This document shows, one piece after another, positions 1 to 64,000 of a stretch of DNA of 64,000 bases. Each line of letters opens with the position of its first letter. Positions within the stretch are counted from its first letter, which is position 1. Source of the DNA: Pedobacter sp. BS3 (GTDB lineage: Bacteria; Bacteroidota; Bacteroidia; Sphingobacteriales; Sphingobacteriaceae); the NCBI RefSeq assembly GCF_008274585.1, contig NZ_VTRT01000002.1:310001-374000 (forward strand), in the 5' to 3' direction. A model generated the notes under the pieces. The model saw only the letters and a program-made list of their open reading frames with translations. It had not been told where the DNA came from and ran no database searches. A program made the translations under genes and the position numbers.

Positions 1-118
1 TCTTTGGTGGTCATCCTGTAAAATTTGTGCAAATTTAGTTTTTTGAGCGGTATTTATTCCATTTAGAATATTTATTGGGGAATAACCTGCCAGGGCATAG
101 AATTTTCATGTATTTTTC

Positions 119-250
119 ATTTGAAAAGCAGGGGCGGTATCGTTTGGGCACAGATAGTCCCGTGTTACGCTCATACGGCACAACCGCCCCCAATACCTTC
201 CCCCGGGGCATTAACCACAAGGCCGGTATACGCTCCACCCGGGTTTAGTT
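119..250 (-). repeat. Dispersed repeat family A, copy 1
   Basis: This intergenic block, read on the minus strand, starts with CTAAACC, continues through ACCGGCCTTGTG and CGTATGAGCG, and ends near GCTTTTCAAA. The same ordered landmarks recur at 8415-8525, 12668-12787 and 22313-22422. In this copy the segment between the TAATGCC and GCCGTATGAGCG landmarks is longer than in the others, as expected for a variable hairpin loop. It lies past the 3' end of the aldo/keto reductase gene. Whether it is a mobile element or a structured RNA is unknown. Confidence 0.75.
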
Positions 251-263
251 TGCAATACCCATG

Positions 264-305
264 CAACTAACTAACAACTAACCAACTAACTAACTAACTA
301 ACTAA
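264..305. repeat. CTAA/CCAA tetranucleotide repeat
   Basis: Tandem CTAA units with a few CAA and CCAA variants run up to and include the TAG stop codon of the aldo/keto reductase gene at 302-304. On the coding (minus) strand the stop codon is the first unit of a TTAG series. Similar repeats start at the stop codons of the aquaporin gene near 25619 and, in a degenerate form, of hemF near 34807. Confidence 0.85.
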
Positions 306-1291
306 ATCGCCAGGATCGTATTAATGGTAAATATTTCGTCTTCAGAGAAATACAGGTTGTGCAAACAATGTACAGCATCGGTAACCTGCTCTGCTTTGCT
401 GGCCCCTATCAGTACCGACGTTATTACCGGACTTTTAAGTATCCAGGCCAGGGCCATCTGGGCAAGTGTTTGACCGCGGTTAATGGCTATCTGGTTAAGG
501 TGCTCAATCTGTTCCAGCTTCTGCGGGGTTATATGGCTTGGTCGCAAAAAGCCATGAGCCTTAGAAGCTCTTGAGCCTACAGGTACGCCATGCAAATATT
601 TATCCGTTAATAAACCCTGAGCCAGCGGCGAGAACGGAATACATCCAACACCCTGCTTCGCCAGCAGATCCAGCAAACCATTCTCCACCCAACGATCAAA
701 CATGGAGTACCGCGGCTGATGAATTAAACAAGGCGTACCCATTTGCTTTAGCATGCGGATAGCCTTTTCAGCTTCGGGAACATCATAATTTGATATGCCA
801 ACGTACAAGGCCTTACCCTGCTTAACAATATGGTTTAACGCGGTCATGGTTTCTTCCAGCGGTGTTTCCGGGTCCGGACGGTGATGGTAAAAAACATCCA
901 CATAATCCAGGCCCATACGTTTCAGGCTCTGATCCAGGCTGGAAATCAAATACTTGCGTGAACCCCAATCGCCATAAGGGCCCTCCCACATGGTGTAACC
1001 CGCTTTGGTAGAAATGATCAGCTCATCGCGATACGCTTTAAAATCAGATGCCAGTATCTTTCCAAAATTCTCTTCGGCCGAGCCCGGGGGCGGGCCATAA
1101 TTATTGGCCAGGTCAAAATGCGTTATCCCCTGGTCAAAGGCAACATGAAGTATTTCGCGGTATTGGTCATAATCATCAACACCGCCGAAATTATGCCATA
1201 AACCTAACGATATAGCCGGCAATTTCAGGCCGCTTTTTCCGCAGCGGCGGTATTGCATCATAGCGTAACGTGAAGAACTTGGTGTATACAT
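302..1291 (-). CDS. Aldo/keto reductase, YghZ (Gpr)-like
   Basis: This 329-residue cytoplasmic NADPH-dependent oxidoreductase belongs to the aldo/keto reductase superfamily. The N-terminal stretch MQYRRCGKSGLKLPAISLG and the LWHNFGG segment are typical of the YghZ group, which reduces L-glyceraldehyde 3-phosphate and methylglyoxal in E. coli. The catalytic tetrad is visible as D60, Y65 (NNYG), K96 (STKAG) and H136/H137 (FYHHRPD). The length matches the family. The chosen start fits the usual N-terminus of this group. It appears to be a single-gene unit: the stop codon runs into a tetranucleotide repeat and the upstream side is a 183-bp heptamer repeat, so any promoter must lie beyond or within that repeat. 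The family is secure; the physiological substrate is inferred. Confidence 0.9.
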   Translation of the reverse strand: MYTPSSSRYAMMQYRRCGKSGLKLPAISLGLWHNFGGVDDYDQYREILHVAFDQGITHFDLANNYGPPPGSAEENFGKILASDFKAYRDELIISTKAGYTMWEGPYGDWGSRKYLISSLDQSLKRMGLDYVDVFYHHRPDPETPLEETMTALNHIVKQGKALYVGISNYDVPEAEKAIRMLKQMGTPCLIHQPRYSMFDRWVENGLLDLLAKQGVGCIPFSPLAQGLLTDKYLHGVPVGSRASKAHGFLRPSHITPQKLEQIEHLNQIAINRGQTLAQMALAWILKSPVITSVLIGASKAEQVTDAVHCLHNLYFSEDEIFTINTILAI

Positions 1292-1300
1292 GGTTAATTC

Positions 1301-1483
1301 AAAAGTTAAAAGTCAAAAGTTAAAAGTCAAAAGTTAAAAGTCAAAAGTTAAAAGTCAAAAGTTAAAAGTCAAAAGTTAAAAGTCAAAAGTTAAAAGTCAA
1401 AAGTTAAAAGTCAAAAGTTAAAAGTCAAAAGTTAAAAGTTAAAAGTTAAAAGTTAAAAGTCAAAAGTTAAAAGTCAAAAGTTG
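1301..1483. repeat. Heptanucleotide tandem repeat AAAAGT(T/C)
   Basis: About 26 head-to-tail copies of the heptamer AAAAGTT or AAAAGTC fill the space directly upstream of the aldo/keto reductase start codon. Most alternate to give a 14-bp superunit. It is followed at 1484-1540 by a tail containing GGTAATTCGGGGTTCGGGG. A closely similar tail follows the related repeat at 26358-26410, so repeat and tail form one composite element. The rest of the gap, to 1692, is AT-rich and shows no gene. Confidence 0.9.
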
Positions 1484-1692
1484 AACGTAGTACCCCCTCC
1501 CGGGTAATTCGGGGTTCGGGGTTAAAAATTAAAATTATTAAAGAGCCCTGTATAAAAATAAAGCTCACCAAAGCACAAATCAAATATGAAAAAAATGGAT
1601 GAAATTTAGCTAAGCGATTATTTAAAATCGGGCAAACACATTTCTATGTCTGTATACCCCGAAAACTATCCTTAACCGGGTAGCTTTTCTGC

Positions 1693-3531
1693 TCAAATAA
1701 TACCGTATAATGAGCCGCCCTTTTCGCCCAAACGGTCTACCCTTTTCTCTACAGCCTCATCTTTAATCAACGGCGGAGCGTGATGCGGCTTGCTACGGGC
1801 ATCAATGATGAGCGGGCCTTTACAGCCCCAGTGCTTATGCTCAATAAAGCTGTTCATGCCATGTACATCATGCGATGGATTACTGCGGGTAAACGTTACC
1901 CACACAAAATTGCTGATATTCTCGGCTGTAAAACCGGCATCATCGCATAGCACCAATAAAGGTAATCCCGGTAAACTTTCTATACCAGGCGCTTTATTCA
2001 GAATTTCAAGCTCAGCTTTTAACTGGTTTTCATGCGTGTATGCCGGCGATTCTACGGCTAAAACACCTGGCATCACCAGCTTAAAACGGTCAAACGGGCG
2101 TGGCAATGTAAAACCGGCGGGTAATTCATGCAACAGTTCACGCTTCTTTTCTCCGGCGGCGGCAATAACCAGTTTCGATCCCGAATTAATGTCCGTACCG
2201 CTGTAATCCAGCGTATCGATAGTGGTTCGGGTATAGAAATGAAGATCGCGGGACAGATCTATCCGTTCAAGCACATGGATCAGAAAATCACGGATATGAT
2301 GAATATCCAGTTTGGGATCATCCTCCTTCGAGGCAATAAAAAGATATTTGGCCAGGCTGAGCTGGTTTTTGCCTAAAATATGATTAGCAATGGTCAGTAG
2401 TTCCTGCGGCTGCCTGGTGGTAAGATACGGCGTATAGCGTTCACTGCCAATAGCAAACAGCAACGGGTGCACGCCGGCCGCATCAACGGCGTGCACAGCA
2501 TGCAGCCCGGGAATTTCCTGTGGAATGGCTGCGCCGGTTATCTGGTGAATTAAAGCGCCAAAGCTGGTATCTTCCTGTGGCGGACGGCCCACAACCGTGA
2601 ATGCCCATACAGCATCCTTACGATGGTAAACCCGCCGCACTTTCATCAGCGGGAACGGATGCTTTAAGCTATAATAACCCAAATGATCGCCAAAAGGGCC
2701 TTCGGGTTTATTTTCGTGAGGTTCAACCGTACCGGTAATTACAAAATCGGCATCGGCAGAGATACAGAAACCGTCTTCATCATAAAAATACCGGAAACGC
2801 CTGTTACCCAGCGCTCCGGCAAAGGTCATCTCAGACAGGCCCTCTGGCAGCGGCATAACCGCCGCAAGCGTATGCGACGGTGGCCCGCCAACAAATATGC
2901 TCACTTTAAGCGGCTGGTTGCGGGCATTGGCTTTGGCCTGATGCACGCCGATTCCACGATGTAGCTGGTAATGTAATCCTATTTCTTTATCCCGGATATA
3001 CTCATTTCCGGCAAGCTGTATGCGGTACATGCCCAGGTTGGCCTGCATAATGCCGGGCTTGTCGGCATCTTCGGTATAAACCTGCGGCAAGGTAACGAAC
3101 GGGCCGCCGTCCATAGGCCAGTTTACAATTTGCGGCAGTTGGCTGACCTGGGTCTGTCCGTATAATATGGGCGCATTGGCCCGTTGCTTAAGCGGCAAAG
3201 CAGACCACGCAGTAAATGCCGTATTCAGGTATCTGAATGGCGATTTGACAGCTTTAAGCGGATCGGATTTTAAATCGACCAGGGTTTTGATCTTTTCAAG
3301 GGTGTCCCGGAACATGAACGAGGCACGCTCTACCGTTCCAAACAGGTTTGACACGGCCGGGAACCGGCTTCCTTTTACGTTTTCGAACAAAATGGCCGGG
3401 CCCTGATGCTCAAATACCCGTAAATGAATAGCGGCCATTTCCAGGTAAGGATCAATCTCTTCGCGGATACGTATCAAATGGCCGTGACGTTCTAAATCGC
3501 TGATGCACTCTTTTAAGCTGCTGTAACCCAT
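1693..3531 (-). CDS. UbiD family prenylated-FMN decarboxylase
   Basis: The 612-residue protein is a UbiD-type decarboxylase, which uses prenylated FMN to remove a carboxyl group from an aromatic or polyprenylated acid. Family hallmarks are NLGMYRIQ around residues 165-172 (prFMN/phosphate-binding Arg170) and the acidic motif EGPFGDHLGYYS at 277-288 carrying the catalytic Glu. Homologues of about 600 residues in Bacteroidota are usually assigned to menaquinone biosynthesis, because these bacteria use menaquinone; that role is inferred. No prenyltransferase (UbiX) gene is nearby. The start at 3531 gives MGYSSLKECISDLE, the normal N-terminus. It is transcribed alone, with a 490-bp repeat-bearing gap upstream. 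Confidence 0.88.
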   Translation of the reverse strand: MGYSSLKECISDLERHGHLIRIREEIDPYLEMAAIHLRVFEHQGPAILFENVKGSRFPAVSNLFGTVERASFMFRDTLEKIKTLVDLKSDPLKAVKSPFRYLNTAFTAWSALPLKQRANAPILYGQTQVSQLPQIVNWPMDGGPFVTLPQVYTEDADKPGIMQANLGMYRIQLAGNEYIRDKEIGLHYQLHRGIGVHQAKANARNQPLKVSIFVGGPPSHTLAAVMPLPEGLSEMTFAGALGNRRFRYFYDEDGFCISADADFVITGTVEPHENKPEGPFGDHLGYYSLKHPFPLMKVRRVYHRKDAVWAFTVVGRPPQEDTSFGALIHQITGAAIPQEIPGLHAVHAVDAAGVHPLLFAIGSERYTPYLTTRQPQELLTIANHILGKNQLSLAKYLFIASKEDDPKLDIHHIRDFLIHVLERIDLSRDLHFYTRTTIDTLDYSGTDINSGSKLVIAAAGEKKRELLHELPAGFTLPRPFDRFKLVMPGVLAVESPAYTHENQLKAELEILNKAPGIESLPGLPLLVLCDDAGFTAENISNFVWVTFTRSNPSHDVHGMNSFIEHKHWGCKGPLIIDARSKPHHAPPLIKDEAVEKRVDRLGEKGGSLYGII

Positions 3532-3650
3532 AACGCAGCTAAGTTAGAGAATTTTGTTTGAGCAGAAGATTGAAATTTAACCCTATGGATCATGCCTGTA
3601 CCAGGAACACCGGAAATGTCATGTTAAAATATCCCATACTAAAAACGCCG

Positions 3651-3709
3651 CACTCCTGGCGTGAAACCTAATGCCCATACCCAGGCACAGTGGTATCACA
3701 CCAGGAGTG
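3651..3709. repeat. Imperfect inverted repeat in a non-coding gap
   Basis: CACTCCTGGCGTGA at 3651-3664 pairs with TCACACCAGGAGTG at 3696-3709 (13 of 14 positions) around a 31-base loop. The 3532-4022 gap holds no convincing gene; it contains this hairpin, a family B element at 3733-3899 and a hairpin with a T-run at 3985-4012. Confidence 0.7.
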
Positions 3710-3732
3710 TTATAAAATATTCAGCTTATGCT

Positions 3733-3899
3733 GGGGCTAACCAAAAAGCTCTCGTCCCGAGACATAATCGAGGGGATCTCCGTCAGAAGTACTTAGGAAA
3801 GAGATTTTACTTTGCAGCTACTTCCTGGTCTCCTCTCCCGATCCCGTACGTACGGGAGGGATCGAAAGGACGGTGCTTTTTGACTTTTTGGCCAGTCCC
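3733..3899. repeat. Dispersed inverted-repeat element, family B, copy 1
   Basis: The element starts with GGGGCTAACCAAAAAGC and ends with GCTTTTTGACTTTTTGGCC followed by AGTCCC, so its ends are imperfect inverted repeats. The interior contains the palindrome CCCGTACGTACGGG and the words CAGAAGTACTTAGGAA and GCAGCTACTTC. A longer copy sits at 12870-13120. It encodes nothing recognisable and behaves like a miniature non-autonomous element. Confidence 0.75.
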
Positions 3900-3984
3900 A
3901 TGTTCTTATATTTCTGGTTTTTAGCATGTTAGTAATTTTCAATTATTGATATGTTTTTTAATTACTTTACAAGGTGTCAATGAG

Positions 3985-4012
3985 CCCGCCAGTTGGCGGG
4001 GTTTTGATTTTT
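3985..4012 (+). terminator. Hairpin plus T-run, plus-strand terminator candidate
   Basis: CCCGCC-AGTT-GGCGGG forms a perfect 6-bp stem followed by GTTTTGATTTTT on the plus strand. No plus-strand gene precedes it, and the TonB receptor gene converges from the other side. Similar GCCAGTTGGCGG hairpins occur inside family C repeats, so it could instead be a repeat remnant. Confidence 0.5.
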
Positions 4013-4022
4013 CAATTTTGAC

Positions 4023-6332
4023 TTAGAACAGGTATTTAATGCCCACGCCGGCATAACCGTTACGCTTAGGCGATGGGTTGAAATAGGCGGGCTGTGCTCC
4101 ACCATAGCCAACGGCATTAAGCGAAACAATAGAGCTGTAAGCCCGGTTCAGGATGTTGTCTATACCTCCGTACAGGTTCAGCTCAAATGCCTTTCCCAAT
4201 TGCTTTTTATAACCCAGCTTAGCGTTCAGCACGTGGTACTCAGGGTTAAAAGCAGTGTTGGCATCGTTCAGCGGCAAGCGGCTGTTGTATAAATATGTTC
4301 CATACAGGTACAATCCCGGGTGGGTCTCAACATCTATTCCGGCGCTAAGCACCCACGGCGATATGCCGGTAAGCTTGTTACCCCCGTAGCTGGCCGTTAC
4401 ATTATTTTGTGCATCCAGTATTTTGTAATCGGTAAAACGAAAATCAGAATAAGTAACTGCCGCATAAGGCCGTAAGATGGTTACAAAAAGGTGCTCATCC
4501 GGTTTGATCGCCTGGTATGACAAGGCCAGCTCAACACCATCATGCCGGGTTTTACCGGCATTATTGTAAATGGTAATGCTTTGCTGTACCGATTGCGCAA
4601 TCAGCTCGCCCTTCATATCCAGCCTGAACAAGGCCAGGTCATAGCTTAAGCGGGAGTTAAACAGGTTTCCTTTAGCATCCAGCTCATAATTGATCCCTTT
4701 TTCCGGCTGTATCGCGGGATTAATCAAGCCATCCACATTTTTAATTTCTGAGCTGGAAGGAGGAGAAAACCCGGAGCTTACGCTGGCATGCAGGCTCAGG
4801 AAGCTCCCAAAATCATGGCTCAGCGCAATTCGCGGCGAAGCCTGCGGCTTAAATTTCTTTATACCGCTCTGTTCCCTGTTTAGATAATTATCCACATCGT
4901 ATTTCAGGCCGCTGTAGCTCACCCCTACTGTTAGCACAGTACGGGCATCCAGGTTGGTTTCCGACTGGTAAAATATCGCGTAAGCGGTATTATCATAATC
5001 TACAATGGCATTCGGGGCGCCTTCTGTACCATGATTATTTACGTATTGTGTGCCTTTGGTAAGCCCGTTATTAAACTCGGCGCCGATAGTAAAGCGTGTA
5101 GGCAAATGGCTGAAACCCGGGTTATACATAAACCGGGTACGACCACCGTAGCTCTGGTAATAATTATGCAGATAAGCATACGGCAAGGGATGGTTCAGAT
5201 CATAAAAATAGGTAAACACGCTGGTGCTGTTACTGAATTTACTGTTAAACTGGTATTGCTGTCCGATGCCAATGCGTGTCCAGGTTTGATAACGCCCTGC
5301 GGCTTTATCCAAGTTACTGGCATTGGCCTGTAAAGGATCTTCTGCCACCTGTGCGGCTGTGAGCGAGCCGGGGATCTGCGAATACTGGGTAGTGCGGTTC
5401 AGCAATAAGGTAATCTGCTGTTTTTCAGAAGGGAATAGCTGGAAGTTGCCGGTAATAAAGCGCCGCATATCGTTGCTATGTTCGCGGTAGCCGTTGTATT
5501 CCTGCCAGCCATACGACACATAGCTATTCATTTTATCACCACCGCTGCGGAAGGTTGTTGCCAGCCGGTGCAAGCCATAGGCGCCCACCAGTCCCGAAGC
5601 TTCCAGGCTTTTTTCCTGGTACGGCGAACGTTGTAACTGGAAATTGATCACCCCGCCGGTTCCTGCGCCATAGATGCTGGAGGCAGGGCCTTTGATAATC
5701 TCGGCACGACCGATACTGTTCACATCGAGCGCTTCAATACGGGTAGTTCCATCTGCTTCGGTAACCGGGATATCGTTCACATAAATTTTAATGTTGCGGA
5801 TGCCATACGAGGCCCGTACGCCGTTGCCACGGATAGAAATGCGTGCTTCGGATAAGGTGCTCTGATCCATGCGCACCCCGGGAACAGCATTCAGCGCCGA
5901 TTGCAGGGAGAGGGTACTTCCTTTAGACAGATCTTGTAATGTAAGTAAAGCTACCGAACCGGCGGTCTCTTTCCGGGTTTTATTGCCATCAAAACCGGTA
6001 ACCCGAACCTCGTTCAGGTTTACGGCATCGGCCTGTAACTGTATGTTTAATGTATTGGTCTCGGGCCCAAGCGTTACCGATTGGGTTTTATAGCCAATTA
6101 GCACCGCCTTGACCGTATTTGCAGGCGGTATAACCGTTGTTTTAAAATACCCGGATCTATCCGATTGGGTAAGTGCCACATTATCCTGGGTTTTAATGGT
6201 TACTCCCGGCAGCGGCAAACCGGTTTGTGAATCGTAAATGTATCCGCTAACGGACTGGCTTTGTGCAAACAAAGCGTTTGAAAACAGGCATAAAGCCATG
6301 TATATTATAAGAGTTCTGAACGTGATCATCAT
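4023..6332 (-). CDS. TonB-dependent outer-membrane receptor with carboxypeptidase-like N-terminal domain
   Basis: From the ATG at 6332 the protein has about 769 residues. It opens with a signal peptide (MMITFRTLIIYMALCLFSN to ALFAQ), then a carboxypeptidase-regulatory-like beta domain (VSGYIYDSQTGLPLPGVTI), a plug domain (ALNAVPGVRM, RGNGVRASYG, GPASSIYGAGTGGVINF) and a beta-barrel ending in the usual terminal Phe. It imports an unknown ligand, energised by TonB. The architecture is closer to siderophore or metal receptors than to SusC, and no SusD partner is present. An upstream in-frame ATG at 6392 exists, but starting there would bury the signal peptide. It lies downstream of a small CNGKCYL-motif gene on the same strand, probably as one unit, which hints at a metal-related substrate. 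Confidence 0.88.
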   Translation of the reverse strand: MMITFRTLIIYMALCLFSNALFAQSQSVSGYIYDSQTGLPLPGVTIKTQDNVALTQSDRSGYFKTTVIPPANTVKAVLIGYKTQSVTLGPETNTLNIQLQADAVNLNEVRVTGFDGNKTRKETAGSVALLTLQDLSKGSTLSLQSALNAVPGVRMDQSTLSEARISIRGNGVRASYGIRNIKIYVNDIPVTEADGTTRIEALDVNSIGRAEIIKGPASSIYGAGTGGVINFQLQRSPYQEKSLEASGLVGAYGLHRLATTFRSGGDKMNSYVSYGWQEYNGYREHSNDMRRFITGNFQLFPSEKQQITLLLNRTTQYSQIPGSLTAAQVAEDPLQANASNLDKAAGRYQTWTRIGIGQQYQFNSKFSNSTSVFTYFYDLNHPLPYAYLHNYYQSYGGRTRFMYNPGFSHLPTRFTIGAEFNNGLTKGTQYVNNHGTEGAPNAIVDYDNTAYAIFYQSETNLDARTVLTVGVSYSGLKYDVDNYLNREQSGIKKFKPQASPRIALSHDFGSFLSLHASVSSGFSPPSSSEIKNVDGLINPAIQPEKGINYELDAKGNLFNSRLSYDLALFRLDMKGELIAQSVQQSITIYNNAGKTRHDGVELALSYQAIKPDEHLFVTILRPYAAVTYSDFRFTDYKILDAQNNVTASYGGNKLTGISPWVLSAGIDVETHPGLYLYGTYLYNSRLPLNDANTAFNPEYHVLNAKLGYKKQLGKAFELNLYGGIDNILNRAYSSIVSLNAVGYGGAQPAYFNPSPKRNGYAGVGIKYLF

Positions 6333-6477
6333 TGAAAAGGATTTAACAGCATACGGTGCATGGCATCTGCCCGGGGCGATACCGTTAAACAATAGCTGTT
6401 GGAAACAACATAAATTACCGGACTACCGGCATACAAGGTTGCAGGTTACCGGATCAGGGATAATAAAATAATGATGA

Positions 6478-6849
6478 TCACGCCTTTGGCGGATGAAATA
6501 TTACTGCGGGACGTTGTGGAAAGTTAAGAGATAGTTCCGGCAAGGCCTTTTCGCCAATTGTTTTTACTGCCGGATCCAGCGTGATAGCCTGCTCAACAAT
6601 GAAGACATCCTGGAAAGCTGTTTTCTGTACATTTTTATCAGCCTTTTTTTCTTTTTCGTCTTCCTGGTGCAGGTGCTTGGTCAGATAACATTTACCGTTA
6701 CATTGCAGCTGTGGTTTATCCCGATTGATACAAAGCGATGTAGCGATGTACTTTTTATTTAATTCAAAGCCGGCATACACAAACAGCCGCGAGAAACTCG
6801 CCGATAAAACAGCAAGTATCAAAAATGCAGCCGTAATTTGCCTGAACAT
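6478..6849 (-). CDS. Small secreted or membrane-anchored CNGKCYL-motif protein
   Basis: The 123-residue protein has one N-terminal hydrophobic segment (ITAAFLILAVLSASFSRLF) and then a soluble part. Around residue 54 it carries the pair of cysteines in CNGKCYLTKHL, followed by a charged Glu/Lys-rich stretch. I do not know a characterised function. I recall similar short proteins with a CNGKC motif beside TonB receptors in Bacteroidota. The cysteines and nearby histidine could bind a metal, which is inference. It precedes the TonB receptor gene on the same strand, about 145 bases away, suggesting co-transcription. Confidence 0.6.
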   Translation of the reverse strand: MFRQITAAFLILAVLSASFSRLFVYAGFELNKKYIATSLCINRDKPQLQCNGKCYLTKHLHQEDEKEKKADKNVQKTAFQDVFIVEQAITLDPAVKTIGEKALPELSLNFPQRPAVIFHPPKA

Positions 6850-6916
6850 ACCGGTACAAAGGTAATGATCTGTTATAATTGTAGCAAGATTGTGACTGAT
6901 TTAATTGTTTAATTGC

Positions 6917-6968
6917 TTTAACGGTTATGAGCCGTGGTTAGTTGTTAGTAGTTAGTAATTAGTGGTTG
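6917..6968. repeat. Degenerate heptamer repeat TTAGTNN
   Basis: The string reads as consecutive 7-base units beginning TTAG (TTAGTTG, TTAGTAG, TTAGTAA, TTAGTGG). It lies between the CNGKCYL-motif gene and the PH-domain pseudogene and marks the left edge of the accessory patch. Confidence 0.6.
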
Positions 6969-6985
6969 GTTAGTGATTACCATTT

Positions 6986-7427
6986 TTATTTGTCTAATGT
7001 TTCTCCTTTTTTCTTCTTGAACTTAACTTCTACATTCGGGTTTAAGGTAGTTATGTCGTTAATAAATTCCATTTTTAGTTTTGGTGATATTATTACTGAG
7101 TCAAATTTTCCGTATGATATTTCTAATCTGTCAATAGAAGTGGCTGGCGAACTCAAGGGATTATTGGTCTCTGTAATTTTCTTAATTGTTTTAATGTCAA
7201 CTGTTTTATTGGGCAAAAAGCCGCATTTAATTGTCAGCTCGTCATCCTTGATAGTATAATTTGTTGTCAAAAACACATGAACAATAAAAATAATTACCGG
7301 TAAAAGGATTGCAGGTCCTATCCAATGTGGCTTTTCGCTTGCAGTCAAAAGCAAAATTGTCCCTAAAATAAGAATTAAGAGGTATTACCAATTCAAGTCC
7401 GATTTTTGAGTTATATACTTTCTTCAT
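6986..7427 (-). pseudogene. PH-domain-like membrane protein, frameshifted
   Basis: Two overlapping minus-strand reading frames join into one plausible protein. The first, from the ATG at 7427, reads MKKVYNSKIGLELVIP and then loses sense. The other frame continues as LILILGTILLLTASEKPHW, through a second hydrophobic segment and a soluble domain (TIKDDELTIKCGFLPNKTVDI) resembling bacterial PH-like domains. One extra base (or two missing) near 7379-7382 explains the break. The repaired protein would be about 147 residues, with two membrane segments. It may be a true pseudogene or a sequencing error. The patch is richer in A and T than the surrounding genes. Confidence 0.7.
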
Positions 7428-7470
7428 TTGAAAATTGTGCTTTTTGTTCTACGGTGCATCGTTCTACACT

Positions 7471-7668
7471 TGCCACTAACGGCGGCGTATTGGCGATGGA
7501 CGGAAAATAGCGAACCCAAAGTTCAGCCCTTCCACATCAGTAAGCCGCAGCCGTTTTTATTAGCTAATTTACGTTTTTCTGCCAAGAAAAACGGCGAAGG
7601 CGATGATAGTAGCACAAAAGATGAGGTTAATTTCCAGCCCACCTATTGCCAATACGATGTTGTGTGCC
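7471..7668. repeat. Cassette-like imperfect palindrome beside the HEPN gene
   Basis: This non-coding block has related arms at its ends: GCGTATTGGCGATGG on the left and CCTATTGCCAATACG on the right, bounded by CCACTAACG and GTTGTGTGCC. A perfect inner hairpin CGTTTTTC/GAAAAACG lies at 7572-7593. The terminal word GTTGTGTGCC recurs in inverted orientation at 8331-8340, on the other side of the HEPN gene. The layout (gene plus long palindromic 3' element, then another small gene) resembles integron-style cassettes, but the canonical attC core words are not exact and no integrase is seen. Confidence 0.55.
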
Positions 7669-7677
7669 GGTTTTATT

Positions 7678-8307
7678 TTATCGCAATCTATATTTCTTAT
7701 AAATCGCATCTACTCTTTCTTTTTCCGCTTTTGCTAGAAGTTTTAAAATCCCAAACCTTTCTCTGTCGAAAGTAGGTGATCTTAAAAATAAGTCTGTGTC
7801 GTATATGTCACTATAAAGGCTTTTCAATATTTGAGCTGCAATATCTAGTAACTTTTTTATGTCTTTAAACGTAATATCAATCGTACTAAAGTCCGTTAGG
7901 GAATTGTCTGTATGAGCATATAATTTCGTTCTTAATGTAAGTATGCTTTGAATTGTTCTTTCATTTTCTTTTAATAAACCGTTCCAATTATTTATATGCT
8001 CTTCTGGAACTCCAATTTTTCTAAAATGCCCTGATTTTGATAAAGAGTTAATTAATTTTTGAAGTTGAAATTTATCGTTTCCTGAGTTGCTAAAGAGTTT
8101 AGAGATTTCAATAACAAGAGTTCTGAACATTAAATGCATCATCATTGATAATGATTTTTTATGTGCTGATTTTGTTATTAGTTCTAATTCTTCGACAGTG
8201 TCAGGATTGTGAAAATATTCAGTGTATAAAAATGAGTCTTGAGCAAAGACATAAATGTGAAGAGTTTTCTCAAGTTTGATTTTTAATTCATCCTTTAAAT
8301 TTCCCAT
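7678..8307 (-). CDS. HEPN-domain protein, AbiU2-like
   Basis: The 209-residue protein is mostly helical, with no signal peptide. Near residue 126 it contains R-T-K-L-Y-A-H followed by T-D, an R-x5-H arrangement in LRTKLYAHTD that fits the HEPN R-x4-6-H ribonuclease motif. The surrounding pattern is close to the AbiU2-type HEPN family, associated with abortive-infection or toxin-like RNA cleavage. The family assignment is moderately confident; an anti-phage role is inference. The ATG at 8307 is preferred, because the open frame upstream of it runs through the flanking GTTGTGTGCC word. Base composition is AT-rich relative to its neighbours. No antitoxin-like partner is adjacent, and the downstream neighbour is the broken PH-domain gene. 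Confidence 0.65.
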   Translation of the reverse strand: MGNLKDELKIKLEKTLHIYVFAQDSFLYTEYFHNPDTVEELELITKSAHKKSLSMMMHLMFRTLVIEISKLFSNSGNDKFQLQKLINSLSKSGHFRKIGVPEEHINNWNGLLKENERTIQSILTLRTKLYAHTDNSLTDFSTIDITFKDIKKLLDIAAQILKSLYSDIYDTDLFLRSPTFDRERFGILKLLAKAEKERVDAIYKKYRLR

Positions 8308-8414
8308 AAGTGGATGTTCTGTCAGGTAATGGCACACAACACCCAAATATACGCAACTTATTCACGCTTAAACAGATAAGTAAGAACCATAAAAAGCAGC
8401 GCTGCTCCGCGTAA

Positions 8415-8525
8415 ACTAAACCGAATGGAAGCGGATACCGGCCTCGTGCGTAATGCTTGCAGGCGTATGAGCGTACAGCCGGGCTATCGGAACCAAAGCC
8501 GTACAAGCATCGCTTTTCTAAAAAT
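8415..8525 (+). repeat. Dispersed repeat family A, copy 2
   Basis: The block begins CTAAACCGAATGGAAGCGGA, carries ACCGGCC, GTGCGTAATGC, GGCGTATGAGCG and AGCCGGGCTATC, and ends GCTTTTCTAAAA. It is nearly the same length as the copy at 22313-22422 and on the same strand. It sits between the start of the HEPN gene and the 3' end of the CBS/nucleotidyltransferase gene. A 64-codon open frame crossing it is not considered coding. Confidence 0.8.
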
Positions 8526-8596
8526 CAACCAACCTTTAAGACATTCAACTGAACCCACACCGCAACTTTTAACTTTCCACTCTCCACTCAACCGGC

Positions 8597-10504
8597 CTAT
8601 CCAAACAGGTTATTGGTGAATTTTACTTTGATGCCGCCTTGAAAATTTTCGATGGTTTTGAATATCTCTTTCAGCGTGACCTGCTCAATGCGGGTAAGGT
8701 TCTTAACGTGGATGTAGTTATCAGGTGTCACTTTATCCTGCGAAATCTGCATGGCCTGATGTTTGAGCCGCATGCCCATCAGGTAATAATAGGATTGCAT
8801 CAGCTCGTGAAATTCGGTTTCTGAAATAACACCTTTCTCTTGTAACGCCTTTAAGCGTTTACCGGTATTCTGCTCAAAAATGCGATGCTTCAGGGCGTAC
8901 ACACGCACCAGGTCAACAATCGGGGTCATTGCTTTTTTAATGTCAAATACCTCCTGGCTGTCGATGGTGGTGGTACGTATATTTCTGAAAAATGTGAGCG
9001 GCGGTTCATATTGCAGTGCATTTTTAGCCATATAGAAAAACAATTTCTCCATTGGCTTTTGCAGTTCTTCGTCTAAAAAGTTGTTCAGGTCGTCTACGAT
9101 GGTTTTATCGCCGTAAAGGCAACGGCAATCAAAAAAGGTCGAGAAATTAATCACGGTTTCGGGCAGCGATTCTTCCATCCAACGCCGGTAATTGCGTTTC
9201 CAGTGCGACAGCGAGTGTGTCCATTTGGGATTTTTTGCCATATAGCCGCCTGTACAGTAGCTAAACCCGATAAAATCGAGCCGTTTGGAAACCAGCGCCG
9301 AAAACTTCAGGAAATACTTCCGTACCTTTTCACGCTGCTCGTTGGCTTTGTCCTCGTAAATAATGGCATTATCCTGGTCGGTTTTAAGGGTTTGCTCTTT
9401 ACGGCCTTCGCTGCCTAAAACCACAAATGCAAATTTCGAGGGCGGCGTACCCATTTCGGCAATGGCGCCTTCAATAACTTTCAGGGCAATGGTATCGGCA
9501 ATGGTGGTAATTACCTCGTTCACAATTTCAGCATGTACTCCCCTGCTCAATAGCTGGTTAACAAACCCGGGAACCTGCTCCCACTTCCGCCTCAGCTCAT
9601 CGGCCGAGAGCGCCAGCTTTACCGACTGTATAAATACCAGCGGCGATTGCGCCTGCTCGCTCAACAGCTTATTACGACTGATAAAACCGAGATACTGATT
9701 GTTTTTACGGATAAGGAGATACCTGGTTTTGGTTTGAAACATCATTAATAAAGCCTCGTAGATGTAGGCATCGGCATCGATAGCTACAATGGGATTATCC
9801 ATCACATCTTTTGCCGGAACATCCGGGCTAAACCGGCGGGCAATTACATTATCCCGTAAGGTAATATCGGTAATATAGCCGGTTATGTTATTCGCCCCGT
9901 CTTTTACGAAGATACAGCTTACCCTGGCTGCGGCCATTTTCTGAGCGGCCTCATAAACCGGCGTATCCTCGCCGCACCACACAATATCACGATGTTCTAT
10001 AGCATCCAGGCGGCGGGAATACAATTGTTCTGACGCAATATAGCTTTCCTGGAACGCATTGGGACGTTTAAAAAAATGGGCAAATTCGTCATCCTGCATC
10101 CGGGCGGCAAAACCGGACATGAAATACCGGAAAAACTCATCGTAGGCCTTGCACAGGTTCCTGAAATCTTTACGAGGCAATGTGTAGACCAATGTACCTT
10201 TCCGGGCTATTACGGTACGCAATGAGCGTTTCCGGTTCAATAAAATAGAAATCCCTCCGTAACATTGACCGGACACATACTGCTCCTGCATCCGTTTATG
10301 GTGCGTACTGTCGTAATAAAAAGCCTCATACCCGCCTTCGGCAATAATATCCACGCCCTTCATTTTGGTAAGCTCCTGTTGGTATATTACCGTATCTTTT
10401 TTATACCGGGTTTCCTGCAGGCTTTCGGCAACGCCCTGCAAAACTTCCCCGGGTAAACTATCAAAAGGCTTTACTGTTTTTAAAAGCTCCGCTTTACTAC
10501 CCAT
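8597..10504 (-). CDS. cNMP-binding / CBS / DUF294 nucleotidyltransferase signalling protein
   Basis: The 635-residue cytoplasmic protein has, in order, a cyclic-nucleotide-binding-like domain (about 15-135), a pair of CBS domains (about 170-290, adenine-nucleotide sensors), a DUF294 nucleotidyltransferase-like domain (about 300-460) with GSEGRKEQ at 364-371 and the acidic pair DQD at 376-378, and a helical C-terminal DUF294_C domain. It is predicted to be a uridylyltransferase-like regulator, but no target is established. The start overlaps the end of the exonuclease gene by 25 bases, so the two are translated from one message. DUF294 proteins frequently neighbour DnaQ-type exonucleases, which supports a functional link. 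Confidence 0.88.
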   Translation of the reverse strand: MGSKAELLKTVKPFDSLPGEVLQGVAESLQETRYKKDTVIYQQELTKMKGVDIIAEGGYEAFYYDSTHHKRMQEQYVSGQCYGGISILLNRKRSLRTVIARKGTLVYTLPRKDFRNLCKAYDEFFRYFMSGFAARMQDDEFAHFFKRPNAFQESYIASEQLYSRRLDAIEHRDIVWCGEDTPVYEAAQKMAAARVSCIFVKDGANNITGYITDITLRDNVIARRFSPDVPAKDVMDNPIVAIDADAYIYEALLMMFQTKTRYLLIRKNNQYLGFISRNKLLSEQAQSPLVFIQSVKLALSADELRRKWEQVPGFVNQLLSRGVHAEIVNEVITTIADTIALKVIEGAIAEMGTPPSKFAFVVLGSEGRKEQTLKTDQDNAIIYEDKANEQREKVRKYFLKFSALVSKRLDFIGFSYCTGGYMAKNPKWTHSLSHWKRNYRRWMEESLPETVINFSTFFDCRCLYGDKTIVDDLNNFLDEELQKPMEKLFFYMAKNALQYEPPLTFFRNIRTTTIDSQEVFDIKKAMTPIVDLVRVYALKHRIFEQNTGKRLKALQEKGVISETEFHELMQSYYYLMGMRLKHQAMQISQDKVTPDNYIHVKNLTRIEQVTLKEIFKTIENFQGGIKVKFTNNLFG

Positions 10505-11199
10505 ATCCAGGCAATAATTAAAATAATAAGTACAATCAGTAGAATGAGCTGCAGTGTCCGGCTGCGATTATCAGTTACCTCGTACCCTTCTATCGTTATA
10601 CGGCTTTGCTTCTCTAATTGTTCTTCGTTTATGTCATTTCGCCTGATGAGCAGGAAGAAACACTCGGCTGTTGCCTGCGCATCGGCTAAGGCATTATGTT
10701 GAAAATGAAATTTCTTACCAAAAAGCATGGTATACAATTCATTGAGCCGCAGGTAATTGACAGCAGGATTACGCACCAGGTGCCGCGTGGCAAGCATGGT
10801 GCAGAACACGGGGAAATTTTTAAGCGGGTTATCTTTACCGATGCGGGAAAAATCGGCCCCGATAACATGATAGTCCAGCTCCATAAAATGCCCGGCCACA
10901 ATGGGCTGGTATTGGTTAAGGTCTTCTTCCAGTTTTGACAGTACCTCCACACGGGGTACGCCATTGTCATTTAAAAATTTACGGGTTATGCCGTGCACCT
11001 TTACGGCCGAAGGCTCTATATTGAAATCACAATCGCTGATGTAATGATTTTCCTGTTTAACCATATCGCCATTCCTGGTATAAACCACCCAGGCCATCTG
11101 CACCGCATGGGGCCAGTTTTTATCCTTGGAATATGGCACATTCCACTTGCGTGGTAGCCCTGAGGTTTCGGTATCAATAAATAGCAGATAATCTCTCAC
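10480..11199 (-). CDS. DnaQ-like 3'-5' exonuclease with C-terminal membrane helix
   Basis: The 239-residue protein has a DEDDh exonuclease fold: FIDTETSG gives D9 and E11, AGHFMELDYH gives D109, and HNALADAQA gives H168 and D173. It should hydrolyse single-stranded DNA or RNA from the 3' end with two metal ions. Unusually, the last 25 residues form one strong hydrophobic segment (about 215-234) followed by VVKRSF, a tail-anchor arrangement that would hold the nuclease at the inner membrane facing the cytoplasm. The start codon is GTG at 11199. It is the first gene of a two-gene unit with the CBS/nucleotidyltransferase protein. Confidence 0.85.
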   Translation of the reverse strand: MRDYLLFIDTETSGLPRKWNVPYSKDKNWPHAVQMAWVVYTRNGDMVKQENHYISDCDFNIEPSAVKVHGITRKFLNDNGVPRVEVLSKLEEDLNQYQPIVAGHFMELDYHVIGADFSRIGKDNPLKNFPVFCTMLATRHLVRNPAVNYLRLNELYTMLFGKKFHFQHNALADAQATAECFFLLIRRNDINEEQLEKQSRITIEGYEVTDNRSRTLQLILLIVLIILIIAWIWVVKRSF

Positions 11200-11261
11200 A
11201 GAATCAATATAAATGAATACCCGGGCTTAGGATTAGATGTTAACTCATTTCGTATCAGCTA

Positions 11262-11296
11262 CAAATATACAAGTACAGTATAAAATAATTTGCAAA
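11262..11296 (-). promoter_or_regulatory. Candidate promoter for the exonuclease gene
   Basis: Read on the minus strand, TATATTTG at 11269-11262 matches the Bacteroidota TAnnTTTG box. A TTTG at 11296-11293 lies 23 bases upstream, slightly farther than the usual 19-21, so the -33 part is weak. Confidence 0.4.
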
Positions 11297-11332
11297 ATAT
11301 ACGTTATATGCACATGCGTTAATATCTATTGC

Positions 11333-11363
11333 TTGACATTTCTGTCCGGATTTTATATATTAG
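11333..11363 (+). promoter_or_regulatory. Candidate promoter for the LysM transglycosylase gene
   Basis: TTG at 11333-11335 and TATATTAG at 11356-11363 (7 of 8 to TAnnTTTG) are separated by 20 bases, the expected spacing. It lies downstream of the in-frame codon at 11329, which is why the ATG at 11395 was chosen as the start. GGAG follows the box as a possible ribosome-binding site. Confidence 0.5.
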
Positions 11364-11394
11364 GAGCAAAAGGGGATTTTTAATTGTGATTAAA

Positions 11395-12522
11395 ATGATG
11401 AGAAAGCATACCGTGTTAGCTGTACTTTTTGGATGTGTGCTGATTTTGGGTAGACCGTTAACAAGCAGTGCTTCAACGCCGGAGAAATATATGGCCGGCG
11501 ACCCGGCATATTACAAAATATCGCTCGAAGCCTTGCAAAACGTGGTTCCGCTCACCTATAACCCATCTGTACGAAACATGATAGACAGCTACCTGGCCAA
11601 TCAACGAGGTCGCTTTGCCCGTGTTGTCGGGTTATCCAAATATTACTTCCCGATTTATGAGAAAGTGTTAAAAGAGAACAATGTACCCGAAGAACTGAAA
11701 TATCTTTCCATTGTCGAGTCATCACTTAACCCCTATGCACTTTCATCGGCCGGAGCTGCCGGCCCCTGGCAATTTTTATACGAAATGGGCAAATTATACG
11801 GGTTAACCGTTAATGACACCATCGACGAGCGCCGCGACCCGGCCATTGCCTGTAAAGCGGCAGCCCGCTACCTGCTGGATTCGTACAATATGTACGGCGA
11901 CTGGCTGCTGGCTATTGCCTCGTACAATTGCGGTCGCAATAACATCAAATGGGCTATGGAAGAAGCCCCCGGGGCAAAAGATTATTGGTCGCTCAGGCCT
12001 TACCTGCCCGTAGAAACGCAAAATTATGTACCAGCCTATATCGCTACCGTTTACATCATGAACAACTACCAGCGGCACGGCATTTACCCCATTGAGCCGG
12101 ATTTCACCACCGAAACACAAACGGTAACCGTTAAGCAGCCCGTCGCATTAGACGTACTTGCAAAAACGGCCAATACCAGCCTGAATACCATTTGCCTGTT
12201 AAACCCGGCGTATAAAACGTTAACCGTTAAAGCTTCGGAAACCAGGCCCGTAAACCTGGTGCTGCCTGTTATGCCTGGCTACCAGTATAACGCTGTTTGC
12301 GCATTATTAGGCTTGCCCATTCCCAAACCGGATGCTCCTGCGCAACCGGCAGTGGCAAAAACCCGTTACGTAATTATGTACACCGTGCAGCATGGCGATA
12401 CGCTGGAATCTATTTCCAGCAAATTCAAAGACACCAGCGAAGACGAGATCAAGTCGGTTAACAACCTTACTGACACCAATCCGTTGAAAGAAGGCATGGT
12501 TATTAAAATACGGCAAGGGTAG
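11395..12522 (+). CDS. MltD-like lytic transglycosylase with LysM
   Basis: From the ATG at 11395 the protein has 375 residues: a signal peptide (VLAVLFGCVLILG, then a cleavable SSAS region), a lytic-transglycosylase SLT domain and a C-terminal LysM module. The catalytic Glu lies in SIVESSLNPYALSSAGAAGP, typical of the MltD/Slt family, and ASYNCGRNNI is a second hallmark. The LysM repeat (YTVQHGDTLESISSKF, about residues 342-375) binds peptidoglycan. It cleaves glycan strands in the periplasm for wall remodelling. An alternative ATG lies one codon later. It is divergent from the exonuclease gene and appears to be monocistronic. Confidence 0.9.
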   Translation: MMRKHTVLAVLFGCVLILGRPLTSSASTPEKYMAGDPAYYKISLEALQNVVPLTYNPSVRNMIDSYLANQRGRFARVVGLSKYYFPIYEKVLKENNVPEELKYLSIVESSLNPYALSSAGAAGPWQFLYEMGKLYGLTVNDTIDERRDPAIACKAAARYLLDSYNMYGDWLLAIASYNCGRNNIKWAMEEAPGAKDYWSLRPYLPVETQNYVPAYIATVYIMNNYQRHGIYPIEPDFTTETQTVTVKQPVALDVLAKTANTSLNTICLLNPAYKTLTVKASETRPVNLVLPVMPGYQYNAVCALLGLPIPKPDAPAQPAVAKTRYVIMYTVQHGDTLESISSKFKDTSEDEIKSVNNLTDTNPLKEGMVIKIRQG

Positions 12523-12527
12523 TTTTT

Positions 12528-12632
12528 GGACAGAAACAAGAACATAGAATCAAGAGACAAGACATAGAGAGGCAAAAGGTAGAAGGTTTAGGGTGTAAGG
12601 CTCAATACGCAATACTCATTACTCAATACCAG
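12528..12632. repeat. Degenerate heptamer repeats after the transglycosylase gene
   Basis: Two degenerate series follow the stop codon: a CAAGAnA/ACAAGAC-like series at 12528-12575 and TCAATAC, GCAATAC, TCATTAC, TCAATAC at about 12601-12630. The first resembles the sequence at 15171-15215. All units are about 7 bases long. The 12523-13186 gap holds only repeats. Confidence 0.55.
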
Positions 12633-12667
12633 TTCTAGGGTTGGGGTAAGGCCAAGCAACTAATTTT

Positions 12668-12787
12668 CCAGAAAAGCATAACCCGCGTATTATCGGTTGC
12701 GGTAGTCCGGCTTTACGCTCATACGCCTCCGATACCTCGTGGGGCCTAACCGCACAAGGCCGGTGTCCGCTCAATCCGGTTTAGTTA
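12668..12787 (-). repeat. Dispersed repeat family A, copy 3
   Basis: Read on the minus strand it starts CTAAACCGGATTGAGCGGAC, continues ACCGGCCTTGTGCGG and GGCGTATGAGCGTAAAGCCG, and ends near GCTTTTCTGGAAAA. It lies between the convergent 3' ends of the transglycosylase and methyltransferase genes, next to a family B element. Confidence 0.78.
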
Positions 12788-12869
12788 ACTTCAGGCAATG
12801 CAAGAAACTAATAACCACTGCAATGATCCGTTAAGAACATTTTAAATTTCATAAAATAATGTTTTATTA

Positions 12870-13120
12870 GGGCTGACCAAAAGCTCCCGTCATCCCGATC
12901 CCGAAGTTTCGCATAGGCGTCAGGTTAATTTTAGGAATCCACTATCAATCTATTGATTTCTAGACAGTTATTAGTGAAAAGCAGTAAGTGAAGTGGCAGC
13001 ACAGACAGAAGTACTTAGGAAGAAAATTTTGCTTCGCAGCTACTTCGTGGTCTCCTCTCCCGGTCCCGTACGTACGGGAGGGATCGAAATGACGCTGCTT
13101 TTTGACTTTTTGGTCAGCCC
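12870..13120. repeat. Dispersed inverted-repeat element, family B, copy 2
   Basis: The ends are GGGCTGACCAAAAGC and GCTTTTTGACTTTTTGGTC followed by AGCCC, forming terminal inverted repeats. The right half matches copy 1 closely (CAGAAGTACTTAGGAA, GCAGCTACTTCGTGGTCTCC, CCCGTACGTACGGG). About 85 bases of extra internal sequence explain the longer length. Its left part, AAAAGCTCCCGTCATCCCGA, is shared exactly with 24311 onward. Confidence 0.75.
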
Positions 13121-13186
13121 CGGCTGAAGCTATGATGTCTTCACTGTCCATCCATAATTACCATATCTATGAGTTTTAAACATCTT

Positions 13187-13819
13187 CTAATATTTTTCGT
13201 ACACCATCGCCTCTATGAAACCCTTAAAGAACACATCGCGACTTACTTGCCGGTAGGAATATTTCTCAAAAAATTGTTTCATCCCGGGCAATTTACAGGC
13301 TTGTACCCTACACAACAACCTGAACAACGCATACATCATCCGCAGCAGTACCCGTTGCCAGAAACTGTTACCAACAATCTGAAAATCTGTATAAAACCAT
13401 TTACCATGATGCTTTAAACAGGCGTTCAACCTGTTAAATACCTGCTCAGCATAAAATAATGAGAAATTATCGAACAGGAAGTTAGTGATTATTACGTCAA
13501 CCTTTTCTTCAGGTATATAGGTATCAACCGGCTGATTAACAAAAACAATCCGGTTGGCGCCAGTCTGCCTTTTCCGGGCATGAGCAATCATTTTGGCAGA
13601 TAGCTCAACGTAAATAATGGTTAACCCCGATGGATGTATAAGAGCAATATCTTCCAGGACGCGTCCTGTACCACCACCGGCAATCAGTACGGTAGCGCCA
13701 GCCGGGATATAAGATAATGCATAACGTTCGGCCATCCGCAATGCCTTGCCAAATACCAATGCAGAAAGCCGGTCATAAAACCAGGCGGCATTATCGTAAT
13801 TGTTATACTCTCCTTTCAT
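13187..13819 (-). CDS. Class I SAM-dependent methyltransferase
   Basis: The 210-residue protein has a Rossmann-type SAM-binding motif I (VLIAGGGTGRVLED, about 44-57), an acidic residue after strand 2 (IIYVELS) and the motif-IV-like DVIITNFLFDNF. It is cytoplasmic and resembles small-molecule methyltransferases of the UbiE/COQ5 type, but the substrate cannot be read from sequence. It is divergent from the CrtA-like gene with about 60 bases between starts, so the pair may share regulation. Downstream it converges on a repeat-filled gap. Confidence 0.8.
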   Translation of the reverse strand: MKGEYNNYDNAAWFYDRLSALVFGKALRMAERYALSYIPAGATVLIAGGGTGRVLEDIALIHPSGLTIIYVELSAKMIAHARKRQTGANRIVFVNQPVDTYIPEEKVDVIITNFLFDNFSLFYAEQVFNRLNACLKHHGKWFYTDFQIVGNSFWQRVLLRMMYALFRLLCRVQACKLPGMKQFFEKYSYRQVSRDVFFKGFIEAMVYEKY

Positions 13820-13849
13820 GATGTTGCCTTACAATATTGCACAATTGAT

Positions 13850-13857
13850 TACTTTTG
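13850..13857 (+). promoter_or_regulatory. TAnnTTTG box of the CrtA-like gene
   Basis: TACTTTTG matches the Bacteroidota -7 consensus exactly. Its last three bases are the TTG that would otherwise be taken as the start codon, which argues for the downstream GTG at 13879. A TTG at 13824-13826, 23 bases upstream, is a loose -33 candidate. Confidence 0.45.
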
Positions 13858-13878
13858 AACAAATTCCCCCAACAGAAC

Positions 13879-14592
13879 GTGATCGTATCGTTGAGCATTA
13901 TCCGTTATAAAAAAAGATTCATTCCCTTTGCCCTGCTGGCAATGGCTGTTCATCGTTTGCCGTTACTTATAACAAAAGGCTGCACATTCCGGAAACTATT
14001 GGGAAGCGGGAAAAACGGAGAGTTTACACTTCAGCCCGATTTACAGCAGTGGGCATTGTTAACTGTCTGGAAAACACAAGATGATTGCGACCGGTTTTAC
14101 CGGACATCGTTCATAGCCAGATGGTGGCATTTTTTTGGCTGCGAATTATGGACTATTACCTGCGAGCCCTTATCCAGTCACGGACAATGGAACGGTAAAA
14201 ATCCTTTTGCCACAGATAAGCAGAAAAGCAGCTATGAGGGCCCGGTTGTTGTGCTCACACGGGCAACTATTCGCCTTTCTAAGGTAAAAAGCTTCTGGAA
14301 ACACGTAGCTGATGTTGCCAAAATGATGGCTGAGGCTCCCGGTTACATTACTTCGTTTAGCATCGGCGAAGCCCCACTCTTTTTACAGGCCACATTCTCT
14401 ATATGGCAGGATGCGGATAGCATGAAAACTTTCGCTTATCAATCGCAACAGCATAGCCAGGTTATCCGCAAAACCCGTGAAGAGAACTGGTACAGCGAAG
14501 AGCTGTTCGCCCGCTTTATACCCATTAAAACCGACGGAACCATTAAAGGAAAAGACCCACTAAAGAGTAGAAAGTTAAAAGTAGAAAGTTAA
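13879..14592 (+). CDS. Spheroidene monooxygenase (CrtA)-like protein
   Basis: The 237-residue protein (from GTG 13879) matches the CrtA-like family. Signatures are FRKLLGSGKNGEFT, QQWALLTVW, GPVVVLTRATIR, a SIGEAP segment, ATFSIW and NWYSEELFARF. CrtA enzymes are haem-dependent and oxygenate acyclic carotenoids, but many Bacteroidota homologues stand alone and their substrate is unknown. No ATG exists in the N-terminal region. The promoter-like box overlapping the TTG at 13855 makes the GTG (VIVSLSIIRY) the better start. The last eight or so residues (SRKLKVES) are encoded by a tandem repeat, so the original stop has apparently been replaced. No other carotenoid gene is in the window. Confidence 0.75.
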   Translation: MIVSLSIIRYKKRFIPFALLAMAVHRLPLLITKGCTFRKLLGSGKNGEFTLQPDLQQWALLTVWKTQDDCDRFYRTSFIARWWHFFGCELWTITCEPLSSHGQWNGKNPFATDKQKSSYEGPVVVLTRATIRLSKVKSFWKHVADVAKMMAEAPGYITSFSIGEAPLFLQATFSIWQDADSMKTFAYQSQQHSQVIRKTREENWYSEELFARFIPIKTDGTIKGKDPLKSRKLKVES

Positions 14593-14706
14593 AAGTAGAA
14601 AGTTAAAAGTAGAAAGTTAAAAGTAGAAAGTTAAAAGTAGAAAGTTAAAAGTAGAAAGTTAAAAGTAGAAAGTTAAAAGTAGAAAGTTAAAAGTAGAAAG
14701 TTAAAA
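14567..14706. repeat. Perfect 14-bp tandem repeat, ten units
   Basis: Ten head-to-tail copies of GTAGAAAGTTAAAA (two heptamers) begin inside the 3' end of the CrtA-like gene and continue past its stop codon. Degenerate GCTAAAAGCC/AAAAGTT units run on to about 14770, close to the next start codon. Confidence 0.92.
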
Positions 14707-14773
14707 CCCAAGGCTAAAAGCCAAAAGCTAATGGCTAAAAGCCAAAAGTTAAAAGCCAATTAAAAGTTACATT

Positions 14774-15019
14774 ATGAGAGTTGTTGCAGAATTACCACGT
14801 CCCGATTGTAAGATCACCATATTTTTCATGAACGGAAAGTTCATCATTAAGATTGAAAAAGGCTCGTTAGAACAAACCTATAAGCTGGCAGAGATGGATC
14901 TGATCAACGGTTTAGACGACGTATTTAAGTTGCTGGATGAGGAATTTATACAAAGCGTTATAGAGCGTTTCAAATTGATGTCGGCAGATTTCAGGGCGGC
15001 GTACTCCCGTAGCCAGTAA
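14774..15019 (+). CDS. Conserved hypothetical protein, 81 residues
   Basis: The short protein (MRVVAELPRPDCKITIFFMN at the start) alternates beta-type and helical segments, has no signal peptide and no membrane helix. It looks like a compact alpha/beta protein, and I recall similar uncharacterised proteins in Sphingobacteriaceae. Reading-frame quality is good and the start codon follows directly on a repeat block. Function unknown. Downstream is a heptamer repeat. Confidence 0.6.
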   Translation: MRVVAELPRPDCKITIFFMNGKFIIKIEKGSLEQTYKLAEMDLINGLDDVFKLLDEEFIQSVIERFKLMSADFRAAYSRSQ

Positions 15020-15125
15020 ACAATGGACAGTGGATAATGGACAGTGGATAGTTGACAATGGACAATGGACAATGGATAATGGATAATGGATAGTTGACAA
15101 TGGACAGTGGACGATTGACAGATGA
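15020..15125. repeat. Heptamer repeat TGGACAA and variants
   Basis: About fifteen 7-base units (TGGACAA, TGGACAG, TGGATAA, TTGACAA) follow the stop codon of the 81-residue gene. The remaining 15126-15754 gap contains a further degenerate CAAGAAA/CAAGACA stretch near 15171-15215 and a very AT-rich region at 15400-15600 with no gene or clear RNA. Three overlapping minus-strand open frames across the repeat are artefacts. Confidence 0.85.
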
Positions 15126-15741
15126 TGGACAGGGAACGTACGTCATGGTGGATGGTATAGCCGGGAAGCAAGAGAGAGGCAAAAACATGGATTCAAGAAA
15201 CAAGACAGAAAGATAAAGTAGAAAACAGTAAGGTTGAGCGAAGAGAAGTTCCGGCGATTCGTAAAAGTGAAGCATAAGGCAGCGAAAGGGTGAATAACAA
15301 TTGAGTAATACAACAATTAGGCTTCTCAATATCAAACGCCACAAATACTTCAATAAAATATATTCACACATCTGCAAATCAATATATTATATATTAAAAC
15401 AAAATATTATTTTGAAAAAAGGATACAAGAAAGCAAAATCCAAAGCAAATAAATAGCATAACTTAAATATAATCTACAGAACTGTAATATTAATTATTTG
15501 ATTTACAAATTTTTATAAAATTTACAAAATTAAATTTTGAAGCCATTTTTCGCCAAATTTTATTTTGAAATCTCAAAAAAGCACTTGTTCTAAGGCGAGA
15601 TAGCTGAGTAAATCAACCTCATCATACAGGCTTCTTTTAACATTCCATTTCCCGGTTTCCTGCATACTTCCCCCTACCCTATTTTTACCGAAACCAGTTT
15701 TTTATATCATCATATTGACTGTGATTAAAAATATTTTTTGC

Positions 15742-15749
15742 TAATTTTG
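15742..15749 (+). promoter_or_regulatory. TAnnTTTG box just before the DUF6580-like gene
   Basis: TAATTTTG fits the -7 consensus and ends five bases before the ATG at 15755, so the transcript would have a very short leader or none. No well-spaced -33 element was found. Confidence 0.4.
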
Positions 15750-15754
15750 ACCTT

Positions 15755-16303
15755 ATGATTCGTCACGAAAACATTCAACGTATTTTGGTATTGGTAGCTT
15801 TCGTAGTGTTTGCTGCAGGTACCAGGGCCATGCCCTTATTTATTCCTCATATCTGGAACTTCACCGCGGTTGGTGCATTGGCGGTATTTGCCGGAGCACA
15901 GTTTAAAGATAAACGACTGGCACTAATTGTTCCCCTGGTTGCCATGGCTTTGTCTGACCTCTTTTTAGGTAATGGCTTTAACATGGTAGTGTACGCCGGT
16001 TTTATTGCGATGGTAATCTGCGGAATGGTAATTGCAAAAAACATTTCCGTGTTTAATGTAGGCTGTGCGTCTATAGCGGGAGCTGTTATATTTTTCCTGA
16101 TCACTAATTTAGCGGTGGTATATTCAGATTATTCATTGTATCCGCACAATATCAATGGCATCATTCAATCGTACATTATGGGGCTTCCATTCTTGCGGAA
16201 TATGATTATCGGCGATGCTATCTACGGCATTATTCTATTTGGCGGATTTTACCTGCTGGAGAAACGCTATCCAAAGCTGTCTTTAAATTACAGCAAATCC
16301 TAA
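15755..16303 (+). CDS. Integral membrane protein, DUF6580-like
   Basis: The 182-residue protein is almost entirely hydrophobic, with about five to six membrane helices. The segment around TRAMPLFIPHIWNFTAVGAL and the ALSDLFLGNGFNMVVYAGF loop suit the DUF6580 family of putative transporters, which resembles ECF-type S components. The ligand is unknown. No energy-coupling partner lies beside it. It is followed by a strong terminator, so it forms its own transcription unit. Confidence 0.7.
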   Translation: MIRHENIQRILVLVAFVVFAAGTRAMPLFIPHIWNFTAVGALAVFAGAQFKDKRLALIVPLVAMALSDLFLGNGFNMVVYAGFIAMVICGMVIAKNISVFNVGCASIAGAVIFFLITNLAVVYSDYSLYPHNINGIIQSYIMGLPFLRNMIIGDAIYGIILFGGFYLLEKRYPKLSLNYSKS

Positions 16304-16347
16304 GAAATAAACATACATTTTCCGGTACTGTCCGGATACCTCGAAGC

Positions 16348-16382
16348 AAGCCCGCAATTCATTTCGCGGGCTTGTTTGTTTT
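16348..16382 (+). terminator. Rho-independent terminator after the DUF6580-like gene
   Basis: AAGCCCGC at 16348-16355 pairs perfectly with GCGGGCTT at 16366-16373 and is followed by GTTTGTTTT. Confidence 0.85.
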
Positions 16383-16491
16383 AACCTGCTATCAATGGCA
16401 AAAAATTTTTCGTATCCGCTGTAGCGGAATCCTAAATCATCTCGTTTCATCAATAGTAAATACGGTTAATCATCTTTAATTATTGAAAACT

Positions 16492-17175
16492 ATGAAACGT
16501 TTAAAGCAAATCCAGAAAGTAATATTAGCAGGGTTAGTCATACTAACTGCTGCAAGTTGTATGAAACATCATGACGAGCCGGTTCCGGCCATTTCAGGAT
16601 TGGCCCTTGTCCATGCTTCGCCGGATGCGCCGGCTGTTAATCTGTTCATAGGCCAGAACATGGTGAATAACGACATTTTCTCTTACGGCGATAACATTGA
16701 TTATGTTAATGCCTATTCGGGAGCCAGGGACGTATATGCCTATGTGGGAAGTGATAAAAAAGTGTCAGGTAAAGTTACTCTTGAACAGGGAAAAATGTAC
16801 TCGTTGTTTCTGGCCGGTAAATGGGCCAATGCCGAATTCGTTTTGCTGGAAGACAGCTTATTCCAGCCCGATCCCGGCAAGGCAAGTATCCGGTTCCTGA
16901 ATATGAGCCCCGACGCACCCGCTCTTGATCTGGGGTTGAATGACGGAAGTACCCTTATCAGCAACAAAGAATATAAGCAAAACAGTGGTTTTACAGCCGT
17001 TAATGGTAACGTACAATATAACTTTGTTATCCGCGAACATGGCTCAACAGCAGATAAGATAAGCCTGCCGGCCGTTACGCTTGCAAGCGGTCATATTTAT
17101 ACCATTTGGGCAAAGGGAATTTATACGGAAACCGGCACTAAGGGCCCTGACGGGGAAATTATCAGAAATTATTAG
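16492..17175 (+). CDS. DUF4397-domain lipoprotein
   Basis: From the ATG at 16492 the protein has 227 residues. It has a lipoprotein signal ending LTAASC (Cys23), then two DUF4397-type beta-sandwich repeats. Each has the family words VHASPDAPAVNLF and LNMSPDAPALDLG. Such proteins are surface or periplasmic and have no established activity. An upstream in-frame TTG at 16483 is a weaker start. It is 27 bases ahead of the PrcB-like lipoprotein gene, so the two probably share a transcript. Confidence 0.82.
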   Translation: MKRLKQIQKVILAGLVILTAASCMKHHDEPVPAISGLALVHASPDAPAVNLFIGQNMVNNDIFSYGDNIDYVNAYSGARDVYAYVGSDKKVSGKVTLEQGKMYSLFLAGKWANAEFVLLEDSLFQPDPGKASIRFLNMSPDAPALDLGLNDGSTLISNKEYKQNSGFTAVNGNVQYNFVIREHGSTADKISLPAVTLASGHIYTIWAKGIYTETGTKGPDGEIIRNY

Positions 17176-17202
17176 TTTAGTTGATTCTGATATTCCTCAG
17201 CC

Positions 17203-17664
17203 ATGAAAAGATTTATATTGCTGTTAGTGCTACCGGTATTGATAGGTATGACCGGATGCGACGACAAGCCGGTAATACCAACGCCGGTCAGCTTAACGCA
17301 AATTTCAAAAGGTAATTTATACGGAAACGGGCAAGAGCAAATTCCTGAAGAAAAATGTGTTATCAGATCTACCGGGGATTGGAATCAACTGATAGAACGG
17401 ATAGACCAGGTAAATAATGTATCGCAGGATTTTTCTGAAACGGATATCGACTTCGATCAGTACATGGTTATTGCTATTTTTGATAAGCTACAAATGAATG
17501 GCGGCCATGCTATTGATATTACAAACATTGTAGATAACGACGATAGTATATGGGTGAAAGTGAAGTATACAGGCCCCGACGGAGCTGCTCCTTCGGTTAT
17601 CACCCAGCCTTATTGTATCGCCAAAATACCCCGTTCAGATAAACCTGTGATATTTCTAAACTAA
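17203..17664 (+). CDS. PrcB-like lipoprotein
   Basis: The 153-residue protein has a lipoprotein signal peptide ending MTGC (Cys19). Its C-terminal half (YMVIAIFDKL, then YCIAKIPRSDKPVIF) resembles the PrcB_C domain, first described in the Treponema PrcB protein that assists a surface protease. The family match is by pattern only, and no protease is adjacent. It is the last gene before a terminator and is likely co-transcribed with the DUF4397 lipoprotein. Confidence 0.7.
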   Translation: MKRFILLLVLPVLIGMTGCDDKPVIPTPVSLTQISKGNLYGNGQEQIPEEKCVIRSTGDWNQLIERIDQVNNVSQDFSETDIDFDQYMVIAIFDKLQMNGGHAIDITNIVDNDDSIWVKVKYTGPDGAAPSVITQPYCIAKIPRSDKPVIFLN

Positions 17665-17725
17665 AGGTAAATATCCCATTGTAGCTCAAGAATATGTAAT
17701 TTTACCATAAAGCCGGCAGATTCAG

Positions 17726-17758
17726 AACCATTGCTATTGTACACAGCAATGGTTTTTA
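17726..17758 (+). terminator. Terminator between the PrcB-like and sigma-factor genes
   Basis: AACCATTGCT at 17726-17735 pairs perfectly with AGCAATGGTT at 17745-17754, with a short T-run after it. This separates the lipoprotein genes from the sigma-factor unit. The sigma gene begins only about 15 bases further on, so its promoter may overlap. Confidence 0.75.
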
Positions 17759-17769
17759 ACTAATACCAT

Positions 17770-18348
17770 GTGGGAAACAAAGTACCAACGTTAAAAGAAC
17801 TTATTGCAGGATGCACCCGGAAGGAGTTCAAGTACGAAGAGCTGCTGTATAAGTCGTTCTACGGCTATATCTATGGGGTAACCTTACGATACATTAAAGA
17901 TCAGGACATGGTAATGGAGCTGGTAAACGATGCTTTTCTCAGGATATTTAAAAACATTAACGACTTTACTTTCGATGGCCCGTCCGAGGCCTTACATAAA
18001 GCCTTTAAAGGATGGATCAGTCGCATAACTGCCAACCTGGCTATTGACAGGCTCAGGTCGAGAAAAACAATAGTATATGTTGAGGAAATTACAGATAAAG
18101 ATATGATGGAGATCGCCATTGAATCGCCGGATAAACTGTCGTTTAAAGATATAATGGCATTGCTCGACCGTTTGCCCCCTGTTCAGCAACTGATCTTTAA
18201 CATGCATGAAATTGAAGGATTTTCGCACGAAGAAATTGCTTTGAAACTCCGGATCCCGGCAAGCACCAGCCGGGTATACCTTACACGGGCGAGGACACAA
18301 CTGGCACAGCGCTATCAAAAAATTATGGGTATGTATTATGAAAAATGA
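17770..18348 (+). CDS. ECF-family RNA polymerase sigma factor
   Basis: The 192-residue protein has a sigma-70 region 2 (YGVTLRYIKDQDMVMELVND through AFLRIF) and a region 4 helix-turn-helix (HEEIALKLRIPASTSRVYLT, about 155-180). The two regions are joined by a typical linker, and region 3 is absent, as in ECF sigma factors. The start codon is GTG: an in-frame stop lies nine bases upstream and the nearby ATG is out of frame. The gene overlaps the downstream gene by 11 bases, the usual layout for a sigma factor and its regulator. It directs transcription of unknown targets. Confidence 0.92.
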   Translation: MGNKVPTLKELIAGCTRKEFKYEELLYKSFYGYIYGVTLRYIKDQDMVMELVNDAFLRIFKNINDFTFDGPSEALHKAFKGWISRITANLAIDRLRSRKTIVYVEEITDKDMMEIAIESPDKLSFKDIMALLDRLPPVQQLIFNMHEIEGFSHEEIALKLRIPASTSRVYLTRARTQLAQRYQKIMGMYYEK

Positions 18349-19546
18349 GCAAGAGTGGTTTAAGCAGATAGAAGACGTTCTTCATGCTCATGAAGAAGCG
18401 TACAAGCCCGGAGCGTGGGAAGAATTCCTGAAACGGAAAAAACGCCGGCACCGGATAATACTGTTCCGGGTAACAGGCACTGCCGCTGCCCTTTTATTGT
18501 TTTCATACCTGGGTATCCGCTTCTTTACCGTTGAGCCACCGGCTACAACTGTGCAGCAGGCAAAATCCGATAGTTCTGTCCAGGATACCGTTGCAGTAGC
18601 CGGTAATGTTCAGCCTGCAGAAGCTAAACCGGGCAAGACTGTTCAGCTATACCCTACAGCTAAATTAGCCGAACCCGTTAAACCGGCAAAAACAAATACC
18701 AGCGAACCTAAGCTATCGCTTATAAATAAAGCCGATCAGCATTTACCGGGTAACGGGATAACAGAAACAGCTGATAACAAGCCGGGTAACCCGGATTATG
18801 AGCCGTCGGTTCCCGAAGCTGATCTTCCGCATCCAACTCCGTCACCACATCCCAATGGATCAATTTTAAACACAGAACCGAAAACGGCGAAGGCTACCGG
18901 TACAGCGTATGATAGCCTGACCAATGCACCTAAAACGGCTCAGGCTAAAAAAGAACGGAAAAACCTGGTATATTCTGTGGTAGTCTCCCCTTCTGTAGGC
19001 AATCAGAAACTGAATTTTGGCACAGGGCTGGAAATTGCCTATAGAATTAACGATAAGTTATTCCTGAACAGTGGTATCGGCTACTCATCCATGCATGCCA
19101 GCACAGATGGTAATGATAACGGAACTCCCGGCCGGGAAGTACAGGGCTTTAACCTTGAATTGGCTGGTTTAGAAGTGCCGCTTGGCTTGCAATATAAAAC
19201 CCATAGCGGCTTTTATGCTACCGCGGGAGTTTTGGCCATGACCGTTATCCGCGATCGCATGGAATACCATTACCGAACCGAAAAAACCGTGGCTATGCCT
19301 ACATTAAGCTCAAGCGGAAAAACCCAGCAGGCATTACGTCTTGTATCGGAGAACAAAACCGAGGAAAGTCCCGAAAAGCTGAACCGCTACCTGGGCTTTT
19401 ATACCTTCTCTGCCGGTAAAAAAACCAGCCTGGGCAATCATAACCAGCTCAATATCGGGCCGTTTGTAAAAGTTCCGTTTGGCACGGTTTCTTCAGAAAA
19501 TATCCGGCTGATGCAGGGCGGTTTGCGTATCAGTATCGAGTTTTAG
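18338..19546 (+). CDS. Sigma-partner protein with inner-membrane helix, linker and outer-membrane barrel-like domain
   Basis: The 402-residue protein has a cytosolic N-terminus rich in acidic and aromatic residues (1-38), one membrane helix (about 39-63, after the basic stretch KRKKRRHR), a long Pro/Lys/Thr-rich linker (about 65-205) and a C-terminal beta-rich domain (about 206-402). That domain ends in GGLRISIEF and contains alternating strands with GTGLEIAYRI and LNSGIGYSS, like a small outer-membrane barrel. The position, overlapping the ECF sigma gene, suggests the N-terminus is an anti-sigma segment. If the barrel sits in the outer membrane, the chain spans the whole envelope. Topology is inferred; I do not know a characterised homologue. 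Confidence 0.7.
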   Translation: MKNEQEWFKQIEDVLHAHEEAYKPGAWEEFLKRKKRRHRIILFRVTGTAAALLLFSYLGIRFFTVEPPATTVQQAKSDSSVQDTVAVAGNVQPAEAKPGKTVQLYPTAKLAEPVKPAKTNTSEPKLSLINKADQHLPGNGITETADNKPGNPDYEPSVPEADLPHPTPSPHPNGSILNTEPKTAKATGTAYDSLTNAPKTAQAKKERKNLVYSVVVSPSVGNQKLNFGTGLEIAYRINDKLFLNSGIGYSSMHASTDGNDNGTPGREVQGFNLELAGLEVPLGLQYKTHSGFYATAGVLAMTVIRDRMEYHYRTEKTVAMPTLSSSGKTQQALRLVSENKTEESPEKLNRYLGFYTFSAGKKTSLGNHNQLNIGPFVKVPFGTVSSENIRLMQGGLRISIEF

Positions 19547-19681
19547 ATAGCAGCCACTGTTTCGCCCGTATAAGTTTTTGCAACCATTGCGTAAAACAGG
19601 TAACGTTAGTGCGGTCAGTATACGGCCGTTACGCAAATTTCCCGGGCTGAATAAAAGTTACATCAGATAGCTTGGCTCCAT

Positions 19682-20734
19682 TTAGATCCGCTGTGCAGCA
19701 GATTTAGCCGCTATTACCGCACCTTCCATATACCCGGCAAATTCAGCAGCCGTTTCCGTTCCGGTAAAAAACAATTTTCCGTTCATATAACCTTGCTGTA
19801 ACAGCGGATGCCCGTTGTTTTGATGCGGTCGTTGAATAACCTGAGCCCCAGCCGATATAAATTCATCTGTCCAAATTTTATCAAAATAAGCAACAGGTGT
19901 TAATGCCTGCTCTCCCAGTAATTCGGCCAACTGGCGTAAAACAAACTCTCTCCGCACCTCTTGCGGATATGTTGCAGCACCGCTGTTCAGGAAGCCCGTA
20001 AAGCCAAACTTATTTTCTTCAAAATTGGTGTGATCATACATCTCCGTAATAATGCCTGCATGACTGTATAGCATTCCGGAATAACCTTCATTTCGCCAGA
20101 AAGCACTCTCGTATTCCAAAACAAATTTAAGAGCGCCGGCCATCCATGTTTGCACAGCCGGTAAAACGGCGTATAGCGCTTCCGGCAACTCGGGAGAAAA
20201 TCTTATTTGTGTGGCTGTCAATTGAGGCGGAATGCAAATAATTACCTTATCTGCCTGCAATTTCTCCTTGCCCGAAGTCTCTAATAACAACCCATTCGCT
20301 GTTTCCTGGATGGCTGCCACTTTTGTGTTCAAACAGATGTTCTTATCCGGCAGATTTTGTGCTAATGCATCAATCAGCAGTTGAGTTCCGCCGGCAAGCC
20401 TGTAAGACGGATTTTCCGCTTCGGGAATAAAAAACTTCTGAGGCTGCTCAAATGATTTGGTTTGAAACAGCGATATCCCTTTCGAAAATTGCGGATATTT
20501 CTGCAATCCCAGTTCATCAATTAAGGAAAGTAAGTTTGGATGCATATCCGAAAACCAGGTGGCGCCCAATTCCAACGGCGTTTCCAGTGCTCCTTTTATG
20601 GTTTGTATTCTTCCGCCTAATCGCGACGAGGCTTCCAGCACAATGGCACTACTGTTTCTTTTCGATAATAAATAAGCTAACGTAAGTCCGCTTAAACCGC
20701 CGCCTATGATAATAATTCTTTCTTCTGATTTCAT
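19682..20734 (-). CDS. FAD-dependent amine oxidase-like protein
   Basis: The 350-residue protein begins with a dinucleotide-binding motif (IIIIGGGLSGLTLAYLLSKR) and the second FAD signature EASSRLGGRIQT, typical of the flavin monoamine oxidase family. A C-terminal FAD-binding segment (FFTGTETAAEFAGYMEGAV) is intact. It would oxidise an amine to an aldehyde with release of H2O2; the substrate is not evident. It is divergent from an AraC regulator gene, separated by about 205 bases, and may be its target. Confidence 0.85.
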   Translation of the reverse strand: MKSEERIIIIGGGLSGLTLAYLLSKRNSSAIVLEASSRLGGRIQTIKGALETPLELGATWFSDMHPNLLSLIDELGLQKYPQFSKGISLFQTKSFEQPQKFFIPEAENPSYRLAGGTQLLIDALAQNLPDKNICLNTKVAAIQETANGLLLETSGKEKLQADKVIICIPPQLTATQIRFSPELPEALYAVLPAVQTWMAGALKFVLEYESAFWRNEGYSGMLYSHAGIITEMYDHTNFEENKFGFTGFLNSGAATYPQEVRREFVLRQLAELLGEQALTPVAYFDKIWTDEFISAGAQVIQRPHQNNGHPLLQQGYMNGKLFFTGTETAAEFAGYMEGAVIAAKSAAQRI

Positions 20735-20939
20735 CCGTGCAATGTTGCTCTTAACCTTCTTTTCAGGATGCGAAGTTCTTTTTTCACACCAGTTCTTTTA
20801 GTGGAAACTTGAGAAATTATATGGTACTTATCAGCAACGCCGGCAAATTATCGTTCAGTAAACAGCATCCCATGAGATGATTTTTTAAATTAGCCGACGG
20901 ATGAAACAGGATAGAAAATATCCCGATTCCCGATAAGCT

Positions 20940-21839
20940 ATGGCTCAAGAAAACGGCAGCGTGATTAACGAATATCATCTCAACAGGCATCAGCCTGATA
21001 AGCCGCAGATTGCTATTCATGATTTAAACGCCTATATCAAACAACATCAGCACGAAACAACCAGGCCGCACATACACAGCTTCTACCAGGTGCTATGGTT
21101 TAAACAGGGAAAAGGAACGCATTTCGTTGATTTCAAAGCCTACAATGTTTTTGACAATACCATCTTTTCCGTAGCAAAAAACCAGGTTCATTACTTCGAC
21201 GGAAATACCGCGTATGAGGGTATTCTTATTCATTTTAACGAAGCCTTTCTGGTTCAGAAAGAAAGTGAGACCGATCTTTTTCTGAAATGTAACCTGTTCA
21301 ATAATCCTTACCAGCAGCCCGTTTGTCCGGTTGGAAAAGATACCGCAGGCATTTTGAACGAATACATCTCACTGATAAAGCAGGAGTTGGACAACAACGA
21401 TAACTTTGGCAAGGAAGAACTGTTAAGAAATTACCTCAAATCTTTTCTTATCCAGGTACAGCGCAGAAAAAATGAGTCTGACAAAGCTCAAAGCAATATT
21501 CCGTTTGTATTGGACGAAAAACGGGTTCAACTGCTTAAGTTTATAAATCTGATAGACGAAAACTACCATAAAGGGTTCACCGTAACCGAATATGCCCGTT
21601 TACTCTTTGTATCATCCAGAACCTTGTCAGACCTTACCCACCAGTTGTTGAACAAAACGCCGTCGCAAATGATTCAGGAACGCATTATCCTGGAAGCACA
21701 GCGTTTACTGCTGTATTCCAACCTGAACGTAAACCAGATCGGCTACCGCTTAGGTTTTGACGATCCGTCTTATTTCGTAAAATATTTTAAAAAACAGGTA
21801 ACCATCTCTCCATCCGGGTTCAGGAAATCGATTTCCTGA
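20940..21839 (+). CDS. AraC-family transcriptional regulator
   Basis: The 299-residue protein has an N-terminal cupin-like sensing domain (HIHSFYQVLWFKQGKGTHFV) and a C-terminal pair of helix-turn-helix motifs (about 200-299) with TEYARLLFVSSRTLSDLTHQ and the family signature IGYRLGFDDPSYFVKYFKK. It binds DNA near its own gene or neighbours in response to a small molecule. Divergent from the amine oxidase gene and followed, on the same strand, by a small alpha+beta protein gene, so both are candidate targets. Confidence 0.9.
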   Translation: MAQENGSVINEYHLNRHQPDKPQIAIHDLNAYIKQHQHETTRPHIHSFYQVLWFKQGKGTHFVDFKAYNVFDNTIFSVAKNQVHYFDGNTAYEGILIHFNEAFLVQKESETDLFLKCNLFNNPYQQPVCPVGKDTAGILNEYISLIKQELDNNDNFGKEELLRNYLKSFLIQVQRRKNESDKAQSNIPFVLDEKRVQLLKFINLIDENYHKGFTVTEYARLLFVSSRTLSDLTHQLLNKTPSQMIQERIILEAQRLLLYSNLNVNQIGYRLGFDDPSYFVKYFKKQVTISPSGFRKSIS

Positions 21840-21922
21840 AATTACCATTTGTTTTCCTTTCTGCCCATCTACCGATAATAGGCTATCAAAGAACTTTGCT
21901 TCATAAACAACATTCAATTATT

Positions 21923-22210
21923 ATGGCAAAGGCATATTTAGAGATTACATTAAAAATTAACGAAGCAGACAGACCAGGTGCTGCCGGTGTTTACAACAGC
22001 TATAAAGCACCATTTTTAGAGACCATTAAAGGAGCTTTGTCCAAAGAGCTACTGGTACATACTGAAGATGTTCAGGTTTTACACGGATTCGACAGTGCTG
22101 AAAGTGCACAGAAATATTTATTGAGCAACCTTTTCAACAATGATGTGGTAATCGCGTTAAAACCTTATCTGAAAGGCGAGCCGAATATCAAAATTTATAA
22201 CGTAGCTTAA
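21923..22210 (+). CDS. Small alpha+beta (dimeric barrel-like) protein
   Basis: From the ATG at 21923 the protein has 95 residues. The pattern of beta strand (AYLEITLKI), helix, strand (DVQVLHGF) and DSAESAQKYLLSN resembles the dimeric alpha+beta barrel superfamily that includes small monooxygenases and DUF1330 proteins. No catalytic residue can be assigned. An open frame extends nine codons further upstream, but MAKAYLEIT is the more natural start. It follows the AraC gene by about 80 bases, so induction by that regulator is plausible. Confidence 0.65.
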   Translation: MAKAYLEITLKINEADRPGAAGVYNSYKAPFLETIKGALSKELLVHTEDVQVLHGFDSAESAQKYLLSNLFNNDVVIALKPYLKGEPNIKIYNVA

Positions 22211-22312
22211 TTGGCTCCCAAGCCGTAAGACTTTGAACTTTGACAACTTTCTAAAAGTTGCCAAAGTTACTGGCTGCGGTACACCAACGTTTACAGCACT
22301 ACCCCATCCTAT

Positions 22313-22422
22313 CTAAACCGGATGGAAGCGGATACCGGCCTTGTGCGTAATGCCTCGCAGGCGTATGAGCGAACAGCCGGGCTACCAGAACCCAGGAACC
22401 GCCGGCCCTGCTTTTCAAAATA
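22313..22422 (+). repeat. Dispersed repeat family A, copy 4
   Basis: CTAAACCGGATGGAAGCGGA, ACCGGCCTTGTGCGTAATGC, GGCGTATGAGCGAACAGCCG and a GCTTTTCAAAA end reproduce the family landmarks. The CCGGC and GCCGG words could close a stem around an inner ATGCC/GGCGT hairpin. It lies in the 336-bp gap before the phosphohexomutase gene; nothing else was seen there. Confidence 0.82.
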
Positions 22423-22546
22423 AAATGAATCAGTTGTGCAGATCAATTTTCAATAATATTCGTTGATCAAAACAAAATGAATCTGATTTGTTTTGTATTT
22501 TGCGGCCGTATAAAAAGCGACCATAAACCATAATTATTATATTATC

Positions 22547-24283
22547 ATGCAGGAATTAGACCCATCTGTTCAACAAAAGATCAACCAGTGGCTACAGGGA
22601 AATTACGATGCTGAAACCAAAGCGCAAATTCAAAACCTGTTAAATACGCAACAATTTACAGAATTAACCGATTCTTTTTACCGCGACCTGGAATTTGGTA
22701 CGGGCGGTCTTCGCGGTATTATGGGGCCGGGATCAAACCGTGTAAATAAGTACACCATAGGAACCGCAACGCAGGGTTTGAGCAATTACCTGCTGAAAAC
22801 CTATCCTGACGAAAAAATAAAGGTTGCCGTTGCACACGATAGCCGCAACAATTCGGATTACTTTGCTAAAATTACTGCCGATGTTTTCTCGGCCAATGGC
22901 ATACAGGTTTATTTCTTTAAGGAGCTACGTCCTACGCCTGAACTATCATTCGCCATCAGGCAGTTAGGCTGCAAAAGCGGCGTAATGATCACGGCATCGC
23001 ACAACCCCAAGGAATACAACGGCTATAAGGCTTACGGCGCCGACGGCGGGCAGTTTGTAGCGCCTCATGATAAGGCCGTATTGCAGGAAGTAGCCAAAAT
23101 TACCAGCATTGACGAGGTTAAATTTGACCGCGTAGACAGCAATATTGAATACATCGGCGAAGACCTGGATAATTTATATTTAGAAAAAGCTGCAGCGCTT
23201 TCGGTTTCGCCGGATGCTATTAAACGCCAAAAAGACCTTAAAATAGTATACTCTCCTATTCACGGGACAGGCATTACACTGGTTCCCAGGATATTGGCCA
23301 AGCTGGGCTTTGAAAATGTAAACCTGGTAGAAGAGCAGGTTAAACCCGATGGCAATTTCCCAACGGTGGTTTATCCTAACCCTGAAGAAAAGGAAGCGCT
23401 GACGTTAGCCCTGAAGAAAGCGCAGGAGATTGATGCCGACCTGGTGCTGGCTACCGATCCGGATGCCGACCGTGTAGGGATTGCTATTAAAGACGACAAG
23501 GGTGAATTTATCCTGCTTAACGGGAACCAAACCGGCAGCTTGCTGATCAATTACATGCTTACCGCCTGGCAGCAAAACAATAAGCTTGATGGCAACCAGT
23601 ACATTGTTAAAACTATTGTAACCAGCTACCTGATCGATAAAATTGCTGCAAGCAAGGGCGTTGAATGTTATAATACCCTTACGGGATTTAAGTACATCGG
23701 CGAGCTGATGACCAAATTTGAAGGGCAGAAAACCTTTATTGTGGGTGGCGAAGAAAGCTATGGCTATCTTATCGGCGATCTGGTAAGGGACAAAGACGCT
23801 ATTATTTCAAGCGCTTTTATTGCCGAAATGACAGCTTTTTACAAGGATAAAGGCAGCAGCCTGTACGAAGCGCTGGTTGACATGTACGTACAATACGGAC
23901 TATACCAGGAAAAACTCATCTCTATTACCAAGAAAGGTAAAGCAGGCGCTGAAGAAATTGTGGCGATGATTGAGAAATTCCGTAACAATCCGCCTGCGAC
24001 CCTCGGCGGCTCTAAGGTAATTGCAATCAAAGATTACGAAAAGCGTACAGAGACAAACCTGGTTACCGGAGCTACTACCCCGCTCGAATTGCCAAAATCG
24101 GATGTGCTGCAGTTTGTAACCGAAGATGGCAGCATTGTTTCGGCAAGGCCGTCGGGAACAGAGCCTAAGATCAAGTTTTATTGCAGCGTGAACACGCCGC
24201 TGGCCGATAAATCGCAGTATCGGGAAACCGATAAGAAACTGAATGATAAAATTGACCAGATCATGAGAGATCTGGGTGTGTGA
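22547..24283 (+). CDS. Phosphohexomutase (phosphoglucomutase/phosphomannomutase family)
   Basis: The 578-residue enzyme belongs to the alpha-D-phosphohexomutase superfamily. It shows the phosphoserine loop TASHNPKEYNGYK, the metal-binding loop ATDPDADRVGIA, the sugar-specificity loop GGEESYGYLIGD and the phosphate-binding SARPSGTEPKIKFY near the C-terminus. It interconverts hexose 1- and 6-phosphates in the cytoplasm, feeding glycogen, nucleotide-sugar and glycan synthesis. The length matches the long PGM2-like/PgcA group. The start gives MQELDPSVQQKINQWL, the usual N-terminus. It appears to be monocistronic. Confidence 0.93.
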   Translation: MQELDPSVQQKINQWLQGNYDAETKAQIQNLLNTQQFTELTDSFYRDLEFGTGGLRGIMGPGSNRVNKYTIGTATQGLSNYLLKTYPDEKIKVAVAHDSRNNSDYFAKITADVFSANGIQVYFFKELRPTPELSFAIRQLGCKSGVMITASHNPKEYNGYKAYGADGGQFVAPHDKAVLQEVAKITSIDEVKFDRVDSNIEYIGEDLDNLYLEKAAALSVSPDAIKRQKDLKIVYSPIHGTGITLVPRILAKLGFENVNLVEEQVKPDGNFPTVVYPNPEEKEALTLALKKAQEIDADLVLATDPDADRVGIAIKDDKGEFILLNGNQTGSLLINYMLTAWQQNNKLDGNQYIVKTIVTSYLIDKIAASKGVECYNTLTGFKYIGELMTKFEGQKTFIVGGEESYGYLIGDLVRDKDAIISSAFIAEMTAFYKDKGSSLYEALVDMYVQYGLYQEKLISITKKGKAGAEEIVAMIEKFRNNPPATLGGSKVIAIKDYEKRTETNLVTGATTPLELPKSDVLQFVTEDGSIVSARPSGTEPKIKFYCSVNTPLADKSQYRETDKKLNDKIDQIMRDLGV

Positions 24284-24310
24284 TTTATCGCTTGTAAAAA
24301 GAGGAGTATA

Positions 24311-24360
24311 AAAGCTCCCGTCATCCCGATCCCGAGGGGCAATCCCGAAGTCCCCGGGGA
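24311..24360. repeat. Fragment of family B-like repeat
   Basis: AAAAGCTCCCGTCATCCCGA and the following TCCCGA are identical to the left part of the family B copy at 12870-13120, but the element's right half is absent. It lies directly after the phosphohexomutase gene and before a family C palindrome. Confidence 0.6.
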
Positions 24361-24388
24361 ATTAATATGTAATGGTGTTACAAAGAAA

Positions 24389-24468
24389 AGATTGCTTCGT
24401 CGTTCCACCTCGCAATGACGCTCCTATTTTCGTCATCGCGATCCGGCCAGTTGGCGGAGAAGCAATCT
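24389..24468. repeat. Palindromic repeat family C, copy 1
   Basis: AGATTGCTTCGTCGTTCC and CTCGCAATGACG on the left arm are mirrored by CGTCATCGCGA and AGAAGCAATCT on the right. This word set is a widespread short palindromic repeat in many bacterial genomes. A second copy is at 59226-59304. Confidence 0.85.
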
Positions 24469-24488
24469 CATAACTGAGATGTTTACAC

Positions 24489-25358
24489 TTAGCCATTAAT
24501 AATTTCTCCGCCGTTGGGATGTAATACCTGGCCGGTCATATAAGACGAATCTTCTGAGGCCAGGAAAACATAACAGGGAGCTACTTCTTCGGGTTGTCCC
24601 GGGCGTTTTAACGGTACATCAGAGCCGAACCCGGCAACGTGGTCGGCATCAAAGCTGGAAGGTATTAGCGGGGTCCATATCGGGCCGGGCGCTACACCGT
24701 TTACACGGATACCTCGCTGAGCCACCGTTGATGACAGCGAACGCACAAAGCTGACGATGGCTCCTTTTGTGGCAGCGTAATCTATTAAATGACTGCTGCC
24801 GCGATAAGCGGTTACCGATGTGGTACAAATCACCGTTCCGCCTTTCGGCAGATGCGGTAAAGCAGCTTTGGTTAAATAAAAATGCGGAAATATGTTGGTA
24901 CGAAAGGTTTTTTCAAGCTGCTCAGAGCTGATGTCTTCTAAATTTTCCTGTGGGTATTGCACCGCGGCATTATTAACTACAATATCAATTCGTTTAAACT
25001 GCTGCAACGTTTCTTCTACAATGACTTTGCAATGTTGTTCTGAGCTGATATCGCCGGCAATGAGATGACATTTCTGCCCATATTGCTCCACCTGCCAGCG
25101 GGTTTCTTTGGCATCTTCATGTTCGTCCAGGTAAGCGATAACTACATTGGCGCCTTCACGGGCAAAGGCTACAGCCACCGCCCTGCCAATACCACTGTCG
25201 CCACCGGTTATGATAGCAACCTTACCGGCCAGTTTTGAAAATACGTCCTGCCGCTCGCCTTCATAAGCCGGACGCGGTGTCATTTCTGATTCAACACCCG
25301 GCTGCTTCTCCTGGTGCTGCTTCGGATTAATCTCCTTGATTTCTGCTGCTGATTGCAT
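24489..25358 (-). CDS. Short-chain dehydrogenase/reductase, YghA/YhdN-like
   Basis: The 289-residue oxidoreductase has the Rossmann motif TGGDSGIGRAVAVAFAREG and the catalytic Y-A-A-T-K (YxxxK) with an upstream Ser in TTSVTAYRGSS. The extended N-terminus (QHQEKQPGVESEMTPRPAYE) is characteristic of the group related to glucose dehydrogenase and YghA, often tied to general stress. Substrate unknown. It ends next to a family C palindrome. A 260-bp gap with a terminator separates it from glpF upstream on the same strand. Confidence 0.88.
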   Translation of the reverse strand: MQSAAEIKEINPKQHQEKQPGVESEMTPRPAYEGERQDVFSKLAGKVAIITGGDSGIGRAVAVAFAREGANVVIAYLDEHEDAKETRWQVEQYGQKCHLIAGDISSEQHCKVIVEETLQQFKRIDIVVNNAAVQYPQENLEDISSEQLEKTFRTNIFPHFYLTKAALPHLPKGGTVICTTSVTAYRGSSHLIDYAATKGAIVSFVRSLSSTVAQRGIRVNGVAPGPIWTPLIPSSFDADHVAGFGSDVPLKRPGQPEEVAPCYVFLASEDSSYMTGQVLHPNGGEIING

Positions 25359-25445
25359 AATATGATCTTCATAGGGTTATGCTTTTTTTAACAACAAAAA
25401 ACTGCCGGTGTTTTAAAACCTTCTTATCAATTGCATACAGCTTTT

Positions 25446-25490
25446 AGTAAAAAGAAAAAACATAGTGCCTGCAAAGCAAACCCTATGTTT
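25446..25490 (-). terminator. Terminator downstream of glpF
   Basis: On the minus strand AAACATAG (25490-25483) pairs with CTATGTTT (25465-25458) and is followed by TTTCTTTTTA. It lies about 130 bases past the aquaporin stop codon. Confidence 0.75.
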
Positions 25491-25560
25491 CTATACTACC
25501 AGGTATGCAATGACCTTTTAAATAAGCCGAAGCAACCCCAGATCTTAAAAATAATCAGCT

Positions 25561-25621
25561 ACCAACTAAACCACCAACCAACCAACTAACTAACTAACTA
25601 ACTAACTAACCAACCAACCTA
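25561..25621. repeat. CTAA/CCAA repeat at the glpF stop codon
   Basis: Tetranucleotide units CCAA and CTAA run into the TAG stop codon of the aquaporin gene (25619-25621, minus strand). On the coding strand the gene ends ATT-TAG and then continues GTTGGTTGGTTAGTTAG. Confidence 0.85.
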
Positions 25622-26350
25622 AATCCCAAAATTCAAATACAGCAATGCCGCCAGTGCAGCTCCGGTTATCGGTGCAATTACCGGGATCCAGAAATAGCTC
25701 CAGTTAAAACTTTCCTTTTCGGGGATAGGCAGCAAGGCATGCATGATCCGTGGGCCAAGATCCCTGGCCGGGTTAATGGCATAGCCGGTTGTTCCGCCTA
25801 ACGATAAACCGATTACCCATACCAAAAAGGTTACCGGTATTGCACCAAGCGAACCCAGGCCAATAGGCGTTTTATCCGGGCCCAACTGTGCTTCGGTAAA
25901 ATGAAAGATCACAAAGATCAGCACAAAGGTTCCAATAAGCTCGCTGATGAAATTAGACAGCGTATCTTTTATGGCGGGGGCAGTGCTGAACGCGGCGCTC
26001 TTTAATGCCGGATCGGCCTTTTGGGCAAAATGATCCCGGTACATCAGCCATACTAAAAATGCTCCGGCCATAGCGCCAAGAAATTGTCCGGCAACATAAA
26101 CAGGGACTTTAGCCCAGCTAAATTTCCCGGCAATAGCCAGCGCTATGCTCACCGCCGGGTTGAGGTGCGCCCCGCTGTAAGGGCCGGCAATAACTACACC
26201 GGCAAATACGGCCAATGCCCAGGCCGTGGTAATCACGATCCAGCCGCCGCCGTTACCCTTTGTGCCCGGCAAAACCACATTGGCTACCACGCCATTGCCT
26301 AAAAGTATCATGAACATGGTTCCTACCAGTTCTGCTGTAAAATCACTCAT
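25619..26350 (-). CDS. glpF: Glycerol facilitator (MIP/aquaporin family)
   Basis: The 243-residue inner-membrane channel has six membrane helices and two NPA boxes: SGAHLNPAVSIAL (about residue 66) and GYAINPARDLGPR (about 190). The Asp after the second NPA-R (NPARD) is typical of glycerol facilitators as opposed to water-only channels. It admits glycerol by facilitated diffusion. It follows glpK on the same strand, with a heptamer repeat between them, and the pair forms a glycerol uptake unit. The stop codon begins a tetranucleotide repeat. Confidence 0.93.
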   Translation of the reverse strand: MSDFTAELVGTMFMILLGNGVVANVVLPGTKGNGGGWIVITTAWALAVFAGVVIAGPYSGAHLNPAVSIALAIAGKFSWAKVPVYVAGQFLGAMAGAFLVWLMYRDHFAQKADPALKSAAFSTAPAIKDTLSNFISELIGTFVLIFVIFHFTEAQLGPDKTPIGLGSLGAIPVTFLVWVIGLSLGGTTGYAINPARDLGPRIMHALLPIPEKESFNWSYFWIPVIAPITGAALAALLYLNFGI

Positions 26351-26357
26351 ATATTAC

Positions 26358-26466
26358 AAAGTCAAAAGTCAAAAGTCAAAAGTCAAAAGTTAAAAGTTAA
26401 AAGTCAAAAAGTCCCTCTCGAGACAGGCAGTACGGCCCCCCCCGGTAATTCGGGTTCAGGGTTAAA
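26358..26466. repeat. Heptamer repeat plus conserved tail between glpF and glpK
   Basis: Units AAAGTCA and AAAGTTA fill 26358-26410. They are followed by a tail containing CCGGTAATTCGGGTTCAGGG (26440-26459), close to the tail at 1484-1540. Both copies sit directly upstream of a minus-strand start codon, with the tail on the far side. The element interrupts the glpK-glpF unit. Confidence 0.8.
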
Positions 26467-26472
26467 ACAACA

Positions 26473-27957
26473 CTAAACACCTGCCCGGGCTGCTTTTACC
26501 GCTTTACCCCATCCGGCAATCAGCTGATCGGCATCAATAGAGTGGTCATCGTTAAACTCACGATCTACCTTCCATTGCGCCCTGATCTCATCAATGCTAC
26601 GCCAAAAACCGGTTGCCAGGCCGGCAAGGTAAGCCGAACCCATCGCGGTAACTTCGGTAATTTGCGGGCGCACCACCTTGGTATGCAGAATATTGGCCTG
26701 GAATTGCATCAGCAGGTTATTGGCTGTCGCACCACCATCCACACGCAACTCATTGATCGGCAAACCGGAGTCAGCTTCCATTGCCTTGAGCACATCCATG
26801 GTTTGATAAGCAATGCTTTCCAGTGCCGCACGGGCAAAATGAGCAGCGTTCGTTCCGCGGGTAATACCAGTGATAGTTCCACGTACATGCTGATCCCAGT
26901 AAGGCGCACCCAATCCTGCAAAAGCCGGAACAATATAAACACCGCCTGTATCCGGGACCTTTGATGCCAGCGCCTCAACATCGGCGGAAGAAGAGATCAG
27001 GCCCAGCTCATCACGCAGCCACTGCACTACAGCGCCGCCAATAAAAATACTGCCTTCCAGCGCATAAGCAACCTGACCTTTAACCTGCCAGGCAATAGTA
27101 GTTACCAGGTTATTTTTAGATACGATAGGCTTATCGCCGATGTTCATCAGCATAAAACAGCCCGTACCGTAGGTATTTTTCACCATGCCGTTTTCGGTAC
27201 ACATCTGCCCGAACAGGGCCGCCTGCTGGTCGCCGGCAATACCGGCAATAGGTATCTGAGCGGCTAATAACGACGATGCCGTATGCCCGTACACCTCGCT
27301 GGACGATCTCACCTCGGGCAACATGCTTTCAGGAACGCCAAACAAATCCAGCAGCTCCTTATCCCACTGCAACGTATGAATATTATAAAGCATGGTACGC
27401 GATGCATTGGTGACATCGGTAATGTGCGTTTTCCCGTTGGTCAGCTTCCATACCAGCCACGAATCGATAGTCCCGAAAGCCAGCTTGCCGGCTTCCGCTT
27501 TTTCACGGGCTCCGGCAACATTATCCAGCATCCACTTTACTTTGGTTGCCGAAAAATAAGCATCAATGATCAGCCCGGTTTTTTGCTGGATCTTGTCGGC
27601 CCAGCCTTCGGCTTTCAGGCTATCGCAATAAGCGGATGTGCGACGATCCTGCCAGACAATGGCGTTTGCAACCGGTTCGCCGGTTTCCCTGTCCCAAACT
27701 ACCGTGGTTTCACGCTGGTTAGTAATCCCGATAGCGGCTATCTGGTGCGCCGATAAGCCGGCTTTTGAAATAGCTTCCGTTGCCACCGACACTTGTGTTG
27801 ACCATATCTCTGAAGCATTGTGCTCCACCCACCCCGGCTTAGGATAGATCTGCTTAAATTCCTTCTGTGCAATAGCTACAATATCGCCCTGTTTGTTGAT
27901 AATAATAGCCCGGGAGCTGGTTGTGCCCTGGTCAAAAGACAAGATGTATTTTTCCAT
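26473..27957 (-). CDS. glpK: Glycerol kinase
   Basis: The 494-residue kinase of the FGGY family phosphorylates glycerol with ATP to sn-glycerol 3-phosphate in the cytoplasm. Diagnostic segments are [16 protein letters not shown] at the N-terminus, [12 protein letters not shown], the GlpK-specific [32 protein letters not shown], and [14 protein letters not shown] near the C-terminus. Length matches E. coli GlpK. It is the first gene of the glpK-glpF unit. No glycerol-3-phosphate dehydrogenase is adjacent. Confidence 0.97.
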
Positions 27958-28254
27958 TCGGTTTAATTAGGTTAACGCGTTATCAAGGTTAAGCAATTCA
28001 CCCCGAAGAATGCGTGGTTATCATCATTTTTACAATTTCGATAGCTGATTCGAAACCAAAAACAATAATAGAAAATCAGTTGAAATTAACAAAAACAATT
28101 CATAATAATTTGGCACAACGAGCGAACAGATGCCACCCTGAGTTCGATGGTTATTGGTTTGATCATTAACAGATTATTCATTAGTTTCTGTGTTTTTCAA
28201 TGGTATTCATGAGCTCACTGCGTTCGGTTGCCTCACTCTATTGCTCAATTCCAA

Positions 28255-28390
28255 CGCTTTCCCGAAGTCTCGCATAGGCGTTAACTTTATTTTCTACAGA
28301 AGTTTCGTGAAGACATGAAACCTGGCCGGATCCGGAGGCTTAAATGTAAAACGGACGAAGCTGGAGCTTCGCCCGATCATCTCATGAAAT
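28255..28390. repeat. Repeat fragments: family B word and family D hairpin, copy 1
   Basis: 28261-28284 shares CCCGAAGTCTCGCATAGGCG with the interior of the family B element at 12870-13120. 28331-28376 carries TCCGGAGGCTTAAA and GAAGCTGGAGCTTCGCCC, matching the reverse complement of 60325-60374. The rest of the 27958-28407 gap (the glpK upstream region) shows no gene. Confidence 0.7.
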
Positions 28391-28407
28391 TTAAACAGGT
28401 ACTTAGC

Positions 28408-30024
28408 CTATTTCCAAACAGGTGTTGCAACCATCCCCTTAAAACGGTTCCTGTCAAGCAACCGCTCCATTTGACTGTGGTCTTCGGCCGACAACCTCGC
28501 CTTACCTTCTGACGAAACGGAATTATTTACTTTTTTTGTTGCACTGAAAACACCGTTTTTAGTATAACCTAAAGCATAAGCCAGCAATGCCTCAGTCGAA
28601 TCGCCCCAGGCTTTATCCAGATCCTCGTAACCCGATCTATCAACGGTCAGGCCGGAATAATAACCACCCGTTCCAACCTGGTTTTTAGTCTCAAATTCAG
28701 GGATATACATATCAAAATCATCAATATGTATCGGGAAAAACCCAACAGGTTTGCCATAAGTAGTCTCGCCTATGAGCTTAACATCCATAACCGGTTTAAG
28801 ACTATTTATTGTGAGCTCGCTGGCCGAAGCCGTAGAGCCGGTAACAATAAAATAAACCCGGCTGGGTGCTAAAGAACCTGACGTTGAAAAGCGCTCAATA
28901 TTATCAGATGAAGTTGAGCTATAATTCAGGTCGGCGTATGTAACATATTTACCATTTGCTCCTCCTGTATAATTCTGAAGGTGGCCATTTTCATCCGGCA
29001 AAGGCTGATTAACCAGAATACTGGCTTTACGTTTGGCAAGAGTTGTCAAACTTTGCAAATTATTGTTATAATACGTGGTAAACATCACGTTATTATTCTG
29101 CGAAACAGGCGCTATCAGGTTAATTAAATCTATAGCTGTATTCACATAACCGCCACCATTATAACGCAGGTCAACAACCAGCTCAGTAACGCCTTTGGAT
29201 TGAAAATCAGAGAAAATACTTTTTAAACGGGAAGTAACATTGTTTGTAAAGCTGTTAAATACCAGGTAGCCCACTTTTTTATCGCCGATGGTATAGGTGG
29301 TAGTGTATAATATCGGATCAAGAGTATAGGTGCTACGGGAAATGACCACGCTTTTTGTCTGGCCACTCAGGTTGATATAAGTAATACTGATCGTGGCGTT
29401 GGTACCAAATATGGCCGACTCTACAAAACTGAGATTGGTTCCGGATCCATAAGGGCTGGCATCGTAAGAAATAGAGCTTCCGGAACGCCCGTTAATAGCT
29501 GTGATACGACAACCTCTTGTTAAACCTTGTAATGCGGCCGGCGAACCGGGATAAACATAGGTTACACGTAAGTCTGTCAATGTGTTATACATCACGGCAA
29601 AACCATAATCGGTGGCTGTTTCATTCAAATCCGCTTTCAGGGCCGAAACTGCTCCGGATGATTCCTCGGTATAAAAAAATGAGTATTTCGGGTAAGTTTC
29701 ACCTGCTACATACTCATAGGGTTTCCCGGTAGCGGGATTATTTGAATATTGAGTAAGAGCGTAAAGCTCAGCATCATTAGAGCTAAAGTTACGCGGCTTA
29801 AAGGTTGCGTAATCCGGTAATGAGGCATACCAGTAATATGCCTCTTTGGCATATAAAAAGATAGAATCTTTCGTCAGCTGGTCTCGTGTGCCCGTTCCCG
29901 GGATATTGGTATTATCGGTATTATCACCATCCGAAGTTGAAAGTTTGCTCTTTTTACAACCTCCTGCCACAATGAGATTTAAAACCAGTACAGGTATCAG
30001 CAATCTCAGTATATTTTTTTTCAT
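28408..30024 (-). CDS. S41-family peptidase lipoprotein
   Basis: The 538-residue protein has a lipoprotein signal ending IVAGGC (Cys23), a region resembling a PDZ domain (about 130-215, GSPAALQGLTRGCRITAING) and an S41 peptidase core (about 240-440). The catalytic Ser lies in VTGSTASASELTINSL, as in C-terminal processing (tail-specific) proteases, preceded by LVVDLRYNGGGYV. It is anchored in the envelope and cleaves unknown substrates. Many Bacteroidota have several such lipoproteins. It has its own upstream region and no obvious partner. Confidence 0.88.
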   Translation of the reverse strand: MKKNILRLLIPVLVLNLIVAGGCKKSKLSTSDGDNTDNTNIPGTGTRDQLTKDSIFLYAKEAYYWYASLPDYATFKPRNFSSNDAELYALTQYSNNPATGKPYEYVAGETYPKYSFFYTEESSGAVSALKADLNETATDYGFAVMYNTLTDLRVTYVYPGSPAALQGLTRGCRITAINGRSGSSISYDASPYGSGTNLSFVESAIFGTNATISITYINLSGQTKSVVISRSTYTLDPILYTTTYTIGDKKVGYLVFNSFTNNVTSRLKSIFSDFQSKGVTELVVDLRYNGGGYVNTAIDLINLIAPVSQNNNVMFTTYYNNNLQSLTTLAKRKASILVNQPLPDENGHLQNYTGGANGKYVTYADLNYSSTSSDNIERFSTSGSLAPSRVYFIVTGSTASASELTINSLKPVMDVKLIGETTYGKPVGFFPIHIDDFDMYIPEFETKNQVGTGGYYSGLTVDRSGYEDLDKAWGDSTEALLAYALGYTKNGVFSATKKVNNSVSSEGKARLSAEDHSQMERLLDRNRFKGMVATPVWK

Positions 30025-30149
30025 ATAATAAACAAAGTCACCATAAAGTTATATATAACAAAGGAACAAAAAGCCCGTAGCATTAACAAAGTTTAACATT
30101 GTTAATTATCATAAAATGAGACCAATAGCAGTATAATCACGACCTTGTG

Positions 30150-30764
30150 TTAACGAAAATCTGCTACATCCACATAATCTACCCCTGCAGCTTCCGCAAA
30201 CTCCTCGTCAATGGCAGAATTGCCTATCAGCAGGATATCTTTTCGCAACAGCTGATGTGCTGTTAATACATATTCCAGCACATCTGTCTCAGGTTTAGGC
30301 TTTATCTCTTCGGCAAAATATACCCGCAAATATTTTTCAAGACCATTCCAGTCGGTTTGCCTGATCTTATTTAACTGCTGTGCCGGGTTTCCGTTAGTAA
30401 TAATGTACAACTGCTTGCGGTCTACCACAATTTCCTGCAACAGGGATAACATTTCAGGATATAAAACAAGCGGCAGCGGAAGCTTTGCAGTTACATGTAA
30501 ACGAAAGAAATTCTCGCGATATTTGGGATCGATACCAAAGGCGCTCCGGGCCCGCTCAAATAACCCGTCGCTGCCATGATGCTCATAAGCCTTTTTCAGA
30601 AAGGCCGTCAGATCGGCAGCCAGAGGAACAGCTTCTACATATTCCAGGAAATTGGCAAACAGGTAATAGATCTGCAGCAAATAATCCTTTTCGGGATACA
30701 GCACGTTATCCAGCTCAAAAATAAAGGCGCTTTTTTTAGGGTCGATATCAGCGTAGGTCAGCAT
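30150..30764 (-). CDS. HAD-fold protein with altered catalytic motifs
   Basis: From the ATG at 30764 the protein has 204 residues and resembles the pyrimidine 5'-nucleotidase branch of the HAD superfamily. Motif I, normally DLDNTLYPE with a nucleophilic Asp, reads FELDNVLYPE, so the nucleophile position is Glu. Motif II (YIITNGNP) and the motif III Lys (KPKPE) are kept, but motif IV reads IGNSAIDEE where an Asp pair is expected. It may therefore bind rather than hydrolyse a phosphorylated ligand. It overlaps the gene upstream by 17 bases and is the third gene of a unit with a pre-ATP-grasp-like protein and a LolD-type ATPase. A TTG start five codons earlier is possible. Confidence 0.75.
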   Translation of the reverse strand: MLTYADIDPKKSAFIFELDNVLYPEKDYLLQIYYLFANFLEYVEAVPLAADLTAFLKKAYEHHGSDGLFERARSAFGIDPKYRENFFRLHVTAKLPLPLVLYPEMLSLLQEIVVDRKQLYIITNGNPAQQLNKIRQTDWNGLEKYLRVYFAEEIKPKPETDVLEYVLTAHQLLRKDILLIGNSAIDEEFAEAAGVDYVDVADFR

Positions 30765-31236
30765 GAGCAGGGACAGCAAAAATAGTTAGCAGGCAAGCAT
30801 CGGCTACAGAAAATATCCCGTTACCGTTAAAGGATATATGGTTGTATTTGATTGCATTAGATGTTGTGACAGTACCGTTTTCAACAATAACAATATCGCC
30901 TGCGGCACTGGTTTTATATTCTTTTAACCGCCGGCTATCCGGTGTAAAAACAGTTATTCCAAACTCAGCGAACAATAACGCCGATTCTGCCAGCGGAGCC
31001 AGCTCTTCTTCCCGTAAGGGATATACCTTAGTAATTTCCAGGTCAAGGCATAAGGTAAGCAGGCGGTGTGCAAAAGATTCAGAGCTTCCCTTAGGCAATG
31101 AAATAAACCGGGCGTCGGCGGGCGATATCCCGGGAAGGGTATAACAATCGCCCAGGAACACGTTGCCAACGGGGTTCAGAAGCTTTTTTATTTTGTACGC
31201 CCAGGCGGTTGAGGCTGCCGTAATTAAGCAATTCAT
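30748..31236 (-). CDS. Pre-ATP-grasp-domain-like protein
   Basis: The 162-residue protein (from ATG 31236) has a Rossmann-like fold start (NCLITAASTAWAYKIKKLL) and the layout of the N-terminal domain of carbamoyl-phosphate-synthase/PylC-type ATP-grasp proteins, without the ATP-grasp catalytic half. No activity can be assigned; a standalone pre-ATP-grasp domain might bind a ligand or a partner. It lies 13 bases after the LolD-type gene and overlaps the HAD-like gene, so the three are one operon. The function is unknown. Confidence 0.6.
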   Translation of the reverse strand: MNCLITAASTAWAYKIKKLLNPVGNVFLGDCYTLPGISPADARFISLPKGSSESFAHRLLTLCLDLEITKVYPLREEELAPLAESALLFAEFGITVFTPDSRRLKEYKTSAAGDIVIVENGTVTTSNAIKYNHISFNGNGIFSVADACLLTIFAVPAHADLR

Positions 31237-31249
31237 CACTTAAAGGCGA

Positions 31250-31906
31250 TTAATTTTTAATGATCAGGCCATCTTTCATTTCAACACGCCTGTCGGCAAT
31301 TTCGGCCAGATGCTCATTATGAGTTACAATAACAAAGGTTTGGTTCATGGTATTACGCAGTTCTACAAACAGTTCATGCAGCGCCCGTGCACCTGCCGAA
31401 TCCAGGTTTCCTGACGGTTCATCGGCCAGAATTACCGATGGATTATTGATCAGGGCCCTGGCAACGGCAACCCGCTGCTGCTCACCGCCCGACAATTCGC
31501 CGGGTTTATGGTCAGCCCGGTGCTCTAAACCCAAAATTGCCAGCAGCTCTTTGGCCCGCTTAATAACCGCTTTATCATTTATGCCGGCAATATATCCGGG
31601 GATACAAATATTCTCCAGCGCCGTAAACTCGGGCAGCAGGTGATGGAACTGGAAGATAAAGCCGATATGCTGATTTCTGAAAGCGCTTAATTTTTTGGAT
31701 GACAGCTTGTTAACTTCAATATTATTGATCAGTATTTTACCTGCATCGGGTTTATCTAACGTACCTATAATATGTAGCAATGTACTTTTTCCCGCTCCCG
31801 AAGCGCCGATAATGGTAACTATTTCGCCCGGCTGAACGGTAAGGTCTACCCCTTTTAAAATATGCAGGTTGCCATACTTTTTATAAATGCCGCTTGCTTG
31901 TAACAT
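31250..31906 (-). CDS. ABC transporter ATPase, LolD-like
   Basis: The 218-residue ATPase has Walker [10 protein letters not shown], the signature [15 protein letters not shown], Walker B VILADEP and a switch His (VTHNEHLA). It is closest to the LolD/MacB-type ATPases that energise lipoprotein release or envelope export through FtsX-like permeases. No permease gene adjoins it; the MacB-type permease at 46884-48131 is far away. It is the first gene of a three-gene unit with a pre-ATP-grasp-like and a HAD-like gene. Confidence 0.9.
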
Positions 31907-31982
31907 CGTGCAAACTTAGATAAAATTCTTTTAGATATGGTAAGTGTCCGAAGCTGGTTCAGGGCAGATACGACTCAATAAC

Positions 31983-32007
31983 CCAAAGTGTATTTTGTAC
32001 ACTTTGG
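31983..32007. promoter_or_regulatory. Palindromic operator-like site upstream of galK
   Basis: CCAAAGTGTA and TACACTTTGG are perfect inverted repeats around TTTTG. The loop contains the candidate -33 TTTG of the galK promoter, so a protein bound here could block transcription. The binding factor is unknown. Confidence 0.6.
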
Positions 32008-32023
32008 AAAATTACTATCTTAG
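31994..32023 (+). promoter_or_regulatory. Candidate galK promoter
   Basis: TTTG at 31994-31997 and TATCTTAG at 32016-32023 (7 of 8 to TAnnTTTG) are separated by 18 bases. The ATG lies about 20 bases downstream. Confidence 0.5.
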
Positions 32024-32043
32024 CGGCTCATATTTTAAACAGA

Positions 32044-33198
32044 ATGACTAACCAGCAATTACAGGAAAAATTTCAGCAACAATTCGGACAAACAGCCCAA
32101 CATACATTTTTTGGCCCGGGCCGCGTTAACCTGATCGGAGAACATATTGATTATAATGGCGGACTGGTAATGCCCTGCGCCATTACCTTTGGCACATATC
32201 TGCTGACTGCTCCAAATGCAGAAGGTAAATTCAGGCTCCGTAGCCTGAATTTTAAAGAAGAGCTGACCGTACCCGTTCAGGATCATTACCAGAAAACAGG
32301 TGATTCGTGGTTCAATTACCCGTTAGGCGTTATTGACTATTTTGCACAGGCAGGCAAAGAATTACAAGGCTTGGATATGCTGTTTTACGGCGATATTCCC
32401 ATTGGTTCGGGCTTATCTTCTTCGGCCTCTATTGAAGTGGTTACGGCTTTTGCCCTGAATACCTTGTTTAACGGAAACTTCTCCCGCCTGGATCTGGTTA
32501 AAATAGCCAAACAGGTTGAAAACCAGTTTATCGGTGTTAACTGCGGCATTATGGATCAGTTTGCCGTAGGCTTTGGCGAAAAGGACAAGGCGCTGAAATT
32601 AGATTGCGAAACCGTAGAATACGAAGCTGTAGATTGCAACCTCGGCGATTATGTATTGGCTATTATCAACACCAATAAACCGCGAAAACTGGCCGAATCA
32701 AAATATAATGAGCGTGTTAACGAATGCCAGGAAGCGTTGAAAGCGCTCCGGCACGAAATAGCGATCAACTATTTATGCGACCTGGAGCCGGAAGTATTAC
32801 AAAAACATCTTCACCTGATACAAGATCCGGTAGTAAAAAACCGGGCGCAGCATGTGGTCGAAGAAAATCACCGGGTAAAACAGGCCGCCGGGGCTTTGGC
32901 CGCCAACCGTATCGATGAGTTTGGTAAGCTGATGTATGCCTCGCACCAGTCGCTGAAAGATCTGTACGAGGTATCGGGAAAAGAGCTGGATACTATTGTA
33001 GAGTTTGCGTTAACACGCGATGATGTGGCCGGTGCACGTATGACCGGCGCCGGTTTCGGTGGTTGTGCTATCGCATTGGTAAAAGGCGATTCTTTTGATG
33101 ATTTCAGCGAAAAAATAACCGCTTACTATACCGAAAAGATCGGCTATGCTCCTTCGGTTTACAATTCGCTGATCGGCGATGGCGTGAAAGAATTATAA
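32044..33198 (+). CDS. galK: Galactokinase
   Basis: The 384-residue GHMP-family kinase phosphorylates galactose at C1 with ATP, the first step of the Leloir pathway. Signatures are FGPGRVNLIGEHIDYNGG (galactokinase motif), the ATP loop PIGSGLSSSASIEV, and the C-terminal GARMTGAGFGGCAIAL. Length fits the family. The gene is directly followed by a trmH-type gene with no gap. A palindrome overlapping its candidate promoter suggests ligand-controlled expression. No galT or galE is adjacent. Confidence 0.95.
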   Translation: MTNQQLQEKFQQQFGQTAQHTFFGPGRVNLIGEHIDYNGGLVMPCAITFGTYLLTAPNAEGKFRLRSLNFKEELTVPVQDHYQKTGDSWFNYPLGVIDYFAQAGKELQGLDMLFYGDIPIGSGLSSSASIEVVTAFALNTLFNGNFSRLDLVKIAKQVENQFIGVNCGIMDQFAVGFGEKDKALKLDCETVEYEAVDCNLGDYVLAIINTNKPRKLAESKYNERVNECQEALKALRHEIAINYLCDLEPEVLQKHLHLIQDPVVKNRAQHVVEENHRVKQAAGALAANRIDEFGKLMYASHQSLKDLYEVSGKELDTIVEFALTRDDVAGARMTGAGFGGCAIALVKGDSFDDFSEKITAYYTEKIGYAPSVYNSLIGDGVKEL

Positions 33199-33738
33199 AT
33201 GCGCAAGCTAAAGCTGGAAGAATTAGGGCGGGTAAGTATCCCCGCATTTCGTGAGCAGGAAAAACTGCCTGTTGTTATTGTGCTCGATAACATCCGGAGC
33301 ATGCACAACGTAGGTTCGGTGTTCCGTACGGCCGATGGTTTTGCCGTTGAAGCCATTGTGCTTTGCGGCATTACCGGGCAGCCCCCGCATCGTGAAATTG
33401 AAAAAACAGCTTTAGGCGCTACGCATTCTGTTGCCTGGACATACGAAGAGGATACTGTAACAGCAGTAAATCGTTTGCGGAAAGCCGGTTACCAGCTAAT
33501 TGCTATAGAACAGGCCGAAAACAGTACGATGCTCAACCATTTTCAGCCTGATATGGATCAAAAATATGCCCTGATATTCGGCAACGAGGTAAACGGCGTT
33601 TCCGACGAGGTGATGAAGCTCATTGATACCTGCCTGGAAATTCCACAGTTTGGCACCAAACATTCGTTCAATATCGTGATATCGGCAGGTATTGTGCTGT
33701 GGGATGTTTTTTCAAAGCTGAATATAAAGAAGGACTAA
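33199..33738 (+). CDS. TrmH/SpoU-type RNA 2'-O-methyltransferase
   Basis: The 179-residue SPOUT methyltransferase shows the three family motifs: NVGSVFRTADGF (motif 1), ALIFGNEVNGVSDEVM (motif 2) and CLEIPQFGTKHSFNIVISAG (motif 3), the last two forming the SAM knot. It methylates ribose in tRNA or rRNA; the target base is not evident. Its ATG begins immediately after the galK stop codon, so translation is probably coupled, although the functions are unrelated. Confidence 0.9.
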   Translation: MRKLKLEELGRVSIPAFREQEKLPVVIVLDNIRSMHNVGSVFRTADGFAVEAIVLCGITGQPPHREIEKTALGATHSVAWTYEEDTVTAVNRLRKAGYQLIAIEQAENSTMLNHFQPDMDQKYALIFGNEVNGVSDEVMKLIDTCLEIPQFGTKHSFNIVISAGIVLWDVFSKLNIKKD

Positions 33739-33910
33739 AAAATCAGCAGAATTGAGCTTGTTACGATAGCGGGTGCGTCCAAGGCAAACGCATCTGAATC
33801 AGTATTGCTATTCCCTTCTTTATTCTCAGCTTCGGCATTTCTCCGTCAAAACAATGTAGATTATTTATTTCAGATCGGGGTTTCCGCTATAAAAAGAGCA
33901 ATTTTACAGC

Positions 33911-34807
33911 ATGTTACTTAAAGAGGATATTGCCAACGCTTACCGCACCATACAGGACGAGATATGCAAAGGGCTTGAAACCGCAGATGGCAAGGGCCAT
34001 TTCGTAGAAGAACTTTGGAACCGTGAAGGCGGTGGTGGCGGTCGTACACGCATTATTCAGCATGGTAATATTATTGAGAAAGGCGGCGTTAACTTTTCGG
34101 CTGTCTACGGAAAATTACCCGCAACCATCAAAAAAGCGTTACAGGTAGACCAGGATGATTTCTTTGCAACCGGTGTTTCCATTGTTATTCACCCCAATCA
34201 TCCCATGGTTCCGATCATTCACATGAATATCCGGTATTTTGAATTGTCGGATCAGGTGCGGTGGTTTGGCGGCGGCATAGACCTCACGCCTCATTATATC
34301 ATTGATGAAGATGCCCGTTTCTTTCACCGGCATCTCAAATCTGTTTGCGACCGTTACAATCCATCATTTTATTCTGAATTTAAAACCTGGGCGGATAACT
34401 ATTTCTTTATCAGGCATCGTAATGAAACCCGCGGCATTGGCGGTATATTCTATGACCGGCTCAATCCCGAAAAATCGGGATTGAACTGGACACAATTGTT
34501 TGAATTCTCAAAAGCCGTTGGACGGTCTTTTGTGCCTGTATATTCCGAATTAATAAACAGGAATCGTTATAAGGCTGTTACCGAAGCGCAAAAGCAATGG
34601 CAATACCAGCGCCGCAGCCGGTATGTGGAATTTAACCTGGTATATGACGCCGGCACTAAATTCGGCCTGGAAACCAACGGACGCATTGAATCTATTCTGA
34701 TGAGCCTTCCTCCGCAGGCTAACTGGGTTTACGATTTTCAACCTGAAAAAGGAAGCGAGGAAGAGCGTACGCTAAACCTGCTTAAAAAGGGGATCGATTG
34801 GTTATAG
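33911..34807 (+). CDS. hemF: Oxygen-dependent coproporphyrinogen III oxidase
   Basis: The 298-residue enzyme decarboxylates coproporphyrinogen III to protoporphyrinogen IX using O2, in haem synthesis. Characteristic segments are GGGGGRTRIIQHGNIIEKGG, VSIVIHPNHPMVPIIHMNIR, WFGGGIDLTPHYI, RGIGGIFYDRL and the Arg/Tyr-rich RRSRYVEFNLVYDAGTKFG. It is cytoplasmic and dimeric in known cases. It stands alone between trmH and the porP-like gene. A TTGG-rich low-complexity stretch starts immediately after the stop codon. Confidence 0.95.
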   Translation: MLLKEDIANAYRTIQDEICKGLETADGKGHFVEELWNREGGGGGRTRIIQHGNIIEKGGVNFSAVYGKLPATIKKALQVDQDDFFATGVSIVIHPNHPMVPIIHMNIRYFELSDQVRWFGGGIDLTPHYIIDEDARFFHRHLKSVCDRYNPSFYSEFKTWADNYFFIRHRNETRGIGGIFYDRLNPEKSGLNWTQLFEFSKAVGRSFVPVYSELINRNRYKAVTEAQKQWQYQRRSRYVEFNLVYDAGTKFGLETNGRIESILMSLPPQANWVYDFQPEKGSEEERTLNLLKKGIDWL

Positions 34808-34858
34808 GGTTGGATGATTGGTTTTTTGGGTTTTTGGTTGGTTAGTTGGTTGGTTTGA
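34805..34858. repeat. Degenerate TTGG/TTAG repeat after hemF
   Basis: The TAG stop is followed by GGTTGGATGATTGG, GGGTTTTTGG and TTGGTTAGTTGGTTGG. The composition matches the tetranucleotide repeats at the stop codons of the aldo/keto reductase and aquaporin genes. Confidence 0.65.
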
Positions 34859-34907
34859 CCCTGATGTTAATAACCAGCGAACACAAGTGAATATAATATG
34901 CAAATAA

Positions 34908-34928
34908 TCCCGCTTAGCAGGTTTTTTA
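34908..34928 (+). terminator. Weak hairpin plus T-run after hemF
   Basis: A CCCGC-TTA-GCAGG stem with one mismatch is followed by TTTTTT. The T-run suggests a terminator for hemF. Confidence 0.35.
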
Positions 34929-34956
34929 ATTTTTGCTTTTGAATTTTGACTTAATT

Positions 34957-35967
34957 TCAGAACTGCCTTTGCGGACAGGTTACCCGGTAACGGTTATTGA
35001 GCAGTAAACCGAGTACAATTTCATGCGTTCCGTTGCTTACTGTATTTAGCTGAGACGTTGTAAAATCATACGAATAGCTAAGGTTGAACAGGTAGCTGAC
35101 ATTAAATCCGGCCATTGCCGAAAATGAATCCTTGTTCCGGTAGCCTCCTCCAAGCCAGAATTTATCCTGAAAAGCCAGCTTTAAATTCATATCTACCGAT
35201 GTTGGCGCCGGGGAAATGTATTTGAACATAACGGATGGCGTTGCCGTTATATTTTCACCTAAAAAGAACTTATACCCCGCCGTGGCAAAAACGTGCATAA
35301 CCTGTTTGCCTTCATCGTATTTATTATCGTTAGTAAAGCTGATCTGCCTGCCCAGTAATTGCTGTGCCGAAACTCCGGCAAAAAATGCAGGGCCATACAA
35401 CCATAAACCGGCGCTTAAATTGGGTTGCAGGTCATTGTCTTGCCCCGAAACAATGGCCGGATCCGACTTATTTTCCAGGCTTACCTTTGAAATATCCAGG
35501 CTCACTCGCGACACACCAGCAGCAATACCGGCTGCCAGATTAACACGACTACTAAGCCCGAGATGATACGCGTATGTAAGGTTAACATCTGTACGTTGCA
35601 AGGGCCCGGCTTTATCTACTACCGCATTTATACCAATACCGTGATGAGGTTCGGCAGCCATGTAGTCACGCACAAAGCTCCGGTTATTCGGGTTATCGCC
35701 TTTTTCAGGGAAACCGTTGGCATCGCCACCGGTAAAATTTTTGCCAATGGGCATATTTAACGATATGTAGCTGGTTTCGGGCGCACCCTCCAACCCCTGC
35801 CATTGCTTGCGGTAGCCCAGTTTCACATCGATATAATTTTCAATACCCGACAATGCGGGATTTAGTAAATAATTATTGAATATGTACTGGGTGTATTGCG
35901 GTAACTGCTGGGCATAGCTCTGCGTGATGCACACACTTAACATCCAGAACAAAAAAACCTTTTTCAC
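34957..35967 (-). CDS. PorP/SprF-family outer-membrane protein
   Basis: The 336-residue protein has a signal peptide (VFLFWMLSVCITQSYAQ) and the family opening QLPQYTQYIFNNYLLNPALSG, followed by beta-strand-rich sequence and a GGGYRNKDSFSAMAGFNVSY segment. PorP/SprF proteins belong to the type IX secretion system or to gliding-adhesin export modules in Bacteroidota. The start codon is GTG. No large adhesin partner gene is next to it here, so its client is unknown; it may serve a distant secretion cluster. Confidence 0.85.
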   Translation of the reverse strand: MKKVFLFWMLSVCITQSYAQQLPQYTQYIFNNYLLNPALSGIENYIDVKLGYRKQWQGLEGAPETSYISLNMPIGKNFTGGDANGFPEKGDNPNNRSFVRDYMAAEPHHGIGINAVVDKAGPLQRTDVNLTYAYHLGLSSRVNLAAGIAAGVSRVSLDISKVSLENKSDPAIVSGQDNDLQPNLSAGLWLYGPAFFAGVSAQQLLGRQISFTNDNKYDEGKQVMHVFATAGYKFFLGENITATPSVMFKYISPAPTSVDMNLKLAFQDKFWLGGGYRNKDSFSAMAGFNVSYLFNLSYSYDFTTSQLNTVSNGTHEIVLGLLLNNRYRVTCPQRQF

Positions 35968-36097
35968 GCTATATTTTAATGAGCAATTGCAACCTGTAAA
36001 ATTGGTTATCTTTTTGTCTGAAAATTAGCAATAAGTTTTCACCTGTCAACTAATTTAACATTATTTTACAATCGGGAGCGAGCTACCACGCCGGATA

Positions 36098-36913
36098 TCA
36101 ATTACCTTCTACCTCAACCCAGGTAAATTTATCGGTCATGACGCCTCGCGGATGCTCACGACCAATACGGAAGGCCATCCAGTTTTTAGGAGCTATTACC
36201 TTGTTGTTTTTTTCGGAAAGATAAGCTGCCCACCAGGCAAACGAACTGTTTGAGATAATGGCGATATCGGCATTCTGAATGATCTGGAAATCGGTTATTT
36301 CATCGTTCACTGAAAAAATATAATTGGGTTTATTTTCAAACGAAGCCTTCACAAATTCAATATCATCGCTTACAAACAGCACTTTATAGCTATCCAGATT
36401 CTCAACCTCGGCCAGGCGTTTTTGAAAATAACCAATAGGTAATGAGATATCGCGTTTACCATACGTCATATAATCGGTACGCCTGATGTGTACCACAATG
36501 GTTTTGTTCTGGGCAAATAATTCTCCAAATTCCTGGTTAAAACGGTCGATATATTTCTGTTTAATTTTAATTGTATAATTCCCTGGCGTATGCTTTAAAT
36601 ACCAGTCGGTCTGAAAATATCCATTGTAAATGGTAAAATTTTCCGGCTTTATTTCGCGGGGAGCCACAAAATTCTGAATATATACCTCTTTAAACGGTAA
36701 AACTATGGGTAAATAACGGGTAAATACAGAATATAACTTAGAGCCAAGCACCAGATTACGGTATGTGCCCAAATCAAAATATTTGGTTAAATAAGCATGG
36801 TGCGGGTTTACAAAAAAGATGAATTTCCGGGGATTATTCCGCCTCAGATATATTAAAAAATACAGTTGAAATAACTGGTTACCCAGCCTTCCTTTAAACG
36901 TAACTCCTGTCAT
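36098..36913 (-). CDS. GT11-like fucosyltransferase
   Basis: The 271-residue protein matches the alpha-1,2-fucosyltransferase family GT11. It begins VTFKGRLGNQLFQLYFLIYL, and contains the donor-binding motif VVHIRRTDYM, the LFVSDDIEFVK segment and ISNSSFAWWAAYLS near the C-terminus. It would transfer fucose or a similar sugar to a surface glycan at the cytoplasmic face. Its start overlaps the end of the flippase gene by four bases (ATGA), so it is the last gene of the glycan operon running from 41780 downward. Confidence 0.88.
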   Translation of the reverse strand: MTGVTFKGRLGNQLFQLYFLIYLRRNNPRKFIFFVNPHHAYLTKYFDLGTYRNLVLGSKLYSVFTRYLPIVLPFKEVYIQNFVAPREIKPENFTIYNGYFQTDWYLKHTPGNYTIKIKQKYIDRFNQEFGELFAQNKTIVVHIRRTDYMTYGKRDISLPIGYFQKRLAEVENLDSYKVLFVSDDIEFVKASFENKPNYIFSVNDEITDFQIIQNADIAIISNSSFAWWAAYLSEKNNKVIAPKNWMAFRIGREHPRGVMTDKFTWVEVEGN

Positions 36914-38262
36914 GTGGTGTGTGATGTATTAGCTTTCCTGATGTACTTTCGATACATTTCAGGATAAAACATGTAAGCATAAATAAACGTATGGAGCACA
37001 TTCACTCCTAATGCTTTATGAAGAATGTATTGCCCGATGGCAAAGCCGATAATGTTGGAACATAAGGTAGCATACGCGGCACCGATTACGCCCATATTCC
37101 TGATAAAGAAATAGTTAAGTACAATATTAGTTGTAGCCGTAAATAATACAATAAAGAACGTTGTGCGGGTTCGGCCGATGGAATCAAGTATGGTTCCAAA
37201 CTGGCGTCCGTACGGAATAAGCAGGCAATACAGCAGGGTGATCCGCAAAAGCGGGATTGAATCGTTGTATTTAGCTCCCGCGATAAAATGTATCACCAGG
37301 TCGGTAAACGGATACAGGATGACCAGACCAGGGATCAGTATGGCTAATATAGCGCCCACCGATTTTTCGTACAGGTACTTTACAGCTTCCGTGCCTTCTG
37401 TTTCAATACGTTTGGCACTTTGCGGAAAAACAATGTTCGCCATAGCGCTGGTGGGTATATCGATGAGGTTGGTTATGCGTACCGCGATATTAAATGCCCC
37501 GGATGCCGCCGGCGATAGCAATGCGCCCAGCATCATTTGGTCTATGGTTCCAGATAAGATGGCGCTTACAGACGTACCAAACGCATATTTCCCATAGTTG
37601 AACAGCTTTTTTATCCAGTCGCGATGAATTTTTAGCGAAATAGCCAGGTAAGGCTTTGCATACACATAACCCACCAGTGTGCTTATCAGTACGCTGAATA
37701 TCTGTACATGTACCAGGTAGATCAGTTTGGTTTGCCAGCCCGCAATCCAGCATATCAATATGTAAGAAAAGAAAACGGCCTGCCGGATAGTAGCTGTAAC
37801 CACAATGCCCTTGAATTTAAAGTTGGCCTGTTCTATACAATTAAACTGCATTAATATACCCAACAGCAGAAAAACAATAGTATACAGGTAGAACATGGGA
37901 ACAAGCTCTGGCGATTTCCACAGGTTTGCCAAAAAGCCTGCAAAACAGAAAGTGGCTATGATGCACACCACCGTTAATACCGATGTAATGGTAGCCGATG
38001 CCGACAAAATTTTGCTTCGGTCTTCTTTTCCAGCTGCCGAGTAGAATTTAACCAAAGCATTCTGTATCAATCCGTTACGGGTAATCTCCATAATGGTTAT
38101 GGTCGACATGAATAGTGTCCATGCACCATAATCGTGTTTATTGAGGAGTCTTACCAGGATATAAAAACTGCCAAAACCAAACAGCACGCCAGACATATTC
38201 TGCAGCACATTCAGTATGCCTGATTTCAGCCAGTAATGGTCTTTTTGTTTTTGTTCTTCCAT
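36910..38262 (-). CDS. Oligosaccharide flippase (Wzx-like)
   Basis: The 450-residue integral membrane protein has about 12 to 14 hydrophobic helices and the MATE/MOP-type polysaccharide flippase pattern (GFGSFYILVRLLNKHDYGAW near the N-terminus). It would translocate lipid-linked oligosaccharide units to the outer leaflet of the inner membrane. It lies within a run of glycosyltransferase genes, which supports the assignment. It overlaps the GT11-like gene by four bases. Confidence 0.88.
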   Translation of the reverse strand: MEEQKQKDHYWLKSGILNVLQNMSGVLFGFGSFYILVRLLNKHDYGAWTLFMSTITIMEITRNGLIQNALVKFYSAAGKEDRSKILSASATITSVLTVVCIIATFCFAGFLANLWKSPELVPMFYLYTIVFLLLGILMQFNCIEQANFKFKGIVVTATIRQAVFFSYILICWIAGWQTKLIYLVHVQIFSVLISTLVGYVYAKPYLAISLKIHRDWIKKLFNYGKYAFGTSVSAILSGTIDQMMLGALLSPAASGAFNIAVRITNLIDIPTSAMANIVFPQSAKRIETEGTEAVKYLYEKSVGAILAILIPGLVILYPFTDLVIHFIAGAKYNDSIPLLRITLLYCLLIPYGRQFGTILDSIGRTRTTFFIVLFTATTNIVLNYFFIRNMGVIGAAYATLCSNIIGFAIGQYILHKALGVNVLHTFIYAYMFYPEMYRKYIRKANTSHTT

Positions 38263-38335
38263 GCAGGTTTAATTCAAAAGGCAAAAGTTGAGCGCAGCGA
38301 AATTCCGACTGTTCGGGATGAAAACTCAAAAGGGC

Positions 38336-39319
38336 TCATTGTAAATTCTCTCCTTTTACATAATACGTTTCAATGTACTGCTTCACTTCATCATCGGTTT
38401 TGGCATGCAATATCTTTGCTCCCGATAGCTTCGGAAACAACTTCTGGAAACAACCGAAATGATGCTCCGGACCTTTCTTTGATAATATCAGGTTAATGCC
38501 TTTAAAGTAGCTTGCCAATGCTGCCGTGCCGCCATGTATGGATATGAAATGATCGGCATTGGCATAAACCATTAATTGCAGATGATTGAAATTACGGGCA
38601 TTACTTTTATTTTCTTTATACAGATCTTCCATCAATATCACCTCCGGATGCGTTTTTTCAAGCCAGTCAAATTCGTCCAGATCATAAATATCGCTGGTGT
38701 CCATCGTAATATTTTGCGGACGCGGACGATTATAAATAATCGTGAATTTGTTTTTCAGCCTGCTGATCATAAAATCCAGCAATTCAATACTGTAAAAACT
38801 TACAGGTGGCCCGTTCCATTCCATATTGTACCGGTTGGCAATAATCAGGATAGGCTTGTCGAAACGGTAAATATCATTCCGGTAAGTTTCTTTGAGCGGA
38901 ACCATTGCCCACTTTTTCATATTGTAATTGTGACTGTACAATATGCGTGGCATCTCGTAATTATAGTTGCCCTCGTTGGTGCGTACATCGTATACTTCTT
39001 CATGATCCGGCGAAAAGAAATACATTTCTTTGGTGTATTTGGCTCCCCGGGTGCTTTTCAGCGTGCCGTTTTTATAATGCCAGTAGGCAAAAGGCAGCAC
39101 AAATTCCAGTTCGGGAGCAAATTCGCCGTCGAACGAAATTTCTTTATACTTCTTGCGGAATACATAATCTCTTAAAATGTATTTAAGCTGCACAAACTGG
39201 CAGTAATAGGTGTCGCGGTAATAATATCGCACCCCCCAGTGTAATTTGCCAAACCGCAGCCGTACATACAGGCTGATCAGTTTGGTGATGATGTTATCGG
39301 GTATTTTTCCTGCTTCCAA
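38336..39319 (-). CDS. Putative glycosyltransferase-like protein of the glycan cluster
   Basis: The 327-residue soluble protein has no signal peptide. It has a C-terminal segment HFISIHGGTAALASYF typical of nucleotide-sugar-type binding folds in polysaccharide-synthesis proteins, preceded by FDKPILIIANRYN, which looks like the start of a second Rossmann domain. The family is not recognised with confidence. The start is TTG at 39319, since no ATG lies near the N-terminus, and it follows the GT2 gene by five bases. It may be a GT-B-type transferase acting in the same pathway. Confidence 0.6.
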   Translation of the reverse strand: MEAGKIPDNIITKLISLYVRLRFGKLHWGVRYYYRDTYYCQFVQLKYILRDYVFRKKYKEISFDGEFAPELEFVLPFAYWHYKNGTLKSTRGAKYTKEMYFFSPDHEEVYDVRTNEGNYNYEMPRILYSHNYNMKKWAMVPLKETYRNDIYRFDKPILIIANRYNMEWNGPPVSFYSIELLDFMISRLKNKFTIIYNRPRPQNITMDTSDIYDLDEFDWLEKTHPEVILMEDLYKENKSNARNFNHLQLMVYANADHFISIHGGTAALASYFKGINLILSKKGPEHHFGCFQKLFPKLSGAKILHAKTDDEVKQYIETYYVKGENLQ

Positions 39320-39324
39320 AACTA

Positions 39325-40212
39325 TTATTTTCCGTTAACATACTCCGACAAACGCCGGGTATGCAATTTAAACCTGTTTATAAATGATTTCACCAAACCG
39401 CCTTCGGCTTTTAACCTCCGTGAAGATGTAAATACGCGGGCTTTGTAATTGGTTACTAATTTCAGCCGGCCTTTCTTTTTCAGGTTGATGGCCATGCGCC
39501 CGTCTTCGGCCTCATCCACAAAATAATCGCTGCCCAGGGCATTATCAAATTTCCGCACATCGGTTACCTCAAAACCGCCGGTGGTACGTCCCACCTCGGT
39601 TACAAAACCCATATTAAAACCTAATACGTTGATGTATTCGCGATTTATTTTTCTTAAGCGGATAAGCAGGCCGGTGACCTTTTCGTAAAAGAAATATAAA
39701 AAACGTCCTTCGCCGGGCTGCGGCAAAAAGAAATACCGCCCGTAAACGCCTGTTATCGATGGATCTTTTTCCATCGGTTTAACCATTAATTCGATCCATT
39801 TGGGTGGATAAAATGTATCTGAATCGGCACACAAGTGATATTTTCCCCGTGCTTTAAATAAGCCCATCTGCCGGGCATGCGGCGTTCCCTGTATGGGTTG
39901 CAGGTAATTTCGTACGCCCAATTCATCCAACACCTGCTGTGTGCCATCGGTTGAGTTATTGTTTATCACCACAATTTCAACACGATAGCGGCACGTATTG
40001 GCAGCCAGCGAAGACAGCGTACGAAAAATGTTATCCTGCTCGTTCCAGGCCGGAATTACTACCGAAACTTCGGGCTGCTCATCGCGAAAGCGGCTTAACC
40101 GCTCTTTCAAATCGCTGAGCTCTGCAACGGTAAGGTCGGCAAACTTTTTGCCGGGAAACAAATGCGGTTGCAACCATTCTGGCAGGTGAGCTGATGTATC
40201 GTGTTGAGCCAT
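39325..40212 (-). CDS. Glycosyltransferase family 2
   Basis: The 295-residue protein has a GT-A core. It begins with VSVVIPAWNEQDNIFRTLSS, then the nucleotide-binding NNNSTDGTQQVLDE and the metal-coordinating CADSDTFYPPKW (DSD in place of DXD). It would transfer a sugar from a nucleotide donor. The C-terminal part is basic and may touch the membrane. The start lies one base after the stop of the preceding GT2 gene, showing tight operon packing. Confidence 0.88.
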   Translation of the reverse strand: MAQHDTSAHLPEWLQPHLFPGKKFADLTVAELSDLKERLSRFRDEQPEVSVVIPAWNEQDNIFRTLSSLAANTCRYRVEIVVINNNSTDGTQQVLDELGVRNYLQPIQGTPHARQMGLFKARGKYHLCADSDTFYPPKWIELMVKPMEKDPSITGVYGRYFFLPQPGEGRFLYFFYEKVTGLLIRLRKINREYINVLGFNMGFVTEVGRTTGGFEVTDVRKFDNALGSDYFVDEAEDGRMAINLKKKGRLKLVTNYKARVFTSSRRLKAEGGLVKSFINRFKLHTRRLSEYVNGK

Positions 40213-40213
40213 A

Positions 40214-40984
40214 TCAGGTTAATAAATCCCAGTTAAATTTCAGATAGCGATACCCATGCCTGACTAAAGTAACGAACGGGTTGTTAGAATTACGCCAGTA
40301 ATTACGTTTTACCATGCTTGGCTCTGCCTGCGAGTTCACCTGGTCAAATAAACCGGTATAATCATCGTAATACAGGGCTTTACCCTTGTGCTTCAAAAAC
40401 GACATCATCATACGATATTCCGTGACATCAGGCTTGGTGTTTTCCGCATACCGCCCGAACTTCTCAAAAAAGCTGCTTCGTCGTAAATGCGGATGGTCGC
40501 TGTAATAATAGAACTTTTTGTATCCTTTATTCCATATATTGAATATCATTTCTGAAAAACCATTTTTATAGGGTTTTAAATAGGGATATTTAAAATAAGC
40601 GTAAAACCGGACAACGTCTATATCGGGACGCTCGTTCATAAACGCTACTGCATCGGCAAGCTTTTCTTTGAACAGCGGCCTGGGCACAAAATCTTCCTGT
40701 ACATATAACGTCAGCGGGGTTTTTACCAGGTCTTGCCCTTTATTGATATTGTTACCCAGCCCCTTATTAACCGGTGTTTCTGATAGTTGAAAGTCGTATT
40801 CAGCCTGCAGGCGTTTCAGTTCATCGATATGAAATACCTTACTCCCATCGTCCGAAACTACAATATCATCGAACCGGTAACCGTTATCGCGAAAGGTTTT
40901 CAACAACCGCTCCAACGAGCTGCTCCGGTTATAATGCGTAATTAACAGGGTTACGCCGGTATATTGATGTGGAGCGTTATTCAT
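40214..40984 (-). CDS. GT2-like glycosyltransferase, tandem paralogue 2
   Basis: The 256-residue protein starts VTLLITHYNRSSSLERLL and contains NKGLGNNINKGQ and TLYVQEDFVP, which replaces the canonical DXD with QED. The middle (RFYAYFKYPYLK, then SDHPHLRRSSFF) is nearly the same as in the upstream gene. The two overlap by eight bases and arose by tandem duplication. The acceptor is unknown. Confidence 0.82.
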   Translation of the reverse strand: MNNAPHQYTGVTLLITHYNRSSSLERLLKTFRDNGYRFDDIVVSDDGSKVFHIDELKRLQAEYDFQLSETPVNKGLGNNINKGQDLVKTPLTLYVQEDFVPRPLFKEKLADAVAFMNERPDIDVVRFYAYFKYPYLKPYKNGFSEMIFNIWNKGYKKFYYYSDHPHLRRSSFFEKFGRYAENTKPDVTEYRMMMSFLKHKGKALYYDDYTGLFDQVNSQAEPSMVKRNYWRNSNNPFVTLVRHGYRYLKFNWDLLT

Positions 40985-41780
40985 TGGTGATTTTCGGATA
41001 AAACAGGTAATCCCAGCTAAATTTCAGGAATTTGTATTGCAGGTATACTTTGCGGAGTATGCGTACAAAGATGTTTTTACGTTGTGTCCACGATGACCGA
41101 AAATCGGCCGTGCTGGGCTCGCTGGATGTATTTTTTTGGTCGAACAGCGTTGTGAAAAGATGATAGAATATTCCCTTACCGCCATTTTTCAGAAACGAAA
41201 GACACATATTATATTCGGTTTTATCGCCGTTCACCCCTTCCAAATAGCGGCCAAACTTTTGAAAAAAGGTGCTTCTTCGCAGGTGCGGATGATCGCTGTA
41301 GCTGTAAAATTTCATATATCCCGGGTACCAGAATTTGAACTTCATCCTGTCAAATCCTTTGGCAAAAGATTCCAGGTAGGGATATTTAAAATAGGCATAG
41401 AAGCGGGCAATGTCCAGCTCGGGATTTTCGTCCATCAGTTGAAGCGCATCGGTAAAATGTTCGGGGAAAGCATCTTTAGGGATAAAATCTTCCTGTACAT
41501 ATAAGGTATAGGGTGTTTTAACAGCGTCCTGACCTTTATTGATGTTATTGCCCAAACCTTTATTATGATGGGTAATAAGCAGGTTAAACCCGTATTCGTC
41601 CTGAAGCTCCTGGATACGCTTAAAATGGTCGGCCTTGCTGGCATCATCAGACACAATAATTTCAGCAAATGTACAATTGAGCCTGTTGAAAGCATTAAGC
41701 AGGCGTTCAAGCGACGCACTGCGATTGTAATGCGTAATTAATAAGGTTACATCGTTGAAGGTGTATAAACCATTACCCAT
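40977..41780 (-). CDS. GT2-like glycosyltransferase, tandem paralogue 1
   Basis: From ATG 41780 the protein has 267 residues. It shares VTLLITHYNRSASLERLL, NKGLGNNINKGQD, TLYVQEDFIP and SDHPHLRRSTFFQKFGRYL with the downstream paralogue, while the C-terminal third has diverged (SSWTQRKNIFVRILRKVYLQ). It is the first gene of the six-gene glycan operon. A TTG four codons earlier is possible but the ATG is preferred. A heptamer repeat and a 113-bp inverted-repeat element lie upstream. Confidence 0.82.
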   Translation of the reverse strand: MGNGLYTFNDVTLLITHYNRSASLERLLNAFNRLNCTFAEIIVSDDASKADHFKRIQELQDEYGFNLLITHHNKGLGNNINKGQDAVKTPYTLYVQEDFIPKDAFPEHFTDALQLMDENPELDIARFYAYFKYPYLESFAKGFDRMKFKFWYPGYMKFYSYSDHPHLRRSTFFQKFGRYLEGVNGDKTEYNMCLSFLKNGGKGIFYHLFTTLFDQKNTSSEPSTADFRSSWTQRKNIFVRILRKVYLQYKFLKFSWDYLFYPKITNE

Positions 41781-41792
41781 ACCGAGGCCCAA

Positions 41793-41830
41793 GTAAAAAG
41801 TTGAAAGTTAAAAGTTAAAAGTCAAAAATT
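41793..41830. repeat. Short heptamer repeat upstream of the glycan operon
   Basis: Units such as AAAAGTT, GAAAGTT and AAAAGTC run for about five copies directly before the first glycan gene's start codon, as at 1301-1483. Confidence 0.7.
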
Positions 41831-41888
41831 AAAACACACTACGTTTTTAATCTCTCAAAAATATTGAGATCCTTGCCATTTTTTCCCA

Positions 41889-42001
41889 GGTGCATTTCAA
41901 ATTATCGCATTCCGTTACTTTTTGTGGGCGGTGTCTCCACCGCCCACGGCGGATTGTCCCGGCTGGTGTCTTCACCAGCCGGCGATAATTTGAAATGCAC
42001 C
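41889..42001. mobile_element. Miniature inverted-repeat element with 20-bp perfect ends
   Basis: GGTGCATTTCAAATTATCGC at 41889-41908 is exactly mirrored at 41982-42001. Inside are two hairpins, GGGCGGTGTCTCCACCGCCC and GGCTGGTGTCTTCACCAGCC. No transposase is encoded, so it is non-autonomous. No clear target duplication was found. A 65-codon open frame across it is not considered a gene. Confidence 0.78.
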
Positions 42002-42047
42002 ATTTTCTCTCACACTGACCGGTATTAGTTTGAATCAGCATATTGTT

Positions 42048-42593
42048 CTAAATCCGTATAACGGCCTTAAATATATTTGTACAGCTATTTTCATCATACT
42101 GGTAAGTAAACTCAAACGTGTGTTTGGCAATAATGAGCAGGCCATAATGTTCCAGTAAATCCTGCGGGTCATAGCTTTCGGGCTCATCGTGCTCAATGTA
42201 TTTAAAAACCAGCTCGTTCATGCTAACCGGAGCTGCCAGCAATGTGGATAACATATCTTTACGGATAATTACCGGCTCTGCTGTATATGGCAGTGTAAGC
42301 GGAAAACTTAAAACCATGTTACTGCAAATCAAACTAAATGGTAATCCGCTATCTGCTTTGCTGATCTTTATAAAGAGATGATCGGTTTCGATCATAAAAA
42401 TGCTTTGCCGGCAATTGCTGTGCTTAATAGCATTGGTACATAGCTCAATAATTACCTGCTTAACCGCACTGCTGTTAGGTTCGTATTTTTCGGGGTGTAC
42501 ATTTTCCCTGATAATATCAATTACAGTGTTAACAAAGGAGTAAATGTTATCTGTAGAGTGCTCAAACAGCACTTCTTTTTTTATATAATCCAT
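42048..42593 (-). CDS. Anti-sigma-type HATPase protein (RsbW-like)
   Basis: The 181-residue protein resembles the ATPase/kinase fold of anti-sigma-factor regulators. The N-box is visible as IIELCTNAIKHS (about 48-59). The following G1 motif reads DSGLPF instead of the usual DxGxG, and the G2 region HYGLLIIAKHT is also modified, so ATP binding may be weakened. It would normally phosphorylate a STAS protein and sequester a target. It is the last gene of the partner-switching operon, eight bases after the STAS gene. Confidence 0.75.
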   Translation of the reverse strand: MDYIKKEVLFEHSTDNIYSFVNTVIDIIRENVHPEKYEPNSSAVKQVIIELCTNAIKHSNCRQSIFMIETDHLFIKISKADSGLPFSLICSNMVLSFPLTLPYTAEPVIIRKDMLSTLLAAPVSMNELVFKYIEHDEPESYDPQDLLEHYGLLIIAKHTFEFTYQYDENSCTNIFKAVIRI

Positions 42594-42601
42594 TCGGCAA
42601 A

Positions 42602-42934
42602 TTATGCGGGTTGTTGCGGTGGCAGGGTTTGATGTATTTTAAATACTTTATCCATCCTGATCAATGAAAAAAGGTTTAAGATATCTTTATTCAGATACGC
42701 AACGGCAATATCCGCGTGTTTGGATATGGCATATTTAAGCGATGACACCAACGCACCTAAAAATGAACTGTCTACATAATCTACATTTTTAAAGCTGATG
42801 ATGTAGGGTTTGCTTTCACGGTCAATCAGCTTAACCATCTCCTGCTTAAAGGTATCGGCATAAGCCAGGTTAGCTTCTTTAACAAGCAGCTCTACCAGGA
42901 TATAATCTTCATGAGGTTGTACTTGAAATATCAT
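42602..42934 (-). CDS. STAS-domain anti-sigma-factor antagonist (RsbV/SpoIIAA-like)
   Basis: The 110-residue protein has the STAS fold, with a conserved phospho-acceptor region VDYVDSSFLGALVSSLKYA, in which Ser57 (second Ser of DSSFLG) is the likely phosphorylation site. It would bind the HATPase partner when unphosphorylated. Its start overlaps the 3' end of the response-regulator/phosphatase gene by 26 bases, which implies translational coupling. Its phosphatase is most likely that upstream gene's product. Confidence 0.88.
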   Translation of the reverse strand: MIFQVQPHEDYILVELLVKEANLAYADTFKQEMVKLIDRESKPYIISFKNVDYVDSSFLGALVSSLKYAISKHADIAVAYLNKDILNLFSLIRMDKVFKIHQTLPPQQPA

Positions 42935-44075
42935 CTGATTTTTCTTTTTCTATTATAATTATACTGCAATCGTCTATTTGTTCCCTGTTGTTTTGTTTTG
43001 AAAATAATGCGCCCTTGATATACTGCAATGCGTTTTTATTGCTGATAAACGATTTTATCCGGTTAACAAACAAATCGTAGTCGGTTTTCTTGCCTTCATC
43101 ATCCTTGTAGTCAATCATTCCGTCTGAAATAACCAGCAATTTATCGCCCGCGTTCAAAACAATTTCCTGTTCGGTATAATCACCGTTAGCCAATAAGCCC
43201 AGTAATAAACCGGTGGAAGCAATACTGCTTACCCCCCGCTGGTATTTATAATGAATAAGCGGTAAGTCGCCGGCACCGGAATAATATAATCTGCCGGTTT
43301 GATGCTCGATCATAATCAAGGTCAGGGTAGACATCACATCCTGCAAAACAGGATCGCCGTAAACCACATCGTTAATTTTTTTCAGGATAACGGCTGTTGA
43401 GATATTACCATCGTACACACACAGGCGTACGGCCGAGCGTATATAACTTAAAAAGTTAAACGAAAAGCACCAGGCTCCCCACTGCTTACCCATCACATCG
43501 CCCAGCACCACATACGTATATTTATCGCTGATGGAGATAAAATCGATAAAATCGCCACCGGGATAGTTCTGAAATGTTTTATGCCAGAAAGAAATATCAA
43601 ATCCCCTAATTCGGGGTGCGCTTTGCGGCGTTGACCGTAAATTCAGCGTTTCGGCGGTTTTACGTAATTCTGCCAGCGATTTTTCGTGTTGCTCTCTAAC
43701 CGTAGACAGCAGATTATTGAGTTTGGATATGATTACCGGCAGCGCCGTGTCTTTAGCAATGTAATCAACCGCCTGCAGATCAAGCCCCTGCAATATCATA
43801 TCATTCTGGGTAAACGCTGTTAAAAATACAAAGGGGATGTTTTTAAGCCGGTCGTTTGCCAGCAATTTTTTCCTGAACGCAAATCCGTCGTCGCCGGGCA
43901 TACTGTAATCCGACAGGATGATGTCGGGATTGATATCGTTGAGCAATTCCATTGCTTCTGCCGCAGACGTTGCCCTGTGACAGATAAATCCATCACGCTC
44001 AAGCGTTTTGGCAATGAGCTCCAGTATAAACGGCTCATCGTCTACCAGCAGAATTGTTTTCGTTCCGGTTGCCAT
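42909..44075 (-). CDS. Response regulator with PP2C-type (SpoIIE/RsbU-like) phosphatase
   Basis: The 388-residue protein has an N-terminal receiver domain (ILLVDDEPF with D12/D13, phospho-acceptor D56 in ILSDYSMP, T86, K108) and a C-terminal SpoIIE-type serine phosphatase with metal-binding motifs GGDFIDF, VVLGDVMGKQ and VISDGMIDY. Phosphorylation by an unseen histidine kinase should activate dephosphorylation of the STAS protein. It overlaps the membrane-protein gene upstream by one base and the STAS gene downstream by 26. No histidine kinase gene is adjacent. Confidence 0.92.
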   Translation of the reverse strand: MATGTKTILLVDDEPFILELIAKTLERDGFICHRATSAAEAMELLNDINPDIILSDYSMPGDDGFAFRKKLLANDRLKNIPFVFLTAFTQNDMILQGLDLQAVDYIAKDTALPVIISKLNNLLSTVREQHEKSLAELRKTAETLNLRSTPQSAPRIRGFDISFWHKTFQNYPGGDFIDFISISDKYTYVVLGDVMGKQWGAWCFSFNFLSYIRSAVRLCVYDGNISTAVILKKINDVVYGDPVLQDVMSTLTLIMIEHQTGRLYYSGAGDLPLIHYKYQRGVSSIASTGLLLGLLANGDYTEQEIVLNAGDKLLVISDGMIDYKDDEGKKTDYDLFVNRIKSFISNKNALQYIKGALFSKQNNREQIDDCSIIIIEKEKSDDISSTTS

Positions 44076-44617
44076 CAGGAAGCCCGCAGGGCACGAATTT
44101 TAATTAAAGCGTTAATTGTTAAATATACGCCGCAAAATACAATAATTAAAGAAATTAAATCCATTAAAGTAAAACCATCGTCGGTAGTGAAATAAATAAT
44201 GGTGAACATTTCAAAGTAAGGCGGCGCCGGTAAAAATATCATCGATAGTCCCAGGGTGATCATGGCCAGTCCCATACATAATTGAAAAATATACTTCATG
44301 CGGGACAAATGCAGGTATTTACGCGATAGCTTACTGTCTAAGGGATGCTGCGACAGTAATAATTCCAGATTATCCAGCATTTCCTCACGTGATGTTGCCT
44401 CCTTATCCATCTCCCGGTAGGCCTGTATGTTTTTTGAGGAAGAAAGCATATCGGCAATCGCTTTATCAAACTGCTGCCTGATGTGTTCCTTGTCCTGATG
44501 GTTCAGGCTGCTGGATTGCAGCAGTACAATCAGCTCATTCAGCTTATGGGTAACATGCGCCTTCTGCTCCGTTGTGCTTAATCCAAAAAGCGTAGTTGTC
44601 TGTTTCGTTTCTTCCAT
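44075..44617 (-). CDS. Two-helix membrane protein of the partner-switching operon
   Basis: The 180-residue protein has a long helical N-terminal half with coiled-coil character (about 15-110) and two membrane helices (about 113-133 and 148-170). There is no recognised domain. Gene order suggests it could tether or sense for the module: it is first in the operon, and its stop overlaps the response-regulator start. It is divergent from the GT2 gene at 44671, with 53 bases between starts. Confidence 0.7.
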   Translation of the reverse strand: MEETKQTTTLFGLSTTEQKAHVTHKLNELIVLLQSSSLNHQDKEHIRQQFDKAIADMLSSSKNIQAYREMDKEATSREEMLDNLELLLSQHPLDSKLSRKYLHLSRMKYIFQLCMGLAMITLGLSMIFLPAPPYFEMFTIIYFTTDDGFTLMDLISLIIVFCGVYLTINALIKIRALRAS

Positions 44618-44670
44618 CAGGATTTTTTCTTTCTATTTCTTTTTAGAAATAATTATAACTTAATGCCGGA

Positions 44671-45588
44671 ATGAAAAAAATTTCTGTCATTACCGTTAAT
44701 TATAACCAGCCGCAAGTTACCGAAGAGTTGCTTTCGTCCATTTTTTCTGTAAACACCTATCCTGCTATCGAAATTATTGTAGCAGATAACGGCAGTGATC
44801 CCGATATTACTCCTGCATGGCGCAATCAATATCCTTCGGTGCATTTTATACGGCTAAACACCAATCTGGGTTTTGCCGGCGGAAACAATGCTGCTATCCA
44901 ACACGCTACAGGCGATTATATTTTCATGGTCAATAACGATACCGAGTTTACTCCCGGTCTTATTGAAACACTTATCGCCCCCCTCGAAAACAACTCAAAA
45001 ATTGCTGTAATATCGCCAAAAATACGGTATTATCAACAACCAAATACCATTCAATATATAGGCTTTACGCCGATGAACTATTATACCATCGCTAACAACG
45101 CTCCCGGACAGTTTGAGATCGATACCGGGCAATACGATAACATTTGTGCACCAACAGGTTATGCTCACGGCGCAGCCATGATGATACGTGCCAGCGCAAT
45201 GCATGAAGTTGGCCTTATGGCTGAAAACTTTTTCCTGTACTATGAAGAAATGGACTGGTGCGACCGGTTTAAACGTGCCGGATATGAAATTTGGGTAAAC
45301 ACCAATGCCCTGATCTATCATAAGGAATCGGTTTCGGTAGGAGCCCGTAGTGCATTGAAAGAATATTTTATGAACCGTAACCGGATATTATTCGCCCGGC
45401 GAAACGCTCCGTTGTTTAAGCAATTGTTTTTCTTTTTTTACTTTCTGCTGCTGGTAACTCCCCGGAATATTATCCGTTATTGCAAAGAAAAAAATTACAA
45501 CTTTATCGGCGTATTGTTCCGGGCTATCTGGTGGAATGTATCACACAGTAAAAATAGTATGGAGCTGGGTTATAAAGTGAAAAGCTGA
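44671..45588 (+). CDS. Glycosyltransferase family 2, rhamnosyltransferase-like
   Basis: The 305-residue protein has a GT-A fold. It begins ISVITVNYNQPQVTEELLSS, has NTNLGFAGGNNAAIQHATGD and the metal site MVNNDTEF (NDT for DXD), and the later motif YYEEMDWCDRFKRAGYEIW. This pattern is usual for WbbL/RfbF-like rhamnosyltransferases. A hydrophobic segment near the C-terminus (FFFFYFLLLVTP) suggests membrane association. It shares a short divergent promoter region with the partner-switching operon and is followed at 99 bases by a second GT2 gene. Confidence 0.88.
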   Translation: MKKISVITVNYNQPQVTEELLSSIFSVNTYPAIEIIVADNGSDPDITPAWRNQYPSVHFIRLNTNLGFAGGNNAAIQHATGDYIFMVNNDTEFTPGLIETLIAPLENNSKIAVISPKIRYYQQPNTIQYIGFTPMNYYTIANNAPGQFEIDTGQYDNICAPTGYAHGAAMMIRASAMHEVGLMAENFFLYYEEMDWCDRFKRAGYEIWVNTNALIYHKESVSVGARSALKEYFMNRNRILFARRNAPLFKQLFFFFYFLLLVTPRNIIRYCKEKNYNFIGVLFRAIWWNVSHSKNSMELGYKVKS

Positions 45589-45686
45589 GAGTGAAAAGTG
45601 AAAAGTAGAAAACTAAAAGGGAACCCAAAATATGTTACAGGCTACGAGGCTCACAACACATAACCCATAACAATGATACACACACA

Positions 45687-46862
45687 ATGAAAATTATCTT
45701 CTGGTTAAGCATCATCATCATTGTTTATACCTTTATAGGATACGGTTTTGTGCTGTACCTGTTCATGAAGATCAGGCAGTTATTCAAAGGAAAACGTCCT
45801 GTTCCTCATGCCGATCACAACCTGCTGCCAGGCTGTACGCTGGTTGTGGCTGCCTATAATGAGCAGGATTTTATCACCGAAAAAATTGCCAATACCCTGG
45901 CGCTGAACTACCCAAAAGACAAACTGCAACTGCTTTTTATTACCGATGGATCTACCGATAAAACCCCTGAAATTATTGCACAATACCCGCAAATAACCCT
46001 GATGCATAGTCCCGAACGTAAAGGTAAAATTGCCGCGGTGCACCGGGCTGTTGAACAGGTAACTACCGAGGTCGTTGTGTTTACCGATGCCAATACGTTT
46101 CTGAATACCGATGCTCTTATTCATATTTGCCGGCATTACCAGGATAAGCAGGTAGGCGCTGTTGCAGGCGAGAAGCGCATATTTTCGGGCGAAGAAGCCG
46201 ACGCCAGCTCGGCAGGCGAAGGCTTTTACTGGAAATATGAATCGAAGCTGAAGCAATGGGATTCTGAATTATACTCGGTAGTTGGCGCTGCCGGTGAGTT
46301 ATTCAGCGTACGAACTGAATTATATCAACCAGTATCGGCCGCAGCTATTATTGACGATTTTATGATCTCGATGCTCATCGCCCAAAAAGGTTATCGCATT
46401 GTGTATGAACCCGACGCTTACGCCATTGAAACAGCATCGGAAAATATACCGGAAGAACTGAAACGTAAGATCCGCATTGCCGCCGGCGGCATGCAATCCA
46501 TTATCTGGCTTAAAAGCCTGCTTAATATTTTCAAATACGGAATGTTAAGTTTTCAGTACATCAGCCATCGCGTTTTACGCTGGACCATTACACCTTTCCT
46601 GCTCATCCTGGCTTTTCTGCTCAACCTGTTCATTGTATTAAGTTTTCCCGAACCGGTTTACAATATACTATTTGCGGGCCAGGTATTATTTTACCTGCTG
46701 GCTGTTTTAGGCTATTTATTAGAAAGCAGGCATTTACGTATAAAAATCCTGTTTATACCCTATTATTTCTGCATGATGAATTACGCTGTGCTGGCCGGTA
46801 TATTCCGCTATTTCAACAAGCAGCAAAGCGCCGCCTGGGAAAAATCAAAGCGGAAAATGTAG
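45687..46862 (+). CDS. Membrane-bound processive-type GT2 glycosyltransferase
   Basis: The 391-residue protein has an N-terminal membrane helix, a GT2 catalytic core (LVVAAYNEQDFITEKIAN, ITDGSTDKTPE, VFTDANTF) and three or four C-terminal helices. The acidic EGFYWKYESKLK and IIDDFMISMLIA motifs match hyaluronan/cellulose/poly-GlcNAc-synthase-like enzymes, although the canonical QXXRW reads differently (AAGGMQSIIW). It probably adds sugars to a lipid or growing chain at the inner membrane. It ends 21 bases from the convergent MacB-like gene. Confidence 0.85.
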   Translation: MKIIFWLSIIIIVYTFIGYGFVLYLFMKIRQLFKGKRPVPHADHNLLPGCTLVVAAYNEQDFITEKIANTLALNYPKDKLQLLFITDGSTDKTPEIIAQYPQITLMHSPERKGKIAAVHRAVEQVTTEVVVFTDANTFLNTDALIHICRHYQDKQVGAVAGEKRIFSGEEADASSAGEGFYWKYESKLKQWDSELYSVVGAAGELFSVRTELYQPVSAAAIIDDFMISMLIAQKGYRIVYEPDAYAIETASENIPEELKRKIRIAAGGMQSIIWLKSLLNIFKYGMLSFQYISHRVLRWTITPFLLILAFLLNLFIVLSFPEPVYNILFAGQVLFYLLAVLGYLLESRHLRIKILFIPYYFCMMNYAVLAGIFRYFNKQQSAAWEKSKRKM

Positions 46863-46883
46863 CAGTCAACTTTTTACTTTTAA

Positions 46884-48131
46884 CTATTTGCTTCGTATAG
46901 CTTCTACCGGGTCGAGCCGAGAAGCTCTGTATGCGGGAATAATACCGGAGATGAGCCCGATCACCGTTGATAAAACAAACATCAGGAGCACTTTACCGAA
47001 GTCAACAACAATAATAAGATCAAAAAATATTTTGGATATAAAGGCCAGAAGATAGACAACAGATAAACCGATCACCCCGCCCATGAGGCATAAAATCACC
47101 GATTCTATTAAAAACTGCAGCAGAATAAAGTAATTTTTTGCGCCCAGCGATTTCTGTATTCCGATAATATGTGTACGTTCTCTAACCGAAACAAACATGA
47201 TATTGGCAATACCGAAGCCGCCAACCAGGATAGAAAATCCACCGATAAACGCACCGGCAAAGTTTACAATGGCAAACATCTGGTCTAAACCGGCGGTAAG
47301 TATGGTCGATTTGTTCAGCGCAAAATTGTCTTCCTGTCCCGGGCTTAACCGGCGCACCGAACGCATAATGCCCTGCAATTCGCTCTCCAACTCATCCAAC
47401 GATACCCCTTCCCTGCCTTTAACCGTAATGTGCGGGCCGTAACGCTCAGCTTCCACATCAATTACGTTACGGGCAAAATTCAATGGCAGCAAAATAGTTT
47501 TATCAGAAGATACGCCCAGCATGTCCTCACCTTCTTTCTTAAAAACACCGATAACGGTTACTTTCCTGCCAAGCACAGAAATTACCTTGCCGATGGGTGT
47601 CTGGTTGGGAAACAAACCTTCCGCAATATCCGACCCGATAATGGCAATGGCGCTGCCCGCCCTTGATTCGGCCTCCGTAAAATAGCGTCCCTGATCAAAA
47701 TCAAATACACGGGTTTTATAATAATCGTGTGATGCTGCCGCCAGCTGAGCCCCCTCTACGCTGTTGCTCTGATATTTTATCAGCCGGTTGCCAATACCTA
47801 TTTCGTATGCTATGCCATTGGCGGCGCTTATGCGATTTTGCAGCTTGTTAAAATCTCGGATACTTGGCTGTGGCCGGTTCATATATTTCCACCAGGGGTA
47901 ATTTCCGCCGAACTGCCAGGGCCACTTCTGGATATAAATGGTGTTGCTTCCCAGTCTATCTACGCTTTCCTGCAATTTCCCCCTGAAGGTATCCACAGCC
48001 GAAAAAACAACCAGGATGGTCATAATACCAATAGTTACACCTAACAGTGATAAAAATGTGCGCAGCTTATTTTCCCGCAAAGCAGAAAAGGCAAACACAA
48101 AACTTTCGGCAAACAGCTTAAAAAATATCAT
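46884..48131 (-). CDS. MacB-like ABC transporter permease
   Basis: The 415-residue permease has an N-terminal membrane helix with the FSALRENKLRTFLSLLGVTIGI motif, a large periplasmic MacB_PCD domain, and three C-terminal helices of the FtsX type (ISGIIPAYRASRLDPVEAIRS at the end). Such proteins use mechanotransmission to move lipoproteins, peptides or drugs. No ATPase gene is adjacent; the LolD-type ATPase at 31250-31906 is a possible partner only by type. Confidence 0.9.
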   Translation of the reverse strand: MIFFKLFAESFVFAFSALRENKLRTFLSLLGVTIGIMTILVVFSAVDTFRGKLQESVDRLGSNTIYIQKWPWQFGGNYPWWKYMNRPQPSIRDFNKLQNRISAANGIAYEIGIGNRLIKYQSNSVEGAQLAAASHDYYKTRVFDFDQGRYFTEAESRAGSAIAIIGSDIAEGLFPNQTPIGKVISVLGRKVTVIGVFKKEGEDMLGVSSDKTILLPLNFARNVIDVEAERYGPHITVKGREGVSLDELESELQGIMRSVRRLSPGQEDNFALNKSTILTAGLDQMFAIVNFAGAFIGGFSILVGGFGIANIMFVSVRERTHIIGIQKSLGAKNYFILLQFLIESVILCLMGGVIGLSVVYLLAFISKIFFDLIIVVDFGKVLLMFVLSTVIGLISGIIPAYRASRLDPVEAIRSK

Positions 48132-48273
48132 ACCTTGTTTAGACCAAAAATAATCAAAATAGTTACAGAGCGGCTATTGAGTAAATTGCTTTTAATTGTT
48201 GAATTGCTAAATGGTTATATTGCTGCCTGTTATGAGTTACGGTTATGAGCCTTGTTACTTTCGGTAGCTGTTA

Positions 48274-48303
48274 GCTAATGGCCAATAGCTATCGGCCATT
48301 AGC
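48274..48303. repeat. 10-bp perfect inverted repeat upstream of queA
   Basis: GCTAATGGCC pairs with GGCCATTAGC around a 10-base loop. The words resemble GCTAATGGCTAAAAGCC units near 14730, so it is probably part of the same repeat class. No T-run follows. Confidence 0.65.
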
Positions 48304-48365
48304 CAAATAAAAACAAAAAACATAGTACTTTTTTTATGGTTATAGCTATTGCAGTTAATATTTTT

Positions 48366-48373
48366 TATCTTTG
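48366..48373 (+). promoter_or_regulatory. TAnnTTTG box upstream of queA
   Basis: TATCTTTG matches the -7 consensus and lies 27 bases before the queA ATG. No well-spaced -33 element was seen. Confidence 0.45.
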
Positions 48374-48400
48374 CGCCCTGAAATTTAGTTAAGCCAACTT

Positions 48401-49450
48401 ATGAAATTATCCCAGTTTAAGTTTAATCTGCCAGAATCTTTAATAGCCCACACCCCTGCCGAAAACCGTGACGAAGCCAGGTTAATGGTTCTTGACCGCA
48501 AAACCGGGGCTATTGAGCACAAAATATTCAAAGATATTTTAGGATATTTTGAGGAGCATGACGTGATGATTTTAAACAACACTAAGGTGTTTCCGGCACG
48601 CATGTATGGTAATAAAGAGAAAACTGGTGCAACCATCGAAGTATTTTTGCTTCGCGAACTGAATAATGAGCTTAGGTTATGGGACGTCTTGGTAGATCCC
48701 GCCCGCAAAATACGGGTTGGCAACAAACTTTATTTTGGCGACGATGATCTGCTGGTTGCCGAAGTGGTTGATAACACTACCTCGAGAGGCCGCACTATAC
48801 GCTTTTTATTTGATGGAACCGACGAAGAATTCAGACGGAATATAGAAATACTGGGCGAAACGCCGCTTCCGAAATACATTAAACGTAAAGCTACTCCCGA
48901 AGATAAAGAACGTTATCAGACCATTTATGCTAAAAAAGAAGGTGCAGTAGCAGCTCCTACAGCCGGTCTGCACTTTAGCCGCGAACTGATGAAGCGCCTG
49001 GAGCTCAAAGGAATTGAATTCGCAGAAGTTACCCTTCACGTAGGCTTGGGCACGTTCCGTCCGGTAGAGGTTGAAGATCTGACCAAGCACAAAATGGACT
49101 CAGAGCAATTTATTATTGAGCAGAAAGCTGCCGATATTGTAAATAGAGGCATTGAGAACAAGCGGCGTATCTGTGCGGTAGGCACAACCAGCATGCGGGC
49201 TATTGAATCGGCGGTTTCAGCAAATCATACCCTGAAAGCAACTTCCGACTGGACCAGCAAGTTTATCTTCCCTCCTTACGATTTCAGTATTGCAAATAGC
49301 ATGGTTACGAACTTTCATACACCTGAATCAACATTATTAATGATGATTGCCGCTTTTGGCGGATATGAAAACGTAATGAATGCCTACGAAGTAGCCGTAA
49401 AAGAAAAATATCGCTTTTACAGCTATGGCGATGCCATGCTGATCATCTGA
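48401..49450 (+). CDS. queA: S-adenosylmethionine:tRNA ribosyltransferase-isomerase
   Basis: The 349-residue enzyme adds the cyclopentenyl-type ring precursor from SAM to preQ1 in tRNA, making epoxyqueuosine. Family markers are [65 protein letters not shown] and the C-terminal FTPxSTLLMM-type [19 protein letters not shown]. Length and start fit. It is followed by ispD after 82 bases on the same strand. Confidence 0.97.
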
Positions 49451-49532
49451 TCGGATAAGCCTTCGATTGGTTGTGGATATTTGGCTTTCAGCTCCTGCTT
49501 TTTCTAACTTAGTCCCTTAGTTATTTATCAGG

Positions 49533-50207
49533 ATGACTTATTACGCTATTATTGTTGCAGGCGGTTCGGGCAGCCGGATGCAGTCGGAAATTCCCAAGCA
49601 GTTTATACCCATTGCCGGGAAACCGGTTTTAATGCATACAATCGCCGCTTTCAATGCCAATGCGTACCAGCCGGCAATTATTGTTGTGCTGCCGGAAGCA
49701 TATCATGCTTATTGGAAAGAGTTATGCCGGCAATATCACTTTGATATTAAGCACCAGGTTATACCAGGAGGATCAACACGCTTTGAGTCAGTTAAAAATG
49801 GCTTGCAATGTATATCAGAACCCGCAGTTATAGCCGTACATGACGCCGTAAGACCGTTAGTCAGCGCTGATATCATTAGCAACGCTTTTAAAACTGCCGA
49901 AGAACACGGCAGCGCTGTAACCGCCATAGTAAGCAGAGATTCCGTCCGGCAGGGAACGTATTCAGCATCCGGATCCGTAAACCGCGACGAGATATTCCTG
50001 GTACAAACCCCGCAAACCTTTTGGTCAGAAATGTTAAAGAAAGCCTACCAGGCAGACTATCAACCGTCATTTACCGACGATGCATCGGTAGTAGAACAAG
50101 CCGGCTTTCCCATTCAGATGATACCGGGCGATATCAGCAATATTAAAATAACTTACCCGTCCGATTTGGCCTTTGCCGAATATTATCTCAGCCATCAAAA
50201 AGCCTGA
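49533..50207 (+). CDS. ispD: 2-C-methyl-D-erythritol 4-phosphate cytidylyltransferase
   Basis: The 224-residue nucleotidyltransferase makes CDP-methylerythritol in the non-mevalonate isoprenoid pathway. The N-terminal pyrophosphorylase motif AGGSGSRMQSEIPKQFIPIA, the central VHDAVRPLV and the later FTDDASVVEQAG and ITYPSDLAFAEYYL are all typical. It may be co-transcribed with queA. Confidence 0.96.
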   Translation: MTYYAIIVAGGSGSRMQSEIPKQFIPIAGKPVLMHTIAAFNANAYQPAIIVVLPEAYHAYWKELCRQYHFDIKHQVIPGGSTRFESVKNGLQCISEPAVIAVHDAVRPLVSADIISNAFKTAEEHGSAVTAIVSRDSVRQGTYSASGSVNRDEIFLVQTPQTFWSEMLKKAYQADYQPSFTDDASVVEQAGFPIQMIPGDISNIKITYPSDLAFAEYYLSHQKA

Positions 50208-50243
50208 AATCAGGAGTTTCAGCCTGATAATAATTCAACAAAA

Positions 50244-50273
50244 AAGAGGTCGCTTTTTTGTAAACAACCTCTT
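50244..50273. repeat. Hairpin between ispD and the small membrane protein gene
   Basis: AAGAGGT at 50244-50250 pairs with ACCTCTT at 50267-50273. It lies between the convergent ends of ispD and the small membrane-protein gene and may act as a weak terminator, but lacks a strong T-run. Confidence 0.4.
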
Positions 50274-50290
50274 ATCTGAATCAAACCGCT

Positions 50291-50443
50291 TTATGCTGCG
50301 CTCCGAATAACACGAAGCAATATGGCGATTATTGCTATTACCAACAAGATATGTATCAGTCCACCTGATACATGATACGCGAAAAAGCTCACAGCCCAGA
50401 TAATTACAAGGATAACTGCGATTAAATAAAGTAGATTGCCCAT
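50291..50443 (-). CDS. Small two-helix membrane protein, Lmo0937-like
   Basis: From the ATG at 50443 the 50-residue protein is nearly all hydrophobic: MGNLLYLIAVILVIIWAVSF then a short turn and HILLVIAIIAILLRVI. This matches the Lmo0937/DUF5670-type family of tiny membrane proteins, often stress-induced, with unknown function. An upstream in-frame ATG at 50506 would add 21 residues without the family pattern. Confidence 0.75.
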   Translation of the reverse strand: MGNLLYLIAVILVIIWAVSFFAYHVSGGLIHILLVIAIIAILLRVIRSAA

Positions 50444-50547
50444 AATTTTTAATTTTTGGTTATATCTATAATATGCCAAAAACCATGCAATTGTTTTAAC
50501 TATCATGAGCTTTTTAGTATCCTACCCGGCTAATGGGCCTCCCGGCA

Positions 50548-50577
50548 ATAAAAAAAGCCCTTTGTCAGGGCTTTTTA
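50548..50577 (-). terminator. Rho-independent terminator at the end of the DUF2795 gene
   Basis: AAAAAGCCC and GGGCTTTTT form a strong stem around a TGACAAA-type loop and are flanked by A/T runs on both sides, so it could act in both directions. On the minus strand it overlaps the stop codon of the 73-residue gene. Confidence 0.85.
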
Positions 50578-50796
50578 ATATTCATCTTCGTTGAAGAAAA
50601 AATCATCTTTTGTAGGGTAATCAGGCCATATTTCCTCTATATTTTCATACGGTTCCCCGTCATCTTCTAAAGCCTGTAAATTTTCTATTACCTCTACTGG
50701 AGCACCAGACCTGATTGCATAATCAATCAACTCATCTTTAGTTGCCGGCCATGGCGCATCTTCTAAATGCGATGCTAATTCTAAGGTCCAATACAT
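50575..50796 (-). CDS. DUF2795-domain protein
   Basis: The 73-residue acidic protein begins MYWTLELASHLEDAPWPATK and continues DELIDYAIRSGAPVEVIENL, the DUF2795 pattern, with an acidic tail (DDFFFNEDEY). It has no membrane segment. Function unknown; the fold may bind nucleic acid or protein. It has its own terminator and a TAnnTTTG-type box at 50834-50827 (minus strand, TACTTTTG). Confidence 0.8.
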   Translation of the reverse strand: MYWTLELASHLEDAPWPATKDELIDYAIRSGAPVEVIENLQALEDDGEPYENIEEIWPDYPTKDDFFFNEDEY

Positions 50797-50826
50797 AACG
50801 TTCTAATTTGAGTTCTAAAATTTCGG

Positions 50827-50834
50827 CAAAAGTA
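50827..50834 (-). promoter_or_regulatory. TAnnTTTG box of the DUF2795 gene
   Basis: On the minus strand TACTTTTG fits the consensus exactly, about 30 bases before the ATG. No correctly spaced -33 was found. Confidence 0.4.
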
Positions 50835-50877
50835 TAATAAAAAAAATAAGAAAATAAAATATTTTTATTCAAAGTGT

Positions 50878-51426
50878 TTACAGACGTGGCAACCAGGTAT
50901 TTTCTACAATTCCATGATCAAAACACAATTTACGGGCAAGTACAAATAAATAATCGCTCAGACGATTAAGATAAATTATAACCTGCTGATCCACAAACGA
51001 TTCTTCTGCCAGATGGACAACCAAACGCTCAGCCCTTCTGCATACGCAACGTGCTATGTGGCAATGCGAAACGATCACGCTGCCTCCCGGTAATATAAAA
51101 TGACGGAGTTCCGGCAATACGGCGTTCATATTATCAATTTCGGTTTCCAGCAATGCAATATCCTCGTTATTCAGATCAGGAACTTTCATCTTTGATCTTT
51201 CAGGATCAGAGGCCAGCAATGAGCCAATAACAAACAACCTGTCCTGAACCTGCCTTAAAACAGCATCCTGATCAGCCTCTACGCCCAGGTCACGGATCAA
51301 CCCGATGCACGAATTCAGCTCATCTACCGTGCCGTAACATTCAATACGCAAATGATACTTCGGAACCCGGACGCCCCCTATTAACGAAGTTTCGCCTTTA
51401 TCGCCGGTTTTGGTGTAGATCTTCAT
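50878..51426 (-). CDS. Cob(I)alamin adenosyltransferase, PduO/MMAB type
   Basis: The 182-residue enzyme transfers the adenosyl group of ATP to cob(I)alamin, making the coenzyme form of vitamin B12. The N-terminal ATP-binding region MKIYTKTGDKGETSLIGG and GTVDELNSCIGLIRD, and the C-terminal RCVCRRAERLVVHL, are the PduO-type signature. It is cytoplasmic and usually trimeric. A B12-dependent enzyme is not in the window. Its promoter lies so close to the ATG that the message should be leaderless. Confidence 0.95.
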   Translation of the reverse strand: MKIYTKTGDKGETSLIGGVRVPKYHLRIECYGTVDELNSCIGLIRDLGVEADQDAVLRQVQDRLFVIGSLLASDPERSKMKVPDLNNEDIALLETEIDNMNAVLPELRHFILPGGSVIVSHCHIARCVCRRAERLVVHLAEESFVDQQVIIYLNRLSDYLFVLARKLCFDHGIVENTWLPRL

Positions 51427-51430
51427 GCTA

Positions 51431-51461
51431 CAAAAGTATCAGGTTGAACGGCAAGAACAAA
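51431..51461 (-). promoter_or_regulatory. Promoter of the adenosyltransferase gene, near-leaderless
   Basis: On the minus strand TTTG (51461-51458), a 19-base spacer and TACTTTTG (51438-51431) match the Bacteroidota consensus fully. Only four bases separate the box from the ATG at 51426. Confidence 0.65.
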
Positions 51462-51552
51462 GAGTAGCTTATGGCTCATGGTTCATGGCTGAAGAACGAA
51501 AGTCAGAAAAGCCCCGGGGAAGCAACCAAAATACAAGGTTACAAATCAGGTT

Positions 51553-51588
51553 ACAGTATAAAATAAAAATGCCGGGCTTTGCCCGGCA
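51553..51588 (-). terminator. Hairpin terminator for the dps side
   Basis: TGCCGGGC and GCCCGGCA form a perfect 8-bp stem with a 3-base loop. On the minus strand it is followed by TTTTTATTTTAT, so it would stop transcription coming from dps through the inserted element. Confidence 0.7.
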
Positions 51589-51615
51589 CCTATTCAAAGC
51601 TAAAAATTAAGCTTA

Positions 51616-51754
51616 GAGTCTGTTTAAAAATGAAGATTTAAGGTATACGAAAGGGCTGACCAAAAAGCAGCGCCAGGCAGGAAGCCATGGACGGTGTCTT
51701 CACCGTCCATTAATTAAAGCCTGTAAAATCTTTATCTGAAATTTAAGCAGGCTC
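51616..51754. mobile_element. Inverted-repeat element inserted at the dps stop codon
   Basis: The ends GAGTCTGTTTAAA and TTTAAGCAGGCTC are imperfect inverted repeats, and TTA flanks both sides (51613-51615 and 51755-51757). The right TTA is the TAA stop codon of dps read on the minus strand. Inside are a family B word (GGGCTGACCAAAAAGC) and the hairpin GGACGGTGTCTTCACCGTCC. It is non-coding and about 139 bp long. Confidence 0.65.
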
Positions 51755-52234
51755 TTAGTTCTCACCACAGAATGCCCGAAGCATCCAGGTATTCTTCTCT
51801 TTAAATTGCATGAACTTGTTGATCATATCGTTGGTTCCGTCATCGCCAACTTCAGCGGTAGTATCCATAATTTCACGTTCTATCTCAATCAGTTTGCTGA
51901 AATCGTCCAGGATAAATTTCACCAGCTCAATATCCTTAACCCCGATGGTATTCACTTCTTTGATAACCGAATTGGCAATATAATCGGCAAATGTACTGTG
52001 AGGTGGTTTTCCCAGCGTTAAAATACGTTCGGCCAATTCATCTATGGTTTGCTGGGCATTGGTATACAGCTCTTCAAATTTAATATGTAAGGTAAAAAAA
52101 TGACTACCTTTCACATTCCAGTGACATCCCCTGAGTTTTTGATAATGGATGTGATAGTTAGCCAATAAATCATTTAATTGATCTACTACGGGTTTAATTT
52201 TCTTTTCTTCTAACCCTATTTTATTTGCGTTCAT
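51755..52234 (-). CDS. dps: Dps-family ferroxidase / DNA-protection protein
   Basis: The 159-residue protein has the Dps four-helix pattern: LLANYHIHYQKLRGCHWNVK carries the first ferroxidase His, HIKFEELYTNAQQTIDELAE the acidic partner, and GKPPHSTFADYI the usual loop. Dps dodecamers oxidise ferrous iron with peroxide and protect DNA in stress and stationary phase. Its stop codon overlaps the likely target duplication of the adjacent element. It is divergent from the FecR gene. Confidence 0.92.
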   Translation of the reverse strand: MNANKIGLEEKKIKPVVDQLNDLLANYHIHYQKLRGCHWNVKGSHFFTLHIKFEELYTNAQQTIDELAERILTLGKPPHSTFADYIANSVIKEVNTIGVKDIELVKFILDDFSKLIEIEREIMDTTAEVGDDGTNDMINKFMQFKEKNTWMLRAFCGEN

Positions 52235-52321
52235 AATTACATTTATTTTTCTTTAAAGAAACGAATAATAATACAAATTGTTTAAGGTATCCGTTTTTTT
52301 ATCAGTTTTATCAAGCAACGT

Positions 52322-52345
52322 AACAAACTAACCAACCAACTAATT
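52322..52345. repeat. CTAA/CCAA tetranucleotide stretch upstream of dps and FecR
   Basis: Units CTAA and CCAA between the divergent dps and FecR genes form a short tetranucleotide run of the same class as those at 264-305 and 25561-25621. Confidence 0.6.
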
Positions 52346-52403
52346 TTTTTCTCTACCAGCAGATGTAAAATTTTTCCCGTCCGTATTAGCTGTAAAATTC
52401 ATT

Positions 52404-53627
52404 TTGAAAAAACAGGATCAAATACGGGAAATTCTCACCAGGTATATTAACAACCAGTGCTCGCCGCAGGAGGTAAAGTGGCTGCTGGGTCAATTCGGGG
52501 CAGCACAGAATGAAGGTCTGTTACGGGAATTAATACAGGAAAAATTACAGGAACCTGCGAATATGAGCCCGGCGGAACAGGCCGATGCAGGGGAAATGTT
52601 TGACCGGGTGTACAATCGGGTAACCTCACAGATACAGGCAGAAGATGCCCGGATTATACCACTGCGGAAGCAGATCATTAAACGCATAGCCGCTGCGGCT
52701 GCTATTGTGATAATGCTGGGAGCCGGATTATACCTGTACCGGAATTCCGGCAAACCGGTTGCTACCGTTGCAAAAGCTGTAAAAAAATACAGTAACGATA
52801 TAGCGCCCGGCGGTAATAAGGCAACGCTTACCCTGGCAGATGGCAGCACCATTGTACTGAATAATACCGGAACGGGGGTTTTAGCAAGCCAGGGAAATAG
52901 TGTTATCCGCAAAACCCGCGAAGGTCAGCTGGTATATAATTTAACCGGAGCTGCTGCCAAAGCCGGTGGTAACGCAATAAATACTATCACCACGCCCCGT
53001 GGCGGACAATACCAGCTGATCTTGCCCGATGGTACAAACGTATGGCTAAATGCCGCTTCATCCCTAAAATTCCCTGCCGCTTTTACCGGGAGCGAACGTC
53101 GCGTTCAATTAACCGGGGAGGCTTATTTTGAGGTTGCACACAATGAGCGTATGCCGTTTTATGTCGAAACAAATCATACGGAAGTACGGGTATTTGGTAC
53201 ACATTTCAATATAATGGCTTATCCCGACGAGCAAATGCAGGAAACCACCTTGTTGCAAGGATCGGTAAAGGTCAGCATGCGTACGGCAGGTTCAGAAATC
53301 TCTAAAATGCTTGTTCCGGGTCAGCAGGCACGTACCAGTAAGAACGCTTCGCGGATAGACATTATTCCCCATGCCGATACCGAATCTATCATAGCCTGGA
53401 AATCGGGTGTGTTCTTATTTGATAATACGCCCATTGACAAGGTAATGCAGCAGGTTAAACGGTGGTATGATGCAGATGTAATTTACCAGGGCGATAAACC
53501 CGACGTTACATTTACAGGTATGGTGCCCCGCAGCAATTACGTTTCAGAATTGCTAAACCTGCTCGAATCGGCCGGAGGAGCAAACTTTGATATAAAAGGC
53601 AATAAGATTATTGTAAAAAAGAAATAA
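52404..53627 (+). CDS. FecR-type anti-sigma regulator
   Basis: The 407-residue protein has a cytosolic N-terminus (about 1-80), one membrane helix (about 91-110, RIAAAAAIVIMLGAGLYLY) and a periplasmic FecR domain with ITTPRGGQYQLILPDGTNVWLNAASSLKFP and GEAYFEVAHN, then a C-terminal DUF4974-like segment. In known loci it relays signals from a TonB receptor's signalling domain to an ECF sigma factor. The downstream SusC-like gene carries the matching STN domain. No sigma gene lies next to it, which is unusual. The start is TTG at 52404, because no ATG occurs near the N-terminus. Confidence 0.9.
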   Translation: MKKQDQIREILTRYINNQCSPQEVKWLLGQFGAAQNEGLLRELIQEKLQEPANMSPAEQADAGEMFDRVYNRVTSQIQAEDARIIPLRKQIIKRIAAAAAIVIMLGAGLYLYRNSGKPVATVAKAVKKYSNDIAPGGNKATLTLADGSTIVLNNTGTGVLASQGNSVIRKTREGQLVYNLTGAAAKAGGNAINTITTPRGGQYQLILPDGTNVWLNAASSLKFPAAFTGSERRVQLTGEAYFEVAHNERMPFYVETNHTEVRVFGTHFNIMAYPDEQMQETTLLQGSVKVSMRTAGSEISKMLVPGQQARTSKNASRIDIIPHADTESIIAWKSGVFLFDNTPIDKVMQQVKRWYDADVIYQGDKPDVTFTGMVPRSNYVSELLNLLESAGGANFDIKGNKIIVKKK

Positions 53628-53687
53628 ACCAAAACACGACAGCCATGAAACCAGACACTTGACCATCTAAACAAACAGGCTGAAAAG

Positions 53688-53716
53688 CACCTCCCCGGAT
53701 TGCGGCCGGGAAGGTG
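53688..53716 (+). terminator. Hairpin between FecR and susC genes (possible attenuator)
   Basis: CACCT-CCCGG pairs with CCGGG-AGGTG with one mismatch, followed by TATTG without a long T-run. It lies in the 170-bp gap and may reduce read-through from the regulator into the transport genes. Confidence 0.45.
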
Positions 53717-53739
53717 TATTGTTCGGGCCGTATCTTATC

Positions 53740-53758
53740 TGCCGGTTTATCACCGGCA
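53740..53758. promoter_or_regulatory. Perfect hairpin upstream of the susC start
   Basis: TGCCGGT-TTATC-ACCGGCA is a perfect 7-bp stem, about 40 bases before the SusC start codon. It could stabilise the message or bind a factor. Confidence 0.4.
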
Positions 53759-53797
53759 AAACACAAACGTTAACCATTAACCCAAACAAACAAATGT

Positions 53798-56700
53798 ATG
53801 AAACAACTGATACATTGTAAAGTCCGTATGCTGTTTAGTCATGCGGGCTGCTTACCTGAAACGATAGAAAGAAATCCTGCAAAAAAAGCCTTATTAATTA
53901 TGAAATTAACGGGTATTATGCTGCTAACCCTTACCCTGCACGTTAGTGCCACTTCTTTTGCACAACGGGTAACTATTTCAAAGCAAAACAGCAGCTTAAA
54001 GGAGGTTTTTAAAGACCTGCACCAGCAAACAGGCTACTATTTTATTTACAATAATGAAGTGATCAAAAATGCCAGGCCGGTAACGGTTAATCTGGTCAAT
54101 GAAAATTTTGACGAAGCGCTCCGAACGATATTTAAAGACCAGAACCTGGTGTACACCCTGCGAAATAATACCCTGGTGATCAGGGTTAAAAAAGAAAAAA
54201 CGGCAGATGGGATACAACTGCCACCCGTTAATGTAAAAGGCAAAGTTACCGATAGTAAAGGCGAACCCCTGCCGGGCGCAACTATCCGTATAAAAGGCGA
54301 TATAAAAGTGGCTATAGCCGATGCGAACGGTAATTTCAGCTTACCGGATGTAGACAACAATGCCGTGCTGGTAATTTCTTATACCGGTTTTGTAAGCCAG
54401 GAGATCCCTGTTAAAGGTCAGACCGGCCCATTGAGCATTACCCTGAAGGAAGACACCCAGGGACTTAGCGAAGTCGTGGTGGTAGGTTACGGAACGCAGA
54501 AACGTATCAATTTAACAGGTGCCGTGGCGCAGATTGATTCGAAGGACCTGGAGTCGCGGCCATCGCCAAATATTACAACATCATTGCAAGGGCTTCTTCC
54601 CGGCTTAAACATCCAGTCAAATAATGGAAACCCCAGCGATGCACCCGATATCAACGTCCGTGGCTTCAATTCCATAAACGGCGGATCGCCGCTCATCCTG
54701 ATTGATGGAATACAGGGCAGCATTGACCGTGTAAATCCGCTCGATGTGGAAAGCGTAACCGTATTGAAAGATGCCGCTTCCTCTGCCATTTATGGTGCAC
54801 GCGGCGCCTTTGGCGTGATCCTCATCACAACTAAAAAAGGTAAGGCTGGCAAAATGACGGTGGATTATACCAACAGCTTCGGGCAAACCACCACCACTAC
54901 CCGCACAGATTATATATCAGATCCCTACGTTTACGGAAAAACCGTAGATGCGGCCCTGTTTGGTTATAACGGCACAACCTACACCGGTTATAATGATGCT
55001 GACTGGGAAAAAATCAAACAGGTAGCCAGCGGCGAACTCGCTCCCTTTAACGAGCAGCAGCCGGATGGCAGCTATAAATTCTTCGGAAATACCAACTGGT
55101 ACAGCTACCTGTTCCGCAAGTGGCAGCCCATGCAAAACCATAACATTTCCCTTTCGGGAGGAAATGAGAAAGTGCAGGCGTACCTTTCGGGAAGGTACTA
55201 TCGCAGTGCCACCATCCAGAATATCGTAGACCCGCATCTTACCAAATATAACCTGAAGGGAAACGTTAACTTTAAAGCGAATAGCTGGCTCGAAATAGCT
55301 GATAATATCCAATTCAGTACAGACAATCATATCGATTATGGCGGTGCCAGAAACGGTTACGGCGGTATATGGAGCACCACTACCTGGTATTACCTGTTCC
55401 CGTTCTTACCAAAAGAGTTAAACGGTATGCCGTTTGATTATTACAATAGCGGAGCCCAGGGCGCCCTGGAAAAAGGCAGCAACTACCAGCGCTTTTATTC
55501 CGAACAGTTCATCAATACATTGAGCGGGAAAGTAACACCCTTTAAGGGGATGGTATTAAACCTGGACTACAGCAATACCATTAATCATATTGCCAATAGC
55601 GTCCGTTTGAATAAATACGATGTGCTTACCGGGGCCAAGGCCACGCCTACGGTCGGAGGGGTGAACAAGCTGACCGAAGACCGTGACCGCAATTATTATA
55701 ATGCACTGAACATATATGGCACTTATTCGCGTGATATAGCCAAAGATCATCATTTTAAGCTCTTATTAGGATATAACCAGGAGCACTACCAGTCAGATGA
55801 CATTACAGCCGCTCAAGGCGATCTGCTGATTGAAGACCTGGCAAATCTGAACCTGGGAACAAACCTATTACAGGCCGATGGTTCTGCCAGTGTGTGGGCT
55901 GTTCAAGGCTATTTCGGCCGGTTTAATTACGATTTCAGGAACAAATACCTGCTGGAAATCAATGCCCGTTATGACGGGTCTTCCCGTTTCCCGTCCGAAA
56001 GCCGCTGGGGTTTATTCCCATCCATTTCAGGAGGGTGGTATATCAGCCGGGAAAATTTCTGGAAACCGCTTGAAAAAGTAGCCAGCTCGTTAAAGCTGCG
56101 GGCCTCGTACGGTAAATTGGGCAACCAGAATGTTGATCTGTACACCTTTACCCAGATCATGGGATTAGGGCAAACCAACTGGCTTTATAATAATGCCAAA
56201 TTAAACTATGTCGGTATTCCTGCGCCGCTGCCCAGTGTAGTCAGTTGGGAAAGCTCAAAAACCGTTGATTTTGGAGCCGATTTAGGTTTCCTCAAAGATA
56301 AGCTCACCGTTTCATTCGATTGGTATGAGAAAAATATATCAGGCATGTATCTGCCCGGCGAACCTTTACCCGCTGTATTTGGCGCATCCGAACCCAAAGA
56401 AAACATTGCCAGTCTGCGTAACCGCGGGTTTGAGCTGGGAGTTACCTATAACGACCAGTTTATGGTTGCAGGTGCACCACTTCATTTCAGGGCTTATGCC
56501 AGCGTGTACAATTTCAATGGCGTGATCACCAAATATCCTAATCCCAATGGCCTGATGAGCTCATTCTGGGAAGGGCAAAAGCTGGGTGAGATCTATGGTT
56601 ATCACATCGCCGGACAATTCCAGTCGGATGAGGAAGCGCTGGCTTATCAGAACAGCTTTAATAACCCCTCAACCAGCTTAGGACAGGTATATAAGTTTGA

Positions 56701-57394
56701 GCTTAACACCGCTACCAATGCGGATTGGAAAAAACTGCGTGCCGGCGATATTAAATACGTGGATGTAAACGGTGATGGCGCCATTAATAAGGGCGATAAC
56801 ACCCTGGCCAACCATGGCGATCTGCAATCTATCGGTAATGCCATGCCACGATTCCCGTTTGGGTTCAGCTTCGGCGCCGACTGGAAAGCATTTGATATTT
56901 CAATAGCCGGTACAGGTGTTGCCCACCAGGACTGGTATCCTACAGGTGATATTTTCTGGGGAACCTATGAGCGTCCTTATCTTTCGTTCATCCGTAAAGA
57001 TCTAATATCCAACGCCTGGACACCGGAACATCCCGAAAAAACGTATCCACAAATTTACCGTGGATATGTTTCGCTGGGAGCGCAGCGTTCTTTAGGCGAG
57101 GTGAACGATTACTATCTCACCAATGTAGGCTACCTGCGGGTAAAAAATCTTACCGTGGGCTATACGCTGCCTCAGAAATTAACGCAAAAGGTTAACATAC
57201 AGAAATTACGTATCTACTTCAGCGGAGAAAACATCCTCACCTGGCGGTTTGGTAACCTCACCAAATATATTGATCCTGAGCAGGCAGGTTCCGGTATCTC
57301 TTATTCCGATCCGAATAAAGCCACATCCATAGACCGGGTAGAGAATTATCCCATGGGTAAAACCTTTTCGCTGGGTGTTAACCTCACATTATAA
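53798..57394 (+). CDS. SusC/RagA-like TonB-dependent transporter with STN domain
   Basis: The 1198-residue protein has an N-terminal signal (LTGIMLLTLTLHVSATSFAQ), an STN domain for signalling (about 55-128), a carboxypeptidase-like domain (about 138-218, VKGKVTDSKGEPLPGATI), a TonB plug (about 230-345, with LPGLNIQSNNGNPSDAPDIN, VRGFNSINGGSPLILIDG and KDAASSAIYGARGAFG) and a 22-strand-type barrel ending in KTFSLGVNLTL. Together with SusD it imports an oligosaccharide or similar compound across the outer membrane. The STN domain implies signalling to FecR. The true start may be the ATG at 53900. Confidence 0.95.
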   Translation: MKQLIHCKVRMLFSHAGCLPETIERNPAKKALLIMKLTGIMLLTLTLHVSATSFAQRVTISKQNSSLKEVFKDLHQQTGYYFIYNNEVIKNARPVTVNLVNENFDEALRTIFKDQNLVYTLRNNTLVIRVKKEKTADGIQLPPVNVKGKVTDSKGEPLPGATIRIKGDIKVAIADANGNFSLPDVDNNAVLVISYTGFVSQEIPVKGQTGPLSITLKEDTQGLSEVVVVGYGTQKRINLTGAVAQIDSKDLESRPSPNITTSLQGLLPGLNIQSNNGNPSDAPDINVRGFNSINGGSPLILIDGIQGSIDRVNPLDVESVTVLKDAASSAIYGARGAFGVILITTKKGKAGKMTVDYTNSFGQTTTTTRTDYISDPYVYGKTVDAALFGYNGTTYTGYNDADWEKIKQVASGELAPFNEQQPDGSYKFFGNTNWYSYLFRKWQPMQNHNISLSGGNEKVQAYLSGRYYRSATIQNIVDPHLTKYNLKGNVNFKANSWLEIADNIQFSTDNHIDYGGARNGYGGIWSTTTWYYLFPFLPKELNGMPFDYYNSGAQGALEKGSNYQRFYSEQFINTLSGKVTPFKGMVLNLDYSNTINHIANSVRLNKYDVLTGAKATPTVGGVNKLTEDRDRNYYNALNIYGTYSRDIAKDHHFKLLLGYNQEHYQSDDITAAQGDLLIEDLANLNLGTNLLQADGSASVWAVQGYFGRFNYDFRNKYLLEINARYDGSSRFPSESRWGLFPSISGGWYISRENFWKPLEKVASSLKLRASYGKLGNQNVDLYTFTQIMGLGQTNWLYNNAKLNYVGIPAPLPSVVSWESSKTVDFGADLGFLKDKLTVSFDWYEKNISGMYLPGEPLPAVFGASEPKENIASLRNRGFELGVTYNDQFMVAGAPLHFRAYASVYNFNGVITKYPNPNGLMSSFWEGQKLGEIYGYHIAGQFQSDEEALAYQNSFNNPSTSLGQVYKFELNTATNADWKKLRAGDIKYVDVNGDGAINKGDNTLANHGDLQSIGNAMPRFPFGFSFGADWKAFDISIAGTGVAHQDWYPTGDIFWGTYERPYLSFIRKDLISNAWTPEHPEKTYPQIYRGYVSLGAQRSLGEVNDYYLTNVGYLRVKNLTVGYTLPQKLTQKVNIQKLRIYFSGENILTWRFGNLTKYIDPEQAGSGISYSDPNKATSIDRVENYPMGKTFSLGVNLTL

Positions 57395-57423
57395 CAGGCC
57401 GTTAACCACTAACTATAAAGAAG

Positions 57424-59172
57424 ATGAATACGATATATAAAACTGTTTTTTTTATCCTGATAGCCATGCTGGCCGGTGGTTGTAAAGACTATCTGGATAC
57501 CAAACCTAAAGACAGACTGGCTGCCGAAGAGTTTTTTAACACGGCAACCGATCTGGAAGTGTATACCAATAAATTTTACGATTTTCTGCCTACAACGCAA
57601 CCGTATGATGCTTCCTATGGGGAGTCGTCGGACGATGTGCTGCCGCTTATTGTACCCGACAGGATCAAAGGCTCACGGCTGGTTCCGGTAAAGCGTGGAG
57701 ATGGCGGTTGGGACTGGGCCAACCTGCGATCTATTAATTTCTTTTTGCAGAACTATCAGAAATGTCCCGATGCACAGGCCAAGCTGAAATATGGCGGAAT
57801 TGCCCGCTTTTTCAGGGCCTATTTTTATTACGATAAGGTAAAAACCTTTGGCGATGTGCCCTGGTACGGAAAAGTGCTTGAAGCCGGAGATCCGGATCTG
57901 TATAAAGCCCGCGATTCGCGTAAGCTGGTGATGGATTCGGTGCTGGCCGATATTAATTATGCCGTAGCTAATATCCCTAAAGAAGTGCAGCTTAACCGCA
58001 TAACCAAATATACCGCTTTGGCACTCAAAGCCCGCATCTGCCTGTTTGAGGGCACATTCAGAAAATATCATGGCTTAGGCGATTATGAGGCGTTTTTGAA
58101 TGAAGCGGTAGCTGCTGCCGATGAATTAATTGGTTACAATACCTATAAGATATTTACCACAGGCGGTGCGAACAGCGCATACCGGGAACTGTTTGCCCGT
58201 AATAACCAGGATGCAACAGAAACCATACTGGCCGGTGATTATAATCCCGATTTTCGCCGGCATCCGTTAAGCTATTACATGACATCGCCTACACAGGGCT
58301 CGTGGGGTATGACCAAAGACCTGGTTAACAGTTACCTGATGAAAGATGGCAGCCGGTTTACCGATATTGCGGGTTACCAGACCAAAGGCTTTTACGATGA
58401 GATGCAGAACCGCGATCCGCGTTTAACCCAATCTACGGCCGGGCCTGATTTTGTGGTATATGGCGAAACGGCCCGCGAGCCGGTGAACCTGAACATTACC
58501 ACTACCGGTTATCGCGTTATTAAAGCATTGGCAAGCCGCACACAATGGGGAAGCAGCAGCTCGTATAATGATATTATCCTGTACAGATATGCCGAAACCT
58601 TGTTAATTTATGCCGAGGCAAAAGCGGAGCTGGGAACCCTTACCCAGGCCGACCTGGATAAATCGGTTAACAAGCTGCGTGACCGTGTGGGTATGCCACA
58701 CCTGAATTTAATAGCAGCCAATGCCAATCCCGATCCGTACCTGGCAGCCATGTATCCTAATGTCAATCCGGGAGCCAATAAAGGCGTTATTTTAGAGATC
58801 AGGCGTGAACGCCGTATTGAATTGTTCAATGAAGGCTTCCGTTGGGACGACCTGATGCGGTGGAAGGAAGGTAAAAAGCTCGAAAAACCGATGTTGGGTA
58901 TTTATTTCCCGAGCCTGGGAGCATTTGATTTCAATAACGATGGTACGCCGGATGTATACCTGTACAGCGGAAGCGATGCCGGAGCGCCTCCGGGGGTAAC
59001 CTCTAAGATCAATATTGCGCAACGGCCGTTAACTAACGGAACGTCGGGTAACTTGAATCCGTTCAGGGTGCAGGTAACTTTTGATGAGAGCAAGGATTAC
59101 TTATACCCGATTCCGCAGGAAGACATAACCCTGAATCCTAACCTGAAACAAAACCCGAACTGGGGCGAGTAG
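57424..59172 (+). CDS. SusD/RagB-family nutrient-binding lipoprotein
   Basis: The 582-residue lipoprotein has a signal ending AMLAGGC (Cys20) and KDYLDTKPKDRLAAEEFF, typical of SusD. Helical TPR-like regions follow (GGIARFFRAYFYYDKVKTFG), and the C-terminal RRIELFNEGFRWDDLMRWK is a family hallmark. It sits on the cell surface as the lid of the SusC channel. It follows susC by 29 bases and is certainly co-transcribed. Its substrate cannot be read from sequence. Confidence 0.95.
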   Translation: MNTIYKTVFFILIAMLAGGCKDYLDTKPKDRLAAEEFFNTATDLEVYTNKFYDFLPTTQPYDASYGESSDDVLPLIVPDRIKGSRLVPVKRGDGGWDWANLRSINFFLQNYQKCPDAQAKLKYGGIARFFRAYFYYDKVKTFGDVPWYGKVLEAGDPDLYKARDSRKLVMDSVLADINYAVANIPKEVQLNRITKYTALALKARICLFEGTFRKYHGLGDYEAFLNEAVAAADELIGYNTYKIFTTGGANSAYRELFARNNQDATETILAGDYNPDFRRHPLSYYMTSPTQGSWGMTKDLVNSYLMKDGSRFTDIAGYQTKGFYDEMQNRDPRLTQSTAGPDFVVYGETAREPVNLNITTTGYRVIKALASRTQWGSSSSYNDIILYRYAETLLIYAEAKAELGTLTQADLDKSVNKLRDRVGMPHLNLIAANANPDPYLAAMYPNVNPGANKGVILEIRRERRIELFNEGFRWDDLMRWKEGKKLEKPMLGIYFPSLGAFDFNNDGTPDVYLYSGSDAGAPPGVTSKINIAQRPLTNGTSGNLNPFRVQVTFDESKDYLYPIPQEDITLNPNLKQNPNWGE

Positions 59173-59225
59173 CTATCTACTATTTCACGATATAGTAACT
59201 GATCAGGGTTGAACGTTACAGGAAA

Positions 59226-59304
59226 AGATTGCTTCGTCGTTCCTCCTCGCAATGACGTTTCTATTTTCGTCATTGCGATCCGCCAGTTGGCGGAGAAACA
59301 ATCT
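59226..59304. repeat. Palindromic repeat family C, copy 2
   Basis: AGATTGCTTCGTCGTTCCTC and CGCAATGACG are mirrored by CGTCATTGCGATCC and GAGAAACAATCT, with GCCAGTTGGCGG in the right arm, as in copy 1. It lies between the SusD gene and the TIM-barrel gene. Confidence 0.85.
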
Positions 59305-59370
59305 TATAAAACTGTGTAATAAACTTTATACAAGCGATTATACAATCTCACAAATAAATACATTTGGCAC

Positions 59371-60324
59371 ATGATACTTATAAAAATAGCCAGAATATCT
59401 TGTTTAGCAGCCGGTATGGCTGCACTTTCAGTGGGCGGTTTTGCCAAACCGAAGGCACCAAAACCCTTACGCGTAGGTTATTCCATCGCCATTACCAGCA
59501 TCACCCCCGAAAAAATGAAATATGCCAAATCGGTAGGGGTTGATTGCATAGAAATAGGCCCCGGAGCGTTGATCGACAAAAAGACCGGCGGCCTGGCAAA
59601 AAGTGATGAAGCCTGCATGCAGCTTGTGGCAAAAGCTAAAAAGGCAGCCGATGATGCCGGTATAGAGATATGGTCGGTGCACATGCCTTTCGGCGAAAAA
59701 ATAGATATTTCGCTGGGCGACGAAGCCGAACGGCAGCGGGTGGTGGCCCTGCACAAGAAGCTGCTTGGATTTTACCGCGTACTGAAACCCAAAATCGTGC
59801 TGTTCCATCCAAGCTGGTTTTTAGGACTTAACGAGCGGGAGCTTCGCAAAAGCCAGATGATCAGATCAGCGCTTGAATTGAATCAGGTTGTTAAACGTAT
59901 GAAAGCTAAAATGGTCATTGAGAATATGCTCGGCCCAACCCTGCTTCGCGATGCAACTCACGAGCGTCCGCTATGCCGTACCGTGGAAGAGACCGTTGAG
60001 ATCATGAACAAGCTTCCTTCGGATATCTATTCAGCGGTGGATATGAACCATATTAAAAATCCTGAAAAGCTGATAGCGGCTATGGGCGAGCGGTTGAAAA
60101 CGGTGCACGTTTCGGACGGTAACGGCGAGGCTGAATGTCATTACCTGCCATGCTCCGGTAAAGGTAAAAACGATTGGAATGCCATTCTTTCAGCATTACA
60201 GGAGGCTCATTATACCGGCCCGTTTTTATATGAAAGTGCCTATAAGGATGTAAAAGAGCTGCCGGATTGCTATCGTACCTTATATCATAATTTCATTGCT
60301 GCAAAATATCCTGAAGCTAAATAG
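59371..60324 (+). CDS. Exported TIM-barrel sugar isomerase/epimerase-like protein
   Basis: The 317-residue protein begins with a signal peptide (ARISCLAAGMAALSVGGFAK) and has the xylose-isomerase-like/AP-endonuclease-2 TIM-barrel pattern. Possible metal-site segments are WSVHMPF, KIVLFHPSW, MVIENML, YSAVDMNHIKNP and LKTVHVSDGNGEAEC. Exported members of this fold occur beside Sus pairs in Bacteroidota and are often linked to sugar, inositol or keto-sugar catabolism; the reaction here is not known. No glycoside hydrolase is near. Confidence 0.8.
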   Translation: MILIKIARISCLAAGMAALSVGGFAKPKAPKPLRVGYSIAITSITPEKMKYAKSVGVDCIEIGPGALIDKKTGGLAKSDEACMQLVAKAKKAADDAGIEIWSVHMPFGEKIDISLGDEAERQRVVALHKKLLGFYRVLKPKIVLFHPSWFLGLNERELRKSQMIRSALELNQVVKRMKAKMVIENMLGPTLLRDATHERPLCRTVEETVEIMNKLPSDIYSAVDMNHIKNPEKLIAAMGERLKTVHVSDGNGEAECHYLPCSGKGKNDWNAILSALQEAHYTGPFLYESAYKDVKELPDCYRTLYHNFIAAKYPEAK

Positions 60325-60374
60325 CGATTGGGCGAAGCTCCGGCTTCGTTCGGCTACTTTTAAGCCTCCGGCTG
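60325..60374. repeat. Hairpin repeat family D, copy 2
   Basis: GATTGGGCGAAGCTCCGGCT and TAAGCCTCCGGCTG form the reverse complement of the block at 28331-28376. A GAAGC-type hairpin is inside. Confidence 0.7.
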
Positions 60375-60440
60375 ACACATAGCAAGGCAATAATTAAGGA
60401 AATCACCCAGCAGCAAATAGAACTTTACGGACAGCTGAGA

Positions 60441-61589
60441 TCATTTACCAAGTGCTTTCGAGATAGCCTGCTGCAGATCCGTTATCAGGTCGTTAGCATG
60501 TTCAATGCCGACTGATAATCGTAGCAGGTTATCCCGGATGCCTAAATGAGATCGTTGAGTGCCGGTCAATCCTTTGTGCGAGGTTGCGGCAGGTGAGCAG
60601 ATCAGGCTTTCAACACCTCCCAGGCTTAATGCCGGCTGAATAACGGAAAGGCTTTTCAGGAAAACGATAATATCTTCGGGCGATGCGTCCAGTTCAAAAG
60701 ACAGTACACCTCCAAATCCTTTCATTTGCTCTGACGCCAGGACATGCTCCGGGTGCGATGCCAGTCCCGGGTAATAAACCCGGTTAATTGCAGAATGTTG
60801 GGCAAGATAACCGGCAATCGCTAAGGCGTTTTTGTTCTGTTGTTGTATCCTGATAGCCAATGTTTTTAGGCTATGTTCAACCAGGTAGCACTGATAGGGA
60901 GCGAGAGAGCCGCCATACATTTTAGCCGTTGACAGTATCTGCTCCTTATGCTGCTGATGGTTTGAAACCAGCGCCCCGAACGGCAGATCATTATGTCCTC
61001 CCAGGTATTTAGTGCCGCTGTGCACCACCATATCAATTCCGTGCAAAATTGGCTGCTGGTTAATGGGCGATGCAAAAGTATTGTCCACAACGGTAATAAT
61101 GCCGTGCTTTTTTGCCAACCCGGCAATTTGTTTCAGCGGCACGATATTGAGCAGCGGGTTGGCCGGAGTTTCGATATAGATCAGCCTGGTACGGTCTGTC
61201 AGCACCGACTGAAAGCTATCCAGCGTATTTTCGGCATAGCTGAACTTGATATTTCTTTTGACAAGCTCCTGCTCTGCGAATTTCCATGTACCGCCATACA
61301 GATCCCTTGAAAAAATAATATGATCATTATGCTGAACAAAGGAGAGTATGGCTGTACTGATAGCAGCCATACCCGAGCTAAAGACCATGCCCCATACACC
61401 GTTTTCCAGCTCAGCGATAATCCTGCCCAGGCGCTTTTGATTATAGTTGGAGTAAAATCCGGGATATTGAAGCTCATCAGAGTCCAGGTAATTGTATGCT
61501 ACCGAAGGAAAAATTGGAGAGGTTACCGAATCTGCAAACTCTTTTTCTTTGCCCAACGGATGTACACACAATGTTTCAAAATTGGCCAT
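60441..61589 (-). CDS. Cys/Met metabolism PLP enzyme (cystathionine gamma-synthase family)
   Basis: The 382-residue enzyme belongs to the trans-sulphuration PLP family. The PLP Lys is K194 in HSGTKYLGGHND, with Asp169 and Asn170 in VVDNTFASP, and SSGMAAISTA and IYIETPANPLLNI are classical. It could be a cystathionine gamma-synthase, an O-acetylhomoserine sulphhydrylase or a methionine gamma-lyase; the sequence alone does not decide. It lies 75 bases downstream of the peroxiredoxin gene, following a MetR-like regulator, which favours a methionine-pathway role. Confidence 0.92.
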   Translation of the reverse strand: MANFETLCVHPLGKEKEFADSVTSPIFPSVAYNYLDSDELQYPGFYSNYNQKRLGRIIAELENGVWGMVFSSGMAAISTAILSFVQHNDHIIFSRDLYGGTWKFAEQELVKRNIKFSYAENTLDSFQSVLTDRTRLIYIETPANPLLNIVPLKQIAGLAKKHGIITVVDNTFASPINQQPILHGIDMVVHSGTKYLGGHNDLPFGALVSNHQQHKEQILSTAKMYGGSLAPYQCYLVEHSLKTLAIRIQQQNKNALAIAGYLAQHSAINRVYYPGLASHPEHVLASEQMKGFGGVLSFELDASPEDIIVFLKSLSVIQPALSLGGVESLICSPAATSHKGLTGTQRSHLGIRDNLLRLSVGIEHANDLITDLQQAISKALGK

Positions 61590-61663
61590 ATATCTCTTTT
61601 ATTTAACGTATACTATCGGCTTTTAGAAAGCGCAATTCCCGTTGCTTTAAATGATCTTCCGGC

Positions 61664-62299
61664 TTATTTATTTGGCTGGGGCGTGTATCTCAGGTAAGGT
61701 TTAACTTCCCTGTAACCTTTAGGGAATTTTGAAGGGATATCGGTATTGCGTATGGCTGTAGAGATCACCACATCCTGTCCGTCTTCCCAGTCTACAGGAG
61801 TGCCTACGCTGTATTCGGCGGTTAATTGCAGCGAATCCAGCACCCGGAGTATCTCGGTAAAGTTTCTTCCGGTTGATGCCGGATAGGTAATGGTTGCCTT
61901 TATTTTTTTATCCGGGCCGATGAAATATACAGAACGTACAGTGGCCGAAGTAGATGCATTTTCATGGATCATCTGGTATGCCTTTGATATTGCCTTGTCG
62001 GGATCGGCAATAATAGGGAACTCAACGGTGGTGTTCTGGGTTTCGTTGATGTCTTTTACCCAGCCGTGATGTGATTCAATGTCATCAACACTAACGGCTA
62101 AAACTTTGGTATTTCTTTTGGCAAATTCATCTTTCAGCTGTGCTGTACGCCCCAGCTCTGTGGTACAAATAGGAGTATAGTCTGCCGGATGGGAATACAG
62201 GATCGCCCAGTTATCGCCCAGCCATTCGTAAAAGTTGATGTTACCCTCGGTGGTTTGTGCACTGAAATCAGGAGCAGTGTCTCCAATCTTTAGACTCAT
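61664..62299 (-). CDS. 1-Cys peroxiredoxin (Prx6-like)
   Basis: The 211-residue peroxidase reduces H2O2 and organic peroxides. The catalytic region reads SHPADYTPICTTELG, with Cys45 as the only cysteine in the chain, so it is of the 1-Cys type and needs an external reductant. The C-terminal arm (VGTPVDWEDGQDVV, then KGYREVKPYLRYTP) matches the Prx6 group. It starts 17 bases after the LysR gene's stop codon, an operon-like distance. Confidence 0.93.
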   Translation of the reverse strand: MSLKIGDTAPDFSAQTTEGNINFYEWLGDNWAILYSHPADYTPICTTELGRTAQLKDEFAKRNTKVLAVSVDDIESHHGWVKDINETQNTTVEFPIIADPDKAISKAYQMIHENASTSATVRSVYFIGPDKKIKATITYPASTGRNFTEILRVLDSLQLTAEYSVGTPVDWEDGQDVVISTAIRNTDIPSKFPKGYREVKPYLRYTPQPNK

Positions 62300-62316
62300 T
62301 TTTTTATATATTTAAG

Positions 62317-63225
62317 TTAAACAATGCGTTTGGAATGGGAATCTATCTTGATCTCTTCCCTTAAGAATTTAATAAAGTAATCAAAGTAAACAGGATATTT
62401 CCTGTCTCTTATCCTGGCAATATATTGCTGCCTGAAAAAGCCTTCCGGTGTTATTTTAACAGCTTTAATATCATCATTCAGGTAAGGTTGCAAGGCCCAG
62501 TTTGCCAATACAATAACGCCCATGTTGGCTTTTACAAGCTCAATAGACGCCTCCGTAAGCGGTAGTATGATCAGCTTTTTAGGGTTTATTCCCTTGGGGG
62601 TTAGCTGGGTTCTGAAAATAGACACCGTATCCAGCGGCAATGAGTGGATAATAAGCGCTGCATCCTGAAAATCTTCGGCGGTAACAAACTCCCGGCTTGC
62701 CCAGGGATGCTGGTTTGACACCACAGCCAACATCTCATCCGAGAAAAGCCGGATAAACTCTATCTGGTCAGCATGCTCGGGGTTACTGGTTATGGCAAGG
62801 TCTAATTCGCCCTCCAGTAACTTCTCTATAGGCTTGTGTGTGGCTTCAAAAACAATTTCTATATCAACATTCGGAAACTCGCTTTTAAATTTCTTTAAAA
62901 CGGCCGGCAGCCAGTGATAGCTGGTATAACACTCGGTACTTATGCGAATAACACCGGTCTCGCCGTTCATCATTTTTTTGATCTCATCCTCGGCGGCATC
63001 TAATTCGCGAAGCACTTTATTTGCCGTGGCATAGAGCTTTTTTCCTACGGGCGTCAGGATCAGCTTTTTATTTCTGCGGAAAAACAGCGGCGTACCTACC
63101 TGCAATTCCGCCTCTTTCAGCTGATAGCTCAAAGCGCTTTGCGATAAATAAAGCACATCCATGGCCCTGGTAATGCTTCCTTCCTCTACAATTGCCTTTA
63201 TTAACCGGAGATATCTGACTTCCAT
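62317..63225 (-). CDS. LysR-family regulator, MetR-like
   Basis: From ATG 63225 the protein has 302 residues, with an N-terminal winged helix-turn-helix (ITRAMDVLYLSQSALSYQLK) and a LysR substrate domain. The N-terminal and inducer-domain segments (RISTECYTSYHWLPAVL and FEATHKPIEKLLEGELDLAI) recall E. coli MetR, whose co-inducer is homocysteine. It precedes peroxiredoxin and a Met/Cys PLP-enzyme gene on the same strand, consistent with control of sulphur amino-acid or redox genes. A TTG start six codons upstream is possible. Confidence 0.85.
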   Translation of the reverse strand: MEVRYLRLIKAIVEEGSITRAMDVLYLSQSALSYQLKEAELQVGTPLFFRRNKKLILTPVGKKLYATANKVLRELDAAEDEIKKMMNGETGVIRISTECYTSYHWLPAVLKKFKSEFPNVDIEIVFEATHKPIEKLLEGELDLAITSNPEHADQIEFIRLFSDEMLAVVSNQHPWASREFVTAEDFQDAALIIHSLPLDTVSIFRTQLTPKGINPKKLIILPLTEASIELVKANMGVIVLANWALQPYLNDDIKAVKITPEGFFRQQYIARIRDRKYPVYFDYFIKFLREEIKIDSHSKRIV

Positions 63226-63304
63226 CGTATTCTTATTGACCAAAATTACGGAAGTACTTCATACTATGCGGGAATTTTAGATGAAAAGGTTTGATACTTA
63301 CTAT

Positions 63305-64000
63305 TTAATCCGTCGATTGAGTGTGCTGCTCCGTTTGTAGCTCATGCTTTCTTTCATCTTCCCACGCCTTTTGAATACGTTCATTTTCTGCATTTCCTTC
63401 AAAATCATGCGGAAGATTAGATTCCATGGTTTGTGAGAAAGGTACGGTTTGCGGTATAAAATCTTCGTAATGGCCGGGTTTGCTATAGTCATAAGGCCAG
63501 CGGTAAACTGTAGGGATCTCGCCGGGCCAGTTACCGTGAATATGTTCAACCGGTGTTGTCCACTCTAAAGTATTTGACTGCCAGGGGTTTCGGCTGCTCT
63601 TTTTGCCATAAAAAACAGACGCAAAGAAGTTCCACAGAAATAAAAGCTGCGAAAGTCCGCCGGCAATAGCAGCCCAGGTAATGAACCGGTTTACAGAAAG
63701 CCAAGGCTTCATAAACTCAAATTCGGTAAAGGCATAATACCTTCGCGGAACACCGTCAAGACCCATGAAGTGCATGGGGAAGAAAACCAGGTAGGCGCAA
63801 ATAAAGGTAAGCCAGAAATGAAGATAACCCAGCTTCTCGTCCATGAGTCTGCCAAAAAATTTCGGGAACCAGTGATAAGTTCCGGCCAGCATACCAAAAA
63901 TCGAGGCGCATCCCATAACCAGGTGAAAGTGGGCAACCACAAAATAAGTGTCATGCAGGTTAATATCCAGGGCGGCGTTGCCCAGGAAAATGCCGGTGAG
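63305..64000 (-). CDS. Cytochrome c oxidase subunit I, 3' part (truncated by window)
   Basis: The frame is open from the right edge to a stop at 63305, giving about 231 residues of the C-terminal part of a haem-copper oxidase subunit I. The haem and copper-site region HDTYFVVAHFHLVMG is intact, followed by AGTYHWFPKFFGRLM and FFPMHFMGLDGVPRRYY. The tail beyond the last helix is hydrophilic (WTTPVEHIHGNWPGEIP). The gene continues past the window, so its full length is not seen. It is a terminal oxidase subunit of aerobic respiration. Confidence 0.95.
   Translation of the reverse strand, partial: LTGIFLGNAALDINLHDTYFVVAHFHLVMGCASIFGMLAGTYHWFPKFFGRLMDEKLGYLHFWLTFICAYLVFFPMHFMGLDGVPRRYYAFTEFEFMKPWLSVNRFITWAAIAGGLSQLLFLWNFFASVFYGKKSSRNPWQSNTLEWTTPVEHIHGNWPGEIPTVYRWPYDYSKPGHYEDFIPQTVPFSQTMESNLPHDFEGNAENERIQKAWEDERKHELQTEQHTQSTD

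Follow-up and report, generated by a model that had tools for sequence, protein, structure and literature searches.

A partner-switching operon conserved as a unit with a divergent glycosyltransferase pair in Bacteroidota

By comparing genomes, we show that a receiver-linked PP2C phosphatase (REC-PP2C), a STAS protein whose phosphosite motif is intact, an ATPase with a predicted RsbW/SpoIIAB fold (HATP) and a membrane protein (MEM) are encoded in one operon, which is divergent from a pair of glycosyltransferase genes (GT3-GT4) and conserved with them as a unit. In partner switches, a kinase and a phosphatase together set the state of a STAS protein, and these systems classically act on sigma factors. 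Here, the near-constant linkage to GT3-GT4, together with the lack of an adjacent sigma gene, suggests that the switch probably controls surface-sugar synthesis directly. Our favored reading, to which we assign a probability of about one half, is that the locus is a partner-switching module dedicated to the glycosyltransferase pair, with the STAS protein acting post-translationally on GT3-GT4, probably through MEM. The parts appear to be of a known kind, that of a partner switch, and what seems to be new, within the open-licence literature, is their combination with MEM and GT3-GT4; in that literature on partner switching in Bacteroidota we found no description of a GT3-GT4/MEM-PP2C-STAS-HATP unit.

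Organization of the operon and its predicted proteins

The operon lies in a 64,000-nucleotide stretch of DNA from Pedobacter sp. BS3, which we call the window. The host genome is 4.8 Mb, and the closest named relatives of its GT4 are from Sphingobacteriaceae. MEM, REC-PP2C, STAS and HATP follow one another on the minus strand, with ends that touch or overlap according to the ORF coordinates:

36098..41792, minus strand: downstream glycan genes (three GT2 glycosyltransferases, a protein without a Pfam match, a Wzx-type flippase and a GT11)
42048..42593, minus strand: HATP, GHKL-type ATPase and putative serine kinase of predicted RsbW/SpoIIAB/SiaB fold, 181 aa
42602..42934, minus strand: STAS-only protein of the SpoIIAA/RsbV type, 110 aa (Pfam STAS E=7e-9)
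42909..44075, minus strand: REC-PP2C, receiver fused to a SpoIIE/RsbU-type serine phosphatase, 388 aa (Pfam Response_reg E=7e-23, SpoIIE/PP2C E=2e-24)
44075..44617, minus strand: MEM, uncharacterised membrane protein of 180 aa with two hydrophobic helices and no Pfam match that passes the cut-off
44618..44670, no strand: divergent intergenic space from the MEM start codon to the GT3 start codon, 53 bp
44671..45588, plus strand: GT3, family 2 glycosyltransferase, 305 aa (Pfam Glycos_transf_2 E=5e-28), divergent from the operon
45687..46862, plus strand: GT4, membrane family 2 glycosyltransferase, PgaC-like, 391 aa, cotranscribed with GT3

A preliminary description of this DNA had proposed a four-gene operon of a membrane protein, a receiver-PP2C, a STAS protein and an HATPase; its exact coordinates are borne out, and the HATPase was confirmed via orthologues and an AlphaFold model. 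The module genes abut across loci as well, with median gaps of 0, 1 and 1.5 bp, and across 87 loci, redundant ones included, the space between MEM and GT3 has a median of 67 bp. An excess of promoter sites in the region was considered and rejected: counts are no higher than in shuffles, and the model used in the scan does not cover Bacteroidota promoters.

The residues of the phosphatase and STAS proteins are well preserved. Across 27 orthologues of REC-PP2C, the receiver residues D12, D13, D56, T86 and K108 are invariant, as are D175, D178, D193, D318, D368 and D369 of the phosphatase, whose metal-binding aspartates are thus intact. The STAS phosphosite motif, D-S-S/T, corresponds to D55-S56-S57; D55 and S56 are present in 76/76 sequences, and position 57 is Ser in 72 and Thr in the other 4. 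The closest solved relatives of this protein are TM1442, TM1081, SpoIIAA and RsbV, and it aligns to TM1442 and other anti-sigma antagonists.

HATP is more divergent. Taken alone, the window protein matches Pfam HATPase_c at E=0.017, below the cut-off. Among its orthologues, 24 of 28 match HATPase_c_2 (best 5e-7), and its AlphaFold model (pLDDT 93) resembles SpoIIAB, RsbW, UsfX and SiaB (VIA-align Z 15.0 to 11.8). The N-box residues E50, N54, K57 and H58 are found in 74/74 sequences, as is G151, the one invariant residue to which the G2 region is reduced. The G1 box is also reduced: D81 and G83 of the DxG motif are present in 69/74 and 68/74, and the second G of DxGxG is absent. Between the G1 and G2 boxes, where an ATP lid is usual, the model predicts an insert of extra beta strands (residues 87 to 134). 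Judged by these boxes, most members probably bind ATP, and a few, in which DxG is lost, look degenerate. Membership of the SiaB/DUF6272 family was tried and rejected; DUF6272 is matched by 1 of 28 members (E=0.018), HATPase_c_2 is better supported, and the SiaB-family model NF038262 gives E=0.027 and 14 bits against a cut-off of 85. We consider it very likely that PP2C, STAS and HATP constitute a working trio.

MEM is predicted to consist of a helical N-terminal domain followed by two transmembrane helices, in a model of only moderate confidence (pLDDT 79, pTM 0.46). The two helices are connected by a highly conserved hairpin, PAPPYFEMFT...DDGFTLMD. Identification of MEM as Phosducin or poxvirus I5 was discarded as weak and inconsistent Pfam noise.

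Conservation of the unit and candidate sigma targets

The conserved unit is larger than, and different from, the four-gene operon: it takes in GT3-GT4 but not the downstream glycan genes. When 151 family genomes were searched with HATP and the neighborhoods of 37 matches were taken, six genes were common to all 37: GT3 and GT4, divergent from MEM-PP2C-STAS-HATP. A second set, seeded by GT4 among named genomes and consisting of the best 80 loci, adds Dyadobacter, Filimonas, Pedobacter, Arcticibacter, Desertivirga and many Mucilaginibacter. With duplicates removed, the order and orientation GT4-GT3/MEM-PP2C-STAS-HATP are identical in 67/67 complete loci (the GT4-seeded part being the best 80), which belong to Sphingobacteriaceae, Dyadobacter and Filimonas. 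The recurrence of the four-gene order in dozens of genomes is not due to chance. The preliminary description had connected the operon to glycan synthesis by its location, and this synteny check, with two divergent glycosyltransferases in every one of the complete non-redundant loci, agrees with that connection.

The same description placed glycan genes on both sides of the operon. This holds in the window, but what lies downstream differs from one lineage to the next: the GT2s, flippase and GT11 recur in some and are missing from several module-bearing relatives. These downstream genes are lineage-specific neighbors outside the conserved module. The gene after HATP is often glycan-related (acyltransferase in 15, Branch in 11, GT8 in 6 and flippase in 6, of 61), and hybrid histidine kinase domains adjoin GT4 in 6-7 loci. 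A query of a plasmid collection with the phosphatase returned only distant, generic SpoIIE matches of <60% identity.

If the switch acted on transcription in the classical way, a sigma factor might be expected as its target. The four-gene operon contains no sigma gene (ORFs, Pfam), and no sigma family appears among the 25 of 27 and 25 of 32 families listed for the 124 immediate neighbors, in line with the preliminary description, which saw no sigma gene adjacent to the operon. A single sigma70 region-3 protein is found in the host genome (292 codons), which, judged by its size, looks like RpoD. Conserved linkage to a sigma gene at other loci, which by the preliminary description would have spoken against its reading, was searched for and not found. 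Thus, a SigB-type target is very unlikely, and a sigma target was set aside after the region-3 search of the genome, the scope of which lies outside the ECF sigmas, and the survey of the 124 neighbor genes yielded no candidate. Distant STAS-PP2C pairs, in other classes, have a sigma-54 activator and a histidine kinase as neighbors but no GT4, and the pair therefore predates its association with GT3-GT4. The sigma-54 activator beside these distant relatives is not itself a sigma factor.

Alternatively, the switch could control transcription via an unlinked factor, such as an ECF sigma, an anti-sigma or another regulator, with the glycan genes as one of its targets or as mere neighbors. Such an arrangement would keep to the classical mode of partner switching; it is also in keeping with the regulatory neighbors of the distant STAS-PP2C relatives, and with Mucilaginibacter UR6-11, in which the PP2C-STAS-HATP trio sits at a separate site near dnaA, unlinked from glycan genes. 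However, no SigB/SigF-type candidate was found, the sole region-3 protein being RpoD-like in size, no sigma is present among the listed neighbor families, and the linked partner is always GT3-GT4. We consider control through an unlinked factor unlikely. The output of the switch is quite likely to fall on GT3-GT4, and control is probably post-translational rather than transcriptional.

Co-occurrence and decay of the module

Since the first two sets had been seeded by HATP and GT4, two further seeds, MEM and REC-PP2C, were used to guard against a selection effect. The MEM-seeded search found MEM in 47 of the 151 family genomes. GT4, present in 77/151, occurs in 47/47 genomes with MEM vs 30/104 without it (Fisher p=7e-19, without correction for ancestry). 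MEM and GT4 are at most 2.7 kb apart in 46 of the 47; in the remaining genome a contig end separates them, and MEM still adjoins GT3. MEM is therefore beside the glycosyltransferases wherever contigs permit checking. REC-PP2C was found in 39/151 family genomes, with the orthologue adjoining MEM in all 39. By these counts the genes are nested in their occurrence, as every genome with the phosphatase also has MEM and every genome with MEM also has GT4. Such calls of presence or absence depend on profile thresholds and, for fragmented assemblies, on contig ends; one of the eight genomes with MEM and without the phosphatase (G147) is a fragmented assembly with an HATP-like match on another contig. 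In around 30 genomes of the family, GT4 is present while MEM and the switch are missing; the need of the enzymes for the switch is therefore not general.

On the GT4 tree, the full set requires 14 changes, at least 9 of them forced by well supported branches, vs 45 for shuffled labels. The full set is inherited in blocks, yet it has been gained or lost several times, and it is in the same place whenever present. The sequence distances of MEM correlate at r=0.85 with those of PP2C, vs 0.67 with those of GT4. When GT3 and GT4 residues were contrasted between module-bearing and module-less genomes, none stood out clearly (the highest total-variation distance, 0.60, is confounded by ancestry), and thus the enzymes show no visible docking site. 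Both observations weigh against our favored reading.

The states in which the module is incomplete bear on which protein may carry the output. MEM is kept beside GT3-GT4 without PP2C, STAS or HATP in Daejeonella and relatives, Mucilaginibacter phyllosphaerae and Sediminibacterium (INTERMEDIATES), and within a small Mucilaginibacter clade the full, MEM-only and GT-only states are neighbors on the GT4 tree. In Mucilaginibacter UR6-11, the locus reads GT3-GT4-hexapeptide transferase-MEM-STAS, all on one strand; its MEM-linked STAS protein has an intact phosphosite, and no HATP remnant lies behind it. This genome is the one clear exception to the linkage of the trio, and it still leaves a STAS protein with MEM and the glycosyltransferases. 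Homologues of the parts are also clustered in more distant genomes. One genome, from another class, has a Wzx/Wzy cluster in which PP2C, a GT4 homologue and STAS follow one another and which also contains GT3 and MEM homologues, and in another family one polysaccharide cluster holds homologues of GT3, MEM, STAS and PP2C.

The linkage could in principle be explained by hitch-hiking, with the two divergent gene sets adjacent only through a common promoter region and common descent, and with no functional tie. The intergenic space that they have in common is indeed short, and promoters can hold divergent pairs together. Against this, the linkage spans Sphingobacteriales, Chitinophagaceae and Spirosomataceae despite turnover of the flanking genes, outlasts the rearrangement in Mucilaginibacter UR6-11, and extends to MEM never being found without GT4 among the 47 genomes; moreover, the homologues in distant genomes cluster again in a different order. 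We regard hitch-hiking as highly improbable.

A functional tie could be made by either of two proteins. First, the unphosphorylated STAS protein could dock on MEM, as we propose. Second, HATP could be the effector: free HATP would bind and inhibit MEM, GT3 or GT4, and unphosphorylated STAS would pull it away, as RsbV does with RsbW. Synteny alone would fit docking by STAS or by HATP, and control of activity or of transcription, alike; the intermediates favor STAS. An effector role for HATP would run in the same direction as in the classical RsbW/SpoIIAB systems, whose fold HATP is predicted to have, and HATP is present in 67/67 complete loci. Yet MEM-STAS stands beside the glycosyltransferases without HATP in Mucilaginibacter UR6-11, and HATP, when looked for beside both distant versions (the Wzx/Wzy cluster of the other class and the polysaccharide cluster of the other family), was not detected, although these carry STAS-PP2C with MEM or glycosyltransferase homologues. 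In addition, mean identity is 65% for GT4, 58% for GT3, 50% for PP2C, 43% for STAS and 41% for MEM, and at 29% HATP is the least conserved and fastest-changing member of the module. HATP is thus an unlikely effector, and the preliminary suggestion that the HATPase is the binder is probably off. The decay pattern, in which MEM, and once MEM with STAS, is left with the glycosyltransferases and has no phosphatase or HATP alongside, suggests that STAS and MEM form the output side, and on balance we favor STAS/MEM over HATP as the docking pair.

Comparison with known switches and a proposed mechanism

Several described systems resemble parts of this module. The RsbU-RsbV-RsbW and SpoIIE-SpoIIAA-SpoIIAB systems of Bacillus have the three component folds and the phosphosite motif in common with it, but here the locus carries no gene for a SigB/SigF-type sigma, and only one region-3 sigma protein is found in the host genome. 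In the syp polysaccharide locus of Vibrio fischeri, SypE and SypA likewise combine a STAS-only protein bearing a serine phosphosite with a serine kinase and a receiver-linked PP2C; the output is no known sigma factor, and SypA is the downstream element, acting below transcription on a target that is unknown (PMC10120452; PMC11112999). In SypE, however, the kinase, the receiver and the phosphatase are parts of a single polypeptide, whereas REC-PP2C (388 aa) and HATP (181 aa) are encoded by separate genes, and the present system, in Bacteroidota, adds a membrane protein and is tied to two glycosyltransferase genes. HmpUVW of Nostoc punctiforme, a phosphatase, STAS and kinase set in a motility-and-polysaccharide locus, has a STAS protein that is active when dephosphorylated and whose target is unknown (PMC8256260); it is cyanobacterial, and it is compared here by its description.

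In SiaABCD of Pseudomonas aeruginosa, the unphosphorylated STAS-like protein SiaC binds the helical stalk of the enzyme SiaD and activates it (PMC8457831). Like the module, this system has a separate PP2C, a GHKL-type kinase and a STAS-like protein, and SiaB (6kko, Z 11.8) is among the structural matches of HATP. Unlike the STAS protein here, SiaC is a DUF1987 protein with a threonine site, not a Pfam STAS, and its target is a diguanylate cyclase; neither the operon nor the annotated genes in its surroundings include a GGDEF gene. Diguanylate cyclases are also controlled by the STAS proteins of HsbR/HsbA (P. aeruginosa) and BgrV/BgrR (Sinorhizobium meliloti) (PMC8457831), partner switches whose modules contain no glycosyltransferase or membrane-protein partner. 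HsbR-HsbA regulates RpoS as well (PMC6482189).

A precedent for the proposed role of MEM comes from the poly-GlcNAc synthase PgaC/PgaD, in which PgaC requires the small membrane protein PgaD and c-di-GMP exerts its post-translational effect via PgaD (PMC8461298). GT4 is a membrane GT2 that resembles PgaC, and PgaC relies on a small inner-membrane protein; but GT4 matches the PgaC family TIGR03937 (E=4e-28, 98 bits) below the cut-off of 422, and in MEM the helical domain precedes the membrane helices. No PgaD match to MEM was found in NCBIfam (window protein, E up to 0.1) or among the Pfam matches listed, and the likeness to PgaD, which is by analogy, would be one of role only.

Based upon these precedents, the mechanism may be laid out in four steps, with confidence falling from the first to the last. 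First, a histidine kinase would phosphorylate the receiver and so set the activity of the phosphatase; the hybrid histidine kinases beside GT4 in some relatives are candidate inputs. Second, HATP would phosphorylate the STAS protein at its D-S-S motif, and REC-PP2C would take the phosphate off. Third, the output would be the activity of the GT3-GT4 machinery, rather than a sigma factor. Fourth, unphosphorylated STAS would dock on the cytosolic helical part of MEM, MEM would act as PgaD does for PgaC, permitting or stabilising the synthase, and GT4 would make or export the surface glycan only with the switch set. That the switch gates the membrane glycosyltransferase directly, through binding of unphosphorylated STAS to a dedicated two-helix MEM subunit of a GT3-GT4 complex, is a tentative proposal, to which we give somewhat less than an even chance.

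If the proposal is correct, a glycan synthase would be under partner switching rather than under c-di-GMP or a sigma factor, the locus could serve as a model for the target of SypA-like proteins, and it would reveal what use is made of RsbU/V/W-type parts by Bacteroidota that lack a SigB-type system. The STAS switches of polysaccharide loci, SypA and HmpV among them, have been studied for years with their targets still to be found; comparative genomics here provides concrete candidate targets, MEM and the two glycosyltransferases, along with a natural series of loss intermediates. The bearers of the switch and GT3-GT4 are soil and freshwater Bacteroidota, and the module-bearing, non-pathogenic genera Mucilaginibacter, Pedobacter and Dyadobacter are culturable.

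The ends of the downstream glycan genes

In the window, the gene for HATP, the RsbW/SpoIIAB-type ATPase of the switch operon, is separated from the next glycan operon by an interval that contains a repeat element:

41895-42010, palindromic element, 116 bp

Several further copies of this element, full-length or partial, are present in the genome at 72-89% identity, which makes the palindrome a REP- or MITE-like interspersed repeat. At their far end, the downstream glycan genes are closed by a gene for a PorP/SprF-family (type IX secretion) membrane protein (window 34957-35967).

Switch components in separate locations

One genome, G150, carries two nearly identical copies of the glycosyltransferase pair GT3-GT4, one with the switch operon and the other without it (L102 7030-9160; L054). 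In two genomes, the two-helix membrane protein MEM has no PP2C-STAS-HATP trio beside it (L116 8419-14274; L117), and the next gene encodes a protein of 1460-1690 aa; the one that was checked is a surface adhesin with cadherin/CshA repeats and carries a type IX secretion signal.

Of the two STAS genes in Mucilaginibacter UR6-11 (L190 5084-8754; L267 7336-9400), one is grouped with MEM and the glycosyltransferases, and the other with PP2C and HATP, adjoining dnaA. This pair offers a natural test for which STAS protein serves as output.

Related arrangements in other families

A distant Bacteroidota genome has, within a Wzx/Wzy polysaccharide cluster, the gene for a GT4 homologue between those for the receiver-phosphatase REC-PP2C and STAS (L247 7695-12538; L248). 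These are the same parts as in the window module, arranged independently. Several families outside the window's class have STAS-REC(-REC)-PP2C genes adjoining a sigma-54 activator response regulator (L249 4662-9740, L250-L258, L261), a related switch in a different context. The one such locus that was checked also contains a PAS histidine kinase.
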